This document shows, piece by piece, positions 1 to 64,000 of a DNA stretch of 64,000 nucleotides; the first letter of the stretch is position 1, and every line of letters begins with the position of its first letter. The translations under genes and the position numbers were made by a program. The DNA is taken from positions 40,242-104,241 of the IMG/VR virus record IMGVR_UViG_3300027749_000062; one strand, 5' to 3'. This DNA is from a virus. The notes beneath the pieces were generated by a model that had not been told where the DNA came from, did no database searches, and worked only from the letters and a program-made list of their open reading frames with translations.

Positions 1-672
1 ATTAAGTGTAAGTGTAGTAATTTCTTTTGTGCTACTGAAGCTAACCACCATTCCATCACTAGGTGAAGCAGGCATTGTAATGGTTCCGGTAAGCAATGTA
101 CCGGCCGGGTTGATTATCAGCGTGTTGTAGGTGCTGAAAGTATATGAGAACCCCGTAGTCGGGACTAGGTAGTCGTAGTTTTGCACTACGCCTTTACCAG
201 TGGATTTAATTGTGCCCGCGAACGTGGCGTTTTGGCTTGTGTCAATAGTGACCGCTGTGTTTCCATTAGTAGCAATAGTAACTGGACCACCAGACGAGGC
301 CACAGATACGTTAGATGTGCCGTTAGAAATGGATGTTGTTGACAGAGTAGTCCAAGTAGGTGATGCACTCGATCCTGCTGAAGTCAGAACTTGTCCGTTT
401 GTTCCAAAAGATGGTGTAGAACCTAAACCTATTGCTTGACTTGAATTAAGTGTGAGCGCAGTAGTTCCTGCACTTTTTAATGTGAGTGATGTAGCTGCTG
501 CCGAAGTGATAGTGTTTGATGTAATTGAACCATTAAATGTTACATTTTGATTAGAATCGATAAGAACTGCATTAGCTGAACTTGTACCAGTTTGTATTTG
601 CAGATTGCCAGATAAATCTGACCTTACTGTAAATGCTGTTGTGAGTAAAGTTCCAGTTGATAGTGTGCTCAT
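1..672 (-). CDS. Tail fibre-like protein, C-terminus cut by window edge
   Basis: The reading frame is open from an ATG at 672 to base 1 without a stop, giving 224 residues of a longer protein. It is rich in Ser, Thr, Asn and Gly, starts MSTLSTGTLL and contains the GTNGQVLTSAG / PTWTT motif common in phage fibre and adhesin proteins just before their tip domain. The last visible part (VVQNYDYLVPTTGFSYTFST, then a beta-rich stretch) has no repeats of the YANSAY type. It lies directly downstream of the 747-residue fibre gene with a 9-base gap, so it is likely the last gene visible of the fibre operon. The role as a receptor-binding or fibre-tip protein is inferred from composition and position. 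Confidence 0.7.
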   Translation of the reverse strand, partial: MSTLSTGTLLTTAFTVRSDLSGNLQIQTGTSSANAVLIDSNQNVTFNGSITSNTITSAAATSLTLKSAGTTALTLNSSQAIGLGSTPSFGTNGQVLTSAGSSASPTWTTLSTTSISNGTSNVSVASSGGPVTIATNGNTAVTIDTSQNATFAGTIKSTGKGVVQNYDYLVPTTGFSYTFSTYNTLIINPAGTLLTGTITMPASPSDGMVVSFSSTKEITTLTLN

Positions 673-681
673 TTTTTTATT

Positions 682-2925
682 TTATAAAATTATCCATCGT
701 TGTCCACTCGCAACATTAACATAGTAACTACTAGCTATGGTTAATGGGCCAACGGAAAGTCCATTTGTATTTGCTGCAATCGTTGCATTACTGGTTATAT
801 ATGTACTGTTGAGAAGAATTAATGGAGCAGGACCAGTATTTGCCACAGCGAAAGCTGCATTAGCTTGCGTGAAAGCACCGTTAGCATATATGCTGGCACT
901 ATTAGCCTGTGCATATGCGGAGTTAGCATATGTACCAGTTGTATTTTGACTACCATATGCAGAATTCGCTTGAGTGAATGCAGCTGTAATGCTGGTGTTT
1001 TGGGTTAAATTGATTGCATTTGATGAAGTAAAAGCCGCATTGGCTTGTACGAAAGAACCATTGGCATATATTGAAGCACCATTAGCTTGTGCATATGCGG
1101 AGTTAGCATATGAACCAGACGTTATGGCATTAGCATTTGCATTATTGGCCGCCAAATATGCTGAGTTGGCATATGTACCAGTTACATTTTGACCACTATA
1201 TGATGCATTAGCTTGTACGAAAGCACCATTGGCATATATCTGCGCTGAGTTTGCGGTATAGTATGCTGAGTTGGCATAAGTTGCGCTTACATTTTGAGAA
1301 TTGAAAGCCGCATTTGCTTGTACAAAAGCACCGTTAGCATATATCTGTGCTGAGTTTGCAGTATAGTATGCTGAGTTGGCATATGTACCGGTCACATTTT
1401 GTGATGTATATGCAGCATTCGCTTGTACAAAAGCACCGTTAGCATATACACCAGCTGAATTGGCGGCTACAAATGCAGAGTTGGCGTAAATACCAGTTGT
1501 GTTCTGTGAACCATAAGCTGAATTCGCTTGAGTGAATGCAGATGAAATACTTGTATTATGTGTGCTGAATACCGAATTAGCAAATATGTATACTGCGTTA
1601 GCCTGTACAAAAGCACCATTAGCATAAACACCAGATGTTATTGCGTTGGCGTTTGCATTATTAGCCGCCAGATAAGCTGAATTAGCATAGATACCAGTTG
1701 TTATAGAATTAGCATTGGCACCATTAGCTGCTAGATAAGCTGAGTTAGCATAGGTACCAGTTACATTCTGTGAACCATAAGCCGCATTAGCTTGTACGAA
1801 AGCACCATTTGCATATATCTGCGCTGAGTTTGCAGTATAATACGATGAATTGGCATAGGTACCAGTTGTTATTGCATTGGCATTGGCGTTGTTAGCTGCC
1901 AGATAAGCTGAATTGGCATATGTACCGGTTACATTCTGAGAAGCATATGATGAGTTTGCTTGTGTAAATGCTGATGAAATACTGGTATTCTGTGTGCTGA
2001 ATACCGAATTAGCAAATATGTATACCGCATTTGCTTGAGTAAATGCGGAATTAGCATAGGCACCAGATGTTATAGCATTTGCGTTGGCATTATTTGCGGC
2101 TAGATACGCTGAATTGGCATAGGTACCAGATGTTATCGCATTCGCATTGGCGTTGTTAGCCGCTAAGTAAGCTGAATTGGCATATGTACCGGTTACATTC
2201 TGAGAAGCATAAGCCGCATTAGCTTGTACAAAGGCACCATTAGCATATAGACTTGCGCTATTGGCTTGTGCATATGCTGAATTGGCGTAAGTGCCAGTTA
2301 CATTCTGACTACCATAAGCCGCATTAGCTTGTACGAAGGCACCATTGGCATATAACTGAGCTGAATTAGCCGTATAATATGCTGAGTTAGCATAAGTGCC
2401 TGTAGTTATTGCATTAGCATTAGCATTGTTAGCTGCTAGGTATGCTGAGTTGGCGTATGTACCTGTTACGTTTTGAGAACCATAAGCCGCATTAGCTTGT
2501 ACGAAAGCACCATTTGCATATATCTGCGCTGAGTTTGCAGTAAAATAAGCAGAATTGGCGTATGTACCTGTTACGTTTTGAGAACCATAAGCCGCATTGG
2601 CTTGTACAAAAGCTCCGTTAGCATATATTTGTGCAGAGTTAGCTGTATAGTATGCTGAGTTAGCGTATGATGCTGTCGCTGCAGGTGATGTTGTTTGTGT
2701 TGTTCCATCGACAAAGGTTATACCATTGCCTGTACCTGTAATTACATGATTTCCAGTATACACATTACCAACAACACCCAAACCACCAATCGATATGACA
2801 AGCGCACCAGTTAAATTTGATGTAGAATTATTTGCTCCAGAAATAGAAACATTTGAGCCTACCGTTATAAAGGTATCTACTGATGTATTTCCGTATATTC
2901 TTGTTCCACTTAGAAGTTTTGCCAT
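682..2925 (-). CDS. Repeat-rich tail fibre protein (YANSAY/ANGAFVQANAAY repeats)
   Basis: 747 residues. Residues 1-80 are a beta-rich head (SGTRIYGNTSV, GNVYTGNHVITGTGNGITF), then about 35 imperfect 20-22-residue units alternating two forms, YANSAYLAANNANANAIT and YANGAFVQANAAYGSQNVTG, then a unique tail ending YYVNVASGQRWIIL. Such low-complexity repeat fibres are usual in T4-like environmental phages and probably form elongated trimeric shafts. The same units occur in the 1168-residue gene upstream, so the two genes share long stretches of near-identical DNA. Start is the ATG at 2925; AATAAATA lies only 8 bases upstream. Function in adsorption is inferred. Confidence 0.8.
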   Translation of the reverse strand: MAKLLSGTRIYGNTSVDTFITVGSNVSISGANNSTSNLTGALVISIGGLGVVGNVYTGNHVITGTGNGITFVDGTTQTTSPAATASYANSAYYTANSAQIYANGAFVQANAAYGSQNVTGTYANSAYFTANSAQIYANGAFVQANAAYGSQNVTGTYANSAYLAANNANANAITTGTYANSAYYTANSAQLYANGAFVQANAAYGSQNVTGTYANSAYAQANSASLYANGAFVQANAAYASQNVTGTYANSAYLAANNANANAITSGTYANSAYLAANNANANAITSGAYANSAFTQANAVYIFANSVFSTQNTSISSAFTQANSSYASQNVTGTYANSAYLAANNANANAITTGTYANSSYYTANSAQIYANGAFVQANAAYGSQNVTGTYANSAYLAANGANANSITTGIYANSAYLAANNANANAITSGVYANGAFVQANAVYIFANSVFSTHNTSISSAFTQANSAYGSQNTTGIYANSAFVAANSAGVYANGAFVQANAAYTSQNVTGTYANSAYYTANSAQIYANGAFVQANAAFNSQNVSATYANSAYYTANSAQIYANGAFVQANASYSGQNVTGTYANSAYLAANNANANAITSGSYANSAYAQANGASIYANGSFVQANAAFTSSNAINLTQNTSITAAFTQANSAYGSQNTTGTYANSAYAQANSASIYANGAFTQANAAFAVANTGPAPLILLNSTYITSNATIAANTNGLSVGPLTIASSYYVNVASGQRWIIL

Positions 2926-2945
2926 AGTATGTTATTTATTCTAGG

Positions 2946-3791
2946 TTAAAAAGGTGTGATAGTGTAAGTGTATTCATCAAAGTAACCACTGACCATATAC
3001 GTTCCAGTGTTGGTTCTGCGTTCGGCAAAATCTGGAGTCACTATCACTCCAGTAGCACCTATTCCCTGATAAGGAGTTAAATATCCTGCTTCAAATTGAG
3101 CACCCCAACCATAAAATCCTGTTGCACCGTCACCTACATAAGTAGGGTTTACAAGGCTGGCATTAGTGGTACTTTTTGTTATACCAATACTACCTGTTAA
3201 TGTTCCGGCTCCTGCTAATGCGGTATTGGTGATATTACCAGTTACACTTACTCTATACCATCCATTTCCTTTTGGTTCGGAAGTTGAAGTAATATATGTT
3301 CCGCTACCGGATGTTGCTATATTATTAATAACTCCGGTAGATGGATTTACATTTATGCCGATTCTATCAGGTTGTTGATATCCTGTTGCAAAATATAAAG
3401 TTAAGTAGGTCGATGCAGAATATGATTTTACATGTACCGACCATGTATAAGTAGCAACTCTTTCTAATACAGTCATTGGATCTGTGAGTATTGTATGTCT
3501 ACCTAACGGTGCTGAGTTCAATAGTAAATCTGCGGTTAGCGTACTATTAGGTGCTGCTATTGCATTTCCGGTTACTACTACTTGACCCGAGGCAGTGTTC
3601 CACCCGGTTGCGTTATCAAATTCTTGAGAAGAAATGGCTAAATTCTTAATAGGTGATTGTGTAACTTCATCAAATAGTGCCGCATATACTCCTGCGGGTC
3701 CTACTTTAACAGAACTATAGGCTACTTCATCAAATGCCACACTTGATTGAAGTATTCCAGTGGGAAACAGTTTAGTTATAGTTGTTGCCAT
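2946..3791 (-). CDS. Virion protein with carbohydrate-binding-like beta-sandwich
   Basis: 281 residues. The N-terminus (MATTITKLFPTGILQSSVAFDEV) resembles a fibre-attachment segment; residues about 60-240 read like a jelly-roll carbohydrate-binding domain of the kind seen in phage fibre tips: NATGWNTASGQVV, TYTWSVHVKS, NGWYRVSVTGN, FYGWGAQFEAG. It follows the 1168-residue fibre gene with a TAATG overlap, so the two are translationally coupled and may form one adsorption structure. A glycan-binding role is inferred from the pattern of the domain, not from a catalytic motif; no hydrolase residues are evident. Confidence 0.6.
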   Translation of the reverse strand: MATTITKLFPTGILQSSVAFDEVAYSSVKVGPAGVYAALFDEVTQSPIKNLAISSQEFDNATGWNTASGQVVVTGNAIAAPNSTLTADLLLNSAPLGRHTILTDPMTVLERVATYTWSVHVKSYSASTYLTLYFATGYQQPDRIGINVNPSTGVINNIATSGSGTYITSTSEPKGNGWYRVSVTGNITNTALAGAGTLTGSIGITKSTTNASLVNPTYVGDGATGFYGWGAQFEAGYLTPYQGIGATGVIVTPDFAERRTNTGTYMVSGYFDEYTYTITPF

Positions 3792-6700
3792 TATCCAAAT
3801 ACCGTGTCTAAACTACCTGTAGCTGAGTTATAATATTGATAGACTACACTTACATTGCTATTGACAAATCCAACTCTATTACCAACATAAATACTGTCTG
3901 CAACGCCGACACCACCAAACACTTGTAATGCACCTGTAGTATTTGATATAGATGTGGTTGTATTTGTTATTATTAAATTACCAGTAATTGTTACATTACC
4001 GGTAATTGTACCACCAGTATTTGCATTGACTGTATTGTTTGCTCTTGTATAAGCCGCATTAGCTTGTACAAAAGCACCATTGGCATATAATGATGACGAG
4101 TTTGCAACATTAAATCCGGCGTTTGATTGTACAAAAGCACCGTTAGCATATAGTTGTGCTGAGTTTGCAGTAAAGTAAGCAGAATTGGCATATGTGCCGG
4201 TTACATTCTGACTACCGTAAGCAGCATTCGCCTGAACAAATCCACCGTTAGCATAAAGTTGTGCCGAGTTAGCCGTATAGTAAGCTGAGTTGGCATATGA
4301 ACCAGTCGTGTTCTGACTTATGTAAGCTGCATTTGCCTGTGTATATGCATTTGTGATATAAGTGAATACATTATATCCACTAACATATATTGTGTTGGCT
4401 ATGACATTTGCTTTTACAGTATTAGCTATTAGATTTGCACGTTGATAAGAAGGATCTGTAATTATAATATTGTTATTGGGTGATACTTCTGGTGTATAAC
4501 CTTCAAATATATTCCATTCTTTTGTATCCGAATCTCGGAAAAAACCTGTGTGTGCGTTTGTTCCATTATTATAATGTGCAGCAAAACCAATATCTAATGC
4601 ATCTGAGTAATAATTTCCTAAACCCAATAATATCAAAGTATCTTTTACAGTAAAAGATTCAGTATTGGTTGTTATAGTAGTACCTAATACAGTCAAGTTA
4701 CCTTGAATTGTTGCATCTTGGACAATGGTTAAATTGCCTGTAATTGTTCCGCCTGCCAAAGGTAAAGCATTATTAGCTTTCAAGAATGCAGAGTTTGCAT
4801 ATGACCCAGCTGAATTAGCAAAACTAAGTGCAGTATTGGCATATGTACCTGTCACATTCTGGCTACTATAAGAAGCATTGGCTTGTACAAAAGCACCATT
4901 TGCATATAACTGTGCTGAATTGGCCGTATAATATGCCGAGTTAGCATATGTGCCTGTAGTTATTGCATTTGCATTGGCGCCGTTAGCTGCTAGATAAGCC
5001 GAGTTTGCATAAGAACCAGATGTTATGGCATTCGCATTTGCATTATTAGCCGCCAGATAAGCTGAGTTAGCATAAGTTCCTGTTACATTTTGACTAGTGT
5101 ATGATGCATTTGCCTGTACGAATGCACCATTAGCATATAACTGTGCTGAATTGGCGGTGTAATATGCTGAGTTTGCATAAGAACCAGATGTTATTGCATT
5201 CGCATTTGCGTTATTAGCCGCTAAGTAAGCTGAATTAGCATAAGTTCCTGTTACATTTTGACTAGTGTATGATGCGTTAGCTTGAGTAAATGCACCATTC
5301 GCATATACACCAGCAGAATTTGCAGAAAGAAATGCTGAGTTAGCATATGCACCTGAGGTTATTGCATTTGCATTAGAATTGTTTGATGATAAAAATGCAG
5401 AATTGGCATATGAACCGAATGTTATTGCATTAGCATTCGCACCATTGGCCGCCAAATAAGCTGAGTTAGCATAGGTACCAGTTACGTTTTGGGAAGCATA
5501 AGCTGAATTTGCCTGTACAAAAGCACCATTGGCATATAACTGAGATGAATTGGCTGTATAATATGCTGCATTAGCATATGTACCTGTTACGTTTTGTGAA
5601 CTATAGGCCGCATTGGCTTGTACGAGAGCACCATTCGCATATACGCCAGCAGAATTTGCTGTTGTAAAAGATGCATTAGAATATGCATAAGGTGCAGCCG
5701 CAGTAACTTGATATGTTGTATCGGGAAATATTACACTAACTGAAGTATTAACAGAATTTGCATATATGATATTAACACCACCAATATTTCCACTCGAACC
5801 GGTTGTGGTAAAATAAGCAGCTGTTACATTATTTGCAACTGTTAAATTATTGGATACAGTTAAGTTGCCTGCTGTAATTATTGTGCTTGTATTTTGTAAT
5901 GCCGTATTTGCAACTCCAAAAGATGCATTGGCCTTAACAAAAGCACCATTCGCATATACACCAGCAGAATTTGCTGTTGAGAATGCTGAGTTAGCGTAAA
6001 TACCAGTAGTATTTTGAGAACTAAATGCTGAGTTAGCGTAAATACCAGTAGTATTTTGAGAACTAAATGCTGAGTTAGCGTAGGCACCAGTTGTTATTGC
6101 ATTGGCATTCGCACCATTAGCCGCCAAGTAAGCTGAATTGGCATATGTACCGGTTACATTCTGAGAAGCATATGCTGAATTTGCTTGCAAGAAAGCTGCG
6201 TTTGCCGCGCTACCAGCTGAAGTTGAATTTGCTGTTGCGAAGGCAGCATTAGCCTGAGCAAATGCACCATTAGCATATACACCAGCAGAATTTGCAGTAT
6301 AGTATGCTGAGTTAGCATATGTACCAGATGTTATTGCGTTAGCATTTGCACCATTGGCTGCTGTATATGCGGAGTTAGCATATGTGCCAGTCACATTTTG
6401 TGAAGCATATGATGAGTTTGCTTGTGCAAACGCTGATGTAATACTGGTGTTCTGTGTTAAATTAATTCCATTCGATGAAGAATAGACCGAATTTGCTTGA
6501 GTGAATGCACCATTGGCATATGTACCAGATGTTATTGCGTTGGCGTTTGCATTATTGGCTGCTAAGTAAGCTGAATTAGCATAAGTTCCAGTTACATTTT
6601 GACTAGTATATGCAGAATTGGCTTGTACAAAAGCACCATTCGCATATAAACTCGCTCCATTTGCTTGTGTAAAAGCGGAGTTAGCATAGATGCCGGTGGT

Positions 6701-7297
6701 ATTTTGACTATTATAAGCCGAATTGGATTGTACAAAAGCACCATTAGCATATAATGCTGCCGAATTGGCGGTATAATATGCTGAGTTGGCATATGTGCCT
6801 GTTACATTTTGACCAGTGTAAGATGCATTTGCCTGAGCAAAAGCACCATTAGCGTATATCTGTGCTGAGTTTGCGGTATAGTATGCTGAGTTAGCATAGG
6901 TTCCAGTTACGTTTTGTGTATTAAAAGCTGCATTCGCTTGAGCAAAAGAACCATTAGCGTATGTTTGTGCCGAATTGGCTGTATAGTACGCACCATTAGC
7001 ATAGGTACCTGTAGTGTTTTGGCTAATGTAGGCCGCGTTTGCCTGAATGAAAGCGCCATTAGCATATAGTGCCGCAGAATTTGCTTGAGAATGACTAGAA
7101 TTTCCATGAATATATGCTGCATTTGCTTGTAAGAAAGCTGCATTCGCTGATAAGAACGCAGAATTGGCATATGATCCAGTAGAGTTTTGACTACTATAAG
7201 ATGAGTTGGCCTGAAGATATGCGGTATTTGCATAGTCACCTGCAACCCGTACATCTTTATTCTCTTGATTACCTAAAATGGTATAAATTGTCTTCAT
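3791..7297 (-). CDS. Giant repeat tail fibre protein
   Basis: 1168 residues. After a short head (MKTIYTILGNQENKDVRVAG) come dozens of 20-22-residue YANSAYYTANSAQ / ANGAFVQANAAY units, interrupted by two unique beta-rich inserts: one near residues 470-550 (NLTVSNNLTVANNVTAAYF) and one near 830-960 (NLTVLGTTITTNTESFTVKDTLILLG, DIGFAAHYNNGT, GFFRDSDTKEWNIFEG). The second insert has a counterpart in the 884-residue fibre gene at 8.4-11.1 kb (DIGFYGQYVSAGTKYAGLVR), so fibres share modules. The C-terminus (TTSISNTTGALQVFGGVGVADSIYVGN) is a typical fibre end. Likely a long side-fibre shaft. Confidence 0.8.
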   Translation of the reverse strand: MKTIYTILGNQENKDVRVAGDYANTAYLQANSSYSSQNSTGSYANSAFLSANAAFLQANAAYIHGNSSHSQANSAALYANGAFIQANAAYISQNTTGTYANGAYYTANSAQTYANGSFAQANAAFNTQNVTGTYANSAYYTANSAQIYANGAFAQANASYTGQNVTGTYANSAYYTANSAALYANGAFVQSNSAYNSQNTTGIYANSAFTQANGASLYANGAFVQANSAYTSQNVTGTYANSAYLAANNANANAITSGTYANGAFTQANSVYSSSNGINLTQNTSITSAFAQANSSYASQNVTGTYANSAYTAANGANANAITSGTYANSAYYTANSAGVYANGAFAQANAAFATANSTSAGSAANAAFLQANSAYASQNVTGTYANSAYLAANGANANAITTGAYANSAFSSQNTTGIYANSAFSSQNTTGIYANSAFSTANSAGVYANGAFVKANASFGVANTALQNTSTIITAGNLTVSNNLTVANNVTAAYFTTTGSSGNIGGVNIIYANSVNTSVSVIFPDTTYQVTAAAPYAYSNASFTTANSAGVYANGALVQANAAYSSQNVTGTYANAAYYTANSSQLYANGAFVQANSAYASQNVTGTYANSAYLAANGANANAITFGSYANSAFLSSNNSNANAITSGAYANSAFLSANSAGVYANGAFTQANASYTSQNVTGTYANSAYLAANNANANAITSGSYANSAYYTANSAQLYANGAFVQANASYTSQNVTGTYANSAYLAANNANANAITSGSYANSAYLAANGANANAITTGTYANSAYYTANSAQLYANGAFVQANASYSSQNVTGTYANTALSFANSAGSYANSAFLKANNALPLAGGTITGNLTIVQDATIQGNLTVLGTTITTNTESFTVKDTLILLGLGNYYSDALDIGFAAHYNNGTNAHTGFFRDSDTKEWNIFEGYTPEVSPNNNIIITDPSYQRANLIANTVKANVIANTIYVSGYNVFTYITNAYTQANAAYISQNTTGSYANSAYYTANSAQLYANGGFVQANAAYGSQNVTGTYANSAYFTANSAQLYANGAFVQSNAGFNVANSSSLYANGAFVQANAAYTRANNTVNANTGGTITGNVTITGNLIITNTTTSISNTTGALQVFGGVGVADSIYVGNRVGFVNSNVSVVYQYYNSATGSLDTVFG

Positions 7298-7298
7298 G

Positions 7299-7625
7299 TT
7301 ATGTTATTTCTAATAGACTAACTATCACATCAACTGAAGAAGCTGTATTTGTATTTACTGAAAGATAATCACCAGATTCCAATACTACTTTTTGGCCGCC
7401 GCCTATTGGAATTAAAGAACTTCCTGGATCAATCTGAGCACTTTTTACCATATAAAAATTTGAACCACTAATGTTTAAAATAACATTTGCAGATATTGAA
7501 GTATTTAATAGATTTGCAACTGACATACCAATAATTGTGGCTTGAGTTCCGGCGCCAGCTGTATACACTACTGTCGGAGATGTACCGACTGCGGCCGATC
7601 CATAATTTTTAAAACTATTTGCCAT
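7299..7625 (-). CDS. Small virion protein, fibre-operon
   Basis: 108 residues, starting MANSFKNYGSAAVGTSPTVVY. The pattern of short beta strands (ATIIGMSVANLLN, ISANVILNISGSNFYMVK, VVLESGDYLSVNTNTASS) is that of a small beta-sandwich virion protein often found beside fibre genes in T4-like phages. One base separates its stop from the start of the downstream giant fibre gene, so the pair is co-translated. An AATAAATA motif lies about 21 bases before the ATG. I do not recognise a specific T4 counterpart; decoration or fibre-connector function is an inference from position. Confidence 0.65.
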   Translation of the reverse strand: MANSFKNYGSAAVGTSPTVVYTAGAGTQATIIGMSVANLLNTSISANVILNISGSNFYMVKSAQIDPGSSLIPIGGGQKVVLESGDYLSVNTNTASSVDVIVSLLEIT

Positions 7626-7651
7626 TTTTATTTCCTAATAACTTATATTTA

Positions 7652-8029
7652 TTAACCTAATGCAATCGCATAAGCCAATGCATCTGAATCAGCTGTATTT
7701 GCTTTAGAGAAAGCTGCATTTGCATAAATTCCAGTTGTATTTTGACTAGCATATGAAGAATTTGCGGCAATAAAAGCAGCATTTATTCCAGCAGTCGCAG
7801 AATTTGCAGCTGCAAAAGCTAGGTTTGATTGATTATATGCTGTAGAAACTTGCGATAAAGCAGTATTTGCAGTAGATAAAGCTGAATTAGCTACATCGTA
7901 AATTTGCTGAATCTGTTGAGATTGACTTGATGCACCTAAAAATTGTGCAGTGGATTGTACAGATGCGGGTGCTCCTGGTCCAACCCTTACACTAATTTGT
8001 GATATAGGATTTACTACTACTGTTGCCAT
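7652..8029 (-). CDS. Short fibre protein with N-terminal anchor and YAN-type repeats
   Basis: 125 residues. Residues 1-35 (MATVVVNPISQISVRVGPG) are unlike the repeats and may be an anchor; the remainder (VANSALSTANTALSQVSTAYNQSNLAFAAANSA) is an Ala/Asn/Ser heptad-like region related to the YANSAY repeats of the large fibres. It overlaps the previous gene's end by one base (TAATG). Probably a connector or short fibre; its small size may also mean that it is the leading piece of a fibre whose shaft is supplied by the neighbouring giant genes. Confidence 0.6.
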   Translation of the reverse strand: MATVVVNPISQISVRVGPGAPASVQSTAQFLGASSQSQQIQQIYDVANSALSTANTALSQVSTAYNQSNLAFAAANSATAGINAAFIAANSSYASQNTTGIYANAAFSKANTADSDALAYAIALG

Positions 8030-8394
8030 TATGCATCTGTACCATAAGAATTGGTTACACCAGTAACTCCTGGAGATACATAAATTTGTCCTTCTAACAC
8101 CCTAGAAACTTGATTTGTTGCACTTGTTGTGATAACATCATACACATACTTGCCATACGGAATGTTTGCGGTTACTGGCGCAGTTAAAGAAAGTGTTATA
8201 ATTCCGTTGTTTGCACTGGTAATTGTTGTTGTAATATTGAACGCAACATTGGCGGTGGTATAAGACTTTTTAGCTCTTGATGATACAGTAAATCCTGTAA
8301 GATTATAAGGGCTTCCGTAATCGTCAGCTAATGTTAGTTGTGATGTAAAAGTGGAACCTTGTTCCAAATATTGGTCTGAATATCCTGCGGCCAT
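8029..8394 (-). CDS. Ig-like baseplate/fibre protein (BppU-like N-domain fold)
   Basis: 121 residues, MAAGYSDQYLEQGSTFTSQLTLADDYGSPYNLTGFTV. The order 'dataset of linear beta strands: GSTF...L.L.DDYG.PYNLTG...S..KSY.TANVAFN...NGIITLSLTAPVTANIPYGKYVYDV' matches the immunoglobulin-like modules that occupy the N-terminus of baseplate upper or fibre proteins. First gene of a small late operon: a CATAAATA motif lies 32 bases before the ATG. Structural role is likely; exact place in the virion is not known. Confidence 0.6.
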   Translation of the reverse strand: MAAGYSDQYLEQGSTFTSQLTLADDYGSPYNLTGFTVSSRAKKSYTTANVAFNITTTITSANNGIITLSLTAPVTANIPYGKYVYDVITTSATNQVSRVLEGQIYVSPGVTGVTNSYGTDA

Positions 8395-8425
8395 TTGTTG
8401 TACCTTTTATTTTCTGCACTCAACA

Positions 8426-8433
8426 TATTTATG
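8426..8433 (-). promoter_or_regulatory. Late-promoter-like CATAAATA
   Basis: On the minus strand the sequence reads CATAAATA, one base from the T4 late consensus TATAAATA, 32 bases ahead of the ATG at 8394 in the 46-base gap after the 884-residue fibre gene. T4 late promoters are recognised by gp55/gp33/gp45; a gp33-like gene is present at 43.4 kb. Confidence 0.45.
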
Positions 8434-8440
8434 ATATTTT

Positions 8441-11095
8441 TTACGGTAGTTTTGCCTTCAGTTCCTCTACTTGGTCACTCAGTTCTTTGATGGCCTCAAT
8501 CAATAATGGCACCAGACGTTCATAATTAATTGTCAAATATTGACTATCTATAGGTGCAGGATGAACAATTTCAGGTAAAACTGATTGTACTTGTTGTGCA
8601 GATACACCAACTTCGCGCCTTACTTTATAACCCAAATCTTGTGCCGTTTGATTAGCTTCATAATAGAAACCATTGAGTGACTTAACTTTATCTAAAGCAC
8701 CTATGATGTTTCCTAAATTCGTTTTTAGTTTATCATCAGAATAATATGCAGTAATAGTTCCAATTGCACGAATTTCACCAGCCGTTGTTGAAGCAGCCGT
8801 ACCAATACCAATTGAATTAAATTGAGAATTCTGTGTTGTGCTAGTAAATGTTGCAGCAGAACCTGTGGTATTTTGATTCAATGTTGGGAATGTACAATTG
8901 CTCAAATTACCTGATGATGGAGTACCAAGTATTGGAGTTACTAAAGTGGGACTTGTTGCAAAAACTAATGCACCAGAACCAGTTTCATCAGTAACAGCTG
9001 CCAGTAAATTGGCAGAATTGGAAGTTGCTAAGAAATTAGCAACATTTGTGGCAAGACCTGAAATACCAGTAGAAACTGGCAAACCAGTACAGTTTGTCAA
9101 TGTACCTGAATTTGGTGTGCCAAGTACAGGTGTTACTAAAGTTGGAGTATTTGAAAGTACAACTGAACCTGTTCCGGTAGAAGATGCAACTCCTGTACCA
9201 CCAGATGAAACTGGAACAGGTTGTGAAGAAGTTATTTGTCCTGCAGCAATATTTGCATTTAGTGTTCCATAATTTGCATACACTATAGCACCAACTGAGT
9301 TACTTGTTGGATTTGTTGCTAGACCTTGGAATAGATAATAATTACTTCCTGCAACTCTTACTAAACCTGCATATTTTGTACCTGCACTTACATATTGGCC
9401 ATAAAAACCAATGTCAACTGTATCCGATAAATTGTTCGCAGCTAATTCAATCAATGAATCAACTGTTTGGAAGGTTGAAACATTAATATATGAAGAAGTT
9501 CCATTGACAAATAAATTACCTGTGACACCTAAATCACCAGACAATGTACCACCAGTTCTTGGTAATGCATTATTTGCCGTTGTGAAAGCTGAATTTGCAT
9601 AAGAACCTGATGTTACTGCTTTAGTGTCTGCTGTAGCTGCATTTGTTGTTGCTGTATTTGCTTGTGTATACGCAGCGTTTGCCTGAATAAATGCAGGTTG
9701 TGCAGATAAAGCCGCCGTATTAGCAGCACTAAATGCTGAGTTAGCATAAGCACCAGATGTTATTGCATTAGCGTTGGCATTATTTGCCGCCAAATATGCA
9801 GAGTTAGCATAAGTGCCTGTCGTATTTTGAGATTGATATGCTGAATTTGCTTGTGTAAACGCAGGTTGTGCAGATAAAGCCGCCGTATTAGCAGCACTAA
9901 AAGCGGCATTTGCTTGGATAAAAGCACCAGTTAAAACTTTATTTGTTGGTACTGTTGTTGTGCTTGTTGATGTTGTACTATCAGAAATCATATTTGCAGT
10001 CATGATTTGTGAGTACTGTGTACCATTGTTTACATCTAAAATATCAAAATATTTACCTGTTTCATACCAACGTATAGTCGCATTGGCATTTGGAATACCA
10101 GTTGGTTGATTATTTGCAGTACCTCTATTAACACTAAAATAACTTATAACAGGTGTATTTGTGTTTGCATTTATTACAAAATTATTTGTTGTATAAACAA
10201 CTGTTCCATTAAGTACAAAAGAACCGCCAACAGTTACTGAACCTGATGTTGTCAATGATTGAAAAGCACCAACAGCATTTGTTGCTGAAAGTGATGATCC
10301 AGTCAATGTCATATTATTGATTGTTTGAGCACCAGACTGTAGATTATTAGCAAACAAATACGAAGAATTGGCAAAACTAAATGCCGAATTGGAATATATT
10401 CCGGTAGTATTTTGGGAACCATAAGCTGAATTAGCTTGTGTAAATGCTCCTAAGATGTATGCAATAATATCATAACCATTAACAACTGCGCTTGTTGCTG
10501 CAATAATGGAACCTCCAAAATTACCATTTGAAGTTACTGTTAATTGGCCAGCATTAATTCTATTATTTGAAGTTAAAAATGATGTATAAGTGTTTCCTGT
10601 TATACTTACGTTTCCTGTAATTCCTGCACCTGCACCTACAGTCAATGAATTTTGTAATGTTGCTGCACCTAATACATTGATTGTGTTAGAAATGGTTGTT
10701 GTACCAGAAACACTTAATGTTCCACCTAAGGTTGAATTATTTGATACTGATAAACTAGTACCTGTATTTGTGGCGTAGATAGTTCCATTAGAAGTAATCG
10801 AACCACTTGCAACTAAACTCTGTGATGTATTTGTGAAATATACTTGTTTACCTACAGTTAAGTTGTTGTCGATGGTTGCAGAAGAAGATGTACCTGTAAC
10901 TTGTAATAATCCGGAAATTGTAGCATTATTTCCAACAGATAGAGATGTGCCTGTTCCATTTAAAATCAAAGAACCAGAATCTTTTGTCCAATCATACTTA
11001 CCGATTGAATTGATTTCATTTGAATCGGCGTTTGTTGCAACAATCCAATCACCAAATGTGTTGGCGAAACCTAAAATATTGACTGTATTTGCCAT
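8441..11095 (-). CDS. Tail fibre with C-terminal S74 intramolecular chaperone
   Basis: 884 residues. Residues about 1-330 are beta-rich repeats (GNNATISGLLQVTGTS type), 330-560 carry YANSAY-type units, and 560-660 hold the shared DIGFYGQY module. Repeated LVTPVLGTPNSGTLTNCTG segments follow. From about residue 785 the sequence YYSDDKLKTNLGNI, then VGVSAQQVQSVLPEIV and LVPLLIEAIKELSDQVEELK is a Peptidase_S74 chaperone: the Ser and Lys of SDDKLK match the self-cleaving dyad and the end is a coiled coil. In this family the chaperone trimerises the fibre and then cuts itself off. Probably a trimeric fibre or spike. Confidence 0.85.
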   Translation of the reverse strand: MANTVNILGFANTFGDWIVATNADSNEINSIGKYDWTKDSGSLILNGTGTSLSVGNNATISGLLQVTGTSSSATIDNNLTVGKQVYFTNTSQSLVASGSITSNGTIYATNTGTSLSVSNNSTLGGTLSVSGTTTISNTINVLGAATLQNSLTVGAGAGITGNVSITGNTYTSFLTSNNRINAGQLTVTSNGNFGGSIIAATSAVVNGYDIIAYILGAFTQANSAYGSQNTTGIYSNSAFSFANSSYLFANNLQSGAQTINNMTLTGSSLSATNAVGAFQSLTTSGSVTVGGSFVLNGTVVYTTNNFVINANTNTPVISYFSVNRGTANNQPTGIPNANATIRWYETGKYFDILDVNNGTQYSQIMTANMISDSTTSTSTTTVPTNKVLTGAFIQANAAFSAANTAALSAQPAFTQANSAYQSQNTTGTYANSAYLAANNANANAITSGAYANSAFSAANTAALSAQPAFIQANAAYTQANTATTNAATADTKAVTSGSYANSAFTTANNALPRTGGTLSGDLGVTGNLFVNGTSSYINVSTFQTVDSLIELAANNLSDTVDIGFYGQYVSAGTKYAGLVRVAGSNYYLFQGLATNPTSNSVGAIVYANYGTLNANIAAGQITSSQPVPVSSGGTGVASSTGTGSVVLSNTPTLVTPVLGTPNSGTLTNCTGLPVSTGISGLATNVANFLATSNSANLLAAVTDETGSGALVFATSPTLVTPILGTPSSGNLSNCTFPTLNQNTTGSAATFTSTTQNSQFNSIGIGTAASTTAGEIRAIGTITAYYSDDKLKTNLGNIIGALDKVKSLNGFYYEANQTAQDLGYKVRREVGVSAQQVQSVLPEIVHPAPIDSQYLTINYERLVPLLIEAIKELSDQVEELKAKLP

Positions 11096-11096
11096 C

Positions 11097-11318
11097 TTAA
11101 CCTTTTATTAGTAATTGTTGCAACAACGATTTAATCTCGGACATGTCCGATTTGATGCAATCTATTTCTGATTTTACTTTATTTATTTCTTCTTTTTGAA
11201 TCTTTACCAACCTAAGTTTATTATAATACTCATTTTTTTCTGTACTATCTGTAGGCAAAAGAGCTCTACTGTTTATATCACGAACAAAATTTGTTCCAGT
11301 AACTCTTACTAGTTCCAT
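11097..11318 (-). CDS. Small helical coiled-coil protein in fibre operon
   Basis: 73 residues, MELVRVTGTNFVRDINSRALL, then a charged helical stretch (RLVKIQKEEINKVKSEIDCIKSDMSEIKSLLQQLL) with heptad-spaced Ile/Leu. One base separates it from the upstream 730-residue virion gene and one base from the downstream S74 fibre gene, so it is part of that transcript. Similar small proteins with a short head and a coiled coil occur between structural genes of T4-like phages; function unknown. Confidence 0.6.
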   Translation of the reverse strand: MELVRVTGTNFVRDINSRALLPTDSTEKNEYYNKLRLVKIQKEEINKVKSEIDCIKSDMSEIKSLLQQLLIKG

Positions 11319-11319
11319 T

Positions 11320-13512
11320 TTAGATTCCTGTTCCTGCTGGCAATGCTAATGCACGAATATCAGTTAAGAAAGGAACATTTGTATTATCACTTGTCGCTAA
11401 AACAATTTTGATTGCAAATTGAATAAATGATGTATACTTTTGACCTGTTGTTGCACTTACATAACTGATGCTGTTGTTTGCTTGGTTACTTGCATAAATG
11501 CCAGGCGCAGCTTCATATTCATACAAATCGGTTCTAGATGTGGAAAATGTATTTGGATTCTGCATAGTTGTCATCAACTGCCAGTTACCTGATTCAAACG
11601 GAGCTGTATCTAATGAATTCAAAATTTTGTAATAAACATAGATAGCTGTACCTAATGGTTTATATGCAGTATAAAATACTCTTAAATCACCTGAATCATT
11701 TCCTGGTGCAAGTACAACTTTCTTAGTGAAATATTTTGCATATGAATTACCACCTTTTGATGATGTTTCACCTGTTACTGTAACAACAGCATTTGCATTT
11801 CCTCCGCGAGTAGCTGGATTGGAAATTGTAATTGTTGGTGATGTTAGATAACCAGAACCTGGTGTAATTGCATATACAGAAGTAATTGCACCGTTGGCAT
11901 TTGCAGTAAATCCTAATGTTGCAACATTTGAACCAACATCTGGACTTGAAATTGATATTGTTGTTGCATTGACGTTATAACCATAACCTGGATTGGTAAT
12001 AGATATAACATTATTACCAATTCCCATGTTATTGATGAGATAAGAAATCGCATACATCGTAACACCATCGTCCGAAATGATTGGGGTCACGTTAGGATCA
12101 CTTGTGGCCATTGTTGCATACAATGAGAAGGAATTATTTGAATACTTTAATAGGGTTCTTTCTCCATTTCCATCATTTAAGTAAATGTCATCAGGTAAAG
12201 GACTTCCTAATCTTCCAGGAGTAATTGAATTTGTACCTGTTGGTACATTTCCAGTCTTTAATGTTGCTGTATATGAATAATTGATACTTGTTCCTGTTGG
12301 TGCAAGGTCAGTTGTGGTGATATTCATTGCATCATAAACTCTACTTGGAGAATAATTACCAAATATCTGTGAGGCACTATTCGCATCTATCTTATTCAAA
12401 ATATCTTGGTTGCCCATTTTTCTAAATGGCAAACCTTTGGGTACAGTAAACTGAACCGAAGCTGTGGTTGTAGAGAACACACATTTATCAATAACAAACA
12501 TCAAATCTTTTGTTTGGTCTGCTGACCATGTTATACCATTTTGAGATTCAAACAAAGCACCAACATAAGGAGCTGCACCAATTTTTGTTGGATTACTTGG
12601 ATTTGCATCTGATACATTAGCTTTTGCAGTAGAGGGTACAGCTATTTGATTTTGTTGACCATAATAAAGTACATAATCTTTAGAAGCTGAATTAACAATA
12701 AAAGCGTACAATACACCAGATTGAATATAAACCGGTGCATCAAAAACAAATTCTGTATAAGCACTTGGATCCAAATAATGTGGTGTGCTGGATGTGTTTA
12801 CTTGGTTTGGAAGTAACATAACCGTAGAGTAATCTAATGTAGAACCATCAGGATAACCATTAATTGTAGGTACAACACTAATTTTTACTGGAATATTTGT
12901 TGAAGGTTTTGAATAGAAAAATAATTTGATTGAGTATAAGAAAATGCCATTGGGGTAATTATCTTTTGAAACAATAAATGTTTGTGCAACCGGATCACTA
13001 TTACCTGTTTGTACGGTAGTAGAACGAGTCGTTGTAACTGAACTAATTAATTGATTGGCTCTTTGATTTACTTGAGTAAATACAGATTTAGAAGAATCTA
13101 TTGAAGGTGCAAAATCTAATTTTTGTGAGGATGTTGAAAGACCTGAGGCGACAAATGTTCCTTCGGCAAATGTTGTTGCGGTTGTTAAATCTGTGGCCAC
13201 AGTTCTATTATCTACGCGAAATACTCTACTTCCGGTTTGAAATGTAGTGGAAGGAACATTGAAAATACCAACAAAATTACCAGCTTCATCTGTCGAAGGT
13301 TTAGCTAATGAGTTTCCAGTTTGCACCGCCGAGCTAATTTTAGTTAAATTGCCTGAAATGGAATAACGAGAACTAATATCTCCACCCATTTCTGTATTTG
13401 TACCCAACGATAAATTTACAGGAGTACTAAGTGTAACAAGTTTTGTTACCGGATCATATGCTGTAATGGTTGCAGAATAAGTGTAAAGACTTGAGCGATA
13501 AAGTGTTGTCAT
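11320..13512 (-). CDS. Large virion structural protein (baseplate/fibre-associated)
   Basis: 730 residues. The N-terminal third is beta-rich (SLYTYSATITAYDPVTKLVTL), the middle (DPVAQTFIVSKDNYPNGIFLYSIKLFFYSKPS, IPVKISVVPTINGYPDGS) is the pattern of T4-like phage structural proteins that follow a DUF4815 protein, and two copies of a Gly-rich motif (NPGYGYNVNATTISI; TPGSGYLTSPTITISNP) sit near residues 500-560. It is immediately downstream of the 1770-residue gene. Probably an outer baseplate or fibre-attachment protein occupying the place of T4 gp9/gp10, but sequence identity with those is not visible to me. Confidence 0.65.
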   Translation of the reverse strand: MTTLYRSSLYTYSATITAYDPVTKLVTLSTPVNLSLGTNTEMGGDISSRYSISGNLTKISSAVQTGNSLAKPSTDEAGNFVGIFNVPSTTFQTGSRVFRVDNRTVATDLTTATTFAEGTFVASGLSTSSQKLDFAPSIDSSKSVFTQVNQRANQLISSVTTTRSTTVQTGNSDPVAQTFIVSKDNYPNGIFLYSIKLFFYSKPSTNIPVKISVVPTINGYPDGSTLDYSTVMLLPNQVNTSSTPHYLDPSAYTEFVFDAPVYIQSGVLYAFIVNSASKDYVLYYGQQNQIAVPSTAKANVSDANPSNPTKIGAAPYVGALFESQNGITWSADQTKDLMFVIDKCVFSTTTASVQFTVPKGLPFRKMGNQDILNKIDANSASQIFGNYSPSRVYDAMNITTTDLAPTGTSINYSYTATLKTGNVPTGTNSITPGRLGSPLPDDIYLNDGNGERTLLKYSNNSFSLYATMATSDPNVTPIISDDGVTMYAISYLINNMGIGNNVISITNPGYGYNVNATTISISSPDVGSNVATLGFTANANGAITSVYAITPGSGYLTSPTITISNPATRGGNANAVVTVTGETSSKGGNSYAKYFTKKVVLAPGNDSGDLRVFYTAYKPLGTAIYVYYKILNSLDTAPFESGNWQLMTTMQNPNTFSTSRTDLYEYEAAPGIYASNQANNSISYVSATTGQKYTSFIQFAIKIVLATSDNTNVPFLTDIRALALPAGTGI

Positions 13513-13531
13513 TTATTTTTCCAAAATTTTA

Positions 13532-16500
13532 TTAATTATTTATTGTCTTGGGAAATGATTTATCACCAAAAACTCTACTAATTGTATATAAGAAAGCAAA
13601 TAGTGCCCACATTCCGTAACCTGTTACTATACCAGCTTGCTTGTCTTTTCTTGGTAATAAGTTGACTATTTTACTAATTGGTTTACCAATATTCATAATA
13701 ATTTTACCAGCGAGATTATCTTTATCTCTCTTACCCATTATATATGCCATATGTTCAGCCCAAGGTGTTGCAATTCTATGAGCCCATTTTGTTGCAAGTT
13801 TTGCTTGGACTTCAGAACGCTTCTTATCATCTTTAATCCAGAACATACATTGTGGACCTTCACCGGACATCCAATCAACAACAACTGTAGCCCAACGAAT
13901 ATAACCATGATAGGCCGCAGGGTCATTCAATTTTAACAATTCACCAAATTCTTGGTCCGCCTTGTAAATTGATTCATCCATTAGTCCCAATTGGTATAGT
14001 TTGGTACAGATAATTTTACCTCCACCACCGCCACCTCCAGAAGGTTTTGGTGGAGGTGGAACATATGTTGCAGATACATCGAGACTGTAAACATATTTTG
14101 ATGTAATGTTAATTGTTGAACCAACATAGTAACTAGAAGTATTTGAAGCAGTAGCTGGATCCAATCTTAATTGAGTTGCACCAACAAACCACTCTGCGCC
14201 AGCTGGCATTCTAACCGAAGTTCCTGCATTAGTATATGTAATCGGTGGATTAATTGTAGTATACACTATCGTGTTTGATGCATTCTTAATTGTTGCACCA
14301 AAAGCTGATGTTGTTGTACCTGAACTTGTTGCGGTCCATCCAAGTTTTACCGTTGTTGGTGCATTTGATACTGTATAAGTAAAAGTTGTTGTTGATGCTG
14401 GTGTGTTCGTTAAAGAAGTTCCAATGCTTGTACCATTCGCATAAACTGTTGCTGAACCTGATGCACCAACCTCTATCGTGTAAATTCCGTTAGCTGTGAG
14501 TGTGACGGGTGAGGTAAAATTGAAATTGGTACTATTAGTTCCATCACCCCAAACTCCATAGTTATTCAATAGTGATGAATAACCTTGTACTATTGGTGTT
14601 CCAAATATTTGTGTTGTTGTATTACCATTTAATGTATTTGACCAACCACCACCAACACCACTAATTGAACCACTTTGGCTTATGTTTATTACTGAATTAG
14701 AGGCTACTGTTCCTGATGCAGAAGAAGACAAGTAATTTCCACTAGAGTCAAATGTTGCATTCCTTAAAGTTGTAGATCCTAATAAATTAGGAACACCAAG
14801 AATATCTGAAACATATAAACGAACTTTTGTCGTATCTGTATAATAATAAACAGTTGTTACACGAGCAATTGGATAGAACACACTGGCAATATAAAAACCA
14901 ATAATATCATCATTATTAAATGTGCCAGAAACACCTGTCAATTCAATTGTATTTGGAGCAGTCATGTATCGTGATACATCTACACCATCAAAGAATGTCG
15001 ATACATTTGAATTGACCAACAAACCAGATGCACGAATAATAACTTGTTGCGGTCTAATGTAAGGCAATACTGTAATATTAGTCAAGTATCCATTATTAAT
15101 TCCAAATGTGGAAGAAGTAGGATTATATGCACCTGAAGTAACATTTTGAATTTGACTTGCATATGTTTGCGTTGTTGTGCTTACAGTAGTTGTCCTAGAT
15201 GTACTAGTAGTGGATACGCTTGAGCTAGAACTACTACTTGATGATAATGTTCCTGGAATAGTTTGATAATCACCTGAATTTAACAAGTTAACACCAGTTG
15301 TGGCTTGATATATTTGAAAATTAGGATTAGTAACTAAAATCGCTGGTGCTTGATTGTTATCTACCCAATTGTCCATTGGTGGGTTCATTTGTAATAACCC
15401 CTGTTGGACTGAAACATTGAATGGATTTACAGAAACTGTACTACTTGCAAGTGGTTGAACAGCAACATTTTCTGTTGTGTATGGTAAAGTAAACAGATTT
15501 GTTTGAGCACCATTGATGCTATTAATTCTATAACTATTTGTATTTGCTATCGTTCCTAAACTCGCAAGCACAACAGGATTTTGGAGTTGAAAATTATCAA
15601 CCAATTGCAATGCAGTTAGTTGATTTTTACGAACATTGATGTTTGCAGCATAGTCTGGATTTTGTGTGTCTGCTGTTCCAAATGATGAAAAATCATCAAC
15701 CAATATACCATTCTTAAAACGATTTAAACCATTAGCATCAGGAATTTGTAAAGAACTAGCTTTTTGTTCCAAAATACTTAATGATGTATAATATTCTAAA
15801 TTATTAACACGGGTTTCTAAATCTGTAATATCTTCTTTAGCCCAACGCTTGTGAATAATTTTATTGATAGACAAGTTTGATGGAACACCAGGTGTACCCT
15901 CACCAGGAACAAAAGCTGTATATGGGTCGTGAAATAAATTTGCAATTATCATAGAACCAGATGGTTCATTTGGCAATAATGGATTAACAGAAGGTGTACC
16001 TTGAATTATATTAAAACTCTTATCTTTTGTTAATACTAATTTGTCGTTTCTACCCAAATAGTATTGATAGAAACCTGTAAAGTTTGATAAATTATTGGGT
16101 ATCAACATACCAATATCATTCGTAGAAGTTTGTGTACCTGAATATTCCCAAACATATGCAGTCTGACCATTAACTCGGCAAGGCCTAAAATCAATACAAT
16201 CTCTTAATGCATATTGTACACCATCTTTAGCTGTGTATGAACCAATTTGTGCATAAGCTTCTGCTGAACTCGATACACCACCATAAGTTGAGCCTGATGT
16301 ATTATATGATTGGATACTGAAATAACCATCACCAGAAGATGCTTGTGTGTGAGAATAGTAATCTACAGCAACAAGAATATTTCCTGAAGGAATCGGCGCA
16401 CCTGGAATCAATGAAACCGATGCATGGTCATAGAAACTATCTCTTTGGCCATTGTCTAATGTGAAATAAGAAGTAATATCTGTATAATTTGACAATGAAC

Positions 16501-18844
16501 CTGATGGATTTGTACCAGCAACACCTGAATCAAATACACCTACAATTCTTTTAACATCATTTACATACAATGACATTTTTCCAGTTGCTGTAATGTCTGT
16601 TTTACTAATTGTAATTTGACCTTTTGTTAAATCCTGATAAGAATTTGTTCCAGAAACTGATGCAAGTGTACCAACAGTTACGGTGTTACCCGTAACTAAA
16701 GATTTTGATTTTAAAACATAACTTGAAGAATCACCACTGCTTGCTTGGACTTGTGCAATAATTGTAACATTTTTATTTGTACCAACACCAGAACCAACTG
16801 TAAATGTTGCTTGAGTTTTATCAGAAGAAATTGAAATTGTATTACCTGATGTAGTAAAATCTAAAACATTACCTGTTGAATTATCAACAACCATGAATAA
16901 TTGCGGCGCAGATGAACTATCTAAAGTACCTGTACCTTCAAATCTTAATGGATTACTTGCATTGCCTGATGTTGCTTGTAGTGTTAATGTATTACCAGTA
17001 AATGTTTTTGAACGATATACTCTTTGTGTAAAATAAGAAGTGGTGGTTAATTGTGCAACATATGGATAACCAATTTGAAATATTAATTCGGGTGAAACTT
17101 GTGAATATAATATTGTATCTGAATTTGCAAGACCATTAACTTTACCACTTGCTGCATTTATATTCACATTTGCGGTTAGCGCATAAGAACCAGAACCGGC
17201 AGTTTTAACAATAGATTCAACATCATAATTTTCATATATCAATGAGAAAGTTGATGTTGCTGTTGGTGTTACTGTGAATGGAGAATCCACATTTACTACT
17301 TTGGAAGCACCATTGTAACTTGTAATATTTCTCAAATCAATAATACCGCCAGTATTCATACTTACTGTTACATTGAAGTAAGAATTTGAAGTGGCTGAGA
17401 ATGAACCGTTTGTATCATTAATTGTGAAGGTTGTTGCAGTGCCTGATGTAACATTTCCGGATAATGTGTTTGCAGCAAAATCTGAAATATATGCATTGAA
17501 AATATATGTTTTAGTATTTGTTCCAGTACCTGAATTATATTTCAAGTTACGCATGAAAGCAGAACCAATCAATGTTGATGAATAAGTTGTAGTATTTGTT
17601 GAAACAATGTTAGCTGCAGGAACACAATGCAAATCAACTTGAGGCAATGTAGAAATATCAAATACACCATTAGAGGTGTCTACAACAAAATAATTTCCGT
17701 AATCCACATAAACTGGATTATTACTGATATTTGCAACAGACTGAGCTCTTGTGTTTGTTAATTTAATATCAGATTGGTTCTCTACTCGATAACCATGAAC
17801 ATATGCAACACCTTTACTAATACTTAAATCATAGGTTGTATTTGATGTAGAATTTGCAGATGGTGTTAGTTTGAAATCATTAACAATATAATCACCATTT
17901 GTTTCATAATCACGTTTTGCAAAGTAATCATCGATGGTTGAGTAAACAGTGCCATCAACTTGTTTTAAAATATTACCATTTTCAATCCGAACCAATTCAA
18001 TAAAATTATCATCATTACCTAAAGTCAAAGGCAACGTAATCAATGTTAGTGTGATAACATATCTGTCTGCACCCGGTGCTTGATAGTTGGATGCACCAAT
18101 AGCAGGATCCAACAAAGAAGAATCATTGATGTAATCGTAAATTGTTTCTGTAATTTGTAAACCAATGCGGTATGATGGTAAATTATCATACTTGTCTAAA
18201 ATGATTGTCTGTGGATTAACAGTAACAAAGTTACCTATTGAATATTGGATGCCAGTACTATTTGAAATGGAATATCCATTAACAACATAAAATACACCAT
18301 TCGCAATAGAAGCAACCGATGAAAGACCAGTTGAAGATATGGTTGTTGATACTGAATTAACTACTGTAGTGGTCGATGTAGCGACAGAAGCATAGTATGT
18401 TGAACCTGTGCTTGTTGAAATAACACTACCATCGGTAAATTGAGCACCTGAGAGATATGTTACAATCAATGTTGGTGGGTCACCAACGGTGGAACCACTA
18501 GTTGTAGTTTCAGCCGTAGCAATAACTCTAGCAAGAATTGTTCCTGTTGAATCTTGAATAATTTGGCCTGCGAAATTCCCAGCAGTTACTGTAATACCAT
18601 TGTAAGTATTGTTCAGTTTAATATAATAACATTGTTGATTAAGTGTGACTTGTCCACCCGAAACTGGTGTATTTGTAGAATATATCGCAGAAGCAAATTC
18701 AGAAATTTGATTCTGTAAAATTGTTTGAGACTGTGTTAATTCACGAGCTTGAACCGCAGAACCTGGCTTAAACAGTATGCGGTGAAAGTTTTTTGATGGG
18801 TCAAAATCGTCAAAATATGGACCAACATTGAAATTTAAAGACAT
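13532..18844 (-). CDS. Giant DUF4815-type virion protein
   Basis: 1770 residues, one of the largest genes here. The N-terminus has the DUF4815 signature: FNVGPYFDDFDPSKNFHRIL, FKPGSAVQARELTQSQTIL. The centre is a long series of beta-rich domains with the helical spacer DLETRVNNLEYYTSLSILEQ near residue 1010. Near the C-terminus a PPPPKPSGGGGGGG linker leads to a last domain of about 150 residues with CTKLYQLGLMDESIYKADQ and a hydrophobic helix (YGMWALFAFLYTI). AAAGG precedes the ATG at 18844. T4-like environmental phages carry DUF4815 proteins in the baseplate-fibre region; a role in holding fibres on the baseplate is inferred. The C-terminal hydrophobic helix is unusual for a fibre. Confidence 0.75.
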   Translation of the reverse strand: MSLNFNVGPYFDDFDPSKNFHRILFKPGSAVQARELTQSQTILQNQISEFASAIYSTNTPVSGGQVTLNQQCYYIKLNNTYNGITVTAGNFAGQIIQDSTGTILARVIATAETTTSGSTVGDPPTLIVTYLSGAQFTDGSVISTSTGSTYYASVATSTTTVVNSVSTTISSTGLSSVASIANGVFYVVNGYSISNSTGIQYSIGNFVTVNPQTIILDKYDNLPSYRIGLQITETIYDYINDSSLLDPAIGASNYQAPGADRYVITLTLITLPLTLGNDDNFIELVRIENGNILKQVDGTVYSTIDDYFAKRDYETNGDYIVNDFKLTPSANSTSNTTYDLSISKGVAYVHGYRVENQSDIKLTNTRAQSVANISNNPVYVDYGNYFVVDTSNGVFDISTLPQVDLHCVPAANIVSTNTTTYSSTLIGSAFMRNLKYNSGTGTNTKTYIFNAYISDFAANTLSGNVTSGTATTFTINDTNGSFSATSNSYFNVTVSMNTGGIIDLRNITSYNGASKVVNVDSPFTVTPTATSTFSLIYENYDVESIVKTAGSGSYALTANVNINAASGKVNGLANSDTILYSQVSPELIFQIGYPYVAQLTTTSYFTQRVYRSKTFTGNTLTLQATSGNASNPLRFEGTGTLDSSSAPQLFMVVDNSTGNVLDFTTSGNTISISSDKTQATFTVGSGVGTNKNVTIIAQVQASSGDSSSYVLKSKSLVTGNTVTVGTLASVSGTNSYQDLTKGQITISKTDITATGKMSLYVNDVKRIVGVFDSGVAGTNPSGSLSNYTDITSYFTLDNGQRDSFYDHASVSLIPGAPIPSGNILVAVDYYSHTQASSGDGYFSIQSYNTSGSTYGGVSSSAEAYAQIGSYTAKDGVQYALRDCIDFRPCRVNGQTAYVWEYSGTQTSTNDIGMLIPNNLSNFTGFYQYYLGRNDKLVLTKDKSFNIIQGTPSVNPLLPNEPSGSMIIANLFHDPYTAFVPGEGTPGVPSNLSINKIIHKRWAKEDITDLETRVNNLEYYTSLSILEQKASSLQIPDANGLNRFKNGILVDDFSSFGTADTQNPDYAANINVRKNQLTALQLVDNFQLQNPVVLASLGTIANTNSYRINSINGAQTNLFTLPYTTENVAVQPLASSTVSVNPFNVSVQQGLLQMNPPMDNWVDNNQAPAILVTNPNFQIYQATTGVNLLNSGDYQTIPGTLSSSSSSSSSVSTTSTSRTTTVSTTTQTYASQIQNVTSGAYNPTSSTFGINNGYLTNITVLPYIRPQQVIIRASGLLVNSNVSTFFDGVDVSRYMTAPNTIELTGVSGTFNNDDIIGFYIASVFYPIARVTTVYYYTDTTKVRLYVSDILGVPNLLGSTTLRNATFDSSGNYLSSSASGTVASNSVINISQSGSISGVGGGWSNTLNGNTTTQIFGTPIVQGYSSLLNNYGVWGDGTNSTNFNFTSPVTLTANGIYTIEVGASGSATVYANGTSIGTSLTNTPASTTTFTYTVSNAPTTVKLGWTATSSGTTTSAFGATIKNASNTIVYTTINPPITYTNAGTSVRMPAGAEWFVGATQLRLDPATASNTSSYYVGSTINITSKYVYSLDVSATYVPPPPKPSGGGGGGGKIICTKLYQLGLMDESIYKADQEFGELLKLNDPAAYHGYIRWATVVVDWMSGEGPQCMFWIKDDKKRSEVQAKLATKWAHRIATPWAEHMAYIMGKRDKDNLAGKIIMNIGKPISKIVNLLPRKDKQAGIVTGYGMWALFAFLYTISRVFGDKSFPKTINN

Positions 18845-18853
18845 TTTTTTCCT

Positions 18854-20278
18854 TTAGTATCCTAGTACAAATTTAAATTGCTCGATGCCATCAACGCTTC
18901 TTTGAACACCAACACGATTCTCAATATATGTTATATATCCTGAAAATGGAATGAGTGAAGGTGAAGTTACAGAGAAAACCACCCTCGATGCACCTGAAGA
19001 TAAACCAATAATTGATTGGCCAACTGTATATGTTCCATTTATATTTATCAACTGTAATATATTCGTTGATGTGTTGAAATTTAAGACTGTTCCGTAGTAA
19101 ATAACATTTCCATTATTATCGAATTGTTGTACAATTTCATCGGCCGTGTAGACATTTCCTGCACCAGCTGAAACTAGAAATTGGGTTGAAGTGTTATATA
19201 TTGCACCATTTGCGAGTGCTGGACCAGAGGAACCATATACTTGTGGATTAATAAGAAGTCCAACTTGGCGATAATTTACACCGGTTGTAGGCAAAACACC
19301 ATTTTCAGAACCATTGAATTCAACTGAATACATTACATGATTGCAACCCAACTCAGATATTGGATCGTATGCATGGCCGCCGACTGGTGAAATAGGAGCT
19401 ACGGCTGTTGCACCAGAACCTAATGAAGAAATATAACTTAGATTCGCTGAGGTGTATGCCTTGATTGATACATTTGCATATGTATAATTGTTTCCTGCAA
19501 AACCTGTTTTGACAACAATATCATTAATTACACCATTGGTTATCTGTGAACTTGTTATATTTGCAACGGTTCCTGTACCATCACCTGTTACGGTAACCAC
19601 AATATATGTGTTAACTGCATCATATCCTGATCCTCCGTTTGTTACATTTATTACCTCAATGTCTCCGCAACCTGCGTTAGTCAGATATGGTTGAGGTGTG
19701 TTTGCACCAACAGGGATAGGCATCCAATCAGTATCCAAGAAACTTTTCTTGAGACCTGCATCAATTGTATACATGTATTTCCATTTATACAGGTCATTAC
19801 CTTGATAGATATTATTTGTTCCGTATGAACCTGGTTGAAAATATGGCTCAGAAGTTGACAGTCCGCCATTATTATTCGCAAGACATTTGAAAACTTGGTC
19901 GTAACGGTTCTTTACATAAAAATTATAAAGTGGAAATCCATTGGCATCTTTTGCATTCATGTTTACTGAATCGGAATATGCAAAGAAATTGGTGTTATTT
20001 GCCCAATTAATCCTTTGAATAACAGGTGAAATGTTACTGGAGTTAATTAGTTTTGCTCCAAACATATTTTTAAACACTCTTTTCAGATATGTCTGGTCTT
20101 CTGTCGGTTGTGTTGGTGTTTCACTTGAATTCACTATTGGCCATGAATCCTCTTGGCCAATAAAAGCATATATGGAATTAATGGTAGCACCATTGAGTTT
20201 GACTGTCGGATTGTAATAATCCGTCTCAACTCTGATTACTTTTGCTTGATTTGTGAGTATGTTTAGATTTGATGCCAT
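18854..20278 (-). CDS. 8: Baseplate wedge protein gp8
   Basis: 474 residues (T4 gp8: 334). The order of motifs fits the gp8 family: PIVNSSETPTQ and TYLKRVFKNMFG near the start, VIQRINWANNT, FYVKNRYDQVFKCLANNNGG, then LYKWKYMYTI and WMPIPV. These Trp/Tyr-rich segments form the gp8 core that joins gp10 and gp7 in the wedge. The extra length lies in the C-terminal half (Gly-rich VTNGGSGYDAVNTYIVVTVTGDG). Position in the order 25-6-7-(x)-8 agrees with T4. Confidence 0.75.
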   Translation of the reverse strand: MASNLNILTNQAKVIRVETDYYNPTVKLNGATINSIYAFIGQEDSWPIVNSSETPTQPTEDQTYLKRVFKNMFGAKLINSSNISPVIQRINWANNTNFFAYSDSVNMNAKDANGFPLYNFYVKNRYDQVFKCLANNNGGLSTSEPYFQPGSYGTNNIYQGNDLYKWKYMYTIDAGLKKSFLDTDWMPIPVGANTPQPYLTNAGCGDIEVINVTNGGSGYDAVNTYIVVTVTGDGTGTVANITSSQITNGVINDIVVKTGFAGNNYTYANVSIKAYTSANLSYISSLGSGATAVAPISPVGGHAYDPISELGCNHVMYSVEFNGSENGVLPTTGVNYRQVGLLINPQVYGSSGPALANGAIYNTSTQFLVSAGAGNVYTADEIVQQFDNNGNVIYYGTVLNFNTSTNILQLININGTYTVGQSIIGLSSGASRVVFSVTSPSLIPFSGYITYIENRVGVQRSVDGIEQFKFVLGY

Positions 20279-20288
20279 GATTTATTTA

Positions 20289-21947
20289 TTAAGCGTGGGT
20301 GACAGAACAGAAAGTATTTTGCACGGTACCATCTATTGACATATATCTAAGAAATACAGTTGATGTTCCTGGAATATTATATGTTGTTGCATTTAAGGTT
20401 GAATTTAATGCTGATACTCCTGTAGTTAATGTTTGGTTTGTTCCAGCAGTGTTTGTTATCCATGCAACAACTTCTTTACCTGCCAGTAAATTTGATAGTG
20501 TAACAACTAAACCTGTGGACGTTTGAGCCCTAACAACAGAAGTATTTGCATGGTCAATTGTTATTGCGGTTTGAGCACCAGGATATACTATTGGAGTATA
20601 AACAAAACCTTTTTGCGGTTCAACACGGCCTGTAAAAGTTACAGAATCTGCATTAAATAACGCGATTCTTTGAATTGTATTTGAACCAACTGGTGTATTA
20701 TAAAATTCAATACGAGTTCCTCTTGCAGAATCGGTAAAATTTTCAGATGCAACAAAGTCAATTTTTGTTGGACTGGATCCAGGAAATTGTGTTCCTGTGA
20801 AACCATTTCCAACAATTCTCATCATAATGTCATTGTTTGAAGTTGCTGCAGGTGCCGCAGATGAACCGCGACCCATACGGCCGATTAAAACAGGATAGGT
20901 ATTTTGACCAAAACTATCTAATACTAAGCGTGTTGTTGTGTTTGCTTTACCGGTAATCTGCAACATATAATTTGTATTTGATGCTTGATAAGCCGTATTA
21001 GCTCCAGTTATCTGTATAAAAGCGGTATTTGGATCAAAAGTTGTGTTGTTGAAATCTATTAGTGTTCCGTTAGTTACTAGATTGCCTGTTATATTAATAT
21101 CTTTAGTGATGTTTGTTGTACGATTGATAACCAAATTTGCAGTTGCTATTGATTGGCCAATAATCATATCAACAGTTGTTAATGCTGAATATATTGTATT
21201 ATTTGCAAGTGCTAAACTACCAATATTACCGGTATTAGCAACAACTGCACCTGTAATAGTTAAAGAACCTGAAAAAGTGCCTGTTGTATTTGCAAGTGCA
21301 TTATTTGCTTTAGCAAATGCAGACTGTGAGTATGCATTAGAAGCAGCTGCGGTGTTCTGAGAAGTTCCATCTGAGAAGAAAATTTGATTTCCATTGACCA
21401 TCTTGAAACCGGTAGAAGTCATCTTAGCAATAACATTGGATGATGTGCCACCAGAAACCATAAATCTAGTTTCTGTATTTGATGTTGTAGTACCAATAAT
21501 CAAATTACCACCAAGTAATCCTGCTGAACTTCCGCCTTGAACATAAAGATAACCATCTAATGGAGCAACAGCAGTACCGATGTTATTGAATTCGGAACCT
21601 GGTTGATATGCAGGATTTGCCAAACCTAAATCTAAGAAATATGTAGAATCTGTACCATTGTTTGCAGTAATAACATGGTCAGCTGTGCCGCCGCCATTCA
21701 GGTTAACAAAGTTGGTTTGTACATATGATTCACCGGCCAATGAAAACTGTGCAATCGTATTAGGTAAAAGGGTGGTATTGTTACCTACAACCAATGCAGT
21801 ATTCGCATAAAGACCAGCTGCTAATGTTCCGGCAGAAAACTGGAATGTTTGTGCAGAGGGTATATCAATACCAACAAACAAAGTGTTTGCTGTGTTTGCA
21901 TTGATTGTTGAAAATTTAGGTAATTCTGAGATTTTAATTGTTGACAT
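20289..21947 (-). CDS. Virion fibre-like protein between gp7 and gp8
   Basis: 552 residues. MSTIKISELPKFSTINANTANTLFVGIDIPSAQTFQFS is a start shared by many fibre or baseplate proteins of T4-like phages (ISELP motif). The middle contains YSQSAFAKANNALANTTGTFSGSL, related to the fibre repeats, and QKGFVYTPIVYPGAQTAIT near residue 430. The end (GTNQTLTTG...RYMSIDGTVQNTFCSVTHA) is beta-rich. Its place between wedge genes suggests a wedge-attached fibre or decoration protein; no T4 gene sits exactly here. Confidence 0.6.
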   Translation of the reverse strand: MSTIKISELPKFSTINANTANTLFVGIDIPSAQTFQFSAGTLAAGLYANTALVVGNNTTLLPNTIAQFSLAGESYVQTNFVNLNGGGTADHVITANNGTDSTYFLDLGLANPAYQPGSEFNNIGTAVAPLDGYLYVQGGSSAGLLGGNLIIGTTTSNTETRFMVSGGTSSNVIAKMTSTGFKMVNGNQIFFSDGTSQNTAAASNAYSQSAFAKANNALANTTGTFSGSLTITGAVVANTGNIGSLALANNTIYSALTTVDMIIGQSIATANLVINRTTNITKDINITGNLVTNGTLIDFNNTTFDPNTAFIQITGANTAYQASNTNYMLQITGKANTTTRLVLDSFGQNTYPVLIGRMGRGSSAAPAATSNNDIMMRIVGNGFTGTQFPGSSPTKIDFVASENFTDSARGTRIEFYNTPVGSNTIQRIALFNADSVTFTGRVEPQKGFVYTPIVYPGAQTAITIDHANTSVVRAQTSTGLVVTLSNLLAGKEVVAWITNTAGTNQTLTTGVSALNSTLNATTYNIPGTSTVFLRYMSIDGTVQNTFCSVTHA

Positions 21948-21950
21948 TTT

Positions 21951-24900
21951 TTATCCTATTAGAAGCCAAGCGCCTGTTTCTGAAGTTAATATATCACCGG
22001 TTTCTGTTCCTAGTTGAGCAAGATACTGTGTTCCGACTGGTCCAATAATTTGAACATTGTTGTATAGAGAAGTAATACTTCTACCAACAGAAATATATCC
22101 GTTTGCACCACTTGTCAATGGACCACTTAAAGTAACAGAAGTATACGGAGAACTGAAAGATGTTACTGTCTGAGCTACTCCATTAACTGTAATCGTATCA
22201 CCAACACGAATAATATCTAATATAGGATACGCCGTATTACTATAGGTACCATTGTTGACAATGTTATAACTATATGTCAATGATGTTATATTTATTATCT
22301 GGTTATTACCATTGGATGCAGAAGTACCTACAGCCACATTTGCAAAGTATGTCCAAACATTGTCTTGTAGTGTTACTGTATTCGCTGCATAGTTTATTTT
22401 AGAAACTAAACCATGAACGGAATCATTGATTCCTGTTCCATAAACAAATACGATTTCTGTGGTATTTGCAGTAAGAAAACTAGCAATATTTGCACCATAC
22501 AAATTATTGAAAGTAACCATGTTATTACTTGGAGTTGTTGCATTACCTGCCGAAATAGATACTGTTGCAGCATTTCCTGCATAGAAACCTAGTGTGTGGC
22601 CTGTATCTAATGCATCATTGACAATGAAGTTCATATTGTTGCTTGAACGCATTGCAATTCGACCAATAACTCTTGTGCCTGATGGATGTAATAGATTCAA
22701 TAACACATCACGATACTTTTCAATCTCTTTAGATAGTGTTATTTGATAGGTGTAGTTATTATAATCCACACTTTGCAATACATCAAAGGCGCTTGGTTGA
22801 CCTGAAGTGTCCAAATATTGGCCATTTCCAATTACCAAACCATTCAAGAAAGTTGCATTCGCTTTTGCAAAACCATCACCATATGTAATTATACCATTTG
22901 CAGAATCAAATCGTGTATTCTCTACAGAATTATCAAATGTGGTATTATGTATGGATGTATAACCAGAAACAAGAGAATAAGCAGCACTCCTAACATCAAT
23001 TTTCAATGGCAGATTTTTATTAGGTATTGCATTATAGTTATATACTCTCAACTGGTATATACTGTTATTTGCAGGAATATAATTTTGTAATGCGTTGATT
23101 GAGTCCACAGAAGCAATATATGTGGCAGTATTTACATTTGCACCTTGATAAATTATATCACCATTCACTGGTATACTCAATGTCGAAACATTGGAAACAA
23201 TTAAGTCTTGGACTTTTAATGATACTCTTGGTGCGCTAATATAATCTTGACCGTTTTCTGTGATATTGAATGATGTAATTGCACCTACACGATTTAATGT
23301 TTGTGAAAAAGTTGCACCTGTACCTAAAGTTCCAGGTATCGATAATTGTGCCGTTCCTAAATAATATGAATTTGCATTTCCATTAATTTTAGAATTTGCA
23401 GTAAGTATCATTGATGTTGCATTGACAATAGATTGAACCGTACCAATTACAATATTTGTATTTGTTACCAGTAAAGCACCATTACTGAATTGTGCAGTAA
23501 AGTTTGTTCCGTTACCTGTAACTGTTGAACTTGTTGTTCTTATTGTTACATTACCATTGGCTGTACGTTTAACAACAGCAACAGGTAATGAATTCATGTA
23601 ACCCATGCCACCTAAAGAAATCATATTGGTTAAGTTACTTACATAGTCCGCAGATACAATTGAACCAGAACTATTGACAGTTACATTAGCAAAAGCACCA
23701 TAACCAGATCCACCAATAATTGCAATTTGGTCATTGTTAGCATAACCTGAACCCGGTTTAACTATTTGAATTGGTGAAAGAATACCTAAGTTAGCTAGAT
23801 TTGTTTGAGAATAGACATCCGTCGTATATTCTGATATAGCTTGTATGGATGGTGGAGAACTTAAACCACCGCCTTGATTTTGTACAATAAGTGATGCAAT
23901 TGGATACGTTGTAAAACCAGTAAATGAAAACGCATTTGCTAAAGTTGTATTTGCATTTGCACTTAAATTATTTGCAAACTGATAAGATTGTTGTGTCCAA
24001 AGTCCTGTTGATACATTATATGTGTTTGCGCCTGAACTGCCTGCAATATTTCCAATGCAATGGTATCTCTTTAACTGTATACTATCGGTTGGAATAAAAG
24101 TTACATTTGCAATTCCTGCAGGATTTAAAGTACCAACTGTTGCAATAGGTGATGATGGACTTGAACCTGATAGATTTGTAAATTGTATAAAAGTATTTGC
24201 ACCACCAATTTGCAGGTTTGCTGTAGATGTGGTATAACCATATCCCTCATTCGAAACAACAATACGCTGAATTGAACCTGATGTAACTTGGCCAACATAT
24301 GCGGTTGCACCAACTGGTCCAGCCACATTTGAATTTAACCCACCATAAAAAACAATTGGATCACCTGTACTATAAGATAGACCTCTATTGTTTGGATCAA
24401 TAACAACCTGACTAATTTGGCCAACAATGAGTGCTGTCAGAGATTCTGAACCAGCTGTTCCTTCTGGTACTATTGCACCATTGAGGAAATATAATGTTTG
24501 ATTATTTGAATCAACAACAGTAACTGTTTCACCTGATTGGAATAATCTTTCAACATTTGAAATGAATACTTCTGTTTTAAGACCATCAAATATTGCAGTT
24601 TCAACTGTTGCAATAGATTTTGAAATGTTGCCAAATACTCTAAGGTTTTGAATTGACAGGAAGTTTTTATCACTGGTCGCCAATTTCAAACTTCTAGGAA
24701 CATACCACTTACCAGCAGAAGCTTTTAGTAAAGCATCTTTAGTATAAAAAAATTCTACATCAGAATTGTAGAGTATTCTAAACAAAAACTTATAAGAAGC
24801 AGGCGTACCTTTACTTTCATACAGTTGTTTTGCTATTTTGATTGCTTTTCTTTTATCTGCCAATATTTCTTGTGGGAAATAAGACATAAAATCATTTACA

Positions 24901-25109
24901 TAATACTGTAAGAACTGCTCTGTGGTTGTGTCTACATCCATGTAATTCAAAAGATTCTTAGAGAAATCTAATGTATTATTTTGTTCTTCTAACCATTCAT
25001 AGTATGCCTGTATGAATAAGACAAAATTGGCGTAGTTTGGGTCCTCACTAATGAATTTAGGAAGCTGAAAAGGAACCAGTAACGATGTTTTATTGGTACT
25101 TTGTAACAT
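21951..25109 (-). CDS. 7: Baseplate wedge protein, gp7-like
   Basis: 1052 residues, close to T4 gp7 (1032). The N-terminal 130 residues are the most recognisable: SLLVPFQLPKFISEDPNYANF, AYYEWLEEQNN, YMDVDTTTEQFLQYYV and ESKGTPASYKFLFRILYNS. The rest is repeated beta domains, several with Gly-rich GSGYANNDQIAIIGGSGYGAF motifs. In T4, gp7 is the wedge initiator that binds gp10 and gp8. The assignment rests on length, on its place between gp6 and gp8, and on the conserved head of the environmental family; direct similarity to T4 gp7 is not visible by eye. Confidence 0.6.
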   Translation of the reverse strand: MLQSTNKTSLLVPFQLPKFISEDPNYANFVLFIQAYYEWLEEQNNTLDFSKNLLNYMDVDTTTEQFLQYYVNDFMSYFPQEILADKRKAIKIAKQLYESKGTPASYKFLFRILYNSDVEFFYTKDALLKASAGKWYVPRSLKLATSDKNFLSIQNLRVFGNISKSIATVETAIFDGLKTEVFISNVERLFQSGETVTVVDSNNQTLYFLNGAIVPEGTAGSESLTALIVGQISQVVIDPNNRGLSYSTGDPIVFYGGLNSNVAGPVGATAYVGQVTSGSIQRIVVSNEGYGYTTSTANLQIGGANTFIQFTNLSGSSPSSPIATVGTLNPAGIANVTFIPTDSIQLKRYHCIGNIAGSSGANTYNVSTGLWTQQSYQFANNLSANANTTLANAFSFTGFTTYPIASLIVQNQGGGLSSPPSIQAISEYTTDVYSQTNLANLGILSPIQIVKPGSGYANNDQIAIIGGSGYGAFANVTVNSSGSIVSADYVSNLTNMISLGGMGYMNSLPVAVVKRTANGNVTIRTTSSTVTGNGTNFTAQFSNGALLVTNTNIVIGTVQSIVNATSMILTANSKINGNANSYYLGTAQLSIPGTLGTGATFSQTLNRVGAITSFNITENGQDYISAPRVSLKVQDLIVSNVSTLSIPVNGDIIYQGANVNTATYIASVDSINALQNYIPANNSIYQLRVYNYNAIPNKNLPLKIDVRSAAYSLVSGYTSIHNTTFDNSVENTRFDSANGIITYGDGFAKANATFLNGLVIGNGQYLDTSGQPSAFDVLQSVDYNNYTYQITLSKEIEKYRDVLLNLLHPSGTRVIGRIAMRSSNNMNFIVNDALDTGHTLGFYAGNAATVSISAGNATTPSNNMVTFNNLYGANIASFLTANTTEIVFVYGTGINDSVHGLVSKINYAANTVTLQDNVWTYFANVAVGTSASNGNNQIINITSLTYSYNIVNNGTYSNTAYPILDIIRVGDTITVNGVAQTVTSFSSPYTSVTLSGPLTSGANGYISVGRSITSLYNNVQIIGPVGTQYLAQLGTETGDILTSETGAWLLIG

Positions 25110-25113
25110 TTAA

Positions 25114-27189
25114 TTAACTTTTCTTAGCTGTAACAGAAACACTCACCGCAGCTGAGTCATATGGATCAATTGTAATTATTCTATTCAACGAAGAAGATAT
25201 GATTGTCGTTGTTGGTTGACATGATATGGTTAATTGGCCCAAATCATTATCGACTGATACAGGATTAAAATTACTTAATATAACAATACCATTTGTGTAA
25301 TCGATTGTGCCTACATTAGCAGAAACAACAACTTTACCTTTAACTGTATCGTTAATGTAACTTCTTATTGTTCCATATTGACCTTGTAACTGTGCCACTA
25401 CAGATGCGCCTGTACCTGTAGTGTCTCCAACAGCAGCAATAATTGTAGCTAGTGCGGAAGTGTATCCAACGCCTGCATTTGTTACGGTGACTGAATACAA
25501 CTTGTTGTTAACAATTTTGGCAGTAGCTGTTGCGCCTGTTCCATCACCTGTAATTACCACAGTTGGTGTATCAGTATAATTATAACCTGGATTTAATACT
25601 GAAATTGAATCTATACCAACGGTAGATGTGGGAACTTCTTCAAAATAAACACCACTCAATGTTGTTGCAGTATTGCTTGGATTTGTAATAGTTACACTTG
25701 GATAACTAACTAAAGAAGAACCATATAACCCGCGTTTTAATTTGCTATTATAATAGAGATTATATGTCGTTGAAGTACCTAATGTAGGATAAAATTTCTT
25801 TTGGACATTTATAGTAAAATCAGAAGAAACTACAGATTTATTGTATGAGTTTATTGTGGTTAAAACATCATATGAACTGAATGTGGAATTAAAAGTGTTT
25901 AGATTATTTGCCGCATAATTGTAAATAGCATTTTGTATTCCTGTTTGCATTGTTCCAGGAGTCAAAGTAGTCTGAGCCGTGTTATAAAGTACATTTGCAG
26001 AAACTTGAATATAGGTATAATCTGGATCAATAATCGTAGGTTCAACCGTCATCATACTAATTGGTTTAAGAACCTGAGTTTTAATCAATTCTTTTTGTGT
26101 CGTTGTTAAATCGTAGGCACCTTTTGGTTTTAATGAGATAAACACTTGACCATAAACTGGCGGAATATTTTCTTCGCCACCCCAAACAGAAACTGCATCG
26201 AAAGAAATGCCTAAAGAGTTTTGTTGAACTGCTGTGATATAATCATTCTTACTTACTGCACGGCCTTGTGCTGCAAAAGCTTTTGGTGCTTGGAATTTAA
26301 TAGAAGCAATCGCCTCTTTTTCTATGCCTTGAGTTGCAGCCATTATTGGATTAACAGTTATAGTGGCATAAGAACCAATATTGTCCATTAACACAAAGTT
26401 ATTGGCTAATCCACCAGCAGTTCCCAATGTTGTTAGATAATTAACTCTTACGATATTTCCATCAGACAATTGTTTACCTAAAACGCCGTCACCAAAATAA
26501 ATTTGATAATTTCCATTTACTGCTTCTTGAACAAAATATACCTTACTTGTTGGATTTAATTCCAAATAACTTGTTTCACTATTATAAACATCATAGTAGG
26601 TATTTGTACTAGACTCTTGAACCAATACTTCTATTGTAGATAAATCAATATTGGTATCTGGAATTTCATATATGTAATTTGGATTGTTTGTAGAGTTTAC
26701 GATAAAACTGTATGATGAAAGGCTTCCTTGTTTCAATTCAATCATTGGAAATTTTGCAAAATTGTTAACCACACTTGCTGTTGTAGCTGTTGTTGTAACA
26801 TAATTAAAATTTGTTCCATTAACAGGTTCTGAAAGAAACTTTGTATATTTTGGGATTGTGAGACTTGTAGTTGTCACTCCACTAAAAACAAGATTAATTT
26901 CTGCAATAGGTCCAACTGCCGATTTTGGAACATAATTCATTAATTTTGCATGAGAAACAACCGAAGAACGCTGCAATGCCGAATCTAAAAACATTTCATT
27001 TGCAACCATGTTTAGATAGAAAGCATTATATTGTGTGTTGTATGCAAGAACATCCAATAGTGTAGAAAGAGCTGAACCTGTAAAGTTGTAATCTTTAAAT
27101 GTGTCTTGAGATTGCAAATAGGTAATGAAATTTCTCTTGATATCCGAGAAATCTAGATTAGCTACTTGTATGTTTGTATTTGATGCCAT
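25114..27189 (-). CDS. 6: Baseplate wedge protein gp6
   Basis: 691 residues (T4 gp6: 660). The N-terminus is typical of the gp6/baseplate J family: LDFSDIKRNFITYLQSQDTF, FTGSALSTLLDVLAYNTQYN, FYLNMVANEMFLDSALQRSS. Residues about 290-400 hold the conserved KFQAPKAFAAQGRAVSKNDY, VWGGEENIPPVYGQVFISL segment. gp6 dimers form the inner iris of the baseplate. Its ATG overlaps the stop of gp25 by one base. An insert near residue 520-590 contains Gly-rich repeats (NPGYNYTDTPTVVITGDGTG) also seen in gp7 and gp8 here. Confidence 0.9.
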   Translation of the reverse strand: MASNTNIQVANLDFSDIKRNFITYLQSQDTFKDYNFTGSALSTLLDVLAYNTQYNAFYLNMVANEMFLDSALQRSSVVSHAKLMNYVPKSAVGPIAEINLVFSGVTTTSLTIPKYTKFLSEPVNGTNFNYVTTTATTASVVNNFAKFPMIELKQGSLSSYSFIVNSTNNPNYIYEIPDTNIDLSTIEVLVQESSTNTYYDVYNSETSYLELNPTSKVYFVQEAVNGNYQIYFGDGVLGKQLSDGNIVRVNYLTTLGTAGGLANNFVLMDNIGSYATITVNPIMAATQGIEKEAIASIKFQAPKAFAAQGRAVSKNDYITAVQQNSLGISFDAVSVWGGEENIPPVYGQVFISLKPKGAYDLTTTQKELIKTQVLKPISMMTVEPTIIDPDYTYIQVSANVLYNTAQTTLTPGTMQTGIQNAIYNYAANNLNTFNSTFSSYDVLTTINSYNKSVVSSDFTINVQKKFYPTLGTSTTYNLYYNSKLKRGLYGSSLVSYPSVTITNPSNTATTLSGVYFEEVPTSTVGIDSISVLNPGYNYTDTPTVVITGDGTGATATAKIVNNKLYSVTVTNAGVGYTSALATIIAAVGDTTGTGASVVAQLQGQYGTIRSYINDTVKGKVVVSANVGTIDYTNGIVILSNFNPVSVDNDLGQLTISCQPTTTIISSSLNRIITIDPYDSAAVSVSVTAKKS

Positions 27190-27581
27190 TATCTGGACCT
27201 TTGAAGAATTAGGTTAACTGCTGTTGGTACTGAGTTATTTCCAACATAAAAACTTAAATAAACTAAAAATGAATTTCCATCTTCATTAAGTGTAATTTCC
27301 AACTCATCAATAGCAACCCTTGGCTCATAATTTTTAATAGTATTTCTTATTTCTGTATCTAAAATTGAGGCGGTAACTTCTGTCGCTGGTTCAAATAGTA
27401 ATCGATTTAAATTGGAACCAACATCAGGCTGAAAAGGCCTCTCATAAAAATTAGTCAACAAAAGATTTCTAACCGAGGCTATTACGGCATTCTCATCATA
27501 ACGGAGAGCAATATCATTTGTACCTGGCACACGCTTGAATGTGAGGTCTATGTCTGAGTATATTTTTTTTAATGTTGCCAT
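27189..27581 (-). CDS. 25: Baseplate wedge protein gp25
   Basis: 130 residues (T4 gp25: 132). Contains the GPW/gp25 domain: YSDIDLTFKRVPGTNDIALR, AVIASVRNLLLTNFYERPFQ, GSNLNRLLFEP and YEPRVAIDELEITL. The EPR motif used in sheath-initiator contacts is present (YEPRV). gp25 links the wedge to the first sheath ring. It is coupled to gp6 by a one-base overlap. Confidence 0.93.
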   Translation of the reverse strand: MATLKKIYSDIDLTFKRVPGTNDIALRYDENAVIASVRNLLLTNFYERPFQPDVGSNLNRLLFEPATEVTASILDTEIRNTIKNYEPRVAIDELEITLNEDGNSFLVYLSFYVGNNSVPTAVNLILQRSR

Positions 27582-27600
27582 CTTCTATTTATTACTCTTA

Positions 27601-28443
27601 TTAAGAGACATTTGCGGTTTGTGTCTGAGAGAGTAATCTAGTTTTCAACTTGTTTGTTCCAATATAAGTGTTTACTAATAGAGTTTCAGTTGCACCCAAT
27701 TCACTTAATGGAGCAACTACAGAATAATCAGCTATAACAGCCGCTGAATTTGTAAAGAATGCATTATCTTGTGTAGTATAAGTTGTCATCAAAGAAGTGA
27801 TGGATCCTATAGTGCTACTTATTGCTTGTGTTTGCGCCAAAGTTAAATTAGAAGTATTTGGTGTACCCATCGTAATACTATTTGAAAGTGTAATTTGTTG
27901 TGAGGACAATGTGTTACTAAGTGTACTTAATGTATTACCTAAAGTTATACTAGTAAAATTACCCATAATAGGTGAATTATTTTGCACGCCATCAGATTGA
28001 TATGTGATATAGGACAATATTTTACCATATCCTATTGCCATTCTGTAATGAACTGTAGTCACATCACTTCCCGGATCAACAACATTGGATTGTCTATTAG
28101 TAACATACAAGTAATTGTTTACTGTACCTACTGCACCAACGGCTGTATTGCCTAAATCACGCAAAGCTTGTGTGACTGTAGAAGATATAGTGGATTGAAC
28201 ATTGATAGCCAATGTTGCAGCATTTATTGAATTGAGTGCAGATGTTATCGTTATAGTTAATGGTGCCACAGGATTGACAAAATAACCACCAGTATTGGAT
28301 GTGGAAATGTCTTCGGTTTGCCATGCATTCAATAATTGTGGCATAAATGCCAAATTGTTTGCAACGGCACTACTGTCGGTTGTAACTGTCGCGTTGGTTG
28401 TTGGGTCTGTTGAATTGAACCCTAATCTTCCATAAATACTCAT
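27601..28443 (-). CDS. Virion protein, function unknown
   Basis: 280 residues, MSIYGRLGFNSTDPTTNATVTT. Predicted mostly helical with Ser/Thr/Asn-rich loops; RQSNVVDPGSDVTTVHYRMAIGYGKILSYITYQSDGVQNN in the middle is the most distinctive part. It lies between the spike piece and gp25 in the baseplate operon, with 10- and 20-base gaps, so it is almost certainly a virion protein. I do not recognise a T4 homologue. Confidence 0.55.
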   Translation of the reverse strand: MSIYGRLGFNSTDPTTNATVTTDSSAVANNLAFMPQLLNAWQTEDISTSNTGGYFVNPVAPLTITITSALNSINAATLAINVQSTISSTVTQALRDLGNTAVGAVGTVNNYLYVTNRQSNVVDPGSDVTTVHYRMAIGYGKILSYITYQSDGVQNNSPIMGNFTSITLGNTLSTLSNTLSSQQITLSNSITMGTPNTSNLTLAQTQAISSTIGSITSLMTTYTTQDNAFFTNSAAVIADYSVVAPLSELGATETLLVNTYIGTNKLKTRLLSQTQTANVS

Positions 28444-28452
28444 AATATATCC

Positions 28453-29307
28453 TTAAGCTGTAATTTCTGGTCTTGTTGGTGGACTTGTTGGTCCATTCGG
28501 TGCAATATGAGATTGTAAATTTCGTAAAATTCCATTGATAATATCTTTCGCAAAGAAAGAAGTTGATATTGCAGATGATGATAATGGCGCAGACATTGAA
28601 ACTAAAGAATTGATTGGACCCAAACTAGAAATTTGGCCAGGAAATGGCACACCTGTTCCAACGGAAATACCACCTCCAGGTGTTGCAAAACCACCAAATG
28701 AAGCGGACATACCAGATATACAATCCACTCGACCTGAAGAAAAAATATAGTTGCCTGTTATTGAACCCTCAGACCTTATATCTCCAAGAACATTCACATA
28801 TTCACCTGGAACAAGATTTATACCACCACCTAGTGCGCCACCAGCTTTAATATCCATATCGCCTTGTGAAACAAAACTGGTCAAACCTTCCACTACTGTA
28901 GTATAATTACCTTTAACATGTAATTCATAATTACCATCAATTTGTTCATTAACATTGCCTTGCGTATAAATGTTCGCATCACCTAAAACGGTAATGTTCA
29001 TGTTTCCATTAATGAGTATGTTTTTATCTTTGATTGTTATTTCATATCCATCACCATAGACCTTATGCACCTCATCACCATTAGGATGCATTTCAATAAA
29101 TGTACCTGTACGGTGTTGCAACCTAACTCTCTCCCTTGTTGGAGTGTCATCCATTTCAAATGCATGGCCACTAGGAGTTTGTGTTGCATTATTAAAAGGA
29201 TAAATTGGTTGATAATCCGCCACCTTTGTCAACGGGTTAATACTTGTATTTGCCGCTGATTCGGGTTCTGTCCATGCGTTAAAATAATCTGGTTTTTTAA
29301 TTGTCAT
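28453..29307 (-). CDS. 5: gp5-like central spike, beta-helix part
   Basis: 284 residues from the ATG at 29307 (MTIKKPDYFNAW); GGAAG precedes it by 7 bases, whereas the upstream ATG at 29349 would overlap the previous gene and has no ribosome site. Residues about 45-75 (SGHAFEMDDTPTRERVRLQHRTGTFIEM) are the strand that leads into the gp5/VgrG C-terminal beta-helix; then come short repeats KNILINGNMNITVLGDANIYTQGNVNEQI typical of the spike. The Gly-rich end may be the tip. The lysozyme domain of T4 gp5 is absent and the OB domain is encoded by a different gene (30220-30549). Confidence 0.75.
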   Translation of the reverse strand: MTIKKPDYFNAWTEPESAANTSINPLTKVADYQPIYPFNNATQTPSGHAFEMDDTPTRERVRLQHRTGTFIEMHPNGDEVHKVYGDGYEITIKDKNILINGNMNITVLGDANIYTQGNVNEQIDGNYELHVKGNYTTVVEGLTSFVSQGDMDIKAGGALGGGINLVPGEYVNVLGDIRSEGSITGNYIFSSGRVDCISGMSASFGGFATPGGGISVGTGVPFPGQISSLGPINSLVSMSAPLSSSAISTSFFAKDIINGILRNLQSHIAPNGPTSPPTRPEITA

Positions 29308-29320
29308 TATAAACTTCCAA

Positions 29321-30208
29321 TTATGGTTTACCTTTAGTAACTGAATCACCTGAGAACCATTTACCTGCGGCCTCTTTACCAGATTCTATTCCAGCATTAA
29401 TTGATGCACTAAGATTGTCTATATTTGCATTTAGTGGATCAGTTACATATGTTGTTATAGTTGTTGGTTGTGGTGCTTCATTTTCATTCAAGTAAGCTGC
29501 TGTGAGACTAGCTTCTGTTCCGGCCAAACCATTGGCAAACGCCGCACCAACAGAAGCTATTCCTGATTTAAAATTTAATACGCAATCTTCTAATATTTTT
29601 TTCACTTGGTCAGGTAATGAGTTTATCCAAGCTGTAATTTCATTTAATTGTTGTAATATATAATAAACCATGGCAACATCGGCTACAACTTGAGCTGCAA
29701 TTTTTAAATATTGATTAATTTGTCTCACTTTATCTTTAAAATAAGCGAAATTTATTGAAAAAGTTCCAGTCACATCAGCATTAAGTCCGGCTAAAATTGC
29801 ATTGATTGCAGTTCTGAATAATTGATTTAATCTTGTTATTGCTGTGCGAATTGCAGCAGACGCAGCATTTTTACCATTTTTAATTGCACCCAATAATATT
29901 CCCACATTTGGAACTAAAGCAGTCAAAGATAAATTTGCATTTAATCTAAATTTAAAATCACAAACGTGTGCAACTTGACTGTTAGTAATATAAACACCGG
30001 TGTTAATCAATGCACCTCTAGCAATACCGGGGGAAGTTTGAACACCTTTGGTTGAAAACGAACCACCCCATGACCATTGTGCAGGTCTTCCATAATCTGA
30101 TACATAAAGGCCATTTGATGCATTTGGATTAGGATTCATCTCCAGTGTTGGTCCAGTTGCTGGTTTATAATTAACATAATCCAATGAGAGTTCAGCTTGA
30201 ATGGCCAT
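29321..30208 (-). CDS. Hub-region virion protein, unknown
   Basis: 295 residues. N-terminal half is beta-rich (LDYVNYKPATGPTLEMN, QWSWGGSFSTKGVQTSPG), followed by helices with a membrane-like or hydrophobic stretch (QYLKIAAQVVADVAMVYYIL) near residue 170. It is encoded between the two gp5-like pieces and so is probably a hub or spike partner. A related position in other T4-like environmental phages holds similar unknown proteins. No enzymatic motif seen. Confidence 0.55.
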   Translation of the reverse strand: MAIQAELSLDYVNYKPATGPTLEMNPNPNASNGLYVSDYGRPAQWSWGGSFSTKGVQTSPGIARGALINTGVYITNSQVAHVCDFKFRLNANLSLTALVPNVGILLGAIKNGKNAASAAIRTAITRLNQLFRTAINAILAGLNADVTGTFSINFAYFKDKVRQINQYLKIAAQVVADVAMVYYILQQLNEITAWINSLPDQVKKILEDCVLNFKSGIASVGAAFANGLAGTEASLTAAYLNENEAPQPTTITTYVTDPLNANIDNLSASINAGIESGKEAAGKWFSGDSVTKGKP

Positions 30209-30219
30209 AATTTATCCTT

Positions 30220-30549
30220 TTAAGTTGAATAACCAGCTTTTTGTTCTGGTGTTATTCCAGGCAATACACCCATCATCACAGGAAATTGGCCACTCTCTCC
30301 ATCCAAAAAGAAACCAACAACCCAATCATTGAGTTCAGGTGCACCAAATGTTTTTGAAGTATTTATGGCGTTCATTGGTGTAGCCCAAGGTAAATCCGCA
30401 TCAGGAATCAGAGTAACATTATCTGTGTGCCATCCAAATATTCTAACTTTACATCTTCCTAAACCCAATGGATCAGCTCTATTTTTAACAACACCCATCC
30501 ACCAAACAAATCCATTCAAACCTGCAAAATTAGTGGTCGCCTTTGACAT
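30220..30549 (-). CDS. gp5-like OB-fold baseplate hub protein
   Basis: 109 residues, FAGLNGFVWWMGVVKNRADPLGLGRCKVRIFGWHTD, then LPWATPMNAI and FGAPELNDWVVGFFLDGESGQFPVMMGVLPG. This is the N-terminal OB domain of gp5 (the part that joins the spike to gp27) standing alone: T4 gp5 has this at residues 1-129, followed by lysozyme and beta-helix. Here the ORF ends right after the OB fold. It is preceded by AGGAG and lies directly after the gp27-like gene, its structural partner. Confidence 0.85.
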   Translation of the reverse strand: MSKATTNFAGLNGFVWWMGVVKNRADPLGLGRCKVRIFGWHTDNVTLIPDADLPWATPMNAINTSKTFGAPELNDWVVGFFLDGESGQFPVMMGVLPGITPEQKAGYST

Positions 30550-31904
30550 TATATAACTCCTTTAACCGCATTACTCCAACCAACAGAACCATTATTAGGA
30601 TCAGCATATAGATTAGGAACACTCTCTTTACATATTTCCAAAATAGTTCTATATTTAAATTGATCCAAAATGTGTCTCACCGCAGTAACCAAATAATTTC
30701 CTGAATAGAAATCATCTAAGCCTTTAGCTTGTCTAACTGGATCTTTTGAAAGTAAATTAAATTTAATAACAGATCCAACAGTCAATGCTGGATCACCCCA
30801 AACTGAAATTTTCATTCTATTATAATTTGCCAAAGGTATTTGTGCAGTTCTATTCGGTATGTAGGTCTCTGCAAAAATATCACGCGCAACTGAACCTGGT
30901 TTATTTTTTATGACAGCATAATCGTTTTGATTTGAATTTGCAAAAATCATTTTAAAAGATGCTTCTGGTGTTTGATATAAAGTATCACCGTTGCGATTTT
31001 TGTAATTGTTAGTTATTGGCCAATTGTTTAATTTTTCAACTTTGTTATTATAATCTGCGTAACTGAAATCTGTTACTTTATATCTTCTTAATAAAGGATC
31101 AACCGACAATAAACGATTTGCAAACATACCTTGATTTACACCAGCTAATGTATCAAAAGAATCCATTATTTCATATGAAAGTGCATTGTATAAATTGTAT
31201 GGCATATCGACAACATTTAAATTCCTAGGAGAATAATTATATTCTCTCATTGGACTTTGTTCATACAAATTTTGTAAAGACCTAAAATTATATCCAAATT
31301 TATTCTCATAAAATAACATATCAGCACCAACCATAGTAATAGATCCAAAAGCTCCTGGTCTTGCATATGTAGCCAACCAATTGATAGCATCAAAAGGTTT
31401 TAAAAATGGAACTATGAAATCATAAACACCATATGTATTATCTATTTGCCCCATTCTATTATCTGGCACCTGTAGATATGTCTTTAATATATCTTTTATG
31501 TTTGTCGTTATATCTGAATTTTTATAAGACTTACTTATTTTATATTGTTCAGAAAGAAACAATTCTTCAGAACAAAAGTAGATTGAATATGTTTCTGTAT
31601 TTCCTTCATTCAAAGATTCTCTTTTACTTATTGTAAAAATGCGAAAACTCTTTTTAATGATGTTTGTGGTATCATCAGCTTGACCAAAATGTAAATGAAT
31701 GAATTCATTACCAGACATACTTAAACTATTTGCTAAGTCTATGGAATCTTTAATCATTACATAACCGGAAGCCGTGTTATTAAACAGATCCTCATTATAA
31801 GATATTTCTATAAAATTAAAAGACAAATCAATATCACTAGTGGCTGAATGAACAACTATACTAATTAATTGAAAATTACCTGGATATCTTAAATTGTTTG
31901 CCAT
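30549..31904 (-). CDS. 27: Baseplate hub protein, gp27-like
   Basis: 451 residues (T4 gp27: 391). Starts ANNLRYPGNFQLISIVVHSA and has the order expected of the hub: two tube-like beta domains near the start and end (DLSFNFIEISYNEDLFNN; KISVWGDPALTVGSVIKF, YSGNYLVTAVRHILDQFKYRT) around a middle insertion (YDFIVPFLKPFDAINWLATYARP). The final segment GNYLVTAVRH is the common end of hub proteins of contractile systems. It is followed at once by the OB-fold gp5 piece, which binds gp27 in T4. Confidence 0.75.
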   Translation of the reverse strand: MANNLRYPGNFQLISIVVHSATSDIDLSFNFIEISYNEDLFNNTASGYVMIKDSIDLANSLSMSGNEFIHLHFGQADDTTNIIKKSFRIFTISKRESLNEGNTETYSIYFCSEELFLSEQYKISKSYKNSDITTNIKDILKTYLQVPDNRMGQIDNTYGVYDFIVPFLKPFDAINWLATYARPGAFGSITMVGADMLFYENKFGYNFRSLQNLYEQSPMREYNYSPRNLNVVDMPYNLYNALSYEIMDSFDTLAGVNQGMFANRLLSVDPLLRRYKVTDFSYADYNNKVEKLNNWPITNNYKNRNGDTLYQTPEASFKMIFANSNQNDYAVIKNKPGSVARDIFAETYIPNRTAQIPLANYNRMKISVWGDPALTVGSVIKFNLLSKDPVRQAKGLDDFYSGNYLVTAVRHILDQFKYRTILEICKESVPNLYADPNNGSVGWSNAVKGVI

Positions 31905-31905
31905 G

Positions 31906-32565
31906 TCACATTTTCATCAAATTATAAAACTGCATTTCAAATTCAGAAACATATTTTGCGTTAACCAAGTAAATTGACCTACGAGATTCGTTTAGATTCA
32001 ATTCATAATCATAAATTGTTTCTGTATACTTACTAACTATTTGTGTTACTTGAGCACCAGTTGTAAAAGTTCTTACAATTGTATCTTCTTGTATAGTCAG
32101 ATATTCATCAAGACTAACATGATAATTTAATATGTTTGCCTTGTTTGTACTGTTGTCTATTGTTTTAACAGATTTAACATAGTATTTTATCTGGCCTTGA
32201 GTATAAGATAAAATTTGAGCAGATGTTACTGAACTTTCTGGAATGTTATAAAATGTTGCACAATCTGGAGTATACTTATTTTTAATATAAGTGGTGAATA
32301 AATTAGAATTCATTGGCCAATCCCATTGTGGGTCAATGATTTGATTAGCGAACAGAACAATCCAGTAACGATATGGATCTTCGTAGTACTTACTTGCAAT
32401 TATTTCAGGTGAATCACTATCTTTCACATTATATGAATAGAACAACAAAGGATTCTTCAACAAGCTAGGTACAATTTCAGACCTGACCATAAGATTGGTC
32501 AACAATATCTTATTTCCGCTGTAATCGATACTTGATATTTTAGGTAGAGTTTCAAAATATTTCAT
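31906..32565 (-). CDS. 53: Baseplate wedge protein gp53
   Basis: 219 residues (T4 gp53: 196). Recognised by MKYFETLPKISSIDY, LTNLMVRSEIVPSLL and above all SPEIIASKYYEDPYRYWIVL, FANQIIDPQWDWPM, the LysM-like part of the gp53 family. gp53 clamps wedge to wedge and is the last wedge protein to be added. Start ATG overlaps the stop of gp48 by one base. Confidence 0.88.
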   Translation of the reverse strand: MKYFETLPKISSIDYSGNKILLTNLMVRSEIVPSLLKNPLLFYSYNVKDSDSPEIIASKYYEDPYRYWIVLFANQIIDPQWDWPMNSNLFTTYIKNKYTPDCATFYNIPESSVTSAQILSYTQGQIKYYVKSVKTIDNSTNKANILNYHVSLDEYLTIQEDTIVRTFTTGAQVTQIVSKYTETIYDYELNLNESRRSIYLVNAKYVSEFEMQFYNLMKM

Positions 32566-33674
32566 TATCTTAATCCTGCCTCTCCACCTTGAAATCCATC
32601 TCTCAGTCTTTTCCTATCTAAAATCTCAACTTCTTGGAAAGTTAGTGTTAGATGTGTTTGAACTGGCGCACCAGCACCTTGGCCCGATTCGTCTCCACTA
32701 TGTGCAGCAAAACCATTAGGTGCATAATCGACAGATATATCATCTAATACACAATCTGTATATTTTGGTAAATTTATATTTTCAACACCATTCTTCATAA
32801 ATTTAACTTGAAAAAGAGCGGGTGGAGTTAAAAACATAGCTTCTTTCGCTGTAGCTACACCAACACCAACTGTAGGAGCCGCAAAAAATTTGAACAAATA
32901 TATAATTTTCCTAACTACTTCTGCTTCTGGACCTGACACAGGTGTAAATAAAAAATCCAAAGAAAAAGTTCTAAACTGAGAACCTCGGTAAATCATCTGT
33001 AGTTGAGGATTCGATGTGTATCCTTGTGTTTGCAGTAAGGCTTCAGTTATTCCTCCACTGCCACCCAATAATCCTACTATTTTATCAACAGAAAATTTAA
33101 TAGTTGAGGGATCGTTTGATATAGAGTCTAGTACAGTTCCTGAAGAACTTGCAGCATTACCCGCTATCGAAGCTGCAGACCTTATTCCACCTAATATTGG
33201 ACCAAGGTCATCTCTTATACTAATTGAACCATAATCTGGATTATAATTATCTTTTAAAGAATCTGGCATATACAAATTAATAAATGCTTTAACTTGTGTC
33301 CTGTTGGATTGTATATCCATTGCTTCACTTGCAGATTTAAGAAAAGATTTAAGACTAGAAAAAGGTCCTTCTTCTGTGGTATTTATTTCTAAATTTGGGT
33401 TTTCTTGCAATTTAGTGGACGCATTGTTAGCTGAACTTAGGGCGGTTTTAACCTCTGTTACTAATTTATCTAATTTTTGTGGTACAATGTCGTAGACAGT
33501 AAATGCAACATAATGAGGATAATTGACACTTCTAAGTTTAAGTGGATATTGAACAGTTTCAAAAGCATTGGGGTCTGTATCCAACACAGCCAATGGACCA
33601 ATTGATCCTGTTGATAGACCATTTGTCTTGAGAGCAGTAGCTTGTTCAACGGTCAATACTTCAATAGCCGCCAT
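32565..33674 (-). CDS. 48: Baseplate tail-tube cap gp48
   Basis: 369 residues (T4 gp48: 364). Conserved parts: YPLKLRSVNYPHYVAFTVYD near residue 45, then MIYRGSQFRTFSLDFLFTPV and EAEVVRKIIYLFKFFAAP in the second half, and a C-terminal end (DISVDYAPNGFAAHSG, THLTLTFQEVEILDRKR) that forms the tube-like beta layer. gp48 sits on the hub and, with gp54, starts the tail tube. First gene of the leftward late block; it faces the plus-strand gp4 gene across 33 bases. Confidence 0.8.
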   Translation of the reverse strand: MAAIEVLTVEQATALKTNGLSTGSIGPLAVLDTDPNAFETVQYPLKLRSVNYPHYVAFTVYDIVPQKLDKLVTEVKTALSSANNASTKLQENPNLEINTTEEGPFSSLKSFLKSASEAMDIQSNRTQVKAFINLYMPDSLKDNYNPDYGSISIRDDLGPILGGIRSAASIAGNAASSSGTVLDSISNDPSTIKFSVDKIVGLLGGSGGITEALLQTQGYTSNPQLQMIYRGSQFRTFSLDFLFTPVSGPEAEVVRKIIYLFKFFAAPTVGVGVATAKEAMFLTPPALFQVKFMKNGVENINLPKYTDCVLDDISVDYAPNGFAAHSGDESGQGAGAPVQTHLTLTFQEVEILDRKRLRDGFQGGEAGLR

Positions 33675-33702
33675 TTATTTTTCCTAAAAAGATTATACAT
33701 AC

Positions 33703-33710
33703 TATTTATG
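33703..33710 (-). promoter_or_regulatory. Late-promoter-like CATAAATA for the baseplate operon
   Basis: CATAAATA on the minus strand, 29 bases before the gp48 ATG, the same spacing as the TATAAATA before the adhesin gene at 46.5 kb. It overlaps the ATG of the divergent gp4 gene at 33708. No comparable motif was seen for the plus direction. Confidence 0.45.
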
Positions 33711-34142
33711 GCATACTCAGGCAAATTTATTCCCAAATATCCACAGAAATATGTGGGTGATTACACTAATATTATTTATCGCTCTTCCTGGGAGTGTAAG
33801 GTGATGTATTGGCTAGATTCAAACCCAAATATCGTTTCATGGGCGTCAGAAGAACTTATAATCCCTTATATATCACCCGTGGATGGCAAAAAACATAGAT
33901 ATTTCCCAGATTTTATAGTTAAATCTAAGACAAAAGATAATAAATTGAAGACAACCATCATTGAAGTTAAACCAAAAAAGCAATCTGTAGAACCTGAAAA
34001 AAAGAAAAAAGTAACAAAGCAATATATCCAAGAAGTTACCACATGGGGTATCAATCAGGCTAAATGGAAAGCTGCAACAGAATATGCATTGGACCGAGGT
34101 TGGGAGTTCATGGTGATAACGGAAGACCATTTAGGTCTCTAA
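33708..34142 (+). CDS. 4: Head completion protein gp4 (PD-(D/E)XK-like)
   Basis: 144 residues (T4 gp4: 150) from the ATG at 33708 (MAYSGKFIPKYPQKY); an upstream ATG at 33642 would run into the divergent gp48 gene. YVGDYTNIIYRSSWECKVMY, WASEELIIPYISPVDGKKHR, YFPDFIV and TTIIEVKPKKQ carry the nuclease-like core: E of SSWE, D of FPDF, and E-x-K of IEVKPKK. gp4 is needed to finish the filled head before tail joining. First gene of the plus-strand block. Confidence 0.88.
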   Translation: MAYSGKFIPKYPQKYVGDYTNIIYRSSWECKVMYWLDSNPNIVSWASEELIIPYISPVDGKKHRYFPDFIVKSKTKDNKLKTTIIEVKPKKQSVEPEKKKKVTKQYIQEVTTWGINQAKWKAATEYALDRGWEFMVITEDHLGL

Positions 34143-34153
34143 CTAAATAGTAC

Positions 34154-34777
34154 ATGGAATCTAAATTAACAACATTAGCAGAAGAAAAGAAACAGGCAGG
34201 CCTTAAAACCATGTCGAAGGATTCTATTGCTTGGTTAAAAGAAAAGATTGTTGAAATCAAAAGACCAGATAAAATATCTGCCGCCATTAGAGGTGAGACA
34301 TTTAGAAAAGCTAATCAGTTTAAGATAGGAATGATGTATTGTTTTTTTTATGATCCAAAAACAAAAGATGATTTACCGTATTGGGATAAATTTCCAGTAG
34401 TTTTGGTATTAGAAAGGTACAATGATGGTTTTCTAGGATTGAACTTGCATTATCTACCAATAAAATACAGAATGGCATTTCTGTCTAAACTGATGAGGTT
34501 TGCTCAGTTGACAGCAGAAGATGATATTAAGCGTATGCGTATATCCTATGAGATCCTAAACTCAGCCAAGAGATACGCAGAGTTCAGACCAATGTTGAAA
34601 AGATACTTATTTGGTCGCCTTAGGTCAAAATTACTAATGATTCAACCAAATGAATGGGATGTTGCATCAATGTTACCTCTACAGCAATTTAAAGGTGCTA
34701 GAACTTCCACAGTATGGAAAGATTCTATGCAACATTACAAAGACCATATGGCACACTTTAACCAGGAAGAAGAATAA
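34154..34777 (+). CDS. Conserved T4-like protein, possibly gp2 DNA-end protector
   Basis: 207 residues. A distinctive central region: GMMYCFFYDPKTKDDLPYW, DKFPVVLVLERYNDGFLGL, NLHYLPIKYRMAFLSKLM, then ILNSAKRYAEFRPMLKRYLF and IQPNEWDVASMLPLQQF. This family is widespread in T4-like environmental phages beside gp4 and gp53. In T4, gene 2 (protects DNA ends in the filled head) lies next to gene 4, so gp2 is a candidate by synteny only. Basic N-terminus (KEKIVEIKRPDKI). Separated from gp4 by 11 bases. Confidence 0.6.
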   Translation: MESKLTTLAEEKKQAGLKTMSKDSIAWLKEKIVEIKRPDKISAAIRGETFRKANQFKIGMMYCFFYDPKTKDDLPYWDKFPVVLVLERYNDGFLGLNLHYLPIKYRMAFLSKLMRFAQLTAEDDIKRMRISYEILNSAKRYAEFRPMLKRYLFGRLRSKLLMIQPNEWDVASMLPLQQFKGARTSTVWKDSMQHYKDHMAHFNQEEE

Positions 34778-34778
34778 A

Positions 34779-35354
34779 ATGGGTACAATAAGTCAGTTTA
34801 CAGCTAAAATTGGAGAAATTGCAAGGCCTAAACTTTTTGATGTTACTATTTCTCCGCCTGGAAAATTTCTTGGCGCAGCTGGAGGACCTGGATTTTTGGA
34901 AAATAAAGGTCTCAAAGATTTAAAATCTGTTGCAACAAATTTTAATTTTAAATGTGAATCCACAAATATACCAGGAAGAACATTTGCTACGACAGAACAA
35001 AAATTTGGATCAAATCCAACAGAAAAACATGCATATCATACAACATATAACGATATTGATATGACTATTATTGTTACGGAATCCGGCGAAAAAAATAGAG
35101 GATTACGAGAAAAAAGATTCTTCGATGCATGGATGAATTATATTAATCCATTAGAAACATATGATTTTATTTACAAACAAGATTATGTTGGGCAAATAAC
35201 AATCAATCAGTACAATAGTTCAGGTGATGAGATTTTTGCTTGTACATTACTCGATGCTTTTCCAATTTCTGTCAATCAACTAGATTTGGATTGGTCAAGT
35301 GATGGTTATCACAAATTAAATGTAACTTTTGCCTATACTCGTTGGATAGCTTAA
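34779..35354 (+). CDS. Tail-tube-fold protein (gp54/gp19 type)
   Basis: 191 residues from the ATG at 34779 (MGTISQFTAKIGEIARPKLF), which follows the previous stop by one base; a longer frame overlapping that gene is a shadow. The sequence ARPKLFDVTISPP, FKCESTNIPGRTFATTEQKF, DIDMTIIVTESGEKNRGLRE, RFFDAWMNYI and GQITINQYNSSGD is the beta-barrel fold of phage tail-tube proteins. Its place among baseplate hub genes suggests the tube initiator gp54 rather than the major tube protein gp19, but gp54 of T4 is longer (320), so this remains open. Confidence 0.75.
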   Translation: MGTISQFTAKIGEIARPKLFDVTISPPGKFLGAAGGPGFLENKGLKDLKSVATNFNFKCESTNIPGRTFATTEQKFGSNPTEKHAYHTTYNDIDMTIIVTESGEKNRGLREKRFFDAWMNYINPLETYDFIYKQDYVGQITINQYNSSGDEIFACTLLDAFPISVNQLDLDWSSDGYHKLNVTFAYTRWIA

Positions 35355-35388
35355 CTTATATAATTACTTAATGAAAAGGAAATAGACT

Positions 35389-36114
35389 ATGGCTTTACCA
35401 AAAATAGATTCACCAATCTTTGAATTGACTTTACCACTCAGCAAGAAATTAGTACGCTTCCGTCCTTTCTTAGTGAAAGAACAAAGAAATCTAATGATGG
35501 CTATGGAGGCAGATGAAAGAGAAACAATTGAAAAGAACATCAAGCAAGTTCTTCATAATTGTACCTTGACAGAGAATATTGATATTGATAATCTACCTAT
35601 TATCGATATTGAATACTACTTTATTCAACTGCGAGCCAGATCCGTTGGTGAAGTTGTACAAAACAAATACCGTTGTGAGAACAAAGTAGAAGATAAATCT
35701 TGTGGCAACTTGATGGAAGTTAACATAAACCTATTAGACATTAAGATTACTGAATCACAAGAAAACAATTCTGAGGTTCAACTTACAGATAATATTATGA
35801 TTAAATTGGGTTATCCAAAGTTTTCTGCACTTGATTCTGTGAAAGATTCAAAAAGTTCTACAGATATAGCTTTTGAAATGATTGTGAATAGTGTTGAACA
35901 TATTTTTGATGGTGAACAATTCTATTATGCAAATGAAACAAGTAAAGAAGAATTGATTGAATTTATTGAATCTTTGAATCAAGAACAATTCTCCAGAATC
36001 GAAGATTTCTTTGATAATCTTCCTGTATTGAATAAGCGAATTGAAATGGATTGTAAGAAGTGTGGTTTTCATCATACTATTGAGGTGGAGGGCCTCGAAA
36101 ATTTTTTCGGGTAG
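35389..36114 (+). CDS. 26: Baseplate hub assembly protein gp26
   Basis: 241 residues (T4 gp26: 208). N-terminal part PKIDSPIFELTLPLSKKLVR, FRPFLVKEQRNLMMAMEADE and YYFIQLRARSVGEVV is that of the T4 baseplate protein family; it ends in a four-cysteine zinc-like site: C of YRCENK and CGN in the middle and C-x2-C (DCKKCG) near the end. gp26 is a chaperone-like hub assembly factor. AAAGG precedes the ATG. Confidence 0.8.
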   Translation: MALPKIDSPIFELTLPLSKKLVRFRPFLVKEQRNLMMAMEADERETIEKNIKQVLHNCTLTENIDIDNLPIIDIEYYFIQLRARSVGEVVQNKYRCENKVEDKSCGNLMEVNINLLDIKITESQENNSEVQLTDNIMIKLGYPKFSALDSVKDSKSSTDIAFEMIVNSVEHIFDGEQFYYANETSKEELIEFIESLNQEQFSRIEDFFDNLPVLNKRIEMDCKKCGFHHTIEVEGLENFFG

Positions 36115-36116
36115 TG

Positions 36117-36302
36117 ATGCGGCATGATACTTTGAGAAATTACTATACAACTAATTTCGCATTGATGCAGCATCACAAATATAGCCTGACTGAATTAGAA
36201 ACCATGTTACCTTGGGAAAGAGATGTTTATATTAGTTTGCTTACACAACATATTCAAGAAGAAAATGAAAAGATAAAACAACAAAACGCAACTAAGAGAT
36301 AA
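36117..36302 (+). CDS. 51: Baseplate hub assembly catalyst gp51-like
   Basis: 61 residues. Begins three bases after the TAG of gp26; a GTG overlapping that stop (36114) is an alternative start. LRNYYTTNFALMQHHKYSLT, ELETMLPWERDVYISLLTQH and a charged tail EEENEKIKQQ match the small helical protein that follows gp26 in T4-like phages (T4: 26 then 51). Needed in T4 for hub assembly but not found in the virion. Confidence 0.65.
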   Translation: MRHDTLRNYYTTNFALMQHHKYSLTELETMLPWERDVYISLLTQHIQEENEKIKQQNATKR

Positions 36303-36304
36303 AA

Positions 36305-38785
36305 ATGGAACAAAAAGTTTTCGACAGTATGCTCAAGTCCGGTGAATTTGAGCAAATGTTTAATGAAAATAAAATCAACGAATTGTTGAGTGTTGGAAAC
36401 TTGTCTAAAAAACAAATAGACAAATTGGTCGAGCTTGGTAAAAAATTATCTAAGAGTGAGTTAAAGAAAAGGCAATTAGAATTATCTAAACAGCCTGGAT
36501 ATAAAGAACATATATTGGTTCCGTTAATTCAAAAAATTCTTGCTGAACAAGGTCGTTCCCGTGATCCTGAGACTGGTCGATATGTAAGAAAGGCGGAACA
36601 ACCACCTGAAGAACAGAAACAAGAGGAAGAAGATCCTGAAGATTCAGGAGATGAACAAGACACAGCAGAAGAACCTGAAGATAATAAAGAAACGAAAACA
36701 GGTGGATTGGGTAATAGATTCAAGAAAATAGCCAAAAAGTTTATTCCTCAGAAAATGAAGAATATGTTTTTAGGACCCAAATCAAATACATCACAAACAA
36801 TAAATTCAAAAGTCAACACAGAATTATATACTAAAGTTGGTTCTTCTAAAAGACCTAAACTGCGTAAAGGTGACGGTGCAGGTACTGTAGGTGCTAAAAT
36901 TTACTCCATTTTAAGAAATGATATAGAAGAAAAGAAATTAACCAAAGAGTTAAAAAACAATTTTCGTGAGAGTAAAGTGGATAATGAAAAGAGAAGACAT
37001 GATGAGATAATGGAAGCTTTAGGTCACAGTAGTGGAGGTAAAACTGAGAAAACTGGTAAAAGTGATGAAGAAGTCGCTTCTAGTGGTGCCGGAGAATTGA
37101 TAACTATGTTAGGTTTAGGTGCAGCTGCGGCTGGCGCCATTGGTGCAGTTGGTGTGGCATCAATGAAAACAAGTTCATCACCAGCATCATCAGCTGCAGC
37201 TGCACAAATATCTACAAAAAAAAGACAATATTCAGAAGATTTACAATCACCTCCAGTTCCTTTAGGAGGTGATAAAACATCAACAGCGTCAACGTCTCCT
37301 TCAGCGGCCGGGCCAGAAGAAATAATTGGCCAACACAATCGTCTATCTAAAAATGTAGAATCAACAACACCAGCAGAACCAGCACCAGCGGAACCAGCAC
37401 CAGCGGAACAAGCACCAGCGGAACAAGCACCAGCAGAACAAGCACCAGCAGAACAAGCACCAGCAGAACAAGCACCAGCAGTATCAGCAACCCAATCTTC
37501 GGTGTCCAAAACATTTGTGGGACCTGGATTTAGTACTTCTGAAGGCACTCGATGGTCATATGTACTAGCTGGCGCGGATCCCTCTACATACACATTTTCC
37601 GCAAATACTGGCCAAAAGAAAAGCGACCTTGATTGGGGACCTAATTCAATTGGAAAAAATGGTGCAGCTGCAACGGCCATGGCCAAAGAAAAAAATAATG
37701 CAAGTAAATTGCCTGATTTGGTGGCCGTATTTGATATGCAATCCAAAAATCAAAAATTGGTTTCTCAAGCAGATATAGAAAGAGAGAAAGGCCGATACAT
37801 TCGAATAAAACCTGCAGCTGCAGCATCGGCAAAATCTAATGTTGCAACTGCACCAACAACGGCCGCAGCTGTTGTAGGTACGGCCGCTGCTGCAAAACCT
37901 GTGCCCGTTGCTAACGCTACAGCTACACCATTACCAGCTGAAGCTGCAGCTGAAGCTGCTGCAGCTGTTCCTGCAAAAGATACTTCGAGTGAAATGATTA
38001 TAGAAAATCAAGCTTCCACAACTGCAGCCAAAAAACCTACAGCAAAAAAAGAACCAAAAGCAAAACCTAAAACGCGACAACATTATACAGGAGATATGTT
38101 TGCTAAAGATATAAACGGTCATTTTGTTAATATGACAGAAGAAGTATATGGATTATATAAAGAATATTTTGATAAAACCGGAAAAGAAATTCCATTTACC
38201 AGTAATATTCGCACTGAAGCGGAGCAACAAGACGAGCGCAACAAAGGTAGATACAATGATAAAAAAGGCCGCTGGGAAACTTCAGCAGGTCGCCCTATCG
38301 CTGATTATAGTGAACACTTTATGGGTGCTGCTATTGATGTAAGTACCAAGTTAACTCCGGATATGAGGAAATTTCTTAAAGAAAATGGATGGTATCAACC
38401 ACTTCCCGTAGATGATGATGTGCATTGGGTAAAGAATCCAAATTTCAAGCCTGAGGAAAAAAAACCAGTTTTGGTAACACCAGCATTACCAGCATTACCA
38501 GCATCAGCACCAAAAAAGATTAGTTATAACACTTTAGACATAACACCAACCTTATTAGCATCAAATGATTCTGATAATTCTAGCACTCTAAGTTCAAATG
38601 ATGTTATGACTGGTTTACGATTAAATCAAATTTCTTCCTTAAATATGGATCAGAAAAAAAGAAATACGATGCAACCTATCGTTCTTGTAAATAACACTAC
38701 AACTATAATAGGTTCAACTAAAAAAGAAACCACTTCAATACCAACAGATCCTGATTACAATGCATATTCTCCCTATGCAGCATAA
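36305..38785 (+). CDS. Large tail/hub protein with C-terminal M15 peptidase
   Basis: 826 residues. Residues 1-110 helical and basic; 95-130 very acidic (QKQEEEDPEDSGDEQD); 175-245 a module shared with the next gene (RPKLRKGDGAGTVGAKIYSI ... NEKRRHDEIMEAL); 265-285 hydrophobic (GLGAAAAGAIGAVGVAS); about 355-393 a PAEQA repeat linker. Residues about 600-715 match D-Ala-D-Ala carboxypeptidase/VanY-type M15: SNIRTEAEQQ, SEHFMGAAIDV and DDDVHWVK supply the metal ligands His, Asp, His. So the protein probably travels with the tail and opens peptidoglycan at infection. Position after 26-51 is that of the tape-measure/hub genes (T4 gp29); tape measure function is a guess. Confidence 0.7.
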   Translation: MEQKVFDSMLKSGEFEQMFNENKINELLSVGNLSKKQIDKLVELGKKLSKSELKKRQLELSKQPGYKEHILVPLIQKILAEQGRSRDPETGRYVRKAEQPPEEQKQEEEDPEDSGDEQDTAEEPEDNKETKTGGLGNRFKKIAKKFIPQKMKNMFLGPKSNTSQTINSKVNTELYTKVGSSKRPKLRKGDGAGTVGAKIYSILRNDIEEKKLTKELKNNFRESKVDNEKRRHDEIMEALGHSSGGKTEKTGKSDEEVASSGAGELITMLGLGAAAAGAIGAVGVASMKTSSSPASSAAAAQISTKKRQYSEDLQSPPVPLGGDKTSTASTSPSAAGPEEIIGQHNRLSKNVESTTPAEPAPAEPAPAEQAPAEQAPAEQAPAEQAPAEQAPAVSATQSSVSKTFVGPGFSTSEGTRWSYVLAGADPSTYTFSANTGQKKSDLDWGPNSIGKNGAAATAMAKEKNNASKLPDLVAVFDMQSKNQKLVSQADIEREKGRYIRIKPAAAASAKSNVATAPTTAAAVVGTAAAAKPVPVANATATPLPAEAAAEAAAAVPAKDTSSEMIIENQASTTAAKKPTAKKEPKAKPKTRQHYTGDMFAKDINGHFVNMTEEVYGLYKEYFDKTGKEIPFTSNIRTEAEQQDERNKGRYNDKKGRWETSAGRPIADYSEHFMGAAIDVSTKLTPDMRKFLKENGWYQPLPVDDDVHWVKNPNFKPEEKKPVLVTPALPALPASAPKKISYNTLDITPTLLASNDSDNSSTLSSNDVMTGLRLNQISSLNMDQKKRNTMQPIVLVNNTTTIIGSTKKETTSIPTDPDYNAYSPYAA

Positions 38786-38800
38786 CAAAAGAGAATAAAA

Positions 38801-40804
38801 ATGGACTACAGTAAAGCAAAAAAAATAAGAAGCCAGAGCCTCAAAGATTTAATCATAGACAGAACCTTAAATGGGGAGGGCTTTGGTAAATCTATTTCCA
38901 GTTCCATAAAAGATAAAACTAAAGCTAAACTAACAGGCCTCAAAGAGAAATTTGATCCAATGAATATCTCCCGTGCAGTTGGAGGAAGATTAGGTGCATA
39001 TGCATATGGTAAACTTGCAGGTAGAAGTGATAAAGATATGGCTTACTTTGCAGGTGTAAAAAACAAAAAATCATCAGCTGACGCATCAGCTCTTACACCA
39101 GTTAAGAATGATCCTCTAGTTTCAAAAGTATCCGACGGTGAAAATAGACCAATCAGAAAAGGTGAAGGTCTTTCCACTATTATGGCTCGTATTTTCAATT
39201 TGTTAAAAAGACAAATTTTAGAAGAAAAGAAAGAGAGAGAAATTGCTGCGGATTTTGAAGAAGAACAGGAAGATGAGAGAGAATTAAGACATAAAGAATT
39301 ACTTGATGCTCTAAAAAATTTAGGTGGTGGAACTGCAACTGCTGAAAAAAAAGGTAAAGGTTTTCTTGAAAGGATGATTGAAATAGTCAAAAAAATATTG
39401 GCCGCAGTATTTTTAAAACTTAAACCATTACTGACTGTTTTGAAATCAATAATAAAAGCAATTGCTTTAAATAAAGATTTATCAACCTTACGAAGTATTG
39501 CATCATTAGCTATGGCGTTTCCGGGTGTTGCCTTGGTCGCAGGTGGGGCTGCTGCTGCAGTTGTAATATCCAGAGATGTTGAACAACGCCAAGAAGCTAT
39601 GAGAGCTGATCCTTATAATCCTAAATTTAAAGATGAACCTTATGCAATGATTCAAAGGGGTGAAGCTTCCAACAACAGTGAAGCTGGAGCATTAAACGCA
39701 CAAAAAATAGGAAAACAAAAACCTAGAGATATAGTCGAATCAATAATGACCAATCCTGATTTTACTGATGTGGTAAAAAAGCAAGAGTTATCTGTTCAAA
39801 ATTTACAACAAGTAACGGACTGGTTAGCAAAAACTCAAGGTAATCAGAGAGCTAAATTTCAAGGTGAAGTTACAAATAAAGCTGGAAAATTAGTTACTCT
39901 TTCAGGTGGTACAGATGAAAATTTAGTTGTTCCGGCCACTAATCCAAAAAGTGCAAAATATGTTGCTCCAGCGCAGGCGGCACCACAAGTTATTGATGTA
40001 AAAGGTGCTGGTGAAAATATTATACCTGCAGATAATGTTGGACTAGACGGCCGACCATTAACTCCAGCTCCAGCACCAGCAGCTGCTCCAGCACCAGCAG
40101 CTGCTCCAGCACCAGCAGCTGCTCCAGCGCCAGCAGTTGCTCCAGCGCCAGCAGTTGCTCCAGCGCCAGCAGTTGCTCCAGCGCCAGCAGCACCAGCAGT
40201 GCAAGCGGCCGATGTAAAATCAGCAGTAAAAGTAGAAGAATCAGCACCAAAACCGGAAGCTGCAACTGCTGTACCTGCTAGTAAACCTTACAGAGAAATT
40301 GCAAAAAATATAAGAGTAGATTCTACAATATCCGATGAAACAATTTCTAACATGAAAGAATCACCTGGAAATTTCAATTTTCTTGATTCGGATGAAATGT
40401 GGACAAGAAATAAAAACGGAAATCTCGGTATTATAAAAATTCCAAAACAAGATATAATAAAAAGTAGCAATTTTTCTAAAGAAGAAATGGAAAGGCAAAC
40501 AAAAGAAACAAAAGAAAGAATAATAGATGGTGCAAAAAATATGAAGTTGGATTCTGATAAAAAATCTTCACTAGAAACAAGTGACAACATGTTTGCTCAA
40601 ATGTTTCAAAGAGCTCAAAAAGTTTATGAAGATTTAATGTTAGCTAGTGATAGTACAAAATTTAAACCTACTATAATAGATGCAAGTAAGAGTGTTGCAA
40701 CTTCTGGTGGCGGTAATTCTGGCACCATTTTTTCAGCTCCTGTTCGTACAGATGATGATACTCTAAAACTTATACTGAAAAAAAATACTCACTCATTTGC
40801 ATAA
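38801..40804 (+). CDS. Large tail/tape-measure-like protein, paralogous to previous gene
   Basis: 667 residues. Residues about 115-175 (RPIRKGEGLSTIMARIFNLL, then ELRHKELLDALKNLGGG) repeat the module of the preceding gene. Residues 190-265 contain hydrophobic helices (IVKKILAAVFLKLKPLLTVL; SLAMAFPGVALVAGGAAAAV), as expected for tape-measure proteins that enter the host membrane. About 421-466 is a PAPAAA repeat linker; the rest is helical and charged. No peptidase domain. It closes the plus-strand block; 15 bases after the previous stop with GAGAATAAA before ATG. Confidence 0.6.
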   Translation: MDYSKAKKIRSQSLKDLIIDRTLNGEGFGKSISSSIKDKTKAKLTGLKEKFDPMNISRAVGGRLGAYAYGKLAGRSDKDMAYFAGVKNKKSSADASALTPVKNDPLVSKVSDGENRPIRKGEGLSTIMARIFNLLKRQILEEKKEREIAADFEEEQEDERELRHKELLDALKNLGGGTATAEKKGKGFLERMIEIVKKILAAVFLKLKPLLTVLKSIIKAIALNKDLSTLRSIASLAMAFPGVALVAGGAAAAVVISRDVEQRQEAMRADPYNPKFKDEPYAMIQRGEASNNSEAGALNAQKIGKQKPRDIVESIMTNPDFTDVVKKQELSVQNLQQVTDWLAKTQGNQRAKFQGEVTNKAGKLVTLSGGTDENLVVPATNPKSAKYVAPAQAAPQVIDVKGAGENIIPADNVGLDGRPLTPAPAPAAAPAPAAAPAPAAAPAPAVAPAPAVAPAPAVAPAPAAPAVQAADVKSAVKVEESAPKPEAATAVPASKPYREIAKNIRVDSTISDETISNMKESPGNFNFLDSDEMWTRNKNGNLGIIKIPKQDIIKSSNFSKEEMERQTKETKERIIDGAKNMKLDSDKKSSLETSDNMFAQMFQRAQKVYEDLMLASDSTKFKPTIIDASKSVATSGGGNSGTIFSAPVRTDDDTLKLILKKNTHSFA

Positions 40805-40829
40805 TAAAAAACCCCGCACTAGGCGGGGT
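40802..40829 (-). terminator. Intrinsic terminator of the gp32 gene
   Basis: On the minus strand a 6-bp GC stem (CCCCGC/GCGGGG, loop of 5) is followed by GTTTTTTATT, a full rho-independent terminator 26 bases after the gp32 stop. It lies between convergent blocks; on the plus strand there is no U-run, so it may work less well for the plus genes. Confidence 0.85.
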
Positions 40830-40854
40830 ATCAAGTTCCATGAAAGATAGAAGT

Positions 40855-41742
40855 TTAGTCTTCTTCAGCCAACTTTGAGAAGTAAGCCATATCGTCATCA
40901 TCACCAGATAATGACAATTCAGGTTCAGCAGCCTTAGGTTTAAATGCCTCAGGTGTTGCCTTCATTTGTTCAACAGTAGTCTTAGGTTTAATAGTCTCAC
41001 CCAAACCAAGAACACGAGTCAAACGAGTCAATAGTTCTTCATATGTCTTGAATTCTTTATCGGCAGTCATCTCTTTCAAAGAGTGTTCTGATTTCCAGAT
41101 TTTTTCAAGCTTTGCATCATCCGTAGACAATGGTGCAGGAGATTCAAATTCAGACTTGTCATAGTTTTGGTATCCCTCAACTTTACGAATCTTCAACTTG
41201 AAGTTAGCACCAGCCCACAGGTCGAACGGATTGATTGCCTTTTCATCAGCAAACTGTGGGTTCATTGCTTCAGTAATCTTATCAAAGATTTTTTTACCAA
41301 AACGGAACAATTTGATTTGTCCTTCGTTCTCAGGATGTTTTGGATCCGAAACGATATAAACATTTGCAATGTAGTTCAGTTTACGTTTCTGTTTGCGTAC
41401 AATCTCTTTATTGGCTTCGATACCAGAATTCCACAATGAAGAATTGTGTTCACACACAGGACATTGTTGGTTCTTGGTTGTCAAGCAGTTGTCAATAAGC
41501 CAACCACCAGGACCTTGAAATCCGTGTGAGAATAGTTTGACCCACGGAAGTGCGTCATCACCATCTACAGCCGGAGCTGGAAGAAAACGGAGAACAGCCA
41601 TGCCGTTGCCGGCTTTGTCTACTTCAGGTTTCCAATAATTGTCTTTGTTGTCAGAACCCTCTGAGGTGTTTAAAGCTTCGATAGCTTTAGAGAGTTTGTC
41701 AAGATTGCCCGAAGAGCGTTTAAGATTTGCGAAATCTACCAT
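40855..41742 (-). CDS. 32: Single-stranded DNA-binding protein gp32
   Basis: 295 residues (T4 gp32: 301). N-terminal basic region, OB-fold core with zinc ligands H73, C86, C94, C97 (SHG, DNC, CPVC), spacing close to T4 (H64, C77, C87, C90), and acidic C-terminus (SLSGDDDDMAYFSKLAEED) used to contact replication and recombination proteins. AAAGGAAAAATC precedes the ATG. Own promoter at 41812-41840 and own terminator, so it can be expressed alone. Neighbours gp59 and gp33 keep the T4 order. Confidence 0.95.
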   Translation of the reverse strand: MVDFANLKRSSGNLDKLSKAIEALNTSEGSDNKDNYWKPEVDKAGNGMAVLRFLPAPAVDGDDALPWVKLFSHGFQGPGGWLIDNCLTTKNQQCPVCEHNSSLWNSGIEANKEIVRKQKRKLNYIANVYIVSDPKHPENEGQIKLFRFGKKIFDKITEAMNPQFADEKAINPFDLWAGANFKLKIRKVEGYQNYDKSEFESPAPLSTDDAKLEKIWKSEHSLKEMTADKEFKTYEELLTRLTRVLGLGETIKPKTTVEQMKATPEAFKPKAAEPELSLSGDDDDMAYFSKLAEED

Positions 41743-41811
41743 GATTTTTCCTTTATATAACGGAGTGTAAAAAATAAAAACGGATTATCCACTTTATGCA
41801 TAATAAAACTT

Positions 41812-41840
41812 ACTATAACACAGGCCGAAGCCTGTGTCAA
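41812..41840 (-). promoter_or_regulatory. Promoter of gp32 with hairpin in its spacer
   Basis: TTGACA and TATAGT are separated by 17 bases on the minus strand. The spacer plus half of the -35 is a perfect 8-bp inverted repeat (ACACAGGC-TTCG-GCCTGTGT, 41818-41837). As RNA from the upstream gene it would be a UUCG hairpin 25 bases after the stop at 41862, so the element may both terminate the upstream transcript and start the gp32 one. Only a weak U-run follows. Confidence 0.6.
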
Positions 41841-41861
41841 TACTTATAACGGTATATTTGA

Positions 41862-42290
41862 TTACATATTTCTTTTGATATTGGTTTTTAAACCTTGAAT
41901 GGAGGTTTTATTTGCCATACCAGATTTTGTAACAGCTGCTGGTTTTCTGTTTGCTAGTTTGTCGTAACCTTGTGTGTGGTTGTCTCTTGGGAAATGCATC
42001 TTACCTGCGCCAGATTCTAAATCTTTTGCAAATTTATCTCCGTGGACTTTTTTAGCACGAGCAACAACTTTATCGGAATCTCCTGAGCCTTCAGGATCAG
42101 TAGCGTTTCTCATTGCACTAACATATGCGGCTTTAGGAAGTGCTTCTACAACTTGGCGAATTTCTTCGTAAACAGCAATAAGTTGCTGAATATTATCTTC
42201 GTCATACTGATAGGATTCAGTAACCAATTGTTCCCAATCTTCCTTGATAAGACCAGCGCGTTCTAACCAGATTTGATGTTGTATAGACAT
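41862..42290 (-). CDS. Conserved phage protein, helical
   Basis: 142 residues from the ATG at 42290 (MSIQHQIWLERAGLIKEDW), preceded by AAAGGGG; an upstream TTG would add ten residues without a ribosome site. Helical N-terminus (QLIAVYEEIRQVVEALPK) and basic C-terminus with a DKVVARAKKVHGDKFAKDLE segment and KTSIQGLKTNIKRNM at the end. Neighbour of gp32. uvsY was considered because of size and partnership with gp32 but I see no uvsY motif. Driven by a TATAAATA motif at 42328-42335. Confidence 0.65.
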   Translation of the reverse strand: MSIQHQIWLERAGLIKEDWEQLVTESYQYDEDNIQQLIAVYEEIRQVVEALPKAAYVSAMRNATDPEGSGDSDKVVARAKKVHGDKFAKDLESGAGKMHFPRDNHTQGYDKLANRKPAAVTKSGMANKTSIQGLKTNIKRNM

Positions 42291-42327
42291 TTTTTCCCCT
42301 TTATTAAGTAATTTGACCAACTCGGTA

Positions 42328-42335
42328 TATTTATA
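42328..42335 (-). promoter_or_regulatory. Late-promoter TATAAATA within a 16-bp palindrome
   Basis: TATAAATA on the minus strand lies inside the near-perfect palindrome GGTATATAAATATACC (42324-42339), 38 bases before the ATG at 42290 and in the 62-base gap after the nucleotidase gene. The exact T4 late consensus and the spacing support promoter function; the palindrome may add a binding site. Confidence 0.55.
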
Positions 42336-42352
42336 TACCGCCAGTTTTATAT

Positions 42353-42844
42353 TTAGTCATCCAATAAAGTGTCTAATGAAGCAATAGTAGATGCAGCATC
42401 CGTGTGATGGATTGCTGTACCGCGTGCCTCAACCCAGTCAATGATAACAGAAAATGTGTCATCAATGATAATGGATTCTGGTGACGCAAAGGTATACTTC
42501 AAGCTTTTACCTGGTACAAAATTGCGTGGATAGTTGATACCATGAGAAATCAACCATTTTGTTTTCTGGTCTGAAATATCCTCATGCGAATCTTGCCTTG
42601 CTGTAGAAGAAAGAATCTCTACAGGAATATCTAATGTGTTCAAGTGATCCAATAACATCCTTGCATCTGGCATCATATCAAGGCTTGCAAATTGTTTAGT
42701 CTCAATAAAGGTGTTGAAGTAAGGACCAAAATTACGGTTCCTGTCAGCTTGTTCAGGTGTAATATGAAACATTTCTTTGTATCTCTTGGCAAAATCAGCA
42801 ATCACGCCGTCCATGTCCAAATAGATTTTTGTAAACTTACTCAT
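42353..42844 (-). CDS. HAD-family phosphatase, 5'(3')-deoxyribonucleotidase-like
   Basis: 163 residues. The catalytic DxD motif is D10-M-D12 in IYLDMDGVIADFAKRY, with the Thr/Ser motif II near ILSSTAR and the acidic motif in IIIDDTFSVI. The short cap and length fit the NT5C/phage 5'-nucleotidase group that removes phosphate from deoxynucleotides. Encoded directly downstream of gp59 with an 8-base overlap. A general HAD phosphatase of other substrate is possible. Confidence 0.75.
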   Translation of the reverse strand: MSKFTKIYLDMDGVIADFAKRYKEMFHITPEQADRNRNFGPYFNTFIETKQFASLDMMPDARMLLDHLNTLDIPVEILSSTARQDSHEDISDQKTKWLISHGINYPRNFVPGKSLKYTFASPESIIIDDTFSVIIDWVEARGTAIHHTDAASTIASLDTLLDD

Positions 42845-43442
42845 TTGTAATTGCCTCTTTTAAAATATTCTTAAACTTAACTTTATCGTATGTAATAAAT
42901 GGTGCATACTTTTCACACTTCAATTTCCAGGACGGCCAGATAATGTCATCACTAATCTTTTTGTCCCACATGGAAAAGAAGTTCATCATATCATTCAGTA
43001 TCACCAATGTTTCAATCGATATTGAATTCTGCATTGCACCAACTAGTAAGTCAGGATACTCACCAGGCCTTACCTTCATCAATTCATCAGGACTATTTAC
43101 CTGTTCTAAGATGCGTACTATATCAGATTCAAAATTATATGTCAAGCTCTGAGAAATCTTTTGCCACTTCTTATATACATCTTCACCATTTGGTCCAGTC
43201 ATTTCACCAACCCAAGTTGAGTCGCCGTATACAAAATTGGCCACATAGAAGTTCCTGAGTTCATCCAACGAGTATTTGCGTGATAACTTGTAGAAGCTAT
43301 ATTTATCTTTGCGCTTCAGGAAGGTATCTTTGCTCACATTAGTTTTTCCATGATACTTAAAGAAATCATAGGAAGACGAGGTGAAATGTAACTTCAAAGC
43401 ATTATATAACGCAAAGGCTGCAAAGCCTGTACCTTCATTCAT
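42837..43442 (-). CDS. 59: Helicase loader gp59
   Basis: 201 residues (T4 gp59: 217). The sequence lines up with T4 gp59 along its length: KLHFTSSSYDFFKYHGKTNV, FLKRKDKYSFYKLSRKYSL, DELRNFYVANFVYGDSTWVG, then LTYNFESDIVRILE and ISIETLVILNDMMNFFSMWD. gp59 binds fork DNA and gp32 and loads the gp41 helicase. Located between 33 and 32 as in T4. ATGA overlap with gp33. Confidence 0.88.
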   Translation of the reverse strand: MNEGTGFAAFALYNALKLHFTSSSYDFFKYHGKTNVSKDTFLKRKDKYSFYKLSRKYSLDELRNFYVANFVYGDSTWVGEMTGPNGEDVYKKWQKISQSLTYNFESDIVRILEQVNSPDELMKVRPGEYPDLLVGAMQNSISIETLVILNDMMNFFSMWDKKISDDIIWPSWKLKCEKYAPFITYDKVKFKNILKEAITNE

Positions 43443-43660
43443 AGTGGCAGTTTTGCGGCCTTCTTGATTAGATTTACTGACTGTGCTTCTTCACGAATAC
43501 GAGCCTTTAGAAATGAAGAAACCAATGTTGCTGCAACTTCTACCTCGATGCCTGTTTCATCACAATATTGGATAATGACATCCATACAAGGCTGACCTTG
43601 CTCATCAGCCATCTCCAATATTTTAGTAGAGAAATCGGATATTTCTTCTCTAGTTGCCAT
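43439..43660 (-). CDS. 33: Late transcription co-activator gp33-like
   Basis: 73 residues (T4 gp33: 112). REEISDFSTKILEMADEQGQ, YCDETGIEVEVAATLVSSFL and a C-terminal KARIREEAQSVNLIKKA helix resemble gp33, which links RNA polymerase to the gp45 clamp at TATAAATA late promoters. Order 32-59-33 as in T4 supports this strongly. Shorter at the N-terminus than T4. Overlaps gp59 by ATGA and the upstream membrane gene by one base. Confidence 0.72.
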   Translation of the reverse strand: MATREEISDFSTKILEMADEQGQPCMDVIIQYCDETGIEVEVAATLVSSFLKARIREEAQSVNLIKKAAKLPL

Positions 43661-43875
43661 TATCGTTTACCTAGTGCAAATGTGATGCAGGTTGCAGTAG
43701 GTAATTGTTCATAAGCACACTTCACGGAAAGTGGATCAACGCCTTTTGAGATTGCTGATTCCATATTCTTTGCAAAGTTATTGCGTTCATTTAATTGGTA
43801 AATGGTTACAGCTGCAATAGTAGAACCAATTAAAATGGTCACACAAACAATATATGTCATTAATTCTTTATTCAT
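43660..43875 (-). CDS. Small membrane protein next to the lysin gene
   Basis: 71 residues from the ATG at 43875 (MNKELMTYIVCVTILIGSTI), preceded by AGGAG at 5 bases; a longer frame would start inside the lysin gene. One N-terminal membrane helix (residues 7-27), then a hydrophilic part with two cysteines (CAYEQLPTATC). Its ATG overlaps the last 8 bases of the SleB-type lysin gene, so a role in lysis (holin, antiholin or spanin) is possible but not shown by motif. Confidence 0.65.
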   Translation of the reverse strand: MNKELMTYIVCVTILIGSTIAAVTIYQLNERNNFAKNMESAISKGVDPLSVKCAYEQLPTATCITFALGKR

Positions 43876-44419
43876 AAAAACTCCTATTTCTGTCAATATT
43901 ATCCACACGGCTTCTATAGAAAATGTGATGACCTATTTTCTTCACTTTTTCCAATTTCCATTGTGGATTTACATAGTCGGCATGATAGTATGTTGCACCT
44001 TGTGTAACATCTTCCTTGAGGTCACGATTTAGAATCATATCCACGGCCAACTCACGAACTTCATTATACAACGAACTATCTCTAATTGTCAAGCGTTTAT
44101 CGGTAATGTTTTTATCACATAACCATGAAAACTGACAGGTTCCTCCCGTCTTCTGATGAACAACTCCGCAAATATCTTTACTGTAACCGGATTGAACACG
44201 ATTAATGGTAACAAAAGCAATAGCTTGTTTACCACTCAATGGTTCATGTCCAGCTTCAAAGTAAATGTTCTCTGCAAGGCATGTAACCTGCCTTTTTGTT
44301 GCCTCAGTGAGATCCCGATAATTAACTTTTAGAGGAATTCTATAATTAATGTTTATCGTAGCGAGGCAAAGAACTATTGCGGAAACTACTATGCTGAAAA
44401 GTATTGCTTTACTTCGCAT
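43868..44419 (-). CDS. SleB/CwlJ-type cell wall hydrolase with signal anchor
   Basis: 183 residues. Residues 5-25 (AILFSIVVSAIVLCLATININ) form a signal or signal-anchor helix; the rest is the Hydrolase_2 family: TCLAENIYFEAGHEP (likely catalytic Glu55), GKQAIAFVTINRV, KDICGVVHQ, GTCQFSWLCD and GATYYHADYVNPQW. The family cleaves peptidoglycan glycan strands. The uncleaved-type helix suggests a SAR endolysin. It would be the main lysis enzyme in this window, encoded upstream of the 33-59-32 genes. Confidence 0.88.
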   Translation of the reverse strand: MRSKAILFSIVVSAIVLCLATININYRIPLKVNYRDLTEATKRQVTCLAENIYFEAGHEPLSGKQAIAFVTINRVQSGYSKDICGVVHQKTGGTCQFSWLCDKNITDKRLTIRDSSLYNEVRELAVDMILNRDLKEDVTQGATYYHADYVNPQWKLEKVKKIGHHIFYRSRVDNIDRNRSFYE

Positions 44420-44430
44420 GGGTTTCCTTT

Positions 44431-44480
44431 CGAAAAAATGATAGGTTATTGGACGGGACTACCGTCAGAGATAACCTATT
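44431..44480 (-). terminator. Terminator after the beta-barrel gene
   Basis: On the minus strand, 9-bp arms ATAGGTTAT and ATAACCTAT enclose an inner GACGG/CCGTC hairpin and are followed by CATTTTTTCG. It lies 14 bases after the stop of the 147-residue gene and just before the lysin gene. Confidence 0.75.
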
Positions 44481-44494
44481 AAACTCTTTTTAGT

Positions 44495-44938
44495 TTAGAA
44501 ACTAAATTTAACGCCAGCAGTAATACGGCTACCGTTTTCTGCAACAACCCGGTCTTGACCAGCTTGGTAACTGTAATCAAGTCCTGCTGTAACTGACTTG
44601 GTAATTGGCATACGAGCACCAATACCAGCAGAAGCGGCATAACCATCATAAGCTGAACCTGATTGGCTATCGATAAAAAGAAGACCAAATTTAGCATCAA
44701 TTGATACAGGTCCCATTTTTGATACCTCTACACTATTAACCAAACTGTAAGAGTCAGCGGATGTAGAACGATTGAATCCTGCGGTTAGGTTATAACCATG
44801 TACGGTTTCACCAACTGATACACCCCAAACATTTTGTGTTGAGCTAAGATTGGTGCCATCATTGATACCAACTTCTAAAGCCTGTGCGCTTGCAAATACA
44901 CCCATAAGGGATGCGATAAGTACGAGTTTTTTAATCAA
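44495..44938 (-). CDS. Outer-membrane beta-barrel-like secreted protein
   Basis: 147 residues beginning with TTG (44938) at 7 bases from AGGAG; no ATG is available that keeps the signal peptide. Residues 1-20 (MIKKLVLIASLMGVFASAQA) are a classical signal peptide with cleavage after AQA. The mature part alternates polar and hydrophobic residues (GYNLTAGFNRS, SIDAKFGLLFID, ASAGIGARMPI, SVTAGLDYSYQ) and ends GVKFSF with a terminal Phe, the usual recognition signal for outer-membrane barrel insertion. About six to eight strands. It lies behind the tmRNA promoter and may be co-transcribed with it. Possible roles are receptor masking or host-surface change; not proven. Confidence 0.75.
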   Translation of the reverse strand: MIKKLVLIASLMGVFASAQALEVGINDGTNLSSTQNVWGVSVGETVHGYNLTAGFNRSTSADSYSLVNSVEVSKMGPVSIDAKFGLLFIDSQSGSAYDGYAASAGIGARMPITKSVTAGLDYSYQAGQDRVVAENGSRITAGVKFSF

Positions 44939-44964
44939 AATTTTCTCCTATTGTTGAACAAATT

Positions 44965-45270
44965 GCCGACTGATTGGATAATAAGGACAGTCGGCGAAAC
45001 CTCAGCTTAGCTTAAGCAGCTAGGCGATATGCGGAGTCGTTTGCATTTACGTTTTTTGCTTGATTAACGGTCATCGCCTACCGTGCTGTCCACTCTGTTA
45101 CTTGTTGCCCTGTCGAAACTATGCACCCCCATCAAAAACGCACCAAAGGACTTGAACCTTATTTCTAGAATAGTACCATACAACCAGAGCGACTGGCAGA
45201 TGCGTTTTTGGTGGAGGTGGGGGGATTCGCACCCCCGTCCAGAACACTTTTCTCTTTGCTTCATACAGCA
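44965..45270 (-). ncRNA. ssrA: Circularly permuted (two-piece) tmRNA
   Basis: Read on the minus strand, the acceptor piece comes first: T-arm GGGGG-TGCGAAT-CCCCC (45236-45220), acceptor strand CACCTCC, A, and an encoded CCA ending at 45209. A 78-base intervening segment follows (45208-45131), then the coding piece begins GGGGGTGCATAGTTTCGACA (45130), the hallmark of tmRNA 5' ends. Its GGGGGTG pairs with CACCTCC over 7 bp. The tag frame is at 45044-45012: ANDSAYRLAA then TAA, preceded by an A-rich stretch as in E. coli (ANDENYALAA). ACAGC (45089-45085) can pair with GCTGT (45269-45265) as part of helix 2. A hairpin GCCGACTG/CAGTCGGC (44995-44965) closes the 3' side. This order (acceptor before coding half) is that of permuted tmRNAs of alphaproteobacteria, cyanobacteria and some betaproteobacteria. 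Exact outer ends are uncertain. Confidence 0.88.
45131..45208 (-). other. tRNA-like intervening segment of the permuted tmRNA
   Basis: The segment joining CCA to the 5' of the coding piece folds with a terminal AAAAACGCA/TGCGTTTTT helix. Inside, ACGCATC pairs with GGTGCGT (7 bp, one GU), CCAG-TCGCT-CTGG resembles a D-arm, and AAGG-TTCAAGT-CCTT is a near-canonical T-arm. The distance between the D- and T-like arms (22) is what a tRNA would have, but no proper anticodon stem can be formed. Presumably removed during maturation. Confidence 0.5.
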
Positions 45271-45277
45271 ATAAAAT

Positions 45278-45368
45278 ACACACTTAGGGAGATTCTCACT
45301 CCCGTACCCACAAAGTGGGAACTTAGTCTAATTGCACAGCTGAGCCATGTCCCAGTTCATAAGTGTGT
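45278..45368 (-). ncRNA. tRNA-like structured leader before the tmRNA
   Basis: The first bases downstream of the promoter fold as ACACACTTA / TAAGTGTGT (9 bp; arms 45368-45360 and 45286-45278) with a 5-bp, 7-nt-loop hairpin GGGAG-TGAGAAT-CTCCC directly against the 3' arm, exactly where a tRNA has its T-arm, and a CCCAC-TTT-GTGGG hairpin before it that would fit a long variable arm. The 5' half does not give a convincing D-arm or anticodon. It may be a degenerate class II tRNA or a domain of the pre-tmRNA. Confidence 0.45.
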
Positions 45369-45377
45369 TAATTATAT

Positions 45378-45406
45378 ATTGTATCACAGGATTAGAGACT
45401 TGTCAA
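45378..45406 (-). promoter_or_regulatory. Promoter of the tmRNA transcript
   Basis: TTGACA-N17-TACAAT on the minus strand; start of RNA expected near 45371, just before the tRNA-like leader. The -35 lies in an imperfect dyad (AGAGGCTTGACAAGTCTCT), which also follows the stop of the cupin-like gene at 45419 by 6 bases and could act as its terminator. Confidence 0.75.
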
Positions 45407-45418
45407 GCCTCTCATAAT

Positions 45419-45691
45419 TTAAGTGTTTTCGAATATATTTACAAAAACTGTTCCGTCTTCCAGTGCTTCTATTTCATGCCATTCGTTTGCTGCAAGATTA
45501 ATTGGTTTTGAAAACTTATTGATAATTTTTTCACGACCTTCTTTGCGTAGGATGCAACTACCTGCATTGCATATTGTAGCGTGAGCGAATGTGTGTTCAT
45601 GTTTTGGTAATCCTTCATTCATGTTGGCGTGGTAAACATTGAAAGATGCGCCGGCATAATCAAATTGATGAATAGGATTAACAACAATCAT
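45419..45691 (-). CDS. Small cupin-like protein
   Basis: 90 residues. HANMNEGLPKHEHTFAHATI followed by GSCILRKEGREKI and LAANEWHEIEALEDGTVFVN is the shape of a single cupin barrel: His residues in the first motif (H-x-H in KHEH) and the Glu/His of the second (NEWHEIE). Many phages carry such short cupins near fibre-tip genes. Its ATG overlaps the preceding gene by 4 bases (ATGA). Metal binding and ligand are unknown. Confidence 0.6.
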   Translation of the reverse strand: MIVVNPIHQFDYAGASFNVYHANMNEGLPKHEHTFAHATICNAGSCILRKEGREKIINKFSKPINLAANEWHEIEALEDGTVFVNIFENT

Positions 45692-45909
45692 AAATCTTCT
45701 AGACCTTGTATTACTGGACCTGTAGTAACAGGAGTTCTTTTAATTCTATTTTCAGAAGTATTAAAATACCACCAATCGGCCATAACATCATCTTCACATT
45801 CCAACCAATATGTTGGTTCTGCTGGTGTCCAAGATTTTGTATCACATACATCTGCAATTCGATAACCATTTTCTACAAGTTCGTTTGGACATACTAATGC
45901 ATATTTCAT
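45688..45909 (-). CDS. Small phage protein of the adhesin module
   Basis: 73 residues, MKYALVCPNELVENGYRIAD, then VCDTKSWTPAEPTYWLECED and WWYFNTSENRIKRTP. Trp/Tyr-rich and compact. In many environmental T4-like phages a protein with the same start follows glycine-rich or fibre-tip genes, where it may help assembly of the tip. It sits between the glycine-rich adhesin and the cupin-like gene and shares their late promoter. Confidence 0.6.
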   Translation of the reverse strand: MKYALVCPNELVENGYRIADVCDTKSWTPAEPTYWLECEDDVMADWWYFNTSENRIKRTPVTTGPVIQGLEDL

Positions 45910-45922
45910 TTAAATGCTCCTT

Positions 45923-46546
45923 TTAATACTCAATAATTACATAACCAGCTGTACCGGAATTATTAGGATAGTAACCTGTTCCAGCTTGACCAAGACCTCT
46001 ATCATCAACACTCAAATTAGTTAAAGAATAACCAGGAGTTGTAAAGCCTGTTGCTGTACCATTCGCAGCTGCGGCCGGTTGTGAAGGTGAAGTTCCGCCT
46101 GCAGCACCAGCACCGCCGCCGGTACATTGAATTGTGCTGATTGATTGTGTTCCAGAAGATATTGAAGAAGTAGTTCCAGCATTTCCAGGACTACCAGGAT
46201 TTCTACCGCTTTGGACGCCGAGGCCTCCGGCACCAGCTGTTCCAACAACTATAGTTAATGTTAAACCTGGTGTTAGTCCAGTAATCCATTGAATTCCCTG
46301 TGCTCCGTATCCACCATAACCTCCAATAACATCAATGTATCCACAACCTGAAGGATATCGTCCATTGCCACCGGCGCCGCCACCTCCACTAACTACCCTA
46401 GCTTTTAATGATGTAATTCCAGTGGGTATAGTAAATGTGCCGTTAGCACTAAAATATTGTGCTCGAGGTCCCACATAAGAAGAAGCAGTATTTTGTGTAC
46501 TATTATCTCCAAATGTTATTAAACCATTTCCTAATGATGTTGCCAT
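45923..46546 (-). CDS. Glycine-rich tail adhesin (gp38-like)
   Basis: 207 residues. The N-terminus (MATSLGNGLITFGDNSTQNT) is a fibre-attachment type segment; residues about 28-207 contain repeated Gly blocks (VVSGGGGAGGNGRYPSG, IGGYGGYGAQG, GTAGAGGLGVQSG, TGGGAGAAGG) and end GTAGYVIIEY. Polyglycine sandwiches of this sort form the receptor-binding tip in T-even gp38 and in many fibre-tip proteins. First gene after TATAAATA at 46574-46581 and so a late virion gene, far from the other fibre genes. Confidence 0.75.
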   Translation of the reverse strand: MATSLGNGLITFGDNSTQNTASSYVGPRAQYFSANGTFTIPTGITSLKARVVSGGGGAGGNGRYPSGCGYIDVIGGYGGYGAQGIQWITGLTPGLTLTIVVGTAGAGGLGVQSGRNPGSPGNAGTTSSISSGTQSISTIQCTGGGAGAAGGTSPSQPAAAANGTATGFTTPGYSLTNLSVDDRGLGQAGTGYYPNNSGTAGYVIIEY

Positions 46547-46573
46547 TGTTTTCCCCTTTTTTTTCTTACCACC

Positions 46574-46581
46574 TATTTATA
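46574..46581 (-). promoter_or_regulatory. Late promoter TATAAATA for the adhesin module
   Basis: Exact TATAAATA on the minus strand, 28 bases before the adhesin ATG; it overlaps the stop codon of the upstream nuclease gene (46577). The best late-promoter candidate in the window. Confidence 0.7.
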
Positions 46582-47239
46582 AGGTTGTTTTATAGAATTC
46601 AATCGCTTTTACTAATCCCTCAATGTGGTCTTCTGTCTTTTCAACAAACACCAATGGTTCAGAACCATCTACGGCCATCAAGGTTACAATCTGGTCGACA
46701 GGTGTACCAATCATTTCTTCTAACATCAATGCATATGCAGTTTCTTGCCAAAAGTAAGACATAATCTTATCTCTTGTTTTGATTCGGCTACTGGTTTTAA
46801 AGTCAATAATGGACAGTTTATTATCCCAATGTGCAATCAAATCAACACGCCCAGCAACACCAAGTTTCTTGGAAAACAATGTACACTCTTGATACCAAAT
46901 ATCAGATACATTCGCATCTATGATTGGTTTAAGACTCTTGAACATTTCCAATGCATCAGGCATGGCTTTCTTTGAATACTCTGAGTTATTGTTTAGATAT
47001 GCTTCACAGAGGCTATGCACATTCGTACCACGGCCAGATGCTTTACGCGAGATTTTATTAGCTTCTTCTTCACCAACACGTTTACGCCACGCAAGTATGT
47101 CAGCTTTACTCATCGCACCTAAAACGGTGGTAATGGAAGGCAATCTTGTACCATCAGCCAACTGATAGTATCTTTTACCATCAGGAAAAGTAGTAGATTG
47201 TAAATCTTGTAAAGATTCAGGTGGGCAGTAGTTAAACAT
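46577..47239 (-). CDS. PD-(D/E)XK family nuclease
   Basis: 220 residues. LPSITTVLGAMSKADILAWR, then a GRGTNVHSLCE motif (69-79, the His/Glu helix) and the catalytic core GVAGRVDLIAHWDNKLSIID, with D133, D146 and K148 (DFKT). This is the RecB-like/Cas4-like exonuclease family often found beside PhoH in T4-like phages. The Gln of WQETAY completes the usual QxxxY-type motif. Probably acts in recombination or DNA degradation. One-base overlap with phoH. Confidence 0.8.
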   Translation of the reverse strand: MFNYCPPESLQDLQSTTFPDGKRYYQLADGTRLPSITTVLGAMSKADILAWRKRVGEEEANKISRKASGRGTNVHSLCEAYLNNNSEYSKKAMPDALEMFKSLKPIIDANVSDIWYQECTLFSKKLGVAGRVDLIAHWDNKLSIIDFKTSSRIKTRDKIMSYFWQETAYALMLEEMIGTPVDQIVTLMAVDGSEPLVFVEKTEDHIEGLVKAIEFYKTTL

Positions 47240-48003
47240 TATATTCCTAATTTATCGCAGGCAACAATCCATGATTTAACCAAACTGCTGCGAACAATGT
47301 CTTCTGGTGTAAATCCAATTTCAGTAAACTCATTCATATGTCTTGCAACATTCAAAAACTCTGCAAGGCCTGATATATCATTCCTACTCTTAATTAAGTC
47401 ATTCTGTTTCAAGTCACCAACAAAGATAATCTTAGAACGGTGACCAACACGGGAAATAACCGAGCTCAATTCGTGAAATGTCATCGACTGACATTCATCT
47501 ACAATAATGATAGAGTTGTCAATAGAGATGCCACGAATAGCTGTAGTGGAAATAAATCTAGCGTAACCTTGTTCCTTCAATCTATCCCACGCATCGGAAC
47601 GACCAAAAAGTGTCTCACATATTTCTTTGTAAGGCACTTCATAAATCTCCATCTTTTCATCTAGTGTACCTGGAACAAAACCTTGGTCTCTTACCTGTAC
47701 AGCAGAACGAACAACCACAATATGTGTAAATGGATTGTCTTTGTTTAGAACTTCTTCAATTGCACGATACAATGCTAAAAATGTTTTACCGACACCTGGT
47801 GATCCTAATAGGCCAATAAAGTAATCACCTGTTTTATATGCGTCAAAGAACTTTTGTTGATTTTGTGTTAGTGCTTCAAATGTTTTTAAATGGTCTAATT
47901 TTATTTTTAAAGAGTTTGAAACGGGTAGGTGTCTGTGTATTACCTCATCACCTTCAATCGAATCATCACGTTTTTGTATTGCTGTTTTTCTATTGCTTGC
48001 CAT
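47239..48003 (-). CDS. phoH: PhoH-like ATPase
   Basis: 254 residues. After a short N-terminal extension comes the PhoH core: Walker A GSPGVGKT (67-74), the RSAVQVRDQGFVPGTLDEKM signature, Walker B IIIVDECQSMT, and KIIFVGDLKQND. PhoH proteins are helicase-like P-loop ATPases of uncertain role, perhaps in RNA metabolism, and are common in marine and freshwater phages. Here no phosphate-regulation site is seen. Confidence 0.92.
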   Translation of the reverse strand: MASNRKTAIQKRDDSIEGDEVIHRHLPVSNSLKIKLDHLKTFEALTQNQQKFFDAYKTGDYFIGLLGSPGVGKTFLALYRAIEEVLNKDNPFTHIVVVRSAVQVRDQGFVPGTLDEKMEIYEVPYKEICETLFGRSDAWDRLKEQGYARFISTTAIRGISIDNSIIIVDECQSMTFHELSSVISRVGHRSKIIFVGDLKQNDLIKSRNDISGLAEFLNVARHMNEFTEIGFTPEDIVRSSLVKSWIVACDKLGI

Positions 48004-48029
48004 GAAACATCCTTGTTGTTGTTGCGGGA

Positions 48030-48185
48030 TTATTTGGAGGTTTTTGTTTTTGCAAATTCCTTCTTTAGTAAAGCAGCTACTTTGGTTTGTGAGACTTTCT
48101 TGGCTGGTGCTTGATGTTTTTGTGGCTGTTTGTAATAGCCAGTACCAAGAAGTGCAGGAATGCGATAAGGACGATTAATTACCAT
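48030..48185 (-). CDS. Small basic protein (51 aa)
   Basis: Short frame: MVINRPYRIPALLGTGYYKQ followed by a Lys/Ala/Pro-rich end (KKVSQTKVAALLKKEFAKTK). Its ATG overlaps the stop of the 92-residue gene (ATGGTAA), and it fills the space before phoH. Seven of its last 15 residues are basic, so nucleic-acid contact is possible. Accepted because the overlap and spacing fit the operon. Confidence 0.6.
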   Translation of the reverse strand: MVINRPYRIPALLGTGYYKQPQKHQAPAKKVSQTKVAALLKKEFAKTKTSK

Positions 48186-48457
48186 TCTCTAGGCAACTTT
48201 GTTTTATGACCTGACATTGTGTTTCCTGGAATGGATTCTTTCATGCGTTGAATGACACCACGCTCAAAGGCCATATGAGCTTGACCGATACCGGGAACAG
48301 ACATACGAGCACCATCTGACATAATTGGAAGATTGTGTGCTGTGTGATAGCGTTCAAGGTGTGGATTGTTTTGAGTAAACGAATCTAATTCCGCAATTCT
48401 CATACGGTGTTCTTCTACTTCGTTTGTATCTTTATTTAAGAAATCATAGCTGGGCAT
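48179..48457 (-). CDS. Conserved small phage protein
   Basis: 92 residues. MPSYDFLNKDTNEVEEHRMR, IAELDSFTQNNPHLERYH and the end SIPGNTMSGHKTKLPREW are typical of a family seen in T4-like environmental phages. The opening (MPxYDF + a later HLERYH) recalls FmdB-type zinc-ribbon proteins, but the cysteines are absent. Preceded by repeat copy A with a late promoter 64 bases upstream. Confidence 0.65.
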   Translation of the reverse strand: MPSYDFLNKDTNEVEEHRMRIAELDSFTQNNPHLERYHTAHNLPIMSDGARMSVPGIGQAHMAFERGVIQRMKESIPGNTMSGHKTKLPREW

Positions 48458-48470
48458 TATACCATCCTAG

Positions 48471-48529
48471 AACATTACGAGAGTTAATCTTACCACGCCA
48501 TGAGGCTAGGTGCGTCTTATTATTTATAT
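48471..48529 (-). repeat. Direct repeat copy A: orphan gene 3' end plus late promoter
   Basis: 59 bp that match 49139-49197 at 57 positions. On the minus strand it begins ATATAAATAATAAGACG, containing TATAAATA (48521-48528), and can still be translated as ...NKTHLASWRGKINSRNVLGWYNAQL-stop, running into the start of the 92-residue gene. It is therefore the old end of the gene whose intact copy is at 49115-49666. Confidence 0.85.
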
Positions 48530-48545
48530 TCAAGTCCTGTTAGTC

Positions 48546-49115
48546 TTATGTTAATTTCTCTACATAGCTAAGCCAACCTGTTGTGATATACTTATGTTGT
48601 GTCGGTGATTTGATTCCTCTGTGTGTATGTGTCCAATCGGCCGGCCATATTAATGTCAATCCTTTTTTAGGTTTAGTAATTAATTTTTGATGATAAAATT
48701 CAGTTCCACCTTCATCGGTAACATCATTCAAATATGTCATAAAAGCCAAATGTCTATCAGAATTTGGCATAGTTCTTTCTGAGTGCCAAACAGCATATGA
48801 ACTTCCGGGTTTGTAATGTTGTATGTTTATTGTTTCTATGAGAGAGATGGGATTGTACCAATTACAAACTTGATATTTTTCAATATACTTGTTCAAACAT
48901 TTTTGTAATTCTACTGTATATCTAAAAAAAACTTCGCCGCAAGAATTAAGAGATACCTCAGTAGTATCTTTAACCTCTTTGTTAATTATATTATGTCCAA
49001 AAACTCCAATGTGTTTAATTGGACTAATGTTATATGCTTCTATTATTTCATCACACAAATTCAAATCGTCAATATATGTTTGATGTATAAAAGACTCATA
49101 AGGTATATTTGACAT
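48546..49115 (-). CDS. 2-oxoglutarate/Fe(II) oxygenase
   Basis: 189 residues from the ATG at 49115, which overlaps the preceding stop (TAATG); a TTG 18 bases upstream is less likely. Residues 95-185 show the dioxygenase barrel: INIQHYKPGSSYAVWHSE (H111, E113 as H-x-E), LAFMTYLNDVTDEGGTEFYH, LTLIWPADWTHTHRG (distal His163 or 165) and KYITTGWLSY (basic residue for 2-oxoglutarate). Phage members of this family hydroxylate unknown targets. It lies between two copies of a 59-bp repeat and looks like an inserted gene. Confidence 0.85.
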   Translation of the reverse strand: MSNIPYESFIHQTYIDDLNLCDEIIEAYNISPIKHIGVFGHNIINKEVKDTTEVSLNSCGEVFFRYTVELQKCLNKYIEKYQVCNWYNPISLIETINIQHYKPGSSYAVWHSERTMPNSDRHLAFMTYLNDVTDEGGTEFYHQKLITKPKKGLTLIWPADWTHTHRGIKSPTQHKYITTGWLSYVEKLT

Positions 49116-49666
49116 TATATTGTTTGAAACCAATTCGGAACATTACGGGAATTAATCTTACCACGCCATGAGGCTAGGTGCGTCTTATTATTTATATAGT
49201 AATTGTGATATGATGCCATAGAATCACCTGGAATTTTTACTTCATCAGGCATTGCAGGTGTGGGACCTGTAAAATCACCTTTTGGTATATTATTTGGTAT
49301 CATTTTAAGGTCGGGTATCAATCTAGCACAAGCATGGATTTTGCCATAACGATATGTGAATTCTTTAAGGAGTTCGCACCACAAAGTATACAACCACACA
49401 TAGTTTTTATCTGATTGTCGAGACCAGATTGCGGATGGATGATTCTGCATAGTAGGTTTCATAAGACGAGTTTCACGCTCATCAGGCAATCGCCATGCTT
49501 TGATTGACCTATTGTTTGCTGTTAATCTACGATATTCTTCGCCGTCAAGTACACGGTGAGATGTAGATAACAACTGAGCATATTCAATAACCATTTTGCA
49601 AACATGTTTATCAACGTGCATTTCTGCACAAATTTTTGGATCGTTGTCGAGGTAAAAGATATTCAT
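49115..49666 (-). CDS. Conserved phage protein with DKHV/NHPS motifs
   Basis: 183 residues. Characteristic motifs: MNIFYLDNDPKICAEMHVDK, HVCKMVIEYAQLLSTSHRVL, MQNHPSAIWSRQSDKNYVWL, FTYRYGKIHA and PAMPDEVKIPGDSMASYHNY, ending WRGKINSRNVPNWF. A well-conserved family in phages of many hosts, His/Asp-rich and enzyme-like, but without a proven function that I know. Its last 20 codons lie in repeat copy B. Overlaps the upstream membrane gene by ATGA. Confidence 0.75.
   Translation of the reverse strand: MNIFYLDNDPKICAEMHVDKHVCKMVIEYAQLLSTSHRVLDGEEYRRLTANNRSIKAWRLPDERETRLMKPTMQNHPSAIWSRQSDKNYVWLYTLWCELLKEFTYRYGKIHACARLIPDLKMIPNNIPKGDFTGPTPAMPDEVKIPGDSMASYHNYYINNKTHLASWRGKINSRNVPNWFQTI
49139..49197 (-). 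repeat. Direct repeat copy B: 3' end of the 183-residue gene
   Basis: Second copy of the 59-bp repeat, here within the coding region (NNKTHLASWRGKINSRNV). It contains the exact late motif TATAAATA (49189-49196), 74 bases before the oxygenase ATG; copy A has the same motif 64 bases before the next gene. Confidence 0.85.
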
Positions 49667-49938
49667 AATATCATTCTTAATAGTCCGATAGAGTCGATGG
49701 TGACCAATAGGAAATAATTAGCAAGCATACCAAAGGAACGCCGAGTATAAGCGCACCCAGCGTATATAAGACAACCTGTAATCCAGATTGGGTACATGAT
49801 AAGAAGGGGAGGATTAGGCACGGTGAGGGCCATAGTGATAGCACAACCAACAGATAAAGCCCAAGCAAGGATCTCAAAATAAAAACGTACTCTATTGCTT
49901 TCGTAATCATTACTAATCCATTTTAAAATATTACTCAT
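49663..49938 (-). CDS. Small inner-membrane protein
   Basis: 91 residues from the ATG at 49938 (MSNILKWISNDYESNRVRFY), overlapping the MazG stop by 8 bases. Three hydrophobic stretches: FEILAWALSVGCAITMAL, LLIMYPIWITGCLIYAGCAY and MLANYFLLVTIDSIGL. Such small three-helix proteins are common in T4-like environmental phages; transporter-like or membrane-remodelling roles are only guesses. A second frame here (49677-49910) is a shadow. Confidence 0.65.
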   Translation of the reverse strand: MSNILKWISNDYESNRVRFYFEILAWALSVGCAITMALTVPNPPLLIMYPIWITGCLIYAGCAYTRRSFGMLANYFLLVTIDSIGLLRMIL

Positions 49939-50203
49939 CAAATACTGTAGACCATTTTTTAAGTTTGTGAATTTTGTTTTCTTGTGCTTCAAGCACCTTG
50001 ACAGGATTAATAATTTTCAAATCATAACAAATGTAAACCATAGCCATCAGGTCACCAATTTCTTCTTCTAGGTGTTCACGATTAGTTTTATTTGTGTTTG
50101 GCTTGATGTTATCGAGGCCAAACCTAAAACACTTACTAATCGCTTGTATCACCTCTGCACATTCTTCTTGTGCAATTAACAATACTTCGCGGTTATTATC
50201 CAT
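49931..50203 (-). CDS. mazG: MazG-like nucleotide pyrophosphohydrolase
   Basis: 90 residues. LIAQEECAEVIQAISKCFRF and HLEEEIGDLMAMVYICYDL supply the EExxE and ExxD metal sites of the all-alpha NTP pyrophosphatase fold. Phage MazG proteins cut dNTPs or host alarmones. One-base overlap with the next gene upstream. Confidence 0.82.
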   Translation of the reverse strand: MDNNREVLLIAQEECAEVIQAISKCFRFGLDNIKPNTNKTNREHLEEEIGDLMAMVYICYDLKIINPVKVLEAQENKIHKLKKWSTVFDE

Positions 50204-50517
50204 TATTCAAGACCAGCAGTAGTATTACCCATAGTTACTTTCGGTGGGCGGCCTGGACCACGGCGTTCTTCTTGCGGTTGCATTCTTTGAATTCGTGTTG
50301 CAATGTCTTCAGGTGTTACTGTCTGCAATGCAAATTGTTGGAACATTGTATAAGAATCTGTAACCTTCATAGAGTTTTTACCACCAACTGCCGCAGCATC
50401 AGGGAAAAACAGATTACAACCACCTTCACGCAGCGGTGCAATTTCTAGAATTGAATCTAGATTGATAATTACTTTGGTGTTTTTTTCAACAGAAAATACT
50501 TCGATAAATGTGCTCAT
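50203..50517 (-). CDS. Small phage protein with C-terminal AT-hook-like motif
   Basis: 104 residues. A beta-rich start (MSTFIEVFSVEKNTKVIINL, DSILEIAPLREGGCNLFF) leads to a basic segment RRGPGRPPKV that matches the AT-hook core (GRP flanked by Arg/Lys) near residue 90. A DNA-associated role in an AT-rich genome is plausible. First gene of the MazG pair; a short gene with its own promoter lies upstream. Confidence 0.6.
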   Translation of the reverse strand: MSTFIEVFSVEKNTKVIINLDSILEIAPLREGGCNLFFPDAAAVGGKNSMKVTDSYTMFQQFALQTVTPEDIATRIQRMQPQEERRGPGRPPKVTMGNTTAGLE

Positions 50518-50548
50518 AATATTCTTTCAAGTTAGTTGTGGGTTGTAT

Positions 50549-50728
50549 TTATTCGTCTTTGCCCTTAGCATTTACACCCATCTGTTGTCGTTCGGATGTT
50601 GAAGCAATGTATTGAGCTTGAATCATATTTTGTTTAAATGCGTTGCGTTGTTCTTTATTCACAAATGGCAATAGCGCAATCATAGTTTTGTTTCTTTTAG
50701 ATAGTTTAAAAGTGGAAGGGGTTTTCAT
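50549..50728 (-). CDS. Small basic protein (59 aa)
   Basis: MKTPSTFKLSKRNKTMIALL, then FVNKEQRNAFKQNMIQAQYI and a hydrophilic end. Its ATG lies inside the last 23 bases of the preceding gene in another frame, and an internal promoter (50758-50786) would start RNA about 23 bases before it. Basic, helical; conserved-looking but of unknown function. Confidence 0.65.
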   Translation of the reverse strand: MKTPSTFKLSKRNKTMIALLPFVNKEQRNAFKQNMIQAQYIASTSERQQMGVNAKGKDE

Positions 50729-50963
50729 ATAATCCTAAAAAGTGGTTAGCAAGATACAGTATAACACAAAGACAAACGATTGTCAAGGTCTTATATCCTA
50801 AGGATACCATTTCATCATGGTAATAATCAACTTCTAATTCCAAGAAATCTCTTTGGCCTAGAAGCATAGGTTGACATTCATCTTCACCACCCATCATTAG
50901 GATAGTTTTTTTGGCTTCACGCAACCTATTCTTCGCCTCAAAATAATTAAATATCGATTTCAT
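50706..50963 (-). CDS. Small protein with C-terminal membrane helix
   Basis: 85 residues: MKSIFNYFEAKNRLREAKKT, a charged middle, and one hydrophobic helix (TLTIVCLCVILYLANHFLGL) near residues 58-78. The orientation (tail-anchored type) suggests a membrane-bound early protein. Overlaps the 95-residue gene upstream by 17 bases. Confidence 0.6.
   Translation of the reverse strand: MKSIFNYFEAKNRLREAKKTILMMGGEDECQPMLLGQRDFLELEVDYYHDEMVSLGYKTLTIVCLCVILYLANHFLGLYENPFHF
50758..50786 (-). promoter_or_regulatory. Internal early promoter
   Basis: TTGACA-N17-TATACT on the minus strand, inside the coding region of the tail-anchored protein gene, with the expected start about 23 bases before the ATG of the 59-residue protein. 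Confidence 0.6.
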
Positions 50964-51234
50964 TAACTAGACCATTACTATGTTTGTTTGTGTGTGCATC
51001 AACATCTTGAAACAGGCGTTTTTCTTGTTGTGTTGGTTCTTTAAATACTTTGCGTGGATTACCACACATTACACAATTTGGATTGCCACAATTCATTGCA
51101 TGTTTCTTGGCAAACTTATGTGGTTCTTTAACCTGAACACCAAATGCTTTGGCAATTTTAGCCTGTTTGTTTACAGCATTCTCATCTTTGAGTAGGCGTT
51201 TGCTGTGTTTGAATTTGTCATCCTTGTGGCTCAT
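50947..51234 (-). CDS. Small conserved protein with Cys knuckle
   Basis: 95 residues, basic. The centre AKKHAMNCGNPNCVMCGNPR contains C-x4-C-x2-C, with a preceding His, in a family (KHAMNCGNPxCxMCxNPRKV) that is frequent in T4-like and other phages of water bacteria. Probably a small zinc-binding protein; target unknown. Confidence 0.7.
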   Translation of the reverse strand: MSHKDDKFKHSKRLLKDENAVNKQAKIAKAFGVQVKEPHKFAKKHAMNCGNPNCVMCGNPRKVFKEPTQQEKRLFQDVDAHTNKHSNGLVNEIDI

Positions 51235-51361
51235 TTTTCACCGCCTTTTGATAGTTATATAATTTTATATAGTACGCAAAACGAATTGGTTCATGTATAG
51301 GATTAGGCAGTTTATCACCAAACATTTCAACCAATTCACGACCAATCATGTTATAGTCCAT
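51218..51361 (-). CDS. Small protein (47 aa)
   Basis: MDYNMIGRELVEMFGDKLPN, then PIHEPIRFAYYIKLYNYQKA and a polar end. TGATG overlap with the preceding 225-residue gene and a 17-base overlap with the next make it a good operon member. The P-x-H-E-P-x-R-F segment is seen in small phage proteins; function unknown. Confidence 0.65.
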   Translation of the reverse strand: MDYNMIGRELVEMFGDKLPNPIHEPIRFAYYIKLYNYQKAVKNEPQG

Positions 51362-52038
51362 CAATCCCAAAGACCTCTGTAGTAACGGCCAAATAGAAGC
51401 ATAGCATTGTCAATACGATCCGAATGTGCCTTGTAACCTTCAGCATCAAAATGACTGGTATCTTTATCCGTTTTCTTCATTTCAAACATACCATTGTCTA
51501 ATTTAATCCATTCACTGTCATGTACACCGGTATGGTATTGAGCATCCCAATCACAATCAGGATGTTCCTGTTCAAAACCCCAAATGATTTCATCAAGTAC
51601 CCAATCCCAGCGCTTGAAATGGTTTTCATCGGTGTCCCACTCATTTTCTTTAGGTGGTGCTTCAGTGGAACGGAGATTCAAACCTTCAGGTACATCTTCA
51701 TCACGAACATATGGTGCACCGTGTTTTTTATCTCTTAGTTGTTTCAACATTGGCAAAATAATCAAAGCCAATGTTCCATCCATGTTCCAAGTATCCCAAC
51801 TATCAATCTTTACCTTGACAGTTTGTTTTCTTTTTGAATGTACCCAGTGGCAAAACTTAGACAGAAGTGATTCCTCACCTTTGCTGTTTTTACTTAAGCG
51901 TTTACCAAATTCGTGTACCCAATCTGGTTTATCTTTAAAGCCATGTTCATCTTTTACTGGTTTGACCCAAAAGCAAAGCATATCTGCAATTTGATATGGG
52001 CCAATCCAATCGATATAAGGACCAATTTTAATTTTCAT
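51361..52038 (-). CDS. Conserved phage protein, unknown function
   Basis: 225 residues. MKIKIGPYIDWIGPYQIADM opens a distinctive sequence with many Trp, Asp and His: KIDSWDTWNMDGTLALIILP, LKQLRDKKHGAP, FKRWDWVLDEIIWGFEQEH, ending NAMLLFGRYYRGLWD. This family is widely conserved in T4-like environmental phages. An enzyme-like, all-helical fold is likely; no catalytic motif is known to me. AAAGGG precedes the ATG. Confidence 0.7.
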   Translation of the reverse strand: MKIKIGPYIDWIGPYQIADMLCFWVKPVKDEHGFKDKPDWVHEFGKRLSKNSKGEESLLSKFCHWVHSKRKQTVKVKIDSWDTWNMDGTLALIILPMLKQLRDKKHGAPYVRDEDVPEGLNLRSTEAPPKENEWDTDENHFKRWDWVLDEIIWGFEQEHPDCDWDAQYHTGVHDSEWIKLDNGMFEMKKTDKDTSHFDAEGYKAHSDRIDNAMLLFGRYYRGLWD

Positions 52039-52053
52039 ATTATTCCCTTTATG

Positions 52054-52551
52054 TTATTTGATAAACCAGTTTTTCTCACAATCACTTTTTGAAAGATTCA
52101 TATATTGCATACAATCAAGAATATAAGATTTAGGAGCTTCATTCAAAATATATTCAATCTCTTTAGTTTTGGCTACAGGTTTTTTAGTTGCAATTTCAAC
52201 TTCTTTTTCGAGTTCATCCAAATCGGGAGCCTTGATTACTTTGGTTTTATAAGCACTTACATCTAAATTGAAAGAATTTTCTACATTTTTGCTTTCATAT
52301 TTGATTTCACTCTGTTCTTCGGCAAATTTAGGATTTTGTATAACAGTTGAAATACAAGTGGAACCAAATATATCTGGTTGATTCTTCTCTTTCTTAAATT
52401 TATCTAATATAGATTTTTTATCTCTTTCAAGAATCCTTGCACAGGATGAAGGTGTTCTATAATAAGATGTATATTCAGATTGCATAAACTGACAATTTCC
52501 GCCAGAAGAAATGAAACACATCCAAAAAACTGGCATGTAAATAAAATACAT
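52054..52551 (-). CDS. Secreted or membrane-anchored Cys protein
   Basis: 165 residues. Hydrophobic start with M-x-C and C-x-FMQ (PVFWMCFISSGGNCQFMQSE), then YYRTPSSCARILERDKKSIL and FGSTCIS, then a charged helical C-terminal part ending DCMQYMNLSKSDCEKNWFIK. The first 70 residues are related to the 73-residue protein at 59.2 kb. Cys spacing suggests disulphides outside the cytoplasm. Directly downstream of the lipoprotein gene. Confidence 0.6.
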   Translation of the reverse strand: MYFIYMPVFWMCFISSGGNCQFMQSEYTSYYRTPSSCARILERDKKSILDKFKKEKNQPDIFGSTCISTVIQNPKFAEEQSEIKYESKNVENSFNLDVSAYKTKVIKAPDLDELEKEVEIATKKPVAKTKEIEYILNEAPKSYILDCMQYMNLSKSDCEKNWFIK

Positions 52552-52553
52552 TT

Positions 52554-52886
52554 TTATTGGATGTAAGGTTCGCAGTTAACAGACACAGGCACCAAAATCT
52601 TACCTGCTTCTGCGCGGACAGAAACATAAGTCACGCGAGGACGCAATTTAGAAAGAACACATTCACGGGAATGCATCGCTAGTTCGTTAGAATCCATTGC
52701 TTCTGGACCTTTATAGTTCTGCAACTTGTAGGTATCTGTTTCAACAGGCTTAGGCATATTGACAATGACAGTAGGTGCAGCTGCTTCTTTTGCGGGCACA
52801 TTTACTTCCCATGCTGTTTTATGTGCTGTAGAACAACCGGTAACAAGAACAACAGCAGCAACAGCTGCAAACAATTTAACTTTCAT
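52554..52886 (-). CDS. Lipoprotein
   Basis: 110 residues from the ATG at 52886; a GTG 18 bases upstream would spoil the signal peptide. MKVKLFAAVAAVVLVTGCST is a lipoprotein signal peptide with the lipobox VTGC (Cys at residue 18). The mature part is Ala/Pro-rich and then CVLSKLRPRVTYVSVRAEAG. It may modify the host envelope; o-spanin was considered, but phage o-spanins are usually shorter and Pro-rich. Confidence 0.75.
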   Translation of the reverse strand: MKVKLFAAVAAVVLVTGCSTAHKTAWEVNVPAKEAAAPTVIVNMPKPVETDTYKLQNYKGPEAMDSNELAMHSRECVLSKLRPRVTYVSVRAEAGKILVPVSVNCEPYIQ

Positions 52887-52900
52887 AATATACTCACTTT

Positions 52901-53119
52901 TCACAAAAAACGACCAGTATGGTCACTAACAAACTTTCGCACCATTGCATCATATGGTTTACCAAGATACATTGCTTCCCAAATCAAACGCAATTCTTCA
53001 TCTGGTTCACTGAAATGGCCATCAGAATCACTTACCGTATAACCTTTACGCTCAATATACTCAATTATATCATCAATTTCAAAATCATCCAATTCAACAT
53101 CAACATTAATATAAGGCAT
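52901..53119 (-). CDS. Small acidic phage protein
   Basis: 72 residues: MPYINVDVELDDFEIDDIIE, YIERKGYTV, then DEELRLIWEAMYLGKPYDAM. The acidic start with alternating Asp/Glu and the helical end are typical of a small family in T4-like environmental phages. Function unknown; two bases separate it from the gene upstream. Confidence 0.6.
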   Translation of the reverse strand: MPYINVDVELDDFEIDDIIEYIERKGYTVSDSDGHFSEPDEELRLIWEAMYLGKPYDAMVRKFVSDHTGRFL

Positions 53120-53121
53120 GA

Positions 53122-53379
53122 TTATGCTCCGAATGTAATCGACTTAACAGATTCAATACTGAATGCACGCCAGCCTTTAATGTCCAAATCAAACACAGCA
53201 ACCGATGTTTCAGATTTAGAACGCTGTGTAGTTTCAGTTGATTCAGGCAGGTCTTTGACAGGCAACCATTCAGGCATAAGTGTACAACGCATATTGCGGT
53301 CAGTACCATCTTTTTTAACGAAAGCCACTGTCACAACTTGGTCATTTAGCAATTCTTCAAACCATTTACGATTCATCAT
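53122..53379 (-). CDS. SH3-like beta-barrel phage protein (DUF2693-like)
   Basis: 85 residues. VVTVAFVKKDGTDRNMRCTL, then MPEWLP and VAVFDLDIKGWRAFSIESVK match the small family in which a KxDGTxRxMxCTL beta-hairpin precedes an 'R-F-S-V-D' strand. In other phages these are called SH3-fold proteins; function not known. A promoter inside the preceding gene may drive it. Confidence 0.65.
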   Translation of the reverse strand: MMNRKWFEELLNDQVVTVAFVKKDGTDRNMRCTLMPEWLPVKDLPESTETTQRSKSETSVAVFDLDIKGWRAFSIESVKSITFGA

Positions 53380-53390
53380 ATATCCTCTAT

Positions 53391-53621
53391 TTACAATTTA
53401 CTCTTAATACTATTGATTAGGTCATTTGCCTGGGCAAAATTCCCGTCCTCGGGACCATCATAACACAAAATCTTACGGTTGTCAAGCTCTTCGCTGTACA
53501 TTTTCAAAAGTTCGGTTGCATATTCCTTGTCCGGCATAGGGGCCAACAACCACCACGCAAGTAGTGTCATTTCATCCAAACTCAATAGGTAATGTAGGTT
53601 TTTGCGGTCTCTTTTTTTCAT
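53391..53621 (-). CDS. Small phage protein
   Basis: 76 residues from the ATG at 53621 (MKKRDRKNLHYLLSLDEMTL), which overlaps the stop of the membrane gene by ATGA; the longer frame to 53750 would cover that gene. Helical and acidic toward the end (LLKMYSEELDNRKILCYDGP). An internal TTGACA/TATGAT promoter sits in its last third. Confidence 0.6.
   Translation of the reverse strand: MKKRDRKNLHYLLSLDEMTLLAWWLLAPMPDKEYATELLKMYSEELDNRKILCYDGPEDGNFAQANDLINSIKSKL
53457..53485 (-). promoter_or_regulatory. Internal early promoter
   Basis: TTGACA-N17-TATGAT on the minus strand, within the 76-residue gene; RNA start near 53450, about 70 bases before the SH3-like gene. Confidence 0.5.
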
Positions 53622-53854
53622 TTGCGGAATCCATGTTTTCGTAGTAGATAATTGCCAATTAAAAGAAAAAACGTCCATGCAGCGAACCAATAATGGCCTT
53701 TTGTAAGGGAATCTAATGTACCCATTATCAAGATTCCTATTACACACCAAGTAATCTCTACATTGTTTTCTTCATACCATTGCATGAAAGATTTTGAATT
53801 GGTCATATCATCTTCAATTTTATCGGCAATCTGACGTTTTCTCCAACCATTCAT
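53618..53854 (-). CDS. Small membrane protein
   Basis: 78 residues. Charged start (MNGWRKRQIADKIEDDM), then two hydrophobic helices: ITWCVIGILIMGTLDSL and WFAAWTFFLLIGNYLL, with a basic C-terminus (RKHGFRK). ATGA overlaps on both sides. Function unknown. Confidence 0.65.
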   Translation of the reverse strand: MNGWRKRQIADKIEDDMTNSKSFMQWYEENNVEITWCVIGILIMGTLDSLTKGHYWFAAWTFFLLIGNYLLRKHGFRK

Positions 53855-54204
53855 ACAGTCTCCAATTCTTCTGTTACAATATGCGTTACGATAGGTTCCT
53901 CACGGACAACAGGTGTCACAGTAGTAGGTCGACCAATATATCGTCCTTCTGCATTAAACTCATTACAATTCTTTAATTGATATGCGGTGACATTGCGACC
54001 TGTCTTGAATACTTTAATCACGCCACCATCACGACGGATATTGTATATATTAGTCGGCAACCGATACAGGACTGCTTCTTGGTCTGTGCCTTTGAAGCAC
54101 GCCTTAATATCATCTGGTGATACAGGCAGACCTGACAATAGAACAACGGTAATTTTTTCGTGGCGATTTTGTTTGCCAGTGCGTACTTTAAGTTTTGTAG
54201 CCAT
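53851..54204 (-). CDS. Conserved small phage protein, unknown
   Basis: 117 residues from the ATG at 54204 (MATKLKVRTGKQNRHEKITV); a TTG 15 bases upstream is less likely. Followed by VVLLSGLPVSPDDIKACFKG and LYRLPTNIYNIRRDGGVIKV, a beta-rich and basic pattern that could bind nucleic acid. It is directly downstream of the CobS-like ATPase (15-base gap). Confidence 0.55.
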   Translation of the reverse strand: MATKLKVRTGKQNRHEKITVVLLSGLPVSPDDIKACFKGTDQEAVLYRLPTNIYNIRRDGGVIKVFKTGRNVTAYQLKNCNEFNAEGRYIGRPTTVTPVVREEPIVTHIVTEELETV

Positions 54205-54219
54205 AATATATTCTTTCAA

Positions 54220-55386
54220 TTAAAAGGGAATTTCTTCATCAGATGCCGGTGCAATTGGTTTTGCAGGCGCCGATACTGGTTCAGGTTCAGGTGCATGGAC
54301 TTTTGCATCGACTTTGCTATACAGGTCAAGGAATGCAGTCTTAGTTTCTTCATCGAAACGATTAACACACAAGGTGATAGCCTTCATACGGTCATTGAAA
54401 ATCGTATATGCTCGTGCAATGTGAACCAAACGGCGAGTAGAAATGATTTCATCAGTACCGCCTTCTTTGAATGTCTTACGAACTGTATCAGCCCATGACA
54501 CCAAGCAGGTAACAAAATCTTCTTCAGCAATCAAAGGCTTCAGAATCTTTGTCTCAGTCTTAACATCAGGATAATCCTGTTCGACTGTAATAGGGAAGCG
54601 TTCAAGGAATGCATCATCAAGAATTTGTGACAGATACTTACCTTCATCTGAACCACGACCTTTGGTGTTCGCAGTAGCAATGATGTTGAAACCGGTTTTA
54701 GGATGTACCAACTCACCAGATTTTTTGTTGTAGTAAGGTTTGCCTTCAAGAATACCTTGCAAGCACATTAGTTTGTTTGAACCACGGTCAACTTCATCGA
54801 TTAGAAGGACTGCACCACGTTTCATAGCAATAATGACAGGACCATCACGGTTGACGACATTGCCGTTGACAAGAGTAGGACCACCCAACAGGTCTGATTC
54901 ATCAGTTTCAATAGAAATGTTAACACGGATGCACTCACGCTGGAGCTCAGCGCATACTTGTTCAACCATAAGTGTTTTGCCGTTGCCAGAATGACCAGTA
55001 ACAAACACGGGATAAAACATAGAAGACTTAACAATATTGCGAAGGTCTTTAAAGAAACCAAAAGGGACATAATCAGGATACTTTACAGGAATAGAGGTGT
55101 CAGATTCATCAACCAGTTTAGGTTGGCGAAATGAAAGGACTTGACCAACTGCCATATCAACAGTTTCAAGCTCAGGTTCTTTTGCTTTCATAGATACAAG
55201 ACCTGGAATAAAGGGAACAATATACTGACCACGACCTGCACGGTGTTCAGCTTTAGTAACTAACCAAAAGGGATAGGTGCAACCAGATTCTTCTACAACA
55301 TCAGAAATTTGGTCACGGGAAATAATTGCACCAACACCATACTTTTGTGTAGCTGCTGCAATAAACTCTTTTTGATTCTTATTCAT
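54220..55386 (-). CDS. CobS-like AAA+ ATPase (MoxR-type)
   Basis: 388 residues from the ATG at 55386, placed 6 bases after GGAG; ATGs at 55389 and 55398 are nearer to or upstream of that site. Walker A GHSGNGKT (131-138), DESDLLGGPTLV (lid pre-sensor typical of CobS/MoxR), Walker B AVLLIDEVDRG and sensor IIATANTKGRG, SQILDDAFLERF. The C-terminus is Pro/Ala-rich and ends SDEEIPF, a possible clamp or partner tail. CobS-like ATPases in phages work without cobalamin genes and probably remodel proteins; a CobT-like partner is not visible here. Confidence 0.85.
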   Translation of the reverse strand: MNKNQKEFIAAATQKYGVGAIISRDQISDVVEESGCTYPFWLVTKAEHRAGRGQYIVPFIPGLVSMKAKEPELETVDMAVGQVLSFRQPKLVDESDTSIPVKYPDYVPFGFFKDLRNIVKSSMFYPVFVTGHSGNGKTLMVEQVCAELQRECIRVNISIETDESDLLGGPTLVNGNVVNRDGPVIIAMKRGAVLLIDEVDRGSNKLMCLQGILEGKPYYNKKSGELVHPKTGFNIIATANTKGRGSDEGKYLSQILDDAFLERFPITVEQDYPDVKTETKILKPLIAEEDFVTCLVSWADTVRKTFKEGGTDEIISTRRLVHIARAYTIFNDRMKAITLCVNRFDEETKTAFLDLYSKVDAKVHAPEPEPVSAPAKPIAPASDEEIPF

Positions 55387-55528
55387 CATTTTCTCCATCT
55401 ACTGTCAGACCCAATGTAGCCTGCACTTGTTTAATATCAACTTCCAACATCAATGCAATTTCATCAGTATCATAACCATTATTAGCCATGTCTTGAATCT
55501 CTGCATAAACATCTTTCATCCTTGCCAT
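55379..55528 (-). CDS. Small helix-turn-helix protein coupled to the CobS-like gene (49 aa)
   Basis: MARMKDVYAEIQDMANNGYD, then TDEIALMLEVDIKQVQATLG, a clear helix-turn-helix of the homeodomain-like/sigma-region-4 kind (ANNGYDTDEIALMLEVDI). TGGAG precedes the ATG, and its stop overlaps the ATPase start by 8 bases. First gene after the promoter at 55551-55579. It could regulate the operon or tether the ATPase to DNA. Confidence 0.65.
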   Translation of the reverse strand: MARMKDVYAEIQDMANNGYDTDEIALMLEVDIKQVQATLGLTVDGENDE

Positions 55529-55550
55529 ACAATCTCCAGTTAAAAATTAC

Positions 55551-55579
55551 ATTATACACCACTTTGTGGTATTTGTCAA
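55551..55579 (-). promoter_or_regulatory. Early promoter for the CobS operon
   Basis: Perfect TTGACA and TATAAT with a 17-base spacer on the minus strand, about 17 bases between the expected start and the ATG at 55528. Confidence 0.85.
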
Positions 55580-55593
55580 GCACTTTTTTGGTT

Positions 55594-56139
55594 TCAGCCC
55601 TTGACAATATCGAAACTCAGTATAGGATGGCGGTGTCCCTGATTGAACATAGGTGCTCTAGTGGTTTCTTTCCATGTCCAGATTTCCTTAAAACCTTCCT
55701 TCAATGTAGGAGGTTCATATCCTTGGATCATATTATCAATTACATCCACAGGAATAACTTTACCAACCCGTAGTTTAAGTCTTTCATTTAGTTCCAATCG
55801 GTCAGGTGTAGGAAATACCACAGCGATAGCATAGTAATCGGGCAACATAGCAAACTTTTTACTCCGACTTTTTACAGTAGTGGAGGTTTGATCCCAAATA
55901 ATATCTTGGTTGTTTTCGCGAGCATAGATAACTTCACAAGTCATCAACTCTACGGCCGCTGGCATGAAAGTGGAGAAAACATCAGTATAATCTCGACCTA
56001 GTTCTTCAGCCCACCTATCAATGTGTTTGTCTGTAGAAATATAACTACAGGGATTAGGAGAATTAGACCATTTTTGTTGTTTAGCCCAAGTGGATTTACC
56101 TGAACCTGGAACACCAACTAACATATACAAATAATTCAT
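55594..56139 (-). CDS. P-loop kinase (polynucleotide kinase/zeta-toxin-like)
   Basis: 181 residues from the ATG at 56139 after GAGG. MNYLYMLVGVPGSGKSTWAK contains Walker A GVPGSGKS (9-16); SYISTDKHIDRWAEELGRDY provides the Asp that activates the substrate; DIIWDQTSTTVKSRSKKFA and RLKLRVGKVIPVDVI give the lid arginines. Similar to the kinase half of T4 Pnk; the phosphatase half is absent. Substrate could be nucleic acid ends or a small molecule. Confidence 0.75.
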   Translation of the reverse strand: MNYLYMLVGVPGSGKSTWAKQQKWSNSPNPCSYISTDKHIDRWAEELGRDYTDVFSTFMPAAVELMTCEVIYARENNQDIIWDQTSTTVKSRSKKFAMLPDYYAIAVVFPTPDRLELNERLKLRVGKVIPVDVIDNMIQGYEPPTLKEGFKEIWTWKETTRAPMFNQGHRHPILSFDIVKG

Positions 56140-56141
56140 AA

Positions 56142-56273
56142 TTACCTCGGACAACTTGTTCTAACTAACTTAAATGTTGCATCATTGTTTAACCGTATCA
56201 GACCACAATGAGCACAATAAACGAAACCCACAATTTTGCGAGTGAAGCTGTGGGTGTATTGCTTCTCACTCAT
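56142..56273 (-). CDS. Small zinc-ribbon-like protein (43 aa)
   Basis: MSEKQYTHSFTRKIVGFVYC, then AHCGLIRLNND and a final TSCPR. Contains C-x2-C (CAHC) and a third cysteine near the end. ATGA overlap with the preceding gene. Related small proteins (xHKFVRxxxxxVYCxHCG) are frequent in phages, so this is likely real. Confidence 0.7.
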   Translation of the reverse strand: MSEKQYTHSFTRKIVGFVYCAHCGLIRLNNDATFKLVRTSCPR

Positions 56274-56569
56274 TCTTCAACTCCAAAATGTTCTTTTATA
56301 TCCCATGCAGCATCCATGAGATTGAACCCAACCGGATGTTTTGTCCCAATCTTGCGACCTTTGTATTCAACTATCTCAATACATTCCCTAACAATCAACT
56401 CGGCGAACTTTTCACTGAAGCCATGCGGAATGATACCAATCCCTGCTTGTTTTGATTTTTGTGCAAATTCATCACGCTTTGCGGTTGATAATGTATCTGT
56501 TACAGGTTCCATTTCCGACAGGTATTCATTGGCAGCCTGTTCGGAAAGTTCTTTAATTCGTTCGTTCAT
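56270..56569 (-). CDS. Small phage protein, conserved type
   Basis: 99 residues from the ATG at 56569 (MNERIKELSEQAANEYLSEM) after GGAG. SEKFAELIVRECIEIVEYKG is near the middle and PVGFNLMDAAWDIKEHFGVE at the end; such 'NERIKELAEQA...FAELIVRECI' proteins occur in most T4-like phages and in many siphoviruses. Function unknown. Flanked on both sides by ATGA overlaps. Confidence 0.75.
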   Translation of the reverse strand: MNERIKELSEQAANEYLSEMEPVTDTLSTAKRDEFAQKSKQAGIGIIPHGFSEKFAELIVRECIEIVEYKGRKIGTKHPVGFNLMDAAWDIKEHFGVEE

Positions 56570-56682
56570 TTGATTTTTCTCCAGAAAGTTGTAAAGTCTG
56601 GACGAATAACATACTCCCATCCTTCGGGTATATGTTCAGGAAAGTAATGTGTTTTACCATTGCTGTGTTTGTATAGTTTCAT
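56566..56682 (-). CDS. Tiny protein (38 aa)
   Basis: MKLYKHSNGKTHYFPEHIPE, then GWEYVIRPDFTTFWRKIK. ATGA overlaps with both neighbours. Beta-hairpin-like, with four Tyr/Trp residues; unknown function. Confidence 0.65.
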   Translation of the reverse strand: MKLYKHSNGKTHYFPEHIPEGWEYVIRPDFTTFWRKIK

Positions 56683-56891
56683 ATCTTCACTTTTTTTACC
56701 TCGACAAAGGTCCTGTTCTTCAGGTTCATTGTCAAACCATTTTTGAAAAATGCTACCTCATCACTATTCTGCCGGATGTAACCTACAGCCTTCACGGTCT
56801 TACCTTTGGGTTTATCTTCAAACAGATACAAATGATTACAGGCCGCACCGGCCATTTTCCAATTAGTTGTTTCTTTCAGTATGTGATACAT
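56679..56891 (-). CDS. Small phage protein, unknown
   Basis: 70 residues: MYHILKETTNWKMAGAACNH, LYLFEDKPKGKTVKAVGYIR and a basic end. Overlaps the upstream gene by 29 bases; an internal ATG at 56855 would remove the overlap and is a possible real start. Beta-rich; no motif recognised. Confidence 0.55.
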   Translation of the reverse strand: MYHILKETTNWKMAGAACNHLYLFEDKPKGKTVKAVGYIRQNSDEVAFFKNGLTMNLKNRTFVEVKKVKI

Positions 56892-57201
56892 AACTCATAA
56901 TCCCTTCAACAATAGCATTGTAAACATCACGAACGGACATATAGTATTCGTAATTCAAATCACCGGGTTGAACATTCTCATATTGATTAAATGACCGAAG
57001 ATCCAAAATATCACAGGCCAAATCTATTGGTAATTTATAAACCTTAATGAAAGTTTCACGGTCAGTATGTTTAGTGAAACCAGCCCTACTGGAGATAAAT
57101 TCATACGACCTTTTGGTCATAAATCCAATATCTTGGGTTGCACAGACAATCAGGTTACTTGCAATAAGCACCTGGTCAATATCTGAAATTGGTTTTCTCA
57201 T
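56863..57201 (-). CDS. Hypothetical phage protein
   Basis: 112 residues: MRKPISDIDQVLIASNLIVC, then MTKRSYEFISSRAGFTKHTD, DLACDILDLRSFNQYENVQP and a helical end. Not recognised. ATGA overlap with the upstream gene supports the start at 57201. Confidence 0.6.
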   Translation of the reverse strand: MRKPISDIDQVLIASNLIVCATQDIGFMTKRSYEFISSRAGFTKHTDRETFIKVYKLPIDLACDILDLRSFNQYENVQPGDLNYEYYMSVRDVYNAIVEGIMSYVSHTERNN

Positions 57202-57446
57202 ATCAGGTCTAATTGAATTTGAAATGATTGCTCTTTCATTTCATGGTCGAATGTTCGTATTGTAGTACCAACACCATCACAATTCTCATCCTTCATGATA
57301 TGCAACACATTGAGCAATGCTGTAGTTTGTGTGCTGAATGGGCCACACACAAGGTCTTGGATTGTTGTAATATAACCAACACCATTGACGATAGCACGAA
57401 CCCGTTGCTTGTTTTTGAAACCGGGAACCATTTGTTTAGTACGCAT
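57198..57446 (-). CDS. Hypothetical phage protein, first of an early operon
   Basis: 82 residues from the ATG at 57446 (MRTKQMVPGFKNKQRVRAIV) after AGGAT; a longer frame would cross the promoter at 57477-57504. Basic start, then NGVGYITTIQDLVCGPFSTQ and a polar end. Not recognised. Starts about 24 bases downstream of the expected transcription start. Confidence 0.6.
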   Translation of the reverse strand: MRTKQMVPGFKNKQRVRAIVNGVGYITTIQDLVCGPFSTQTTALLNVLHIMKDENCDGVGTTIRTFDHEMKEQSFQIQLDLI

Positions 57447-57476
57447 AAAAATCCTATTTACTGAGTCAATAGTGGT

Positions 57477-57504
57477 ATTATACACTATTCGGTATAAATG
57501 TCAA
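57477..57504 (-). promoter_or_regulatory. Early promoter
   Basis: TTGACA-N16-TATAAT on the minus strand. A dyad GTTGTTTTTAGGCAAC lies 8 bases upstream of the -35 (57513-57528), overlapping the stop of the previous gene. Confidence 0.85.
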
Positions 57505-57519
57505 TGGTATCTGTTGTTT

Positions 57520-57696
57520 TTAGGCAACAGTCCTAGGATATGTTTTCATCCACTCCACTAGAATGTCTCGAGCTTCATACCGGCTGAGTCCATATTCATA
57601 TTGGATCAATTTGGCACCCTCAAACATATTGACGGCACCAGATTCTCGGACAGCGTCCAGGAAATCGAACATTTCATCTTTAGATTCGTTAGTCAT
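57520..57696 (-). CDS. Small conserved phage protein (58 aa)
   Basis: From the ATG at 57696: MTNESKDEMFDFLDAVRESG, then NMFEGAKLIQYEYGLSRYEA and RDILVEWMKTYPRTVA. The pattern 'A-x-x-L-x-x-x-(F/Y)-G-L-x-x-x-E-A-x-x-I-L-x-x-W' is a common helix-turn-helix-like small phage family. Follows the HNH gene by 9 bases. Confidence 0.65.
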   Translation of the reverse strand: MTNESKDEMFDFLDAVRESGAVNMFEGAKLIQYEYGLSRYEARDILVEWMKTYPRTVA

Positions 57697-57705
57697 AATT
57701 ACCAA

Positions 57706-58173
57706 TCAATATGCATAGCCGTCTAATGCTGCGGTTGTAAGTTTACTAAAAAGAATGTGATTGTCTTTACAAATATCCTTAATCGAGGAAATGATTTTTA
57801 AACGCATCATAGCATCTTCATTTTTCTTTTCAAGTTTATTCATTTTAATTTTTGGTTTAATTTGTTTTTCATAATGTTGAGCGTTACCTTTTCGGCAAGT
57901 CCATTCTAGATTGCTTAAATTACAATTCAATTTGTTGCCGTCTTTGTGGTTAACAATAGTAAAATCATTTTGAGGTTTTTCTAAAAGATTCTCGGCTACT
58001 AACCTATGCACTTGAAAACTGTATGCTTTTCCATTTTTAGAAAGACTTACTTTTTTATAACCATTTGTTGTGGATGGTTTCAATACAATAGTTTTTCCTT
58101 TTTTGTTTGAAACAATATCACCAGTGTTTGATATGGTGTAACCAGGAAACCCAATAATGTTTTTGACAGTCAT
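57706..58173 (-). CDS. HNH endonuclease with NUMOD4 (free-standing homing type)
   Basis: 155 residues from the ATG at 58173 with AGGA 8 bases upstream. Residues 7-55 match NUMOD4 (IIGFPGYTISNTGDIVSNKK, LKPSTTNGYKKVSLSKNGK), followed by the HNH core: VHRLVAENLLEKP with H56, VNHKDGNKLNCNLSNLEWT with N75, H76 and N86. C-terminal 55 residues are basic and helical, perhaps DNA-binding. Such enzymes are usual in T4-like phages as mobile genes. Confidence 0.88.
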   Translation of the reverse strand: MTVKNIIGFPGYTISNTGDIVSNKKGKTIVLKPSTTNGYKKVSLSKNGKAYSFQVHRLVAENLLEKPQNDFTIVNHKDGNKLNCNLSNLEWTCRKGNAQHYEKQIKPKIKMNKLEKKNEDAMMRLKIISSIKDICKDNHILFSKLTTAALDGYAY

Positions 58174-58197
58174 GACAATCATCCTATAAAATATAAA

Positions 58198-59064
58198 TTA
58201 ACCGCAGATAGCGTATTCTGCCAACTCTTTCCACTTACCATTCGGATTAGATTTCCGAATCTTAATCACTTGCATAAGAGTACGCAAGGACAATTCTTTG
58301 ATTTTCTCACACAGAGTATCAATCAGCTCCATTGCATCGGACTTGTGAGTCATAGCAAAATCTTCCATGAAGTCTGGTTGAGTCAACAGGAAATGCATAC
58401 GCTCGACCTTCTGCTTAGCAGTCATAGTCAGGTCAACAGCAAGCGACCGAGTGATGATTGCTTGGTCCATAGAACCTGAGGACAGGTTAGAGATAAACAC
58501 CACGCGGCCTTTGAATTCAAAGACATTAGGCAGGTCTTCATCTTTAATATCTGCACGCCAAGAAATGATACGGCGAGAGTAAGAATCGAGAGCAGCTTTG
58601 AGCAGATTCAACGACACAGGATCTTTGAGCACAGAGTCACAATCATCAAACACGATAACCGAATTGCGGTTCTCATACAGGACGCGATACAGACCTTTAG
58701 GTGTAGAGTAACCTTTGATAACACGATATGAATTCTTGGGGATATTGTCGCCAACATCGAGCTCATCGAGCACAGATACATCATTGAAACCGGCATCACG
58801 CAAAGCGGCCGACACAGTATGAGATTTACCGAGACCACCAGGACCAGTAACAACAACGGACGCTTGGTCGCCGTTAGCGAGCATAGTGACCATATCTTTC
58901 ACAAAACCGAAACGCTGGTTGATTGTGAATTTAGATTCAACGACAGGTTCTGCCGCATCGGTACGCTTGAGCATACGCTCTAAAGCACGGCGATTGGAAC
59001 GCTTGACGGTTTTGCCGTCAATAATAGCTGCAAACTTGTCGCCGATAGTGAAAATGTTAGACAT
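58198..59064 (-). CDS. AAA+ ATPase, phage type
   Basis: 288 residues. Walker A GPGGLGKS (74-81), Walker B VIVFDDCD about 136-143, then a KAALDSYSRRIISWRA loop and a sensor VVFISNLSSGSMDQAIITRS. The C-terminal helical lid ends WKELAEYAICG. Related to the small AAA+ proteins frequent in phages beside CobS-like genes; no helicase motifs. Could be a DNA-transaction or protein-remodelling motor. TGGAG precedes the ATG. Confidence 0.8.
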   Translation of the reverse strand: MSNIFTIGDKFAAIIDGKTVKRSNRRALERMLKRTDAAEPVVESKFTINQRFGFVKDMVTMLANGDQASVVVTGPGGLGKSHTVSAALRDAGFNDVSVLDELDVGDNIPKNSYRVIKGYSTPKGLYRVLYENRNSVIVFDDCDSVLKDPVSLNLLKAALDSYSRRIISWRADIKDEDLPNVFEFKGRVVFISNLSSGSMDQAIITRSLAVDLTMTAKQKVERMHFLLTQPDFMEDFAMTHKSDAMELIDTLCEKIKELSLRTLMQVIKIRKSNPNGKWKELAEYAICG

Positions 59065-59096
59065 AAAATCTCCAGTTGTGTATCAATTAAGAGTCT

Positions 59097-59124
59097 ATTA
59101 TATCAGGACTGGCAGAAATGTCAA
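59097..59124 (-). promoter_or_regulatory. Early promoter for the AAA+/HNH operon
   Basis: TTGACA-N16-TATAAT on the minus strand, with CAAC...GTTG immediately upstream of the -35 and the 16-base dyad GTTGTTTTTATACAAC at 59146-59161. Confidence 0.88.
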
Positions 59125-59163
59125 GCAACCACAGTTGTGATTTTTGTTGTTTTTATACAACAG

Positions 59164-59385
59164 TTAGACTTGTCCTTTTAGGCCGTCCACTTTTGCATTG
59201 ATACAGGTGCCTTCCAATGTCTCAATAGGAAATCCTGATTTCTCGGCAATTTGAATCATCACTTTCTTTTGTGTATCGATGGATGCTCTGCATTGTTCTT
59301 CACTCTTATAATGTGTTTGCGCCTGCATAAAATTGCAGCTTCCGTTTAGGCACATGAATAGTACCGGTATAAAAATTTCAATCAT
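59164..59385 (-). CDS. Small secreted/membrane Cys protein
   Basis: 73 residues. MIEIFIPVLFMCLNGSCNFM is a hydrophobic start with two cysteines; then HYKSEEQCRASIDTQKKVMI and LEGTCINAKVD. The order M-x-C, C-x-FMQ, Y...C, GTCI is also in the 165-residue protein at 52.1 kb, so the two are related. Probably exported and disulphide-bonded. ATGA overlap with the SGNH gene. Confidence 0.6.
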   Translation of the reverse strand: MIEIFIPVLFMCLNGSCNFMQAQTHYKSEEQCRASIDTQKKVMIQIAEKSGFPIETLEGTCINAKVDGLKGQV

Positions 59386-59777
59386 TTTGTTTCCTCTGCT
59401 AATTTCCTATAACCTGACCAACTTGGATGTATTTTGTCGGGCTGAAGTTTTTCAATTGGTAATACAATATCGCCGTGGTCTTTTGCTACGATTTGAACCA
59501 TCTTTTGAACATCAGGTTTGATTGCAGGCAGTATCCAAAACACTCGTTCAGCACTGACCTTAGTCCTTAGTTGTTGTAGTTCCCACATCGTCCTAACACC
59601 CTCATGGTCATTTGAACCTAGGCTGATAATGACTGTTTTCGCATTCAGTTTTTTATCTGCATTCTGTTTGTTCCATTGCCAGCTATTGATACCGCCTTTG
59701 GCATAGGCGACACACTCAGGCTTGAATTGGTGTGTGCCAACTGCAATACTATCACCGAGAATCAAACAATCAATCAT
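59382..59777 (-). CDS. Minimal SGNH/GDSL hydrolase-like protein
   Basis: 131 residues, short for the family (usually 170-200). The four blocks are present: MIDCLILGDSIAVG (S10), YAKGGINS (Gly), ISLGSNDHEG (N56), and DKIHPSWSGYRKLA (D114, H117). SGNH enzymes remove acyl groups from sugars or lipids. No signal peptide. It might change O-acetyl groups on host or phage glycans; that is inference. Confidence 0.75.
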   Translation of the reverse strand: MIDCLILGDSIAVGTHQFKPECVAYAKGGINSWQWNKQNADKKLNAKTVIISLGSNDHEGVRTMWELQQLRTKVSAERVFWILPAIKPDVQKMVQIVAKDHGDIVLPIEKLQPDKIHPSWSGYRKLAEETK

Positions 59778-60118
59778 TTACTCACCCTTAATTCTGCATC
59801 CATATTAACCCAGCAGGCATGCCGATATGTGTATACAAAATCACATAATCCTTCATAAGAACCCCAACCATTCTCTGGATCAAATTGCTTGAAGAATTCT
59901 GGATCAGACATTAGAATGTTCCATCCTTCATCCAAGTAATCAACAATAGTCCGAGCATGGGTAAACCCATGTTCTTCGGGCTGCCATAGAATGTCATAGA
60001 GGGTGAGATTGTTTTCATCAACCATAACCTGACTAGCCATTATAGCCAAATTGTGAGTAATGTTACGACTATAAACAGAGGTAGGTTGCATAACCATTAA
60101 ATCAACATCAAGGCTCAT
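59774..60118 (-). CDS. Conserved phage protein
   Basis: 114 residues. MSLDVDLMVMQPTSVYSRNI, THNLAIMASQ, LYDILWQPEEHGFTHARTIV, DYLDEGWNILMSDPEFFKQF, GWGSYEGLCDFVYTYRHACW. The N-L-x-x-M and W-x-P motifs occur in a family frequent in phages and some bacteria. Function unknown. ATGA overlaps at both ends. Confidence 0.7.
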   Translation of the reverse strand: MSLDVDLMVMQPTSVYSRNITHNLAIMASQVMVDENNLTLYDILWQPEEHGFTHARTIVDYLDEGWNILMSDPEFFKQFDPENGWGSYEGLCDFVYTYRHACWVNMDAELRVSK

Positions 60119-60321
60119 TCTTCGACCTCCTCATACCACATTCTCACAGGCATATAACCTAGTGAACTGTTTAACCAATAATCAACTTCCGACTGAGGCA
60201 TTCCCTCTGAAACCAACCATTTGTAGAATTCATTTCCGACTAATGCTTCATCAGGCATTGGTTTCGGGAAACCCCATTTCCAACCACTTGGTGGGTCACA
60301 TATAGTTACAGTTTTTTTCAT
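60115..60321 (-). CDS. Small phage protein, Trp-rich
   Basis: 68 residues: MKKTVTICDPPSGWKWGFPK, PMPDEALVGNEFYKWLVSEG, YWLNSSLGYMPVRMWYEEVE. The 'DPPSGWKWGFPKP' start is seen in small phage proteins. First gene after the promoter at 60346-60373. Confidence 0.65.
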   Translation of the reverse strand: MKKTVTICDPPSGWKWGFPKPMPDEALVGNEFYKWLVSEGMPQSEVDYWLNSSLGYMPVRMWYEEVEE

Positions 60322-60345
60322 ATATGGTCCTTCAAAATAGGTTAC

Positions 60346-60373
60346 ATTATAACAGATTGGTGGGGATTGTCAA
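60346..60373 (-). promoter_or_regulatory. Early promoter
   Basis: TTGACA-N16-TATAAT on the minus strand; the -35 is 14 bases from the stop of the 39-residue gene at 60387. Confidence 0.87.
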
Positions 60374-60386
60374 GCAATATTAGTTG

Positions 60387-60506
60387 TTAAGGTGTGTAAA
60401 TAAAGTTCCGGTACACACCATAGCGGCGTATCAGAATCGTAATTAAAACGCCTATGGTCAGTTCCAATGCGAACAAAATCGCTAGTATGGCACCTAAAAC
60501 TATCAT
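60387..60506 (-). CDS. Tiny membrane protein (39 aa)
   Basis: MIVLGAILAILFALELTIGV, then LITILIRRYGVYRNFIYTP: one long hydrophobic helix followed by a basic loop. ATGA overlap with the 73-residue membrane gene upstream. Pairs with that gene as a small membrane module. Confidence 0.65.
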   Translation of the reverse strand: MIVLGAILAILFALELTIGVLITILIRRYGVYRNFIYTP

Positions 60507-60724
60507 TCTTTGGTTTTAGTAATTTGGACTTTGAACAGAATACCACAAAGCATACTAATACCCCAGGCCTGTACCCATTCAATATTGTTAACACCATCAA
60601 CGGCACCAACCAGTGCATTATTCCACAACCACATTACCGGCCAACTCAGTAGAAAACTGAGAAATACAGCAAGCAGAACCATAGCCACAAAGGCACCAAT
60701 AGCAGTAGAGATATTCATTTTCAT
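60503..60724 (-). CDS. Small membrane protein
   Basis: 73 residues: MKMNISTAIGAFVAMVLLAV, FLSFLLSWPVMWLWNNALVG, then VQAWGISMLCGILFKVQITK. Two helices and a short basic tail. A WPVMWLWN motif is typical of small phage and bacterial membrane proteins. ATGA overlaps on both sides. Confidence 0.7.
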   Translation of the reverse strand: MKMNISTAIGAFVAMVLLAVFLSFLLSWPVMWLWNNALVGAVDGVNNIEWVQAWGISMLCGILFKVQITKTKE

Positions 60725-60840
60725 TTTCTAGTCACTTTCACAATCCAGGTTCTAAAATCACGGCGAGATATATTGGCTATAGGTATACCAGCCGTCTTAC
60801 AGAAATGATACGCTTCAAGATAAAATCCAAATTCTTTCAT
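60721..60840 (-). CDS. Tiny protein (39 aa)
   Basis: MKEFGFYLEAYHFCKTAGIP, then IANISRRDFRTWIVKVTRK. Preceded by GGAG; ATGA overlap with the next gene. Basic C-terminus. Unknown function. Confidence 0.6.
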   Translation of the reverse strand: MKEFGFYLEAYHFCKTAGIPIANISRRDFRTWIVKVTRK

Positions 60841-60869
60841 GCCTGTTCTCCAAATATAAAATTAACCTC

Positions 60870-61379
60870 TTACTTGTTATCAATCACGATAAACTCGGTG
60901 ATACCATACTTTTTGGTCAAGAATGCTTTTGCAGCATCGACCGTAGGACGGGCCGCTTCCGATTTACCACCGAACCAGGCCATATACTTTTGACGGTCTG
61001 CACGGAACACGATAGTACCATCTGCATAGGTTTCCTTAGTAGATGCTTTCGCTACTTTGACTTTTGCTACCTTGACAGCCTTAGGTGCTTTTGGTGCTTT
61101 GACCGATTTTGCTACCTCGACAGTCTCAATATTGGCGACCAATTCAACGGTCACAGGTTGTTTGGCCAGGACCTTGACAGGACCACGCCACGGTAGGAAA
61201 CCGAGAGCACCAGTCTTACCTTTGGCCTGCATCACATCTTCCATGAGATACTCGCAGCGTGACCATTCCTGAGATTCGGCATCGAACCAGCGATACGGAG
61301 TACCGAGTTTCTCACCACGGTCGACCACATACAGGCCAGAGTGAACAGGATTAACACCAGAATTAAATACTTTTTCCAT
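60870..61379 (-). CDS. Protein with histone-H1-like Lys/Ala/Val linker
   Basis: 169 residues from the ATG at 61379 after GAGG. N-terminal domain (about 1-75): SGVNPVHSGLYVVDRGEKLG, RWFDAESQEWSRCEY, ALGFLPWRG. Then a basic linker ETVEVAKSVKAPKAPKAVKV, AKVKVAKAS, and a C-terminal domain with IVFRADRQKYMAWFGGKSEA, RPTVDAAKAFLTKKYG. The linker could bind DNA or RNA. Similar two-domain proteins occur in T4-like environmental phages. Confidence 0.65.
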   Translation of the reverse strand: MEKVFNSGVNPVHSGLYVVDRGEKLGTPYRWFDAESQEWSRCEYLMEDVMQAKGKTGALGFLPWRGPVKVLAKQPVTVELVANIETVEVAKSVKAPKAPKAVKVAKVKVAKASTKETYADGTIVFRADRQKYMAWFGGKSEAARPTVDAAKAFLTKKYGITEFIVIDNK

Positions 61380-61407
61380 AATTACCTCTATCAACAAATC
61401 AAACTAT

Positions 61408-61436
61408 ATTATAACAGAATCCGACGGATATGTCAA
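61408..61436 (-). promoter_or_regulatory. Early promoter
   Basis: TTGACA-N17-TATAAT on the minus strand; the dyad GTTGTTTTTATACAAC (61444-61459), identical to the one at 59146, lies 7 bases upstream of the -35. Confidence 0.87.
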
Positions 61437-61460
61437 GCGCACTGTTGTTTTTATACAACA

Positions 61461-61700
61461 TTAATATTCATATGCCGAGAAAGTAACAGCATTCTGCTTC
61501 AGGCAGGTAGACTGGCGGCAGTTACGGTTTCGATTAGGAAACGCATCAGCAGGAGTATTACGGGGACCACGGTATCGCAGTTTGTAATATTTACCAGTGA
61601 TTTTAGATATTTCCCGAAATACAGGAAGATATTTAATTGGGATATTAGAATATTCTGCCTGTGCCGAGTAATTAGCGAAAGAATTAAAAGATATTTTCAT
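61461..61700 (-). CDS. Small basic phage protein
   Basis: 79 residues: MKISFNSFANYSAQAEYSNI, PVFREISKITGKYYKLRYRG, PRNTPADAFPNRNRNCRQST, ending QNAVTFSAYEY. Basic and Asn/Arg-rich, with two cysteines. Not recognised. Confidence 0.6.
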   Translation of the reverse strand: MKISFNSFANYSAQAEYSNIPIKYLPVFREISKITGKYYKLRYRGPRNTPADAFPNRNRNCRQSTCLKQNAVTFSAYEY

Positions 61701-61732
61701 GATAATATAATAATTAAATAATTAAATAATAA

Positions 61733-62482
61733 TTATGCCGATTTGAGCATAATTGAAGGGTATTTTACGAAACCAGAGATATCTTTTTTCGCTTTACCTT
61801 TTGCATAGAGACCGACCACAGAGTTTGCAGGGTCCAGAAAACGCAGGTCCGACTCATCGCCGTTAAATACAGGCATAAATTTATAGGTCTCAGGCATTGC
61901 TGAACCTTTTTTGATGCCGAATACTACAGCAATATTATAACCTTGGGTCATCGCCGACATTACATCAGCATCATTACCGTCAGCAGCAGAAAATGTCAGG
62001 TGATAATTAGCAATATTATTCACTTTACGACCTAGCACCTTGGTGTAGTCATAGAATTGGACATTAGGAAATGCCGCGAATATGTTAATATATGTCACAC
62101 CGTCTACCTCGACAGTATATTTTTCCCATGATATATCAGAGGTACCATTGAGGCGGAACACAGGAACCAGACCTTGTTTCGCTGCCTGCTTGATTGCTAA
62201 TTTAATATCAGCGACCAACCACTCAAAGAAACCAGCCCGCTCTTCGTAAAAAAATACCGTTTTACGGATCCGTGCCTTTTGAATTACATTGGTATTTTCA
62301 CCTTTTTTGAACATACCACCGCGACCGGCAGTATTCAAGCAGGCAGCAATACAACCTGCCGTTGCTTTGGGGCAAGTATTATGTCCTGATAATGTAGCAG
62401 GAGCAAGGTGCAGAATATAGGTCATATAACCTTGAGTCATACCCTTGAGCGTTTTAGGATTACCGACTGATAATAATTTCAT
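61733..62482 (-). CDS. Conserved phage protein with Cys cluster
   Basis: 249 residues. The start MKLLSVGNPKTLKGMTQGYM, LAPATLSGHNTCPKATAGCI and AACLNTAGRGGMF, NTNVIQKARIRKTVFFYEER is highly conserved in many phages. C-x6-C-x3-C (CPKATAGCIAAC) could bind metal or an iron-sulphur cluster. The barrel-like rest (FRLNGTSDISWEKY, VQFYDYTKVLGRK, YHLTFSAADGNDADV) resembles a TIM-type enzyme. No reaction is known to me. Confidence 0.75.
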   Translation of the reverse strand: MKLLSVGNPKTLKGMTQGYMTYILHLAPATLSGHNTCPKATAGCIAACLNTAGRGGMFKKGENTNVIQKARIRKTVFFYEERAGFFEWLVADIKLAIKQAAKQGLVPVFRLNGTSDISWEKYTVEVDGVTYINIFAAFPNVQFYDYTKVLGRKVNNIANYHLTFSAADGNDADVMSAMTQGYNIAVVFGIKKGSAMPETYKFMPVFNGDESDLRFLDPANSVVGLYAKGKAKKDISGFVKYPSIMLKSA

Positions 62483-62485
62483 AAT

Positions 62486-62668
62486 TTACTCCACAGAAAC
62501 AATAATATCCATAACCGATTGTAGAAGCATTGACATTTCATAGTCGCCGTTATTATCGTCCTCGCATTCTGCCACCAATTCATATTCGTTTAGAGCATCA
62601 TAAATCAATTCTATTTGCTCCTGAGAAAATAATTGGTGCAACATTGCTTGCTGTTCTGCTTTTGTCAT
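62486..62668 (-). CDS. Small acidic protein (60 aa)
   Basis: Starts at ATG 62668 (MTKAEQQAMLHQLFSQEQIE); a longer frame to 62734 would run into its own promoter. Highly acidic middle (NEYELVAECEDDNNGDYEMS). Its promoter and first leader bases are the same as those of the gene at 63446. It precedes the Cys-cluster gene by 3 bases. Confidence 0.6.
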   Translation of the reverse strand: MTKAEQQAMLHQLFSQEQIELIYDALNEYELVAECEDDNNGDYEMSMLLQSVMDIIVSVE

Positions 62669-62702
62669 TTTATTGCTTTCAGTATCGTTTAACATGAGTG
62701 CC

Positions 62703-62730
62703 ATTATACACGAATTGGTCAAAATGTCAA
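62703..62730 (-). promoter_or_regulatory. Early promoter, twin of the one at 63726
   Basis: TTGACA-N16-TATAAT on the minus strand. A GCAAC-CATT-GTTGC dyad adjoins the -35. After the -10 the sequence CACTCATGTTAAACGATA is identical with that at 63.7 kb. Confidence 0.88.
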
Positions 62731-62748
62731 GCAACCATTGTTGCGATT

Positions 62749-63012
62749 TTATACTACACCTACAGTAAGGTTCATAGTATTAAAAGAAATATTAACCAGA
62801 AGCATATTATGTTTCAATAATGCTGCTTCGATTTTATTCACAATATTATACTTGAATTCTTTTTCTTCAACGGATAGATTATGATTCGCTTCATGGAGAT
62901 GGGTATAACCATTATTATCAAAAGTAAACGGTACCAAATATACCTCTTTTGATCCACCTGCGGTCGTGCCATTCAGCAGTCTCCGAGAATTAAATAATAT
63001 CTTATTTGCCAT
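62749..63012 (-). CDS. Small phage protein
   Basis: 87 residues from the ATG at 63012 (MANKILFNSRRLLNGTTAGG), with AGGTAGATATT before it. Beta-rich: KEVYLVPFTFDNNGYTHLHE, then a helix EEKEFKYNIVNKIEAALLKH and NISFNTMNLTVGVV. Not recognised. Last gene before the promoter at 62703. Confidence 0.6.
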   Translation of the reverse strand: MANKILFNSRRLLNGTTAGGSKEVYLVPFTFDNNGYTHLHEANHNLSVEEKEFKYNIVNKIEAALLKHNMLLVNISFNTMNLTVGVV

Positions 63013-63022
63013 AATATCTACC

Positions 63023-63214
63023 TCAATTGTTTTCCGCTTGTTCCAGCATTTCACCGAGTTTAATCAGTAAATCATGCATAGGTTCATTGGTAAGATATAC
63101 ATTATCAATTTGCGGATTAAACAATCGAGTAAATTCCCGCAATTTCCAATCGACCATATCTACAGCAGAACATAATTCATTATATTTTGCGTTTATTTGA
63201 TCCATGTTTTTCAT
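63023..63214 (-). CDS. Small helical protein (63 aa)
   Basis: From ATG 63214 (MKNMDQINAKYNELCSAVDM), with GAGGTAGATATT before it, the same ribosome-site sequence as the next gene. Helical: WKLREFTRLFNPQIDN, DLLIKLGEMLEQAENN. Unknown. Confidence 0.55.
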   Translation of the reverse strand: MKNMDQINAKYNELCSAVDMVDWKLREFTRLFNPQIDNVYLTNEPMHDLLIKLGEMLEQAENN

Positions 63215-63249
63215 AATATCTACCTCGACACCTTTACAGTCCGTTAATA

Positions 63250-63423
63250 TCAATACTCCGCCAGCATTTCATACTCCGACACCACAGTATCAAAAGCATC
63301 CTGCTCTGTCCCAGTTAAGCCCGCATATTCCAGTTCCATTGTTTCAATAGTATCCATAAACGATTCGCATTTATTAGAGTAACCGAAGCGAGAAATCACT
63401 GCCATTGCTTGTCCGAATGTCAT
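63250..63423 (-). CDS. Small acidic protein (57 aa)
   Basis: From ATG 63423 (MTFGQAMAVISRFGYSNKCE) after AGGA. Helical and acidic end (DTIETMELEYAGLTGTEQDA, FDTVVSEYEMLAEY). Unknown; operon member. Confidence 0.55.
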   Translation of the reverse strand: MTFGQAMAVISRFGYSNKCESFMDTIETMELEYAGLTGTEQDAFDTVVSEYEMLAEY

Positions 63424-63445
63424 AATATGTCCTATCAAATAATAA

Positions 63446-63691
63446 TTAAACTAATTCTTCCTGCTTAATATAGCGAATCGCTTCCGCCATAGAATCTACA
63501 GTATCAGTCAACCAACCAGTTTTACCGTCACCAATATCAATTTCCGAATGATTCACGGTAAAAGTATCAAATTCTGTATTATGAATAAAAGTACCGATTA
63601 GTTTAGAATCAGCAAATAAACTGTAATAATAAAACTCCGGGGTAGTATCAGCAGAAAATTTGCTAGATTCACCAATAATATAATAATTCAT
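63446..63691 (-). CDS. Small protein, first gene of an early operon
   Basis: 81 residues from ATG 63691 (MNYYIIGESSKFSADTTPEF); the ATG at 63718 lies at the expected RNA start and would give a leaderless message, so the inner start is preferred. YYSLFADSKLIGTFIHNTEF then VNHSEIDIGDGKTGWLTDTV is a small beta/alpha pattern. Unknown. Confidence 0.55.
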   Translation of the reverse strand: MNYYIIGESSKFSADTTPEFYYYSLFADSKLIGTFIHNTEFDTFTVNHSEIDIGDGKTGWLTDTVDSMAEAIRYIKQEELV

Positions 63692-63725
63692 TTTATAATC
63701 GCTCTTATCGTTTAACATGAGTGCA

Positions 63726-63753
63726 ATTATACACTAATCCGAGAAAATGTCAA
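63726..63753 (-). promoter_or_regulatory. Early promoter
   Basis: TTGACA-N16-TATAAT on the minus strand, perfect in both boxes. Confidence 0.88.
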
Positions 63754-63869
63754 GCACTATTCGGAAAGACATTAGAGACCGGTACAGTATTGCTTGTCAA
63801 GTGATAATAGTTGCGATTTGATATTTTAGTGCAAATAAGTGCATTTTTGTGTCATTAAAACAACAGCCC

Positions 63870-63884
63870 GCAGTATATGTCGCA
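63870..63884 (+). repeat. 15-bp direct repeat, copy 1
   Basis: GCAGTATATGTCGCA, identical to 63901-63915, 31 bases apart start to start. On the minus strand each copy reads TGCGACATATACTGC with a TATACT core. Confidence 0.75.
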
Positions 63885-63900
63885 TCCACGATAGTTTGCA

Positions 63901-63915
63901 GCAGTATATGTCGCA
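63901..63915 (+). repeat. 15-bp direct repeat, copy 2
   Basis: Second copy of GCAGTATATGTCGCA. Possible regulator-binding or replication-related site in the leader of the promoter at the window edge. Confidence 0.75.
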
Positions 63916-63974
63916 ATTAAGACAGAATAGCGAAGTTTAGTCTGTGTCCGCAATTTTTCTACGAATAATCCAGC

Positions 63975-64000
63975 ATTATATCAGAAAATCCGAAGGTTGT
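63975..64000 (-). promoter_or_regulatory. Early promoter cut by the window edge
   Basis: TATAAT (minus strand) at 63980-63975; 17 bases further the window ends in ...tgt, the first half of the complement of TTGACA. The pattern and spacing match the other early promoters. Confidence 0.6.

Follow-up and report, generated by a model that had tools for sequence, protein, structure and literature searches.

The circularly permuted tmRNAs described by the Rfam families RF04321 and RF01850 are arranged as an acceptor half, an intervening sequence (IVS) and a coding half, and have a closing acceptor stem, a T-arm, a CCA end and a tag reading frame; the consensus IVS of RF01850 is about 29 nt long. 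Genes of this kind are already known in phages. A survey of 18,146 phages found tmRNA genes in 402, of which 53 were of the two-piece form (50 of these in aquatic phages), and it had already proposed that they serve in ribosome rescue or in the tagging of host proteins (PMC9004378). Methylophilales phage Melnitz (Kyanoviridae), an aquatic T4-like phage, carries a permuted tmRNA of the alpha type with a long IVS, and a glutamine riboswitch is located just downstream (PMC9004378). A database paper from 2025 reported a tRNA-Ala inside the IVS of a permuted tmRNA in the nominally archaeal GCA-2688965 sp002688965, an arrangement that was called unique (PMC11915505).

The locus analysed here adds one more member to the phage group. 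It follows the order of RF04321 and RF01850, but it is phage-borne, its IVS is 78 nt long and a structured RNA (the leader) precedes its acceptor half. Melnitz is a distant relative (38% identity in the baseplate protein) that differs in its alpha-type tmRNA and its downstream riboswitch, and no copy of the leader was found in it. The locus in GCA-2688965 sp002688965 is similar in that its IVS holds another RNA gene; many of the phage IVSs compared here, however, hold structured modules that are not tRNAs, or reading frames, and swap them. A search of the open-access literature, the coverage of which is incomplete, yielded no report of swappable phage IVSs, of coding IVSs or of the leader RNA.

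A circularly permuted tmRNA in a T4-like phage record

The window, i.e. the whole 64,000-nucleotide stretch of DNA analysed, is part of a 104,241-base IMG/VR virus record. ARAGORN made a single call over the whole window, a tmRNA* with the tag ANDSAYRLAA. The Rfam model RF04321 (tmRNA_permuted) matched positions 45270-45012 with 137.2 bits (E = 8e-27; gathering cut-off 47) and RF01850 (beta_tmRNA) matched 45322-44955 with 99 bits (E = 7e-29; gathering cut-off 84), both scores exceeding the cut-offs. Direct reading placed all components on the minus strand (Table 1). The acceptor stem GGGGGTG/CACCTCC pairs at seven of seven positions, including the G3-U70 wobble that marks tmRNA as an alanine acceptor. 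The tag codons (GCA AAC GAC TCC GCA TAT CGC CTA GCT GCT TAA) begin 86 nt into the coding half. The covariance model scores, the order of the halves, the stem with its G3-U70 pair, the T-arm and a tag frame with an alanine resume codon and a hydrophobic end make it near certain that this is a circularly permuted, two-piece tmRNA. A sequence-only reading of the same DNA had proposed a phage-encoded permuted tmRNA with the halves in this order, 7 bp of pairing between the ends and this tag 86 bases into the coding half; all of this, coordinates included, was borne out, and the ARAGORN and permuted-model searches that it had suggested were positive.

Table 1. Positions of the tmRNA, the leader RNA and neighbouring features in the window
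Feature	Position	Strand	Remarks
Promoter, sigma70-like	45378..45406	minus	TTGACA-17-TACAAT, TG before -10; +1 predicted near 45371
Structured leader RNA	45278..45368	minus	about 91 nt, four helices
Leader P1	45368-45360/45286-45278	minus	
Leader P2	45349-45344/45340-45335	minus	
Leader P3	45319-45315/45311-45307	minus	
Leader P4	45303-45299/45291-45287	minus	T-arm-like, loop UGAGAAU
Acceptor half	45209..45273	minus	starts about TATTGCTGTATGAAG; Rfam models and direct reading
T-arm	45236-45220	minus	GGGGG-TGCGAAT-CCCCC, 5 bp; in acceptor half
Acceptor 3′ strand	45219-45213	minus	CACCTCC; followed by A, then CCA (45211-45209)
IVS	45131..45208	minus	78 nt, between CCA and acceptor 5′ strand
Coding half	44955..45130	minus	begins GGGGGTGCATAGTTTCGACA at 45130; 3′ hairpin CCGACTG/CAGTCGG; RF04321 and RF01850
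Acceptor 5′ strand	45130-45124	minus	GGGGGTG (GGGGGUG)
Tag frame	45012..45044	minus	ANDSAYRLAA-stop; ARAGORN and direct reading
Downstream gene	44495..44938	minus	147 aa, TTG start, AGGAGA upstream; directly 3′ of tmRNA
PhoH-like gene	47239-48003		

The T4-like structural genes on the record identify it as that of a virus infecting bacteria. Matches to PHROG families included a baseplate wedge protein, a tail-tube-cap protein, a T4-type single-strand binding protein, a helicase loader and an endolysin, and the nearest annotated phages by baseplate protein (38–40% identity) were the Pelagibacter phages HTVC008M and Mosig and the Methylophilales phage Melnitz. Neither this record nor 11 others with such tmRNAs yielded an SmpB gene (12 virus records, possibly incomplete), so host SmpB would be required. 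The 147-aa protein encoded downstream of the tmRNA had no match in Pfam or PHROG; it has a signal-peptide-like start and is predicted to be a small secreted or outer-membrane protein. A homologue of its gene comes after the tmRNA in L317, L322 and L326 (L-numbers are labels of the loci and contigs compared, mainly viral). Small, signal-peptide-bearing, outer-membrane-like genes lie beside the tmRNA in several phages; that of L215 is upstream of it.

Phage copies of permuted tmRNAs are less rare than the sequence-only reading had supposed: besides the 53 two-piece tmRNAs of isolates mentioned above, hundreds are present in viral contigs. Four pattern scans matched at least 120, 43, 89 and 37 viral stretches, and more than 250 permuted tmRNAs were found in viral contigs by such scans. 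The pattern for the variant in the window matched 89 viral stretches versus one sequence in an 84,980-species genome collection, for which the pattern was slightly stricter. This sole match (L254, UBP17 MAG contig DITF01000195.1) is probably viral itself, since its IVS is identical to those of the viral contigs L197 and L200. In L099, an abiF RNA (RF03085, 56 bits; positions 5582-5618) was seen beside the phage permuted tmRNA.

Within the window's lineage the acceptor stem varied: GGGGGTG/CACCTCC was replaced by GGGCCTG/CAGGTCC in L317, L319, L321 and L325, by GGGCTGG/CCAGTCC in L327 and by GGGGATG/CATCTCC in L326. Every variant was fully paired and retained G3-U70, and these compensated changes argue for selection on a charged, working tRNA-like end. 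The tag was identical in six relatives (L317, L321, L322 and L324-L326), and the relatives in this lineage are all still recognised by Rfam. In a wider count of 266 loci, in which full pairing was a selection criterion, the constancy of the G-U pair is partly by construction, because the pattern by which most of these loci were retrieved included CTCCACCA; six loci with GTCC are exempt.

The leader RNA and its distribution

The sequence-only reading had credited the tmRNA with a strong promoter of its own. A sigma70-like promoter is indeed present, but it does not abut the tmRNA: some 105 nt separate it from the acceptor half downstream, the structured leader RNA lies in between, and the promoter would fire first into this leader. 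The leader begins about 3 bases past the predicted +1 and ends 4 bases short of the conserved beginning of the acceptor half; the transcript should open with the leader. The -10 region TGTGATAYAAT is retained just ahead of the leader in L317, L319-L321 and L325-L327.

The leader was first hinted at by the fold of the region (z = -2.7), and homologues were found in 35 other viral contigs. A covariance model built from 12 copies, the window being left out, gave the window leader 56.1 bits (E = 1.4e-12 in 64 kb). In an alignment of 25 copies fitted to the model, 95.6% of cells were paired, and 18 of the 22 pairs had changed on both sides. Covariation in these copies was 0.614, as against 0.206 in shuffles (0 of 500 reached the observed value) and 0.035–0.142 in slid controls; an earlier MAFFT alignment of 13 copies agrees (13 pairs, 0 of 500). 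The weakest helix was P2 (83%), while the unpaired core GAUCURGRA ... GACUAAG was nearly invariant. On this comparative evidence, the leader is a well-supported structured RNA. Searches of Rfam (15) with the window leader up to E = 10 gave chance-level matches only (best 16.6 bits versus a cut-off of 71.8), and over the leader in L099, L074, L105 and L061 nothing was found up to E = 1 except the overlapping tmRNA models.

The leader is not called a tRNA by ARAGORN or Rfam and, although it has four helices, it has neither an anticodon arm nor a CCA end; the glutamine riboswitch (RF01739) was ruled out, as no Rfam model matched. With the BLAST probes used, no true copy was found in about 50,700 annotated phage records. 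Short matches to the probes occurred in Pseudomonas and Acinetobacter phages, and the Pseudomonas ones, when examined, were not the element. A second, over-constrained leader pattern found nothing.

In most copies the leader ends 3–5 nt before the acceptor half, but in L054, L099 and L255 it lies farther upstream, the additional sequence amounting to some 90 nt or more. The tmRNA IVS of L256 and L257 is the leader element itself. In L259, L316 and L323 it is found alongside tRNA genes with no tmRNA in the stretch, and in L260 with neither tRNA genes nor tmRNA seen. The records searched whole had one copy each, and the majority of phage tmRNAs have no leader. Judged by the loci compared, this distribution is more in keeping with a small-RNA module that exists independently than with a regulator dedicated to the tmRNA. 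L317 contains, between the leader and the acceptor half, a tandem second helix-closed segment of about 105 nt (AACACTATA...TATAGTGTT), which has AAGTGCAGATAGAC in common with the IVS of L010.

The intervening sequence and its contents

The window IVS is predicted to close with a helix, AAAACGCA/TGCGTTTT, that prolongs the acceptor stem, and to form interior hairpins, including the T-arm-like AAGG-TTCAAGT-CCTT; its sequence varies too little among its few relatives to reveal covariation. Rfam gave chance-level or sub-threshold matches for the IVS; that to the tRNA-like mascRNA (E = 0.016) was below the cut-off of that family and was rejected. IVSs were parsed at 275 phage loci among the matches listed, using patterns in which part of the gene is kept constant and which miss IVSs of 41–59 nt and of more than 121 nt; 176 distinct sequences were obtained, and 224 IVSs ended in TGAT. 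The majority are closed by a helix that prolongs the acceptor stem. One apparent case of a tRNA within an IVS, L018, was discarded: four tRNAs and no tmRNA were called there by ARAGORN, and the pattern match is probably a tRNA array beside a one-piece tmRNA.

Unrelated IVSs were found between tmRNA halves that are 96–98% identical in the pairs L066/L164 (98%, with IVSs of 67 and 25 nt), L017/L287 and L084/L131. The reverse was observed in L007/L210 (IVS 99% identical, halves 70%) and L089/L104, where IVSs 98–99% identical are flanked by halves about 70% identical. The window IVS is itself such a cassette: it is about 95% identical in L178, L206 and L228, whose tmRNA halves are clearly different and which have no leader, and a modified copy is present in L267, a 352-kb phage contig. 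A second module forms the IVS of L002, L063 and L069 and occurs free between tRNA genes at L178:3597-3690, where it has the fold of the L002-type IVS with changed helix sequences. The free copy lies directly after a tRNA-Val and before the next tRNA, in a 13-tRNA array. These comparisons show the IVS to be a slot whose contents are exchanged between phages.

Some IVSs encode peptides. Seven of the 176 unique IVSs (L097, L047, L102, L116, L289, L294 and L295) encode, in a frame between CCA and GGGG, strongly hydrophobic peptides of 22–32 aa, compared with an average of 0.11 for dinucleotide-shuffled sequences. Several of these frames have Shine-Dalgarno-like starts, their stop is mostly the TGA of the conserved TGAT, and the differences between the L047 and L102 frames are mostly synonymous or conservative. 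Among the close relatives of the window, the IVS of L317 and L319 encodes MKEKILTAIEMIAEFLKGIAQSL, and those of L321 (4100-4330) and L325 are about 170 nt long with a reading frame of 57–64 aa. Because the L321 frame extends into the tmRNA coding half, its translation would be in competition with maturation of the tmRNA. In L322 (minus strand, about 364–900 of the reversed stretch), a 179-aa HNH/endonuclease-VII-like gene (PHROG 3322, E = 2e-20) is located between the leader and the tmRNA, and its 3′ end reaches or overlaps the tmRNA; L326 seems to retain only the matching 3′ end of this gene. The nuclease is a possible agent of module exchange.

Proposed maturation of the precursor and possible fate of its modules

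The leader, acceptor half, IVS and coding half would be transcribed as a single precursor RNA. The coding half would be cut at its 5′ G by host RNase P, and the acceptor half would be trimmed 3′ at its CCA; host tRNA-processing enzymes would in this way excise the IVS, and probably the leader too, while the two-piece tmRNA would stay base-paired. It would then be charged by the host alanyl-tRNA synthetase via G3-U70 and brought by host SmpB to ribosomes that have stalled on broken mRNAs while the phage takes over the cell, where ANDSAYRLAA would be added to the stalled product, which would then be degraded. Tagging by a phage tmRNA together with host SmpB is the standard inference and is very probable here. 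As a whole, the locus is best explained as a ribosome-rescue RNA that works with host SmpB and is cut from a precursor which would also set free a leader and an exchangeable spacer RNA; we assign this reading a probability of roughly 0.6.

The leader and the IVS would be dispensable in the mature tmRNA, as separately evolving modules freed by the same processing. Because they are independently distributed and exchanged, we lean towards regarding them as cargo modules liberated by tmRNA maturation. They may derive from a pool of small structured phage RNAs, present in tRNA arrays as well, and of occasional mini-genes, and be traded between phages by recombination in conserved tmRNA sequence. 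Our best guess is that the modules are phage small RNAs like those kept in tRNA arrays. The T4 species 1 and 2 RNAs are small, stable, structured non-tRNA RNAs amid phage tRNA genes; the likeness is one of kind, and in the present loci such an RNA can in addition adjoin a tmRNA gene or lie inside it. The exchange could also be neutral hitchhiking of an excised RNA without function. More tentatively, and with odds perhaps a little short of even, the permuted tmRNA of aquatic T4-like phages might be a carrier, its leader and IVS slots holding unrelated small structured RNAs (of at least one new class) or mini-genes that are freed by ordinary maturation and moved by recombination, one relative having the HNH/endonuclease-VII-like gene that overlaps the tmRNA.

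The leader could instead be a cis-acting, riboswitch- or attenuator-like regulator of the amount of tmRNA, with the conserved junction binding a ligand or protein and the closing helix P1 acting as the switch. Its place at the extreme 5′ end of the transcript, so close to the acceptor half in most copies, would fit such a role, as would an aptamer-like build in which the helices vary and the unpaired core is strongly conserved, the T run that follows P1 in L317, L319 and L320, and the presence of a riboswitch beside the Melnitz tmRNA. This is rather unlikely, however, given the leaders within an IVS and those in tRNA arrays or alone, which have no tmRNA to regulate; further, the L074/L105 type has no T run and no Rfam riboswitch matched. 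A role for both elements as tRNA-like guides, recruiting RNase P or 3′ tRNA nucleases to the correct cuts, would account for the T-arm-like hairpin with which each ends beside its closing helix, and for the continuity of the IVS helix with the acceptor stem. It is improbable when IVS sequence and length are unrelated even among near-identical tmRNAs, certain IVSs encode peptides, most phage tmRNAs do without a leader and neither ARAGORN nor Rfam calls a tRNA.

That the tmRNA itself is decaying, or inhibitory and non-tagging, is suggested by the tag-less form of phage DS6A, reported to inhibit E. coli tmRNA (PMC11915505), and by a linker after the acceptor 5′ strand one base shorter than in the permuted consensus. 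The shorter linker, however, is common to 89 viral stretches, and an intact tag frame shared with six relatives, compensated stem changes that keep G3-U70 and high covariance model scores make this account most improbable.

The spacer findings suggest that the splitting of a tmRNA creates room in which phages can store and trade small RNAs or peptides. This makes it pertinent to ask why phages retain permuted tmRNAs, and dozens of loci are available for testing. The RLAA end of the tag, which the sequence-only reading had taken as a possible phage-specific feature, is weak ground for that idea: of the roughly 155 tags that ARAGORN called in the phage set, 90 ended in ALAA and 22 in RLAA. The cultured Xanthomonas phage Rb1 (L330; 16.3 kb region) likewise has a permuted tmRNA, unannotated in the stretch fetched, whose tag, ANDDNFRPALRLAA, ends in RLAA; this phage is a possible laboratory model.
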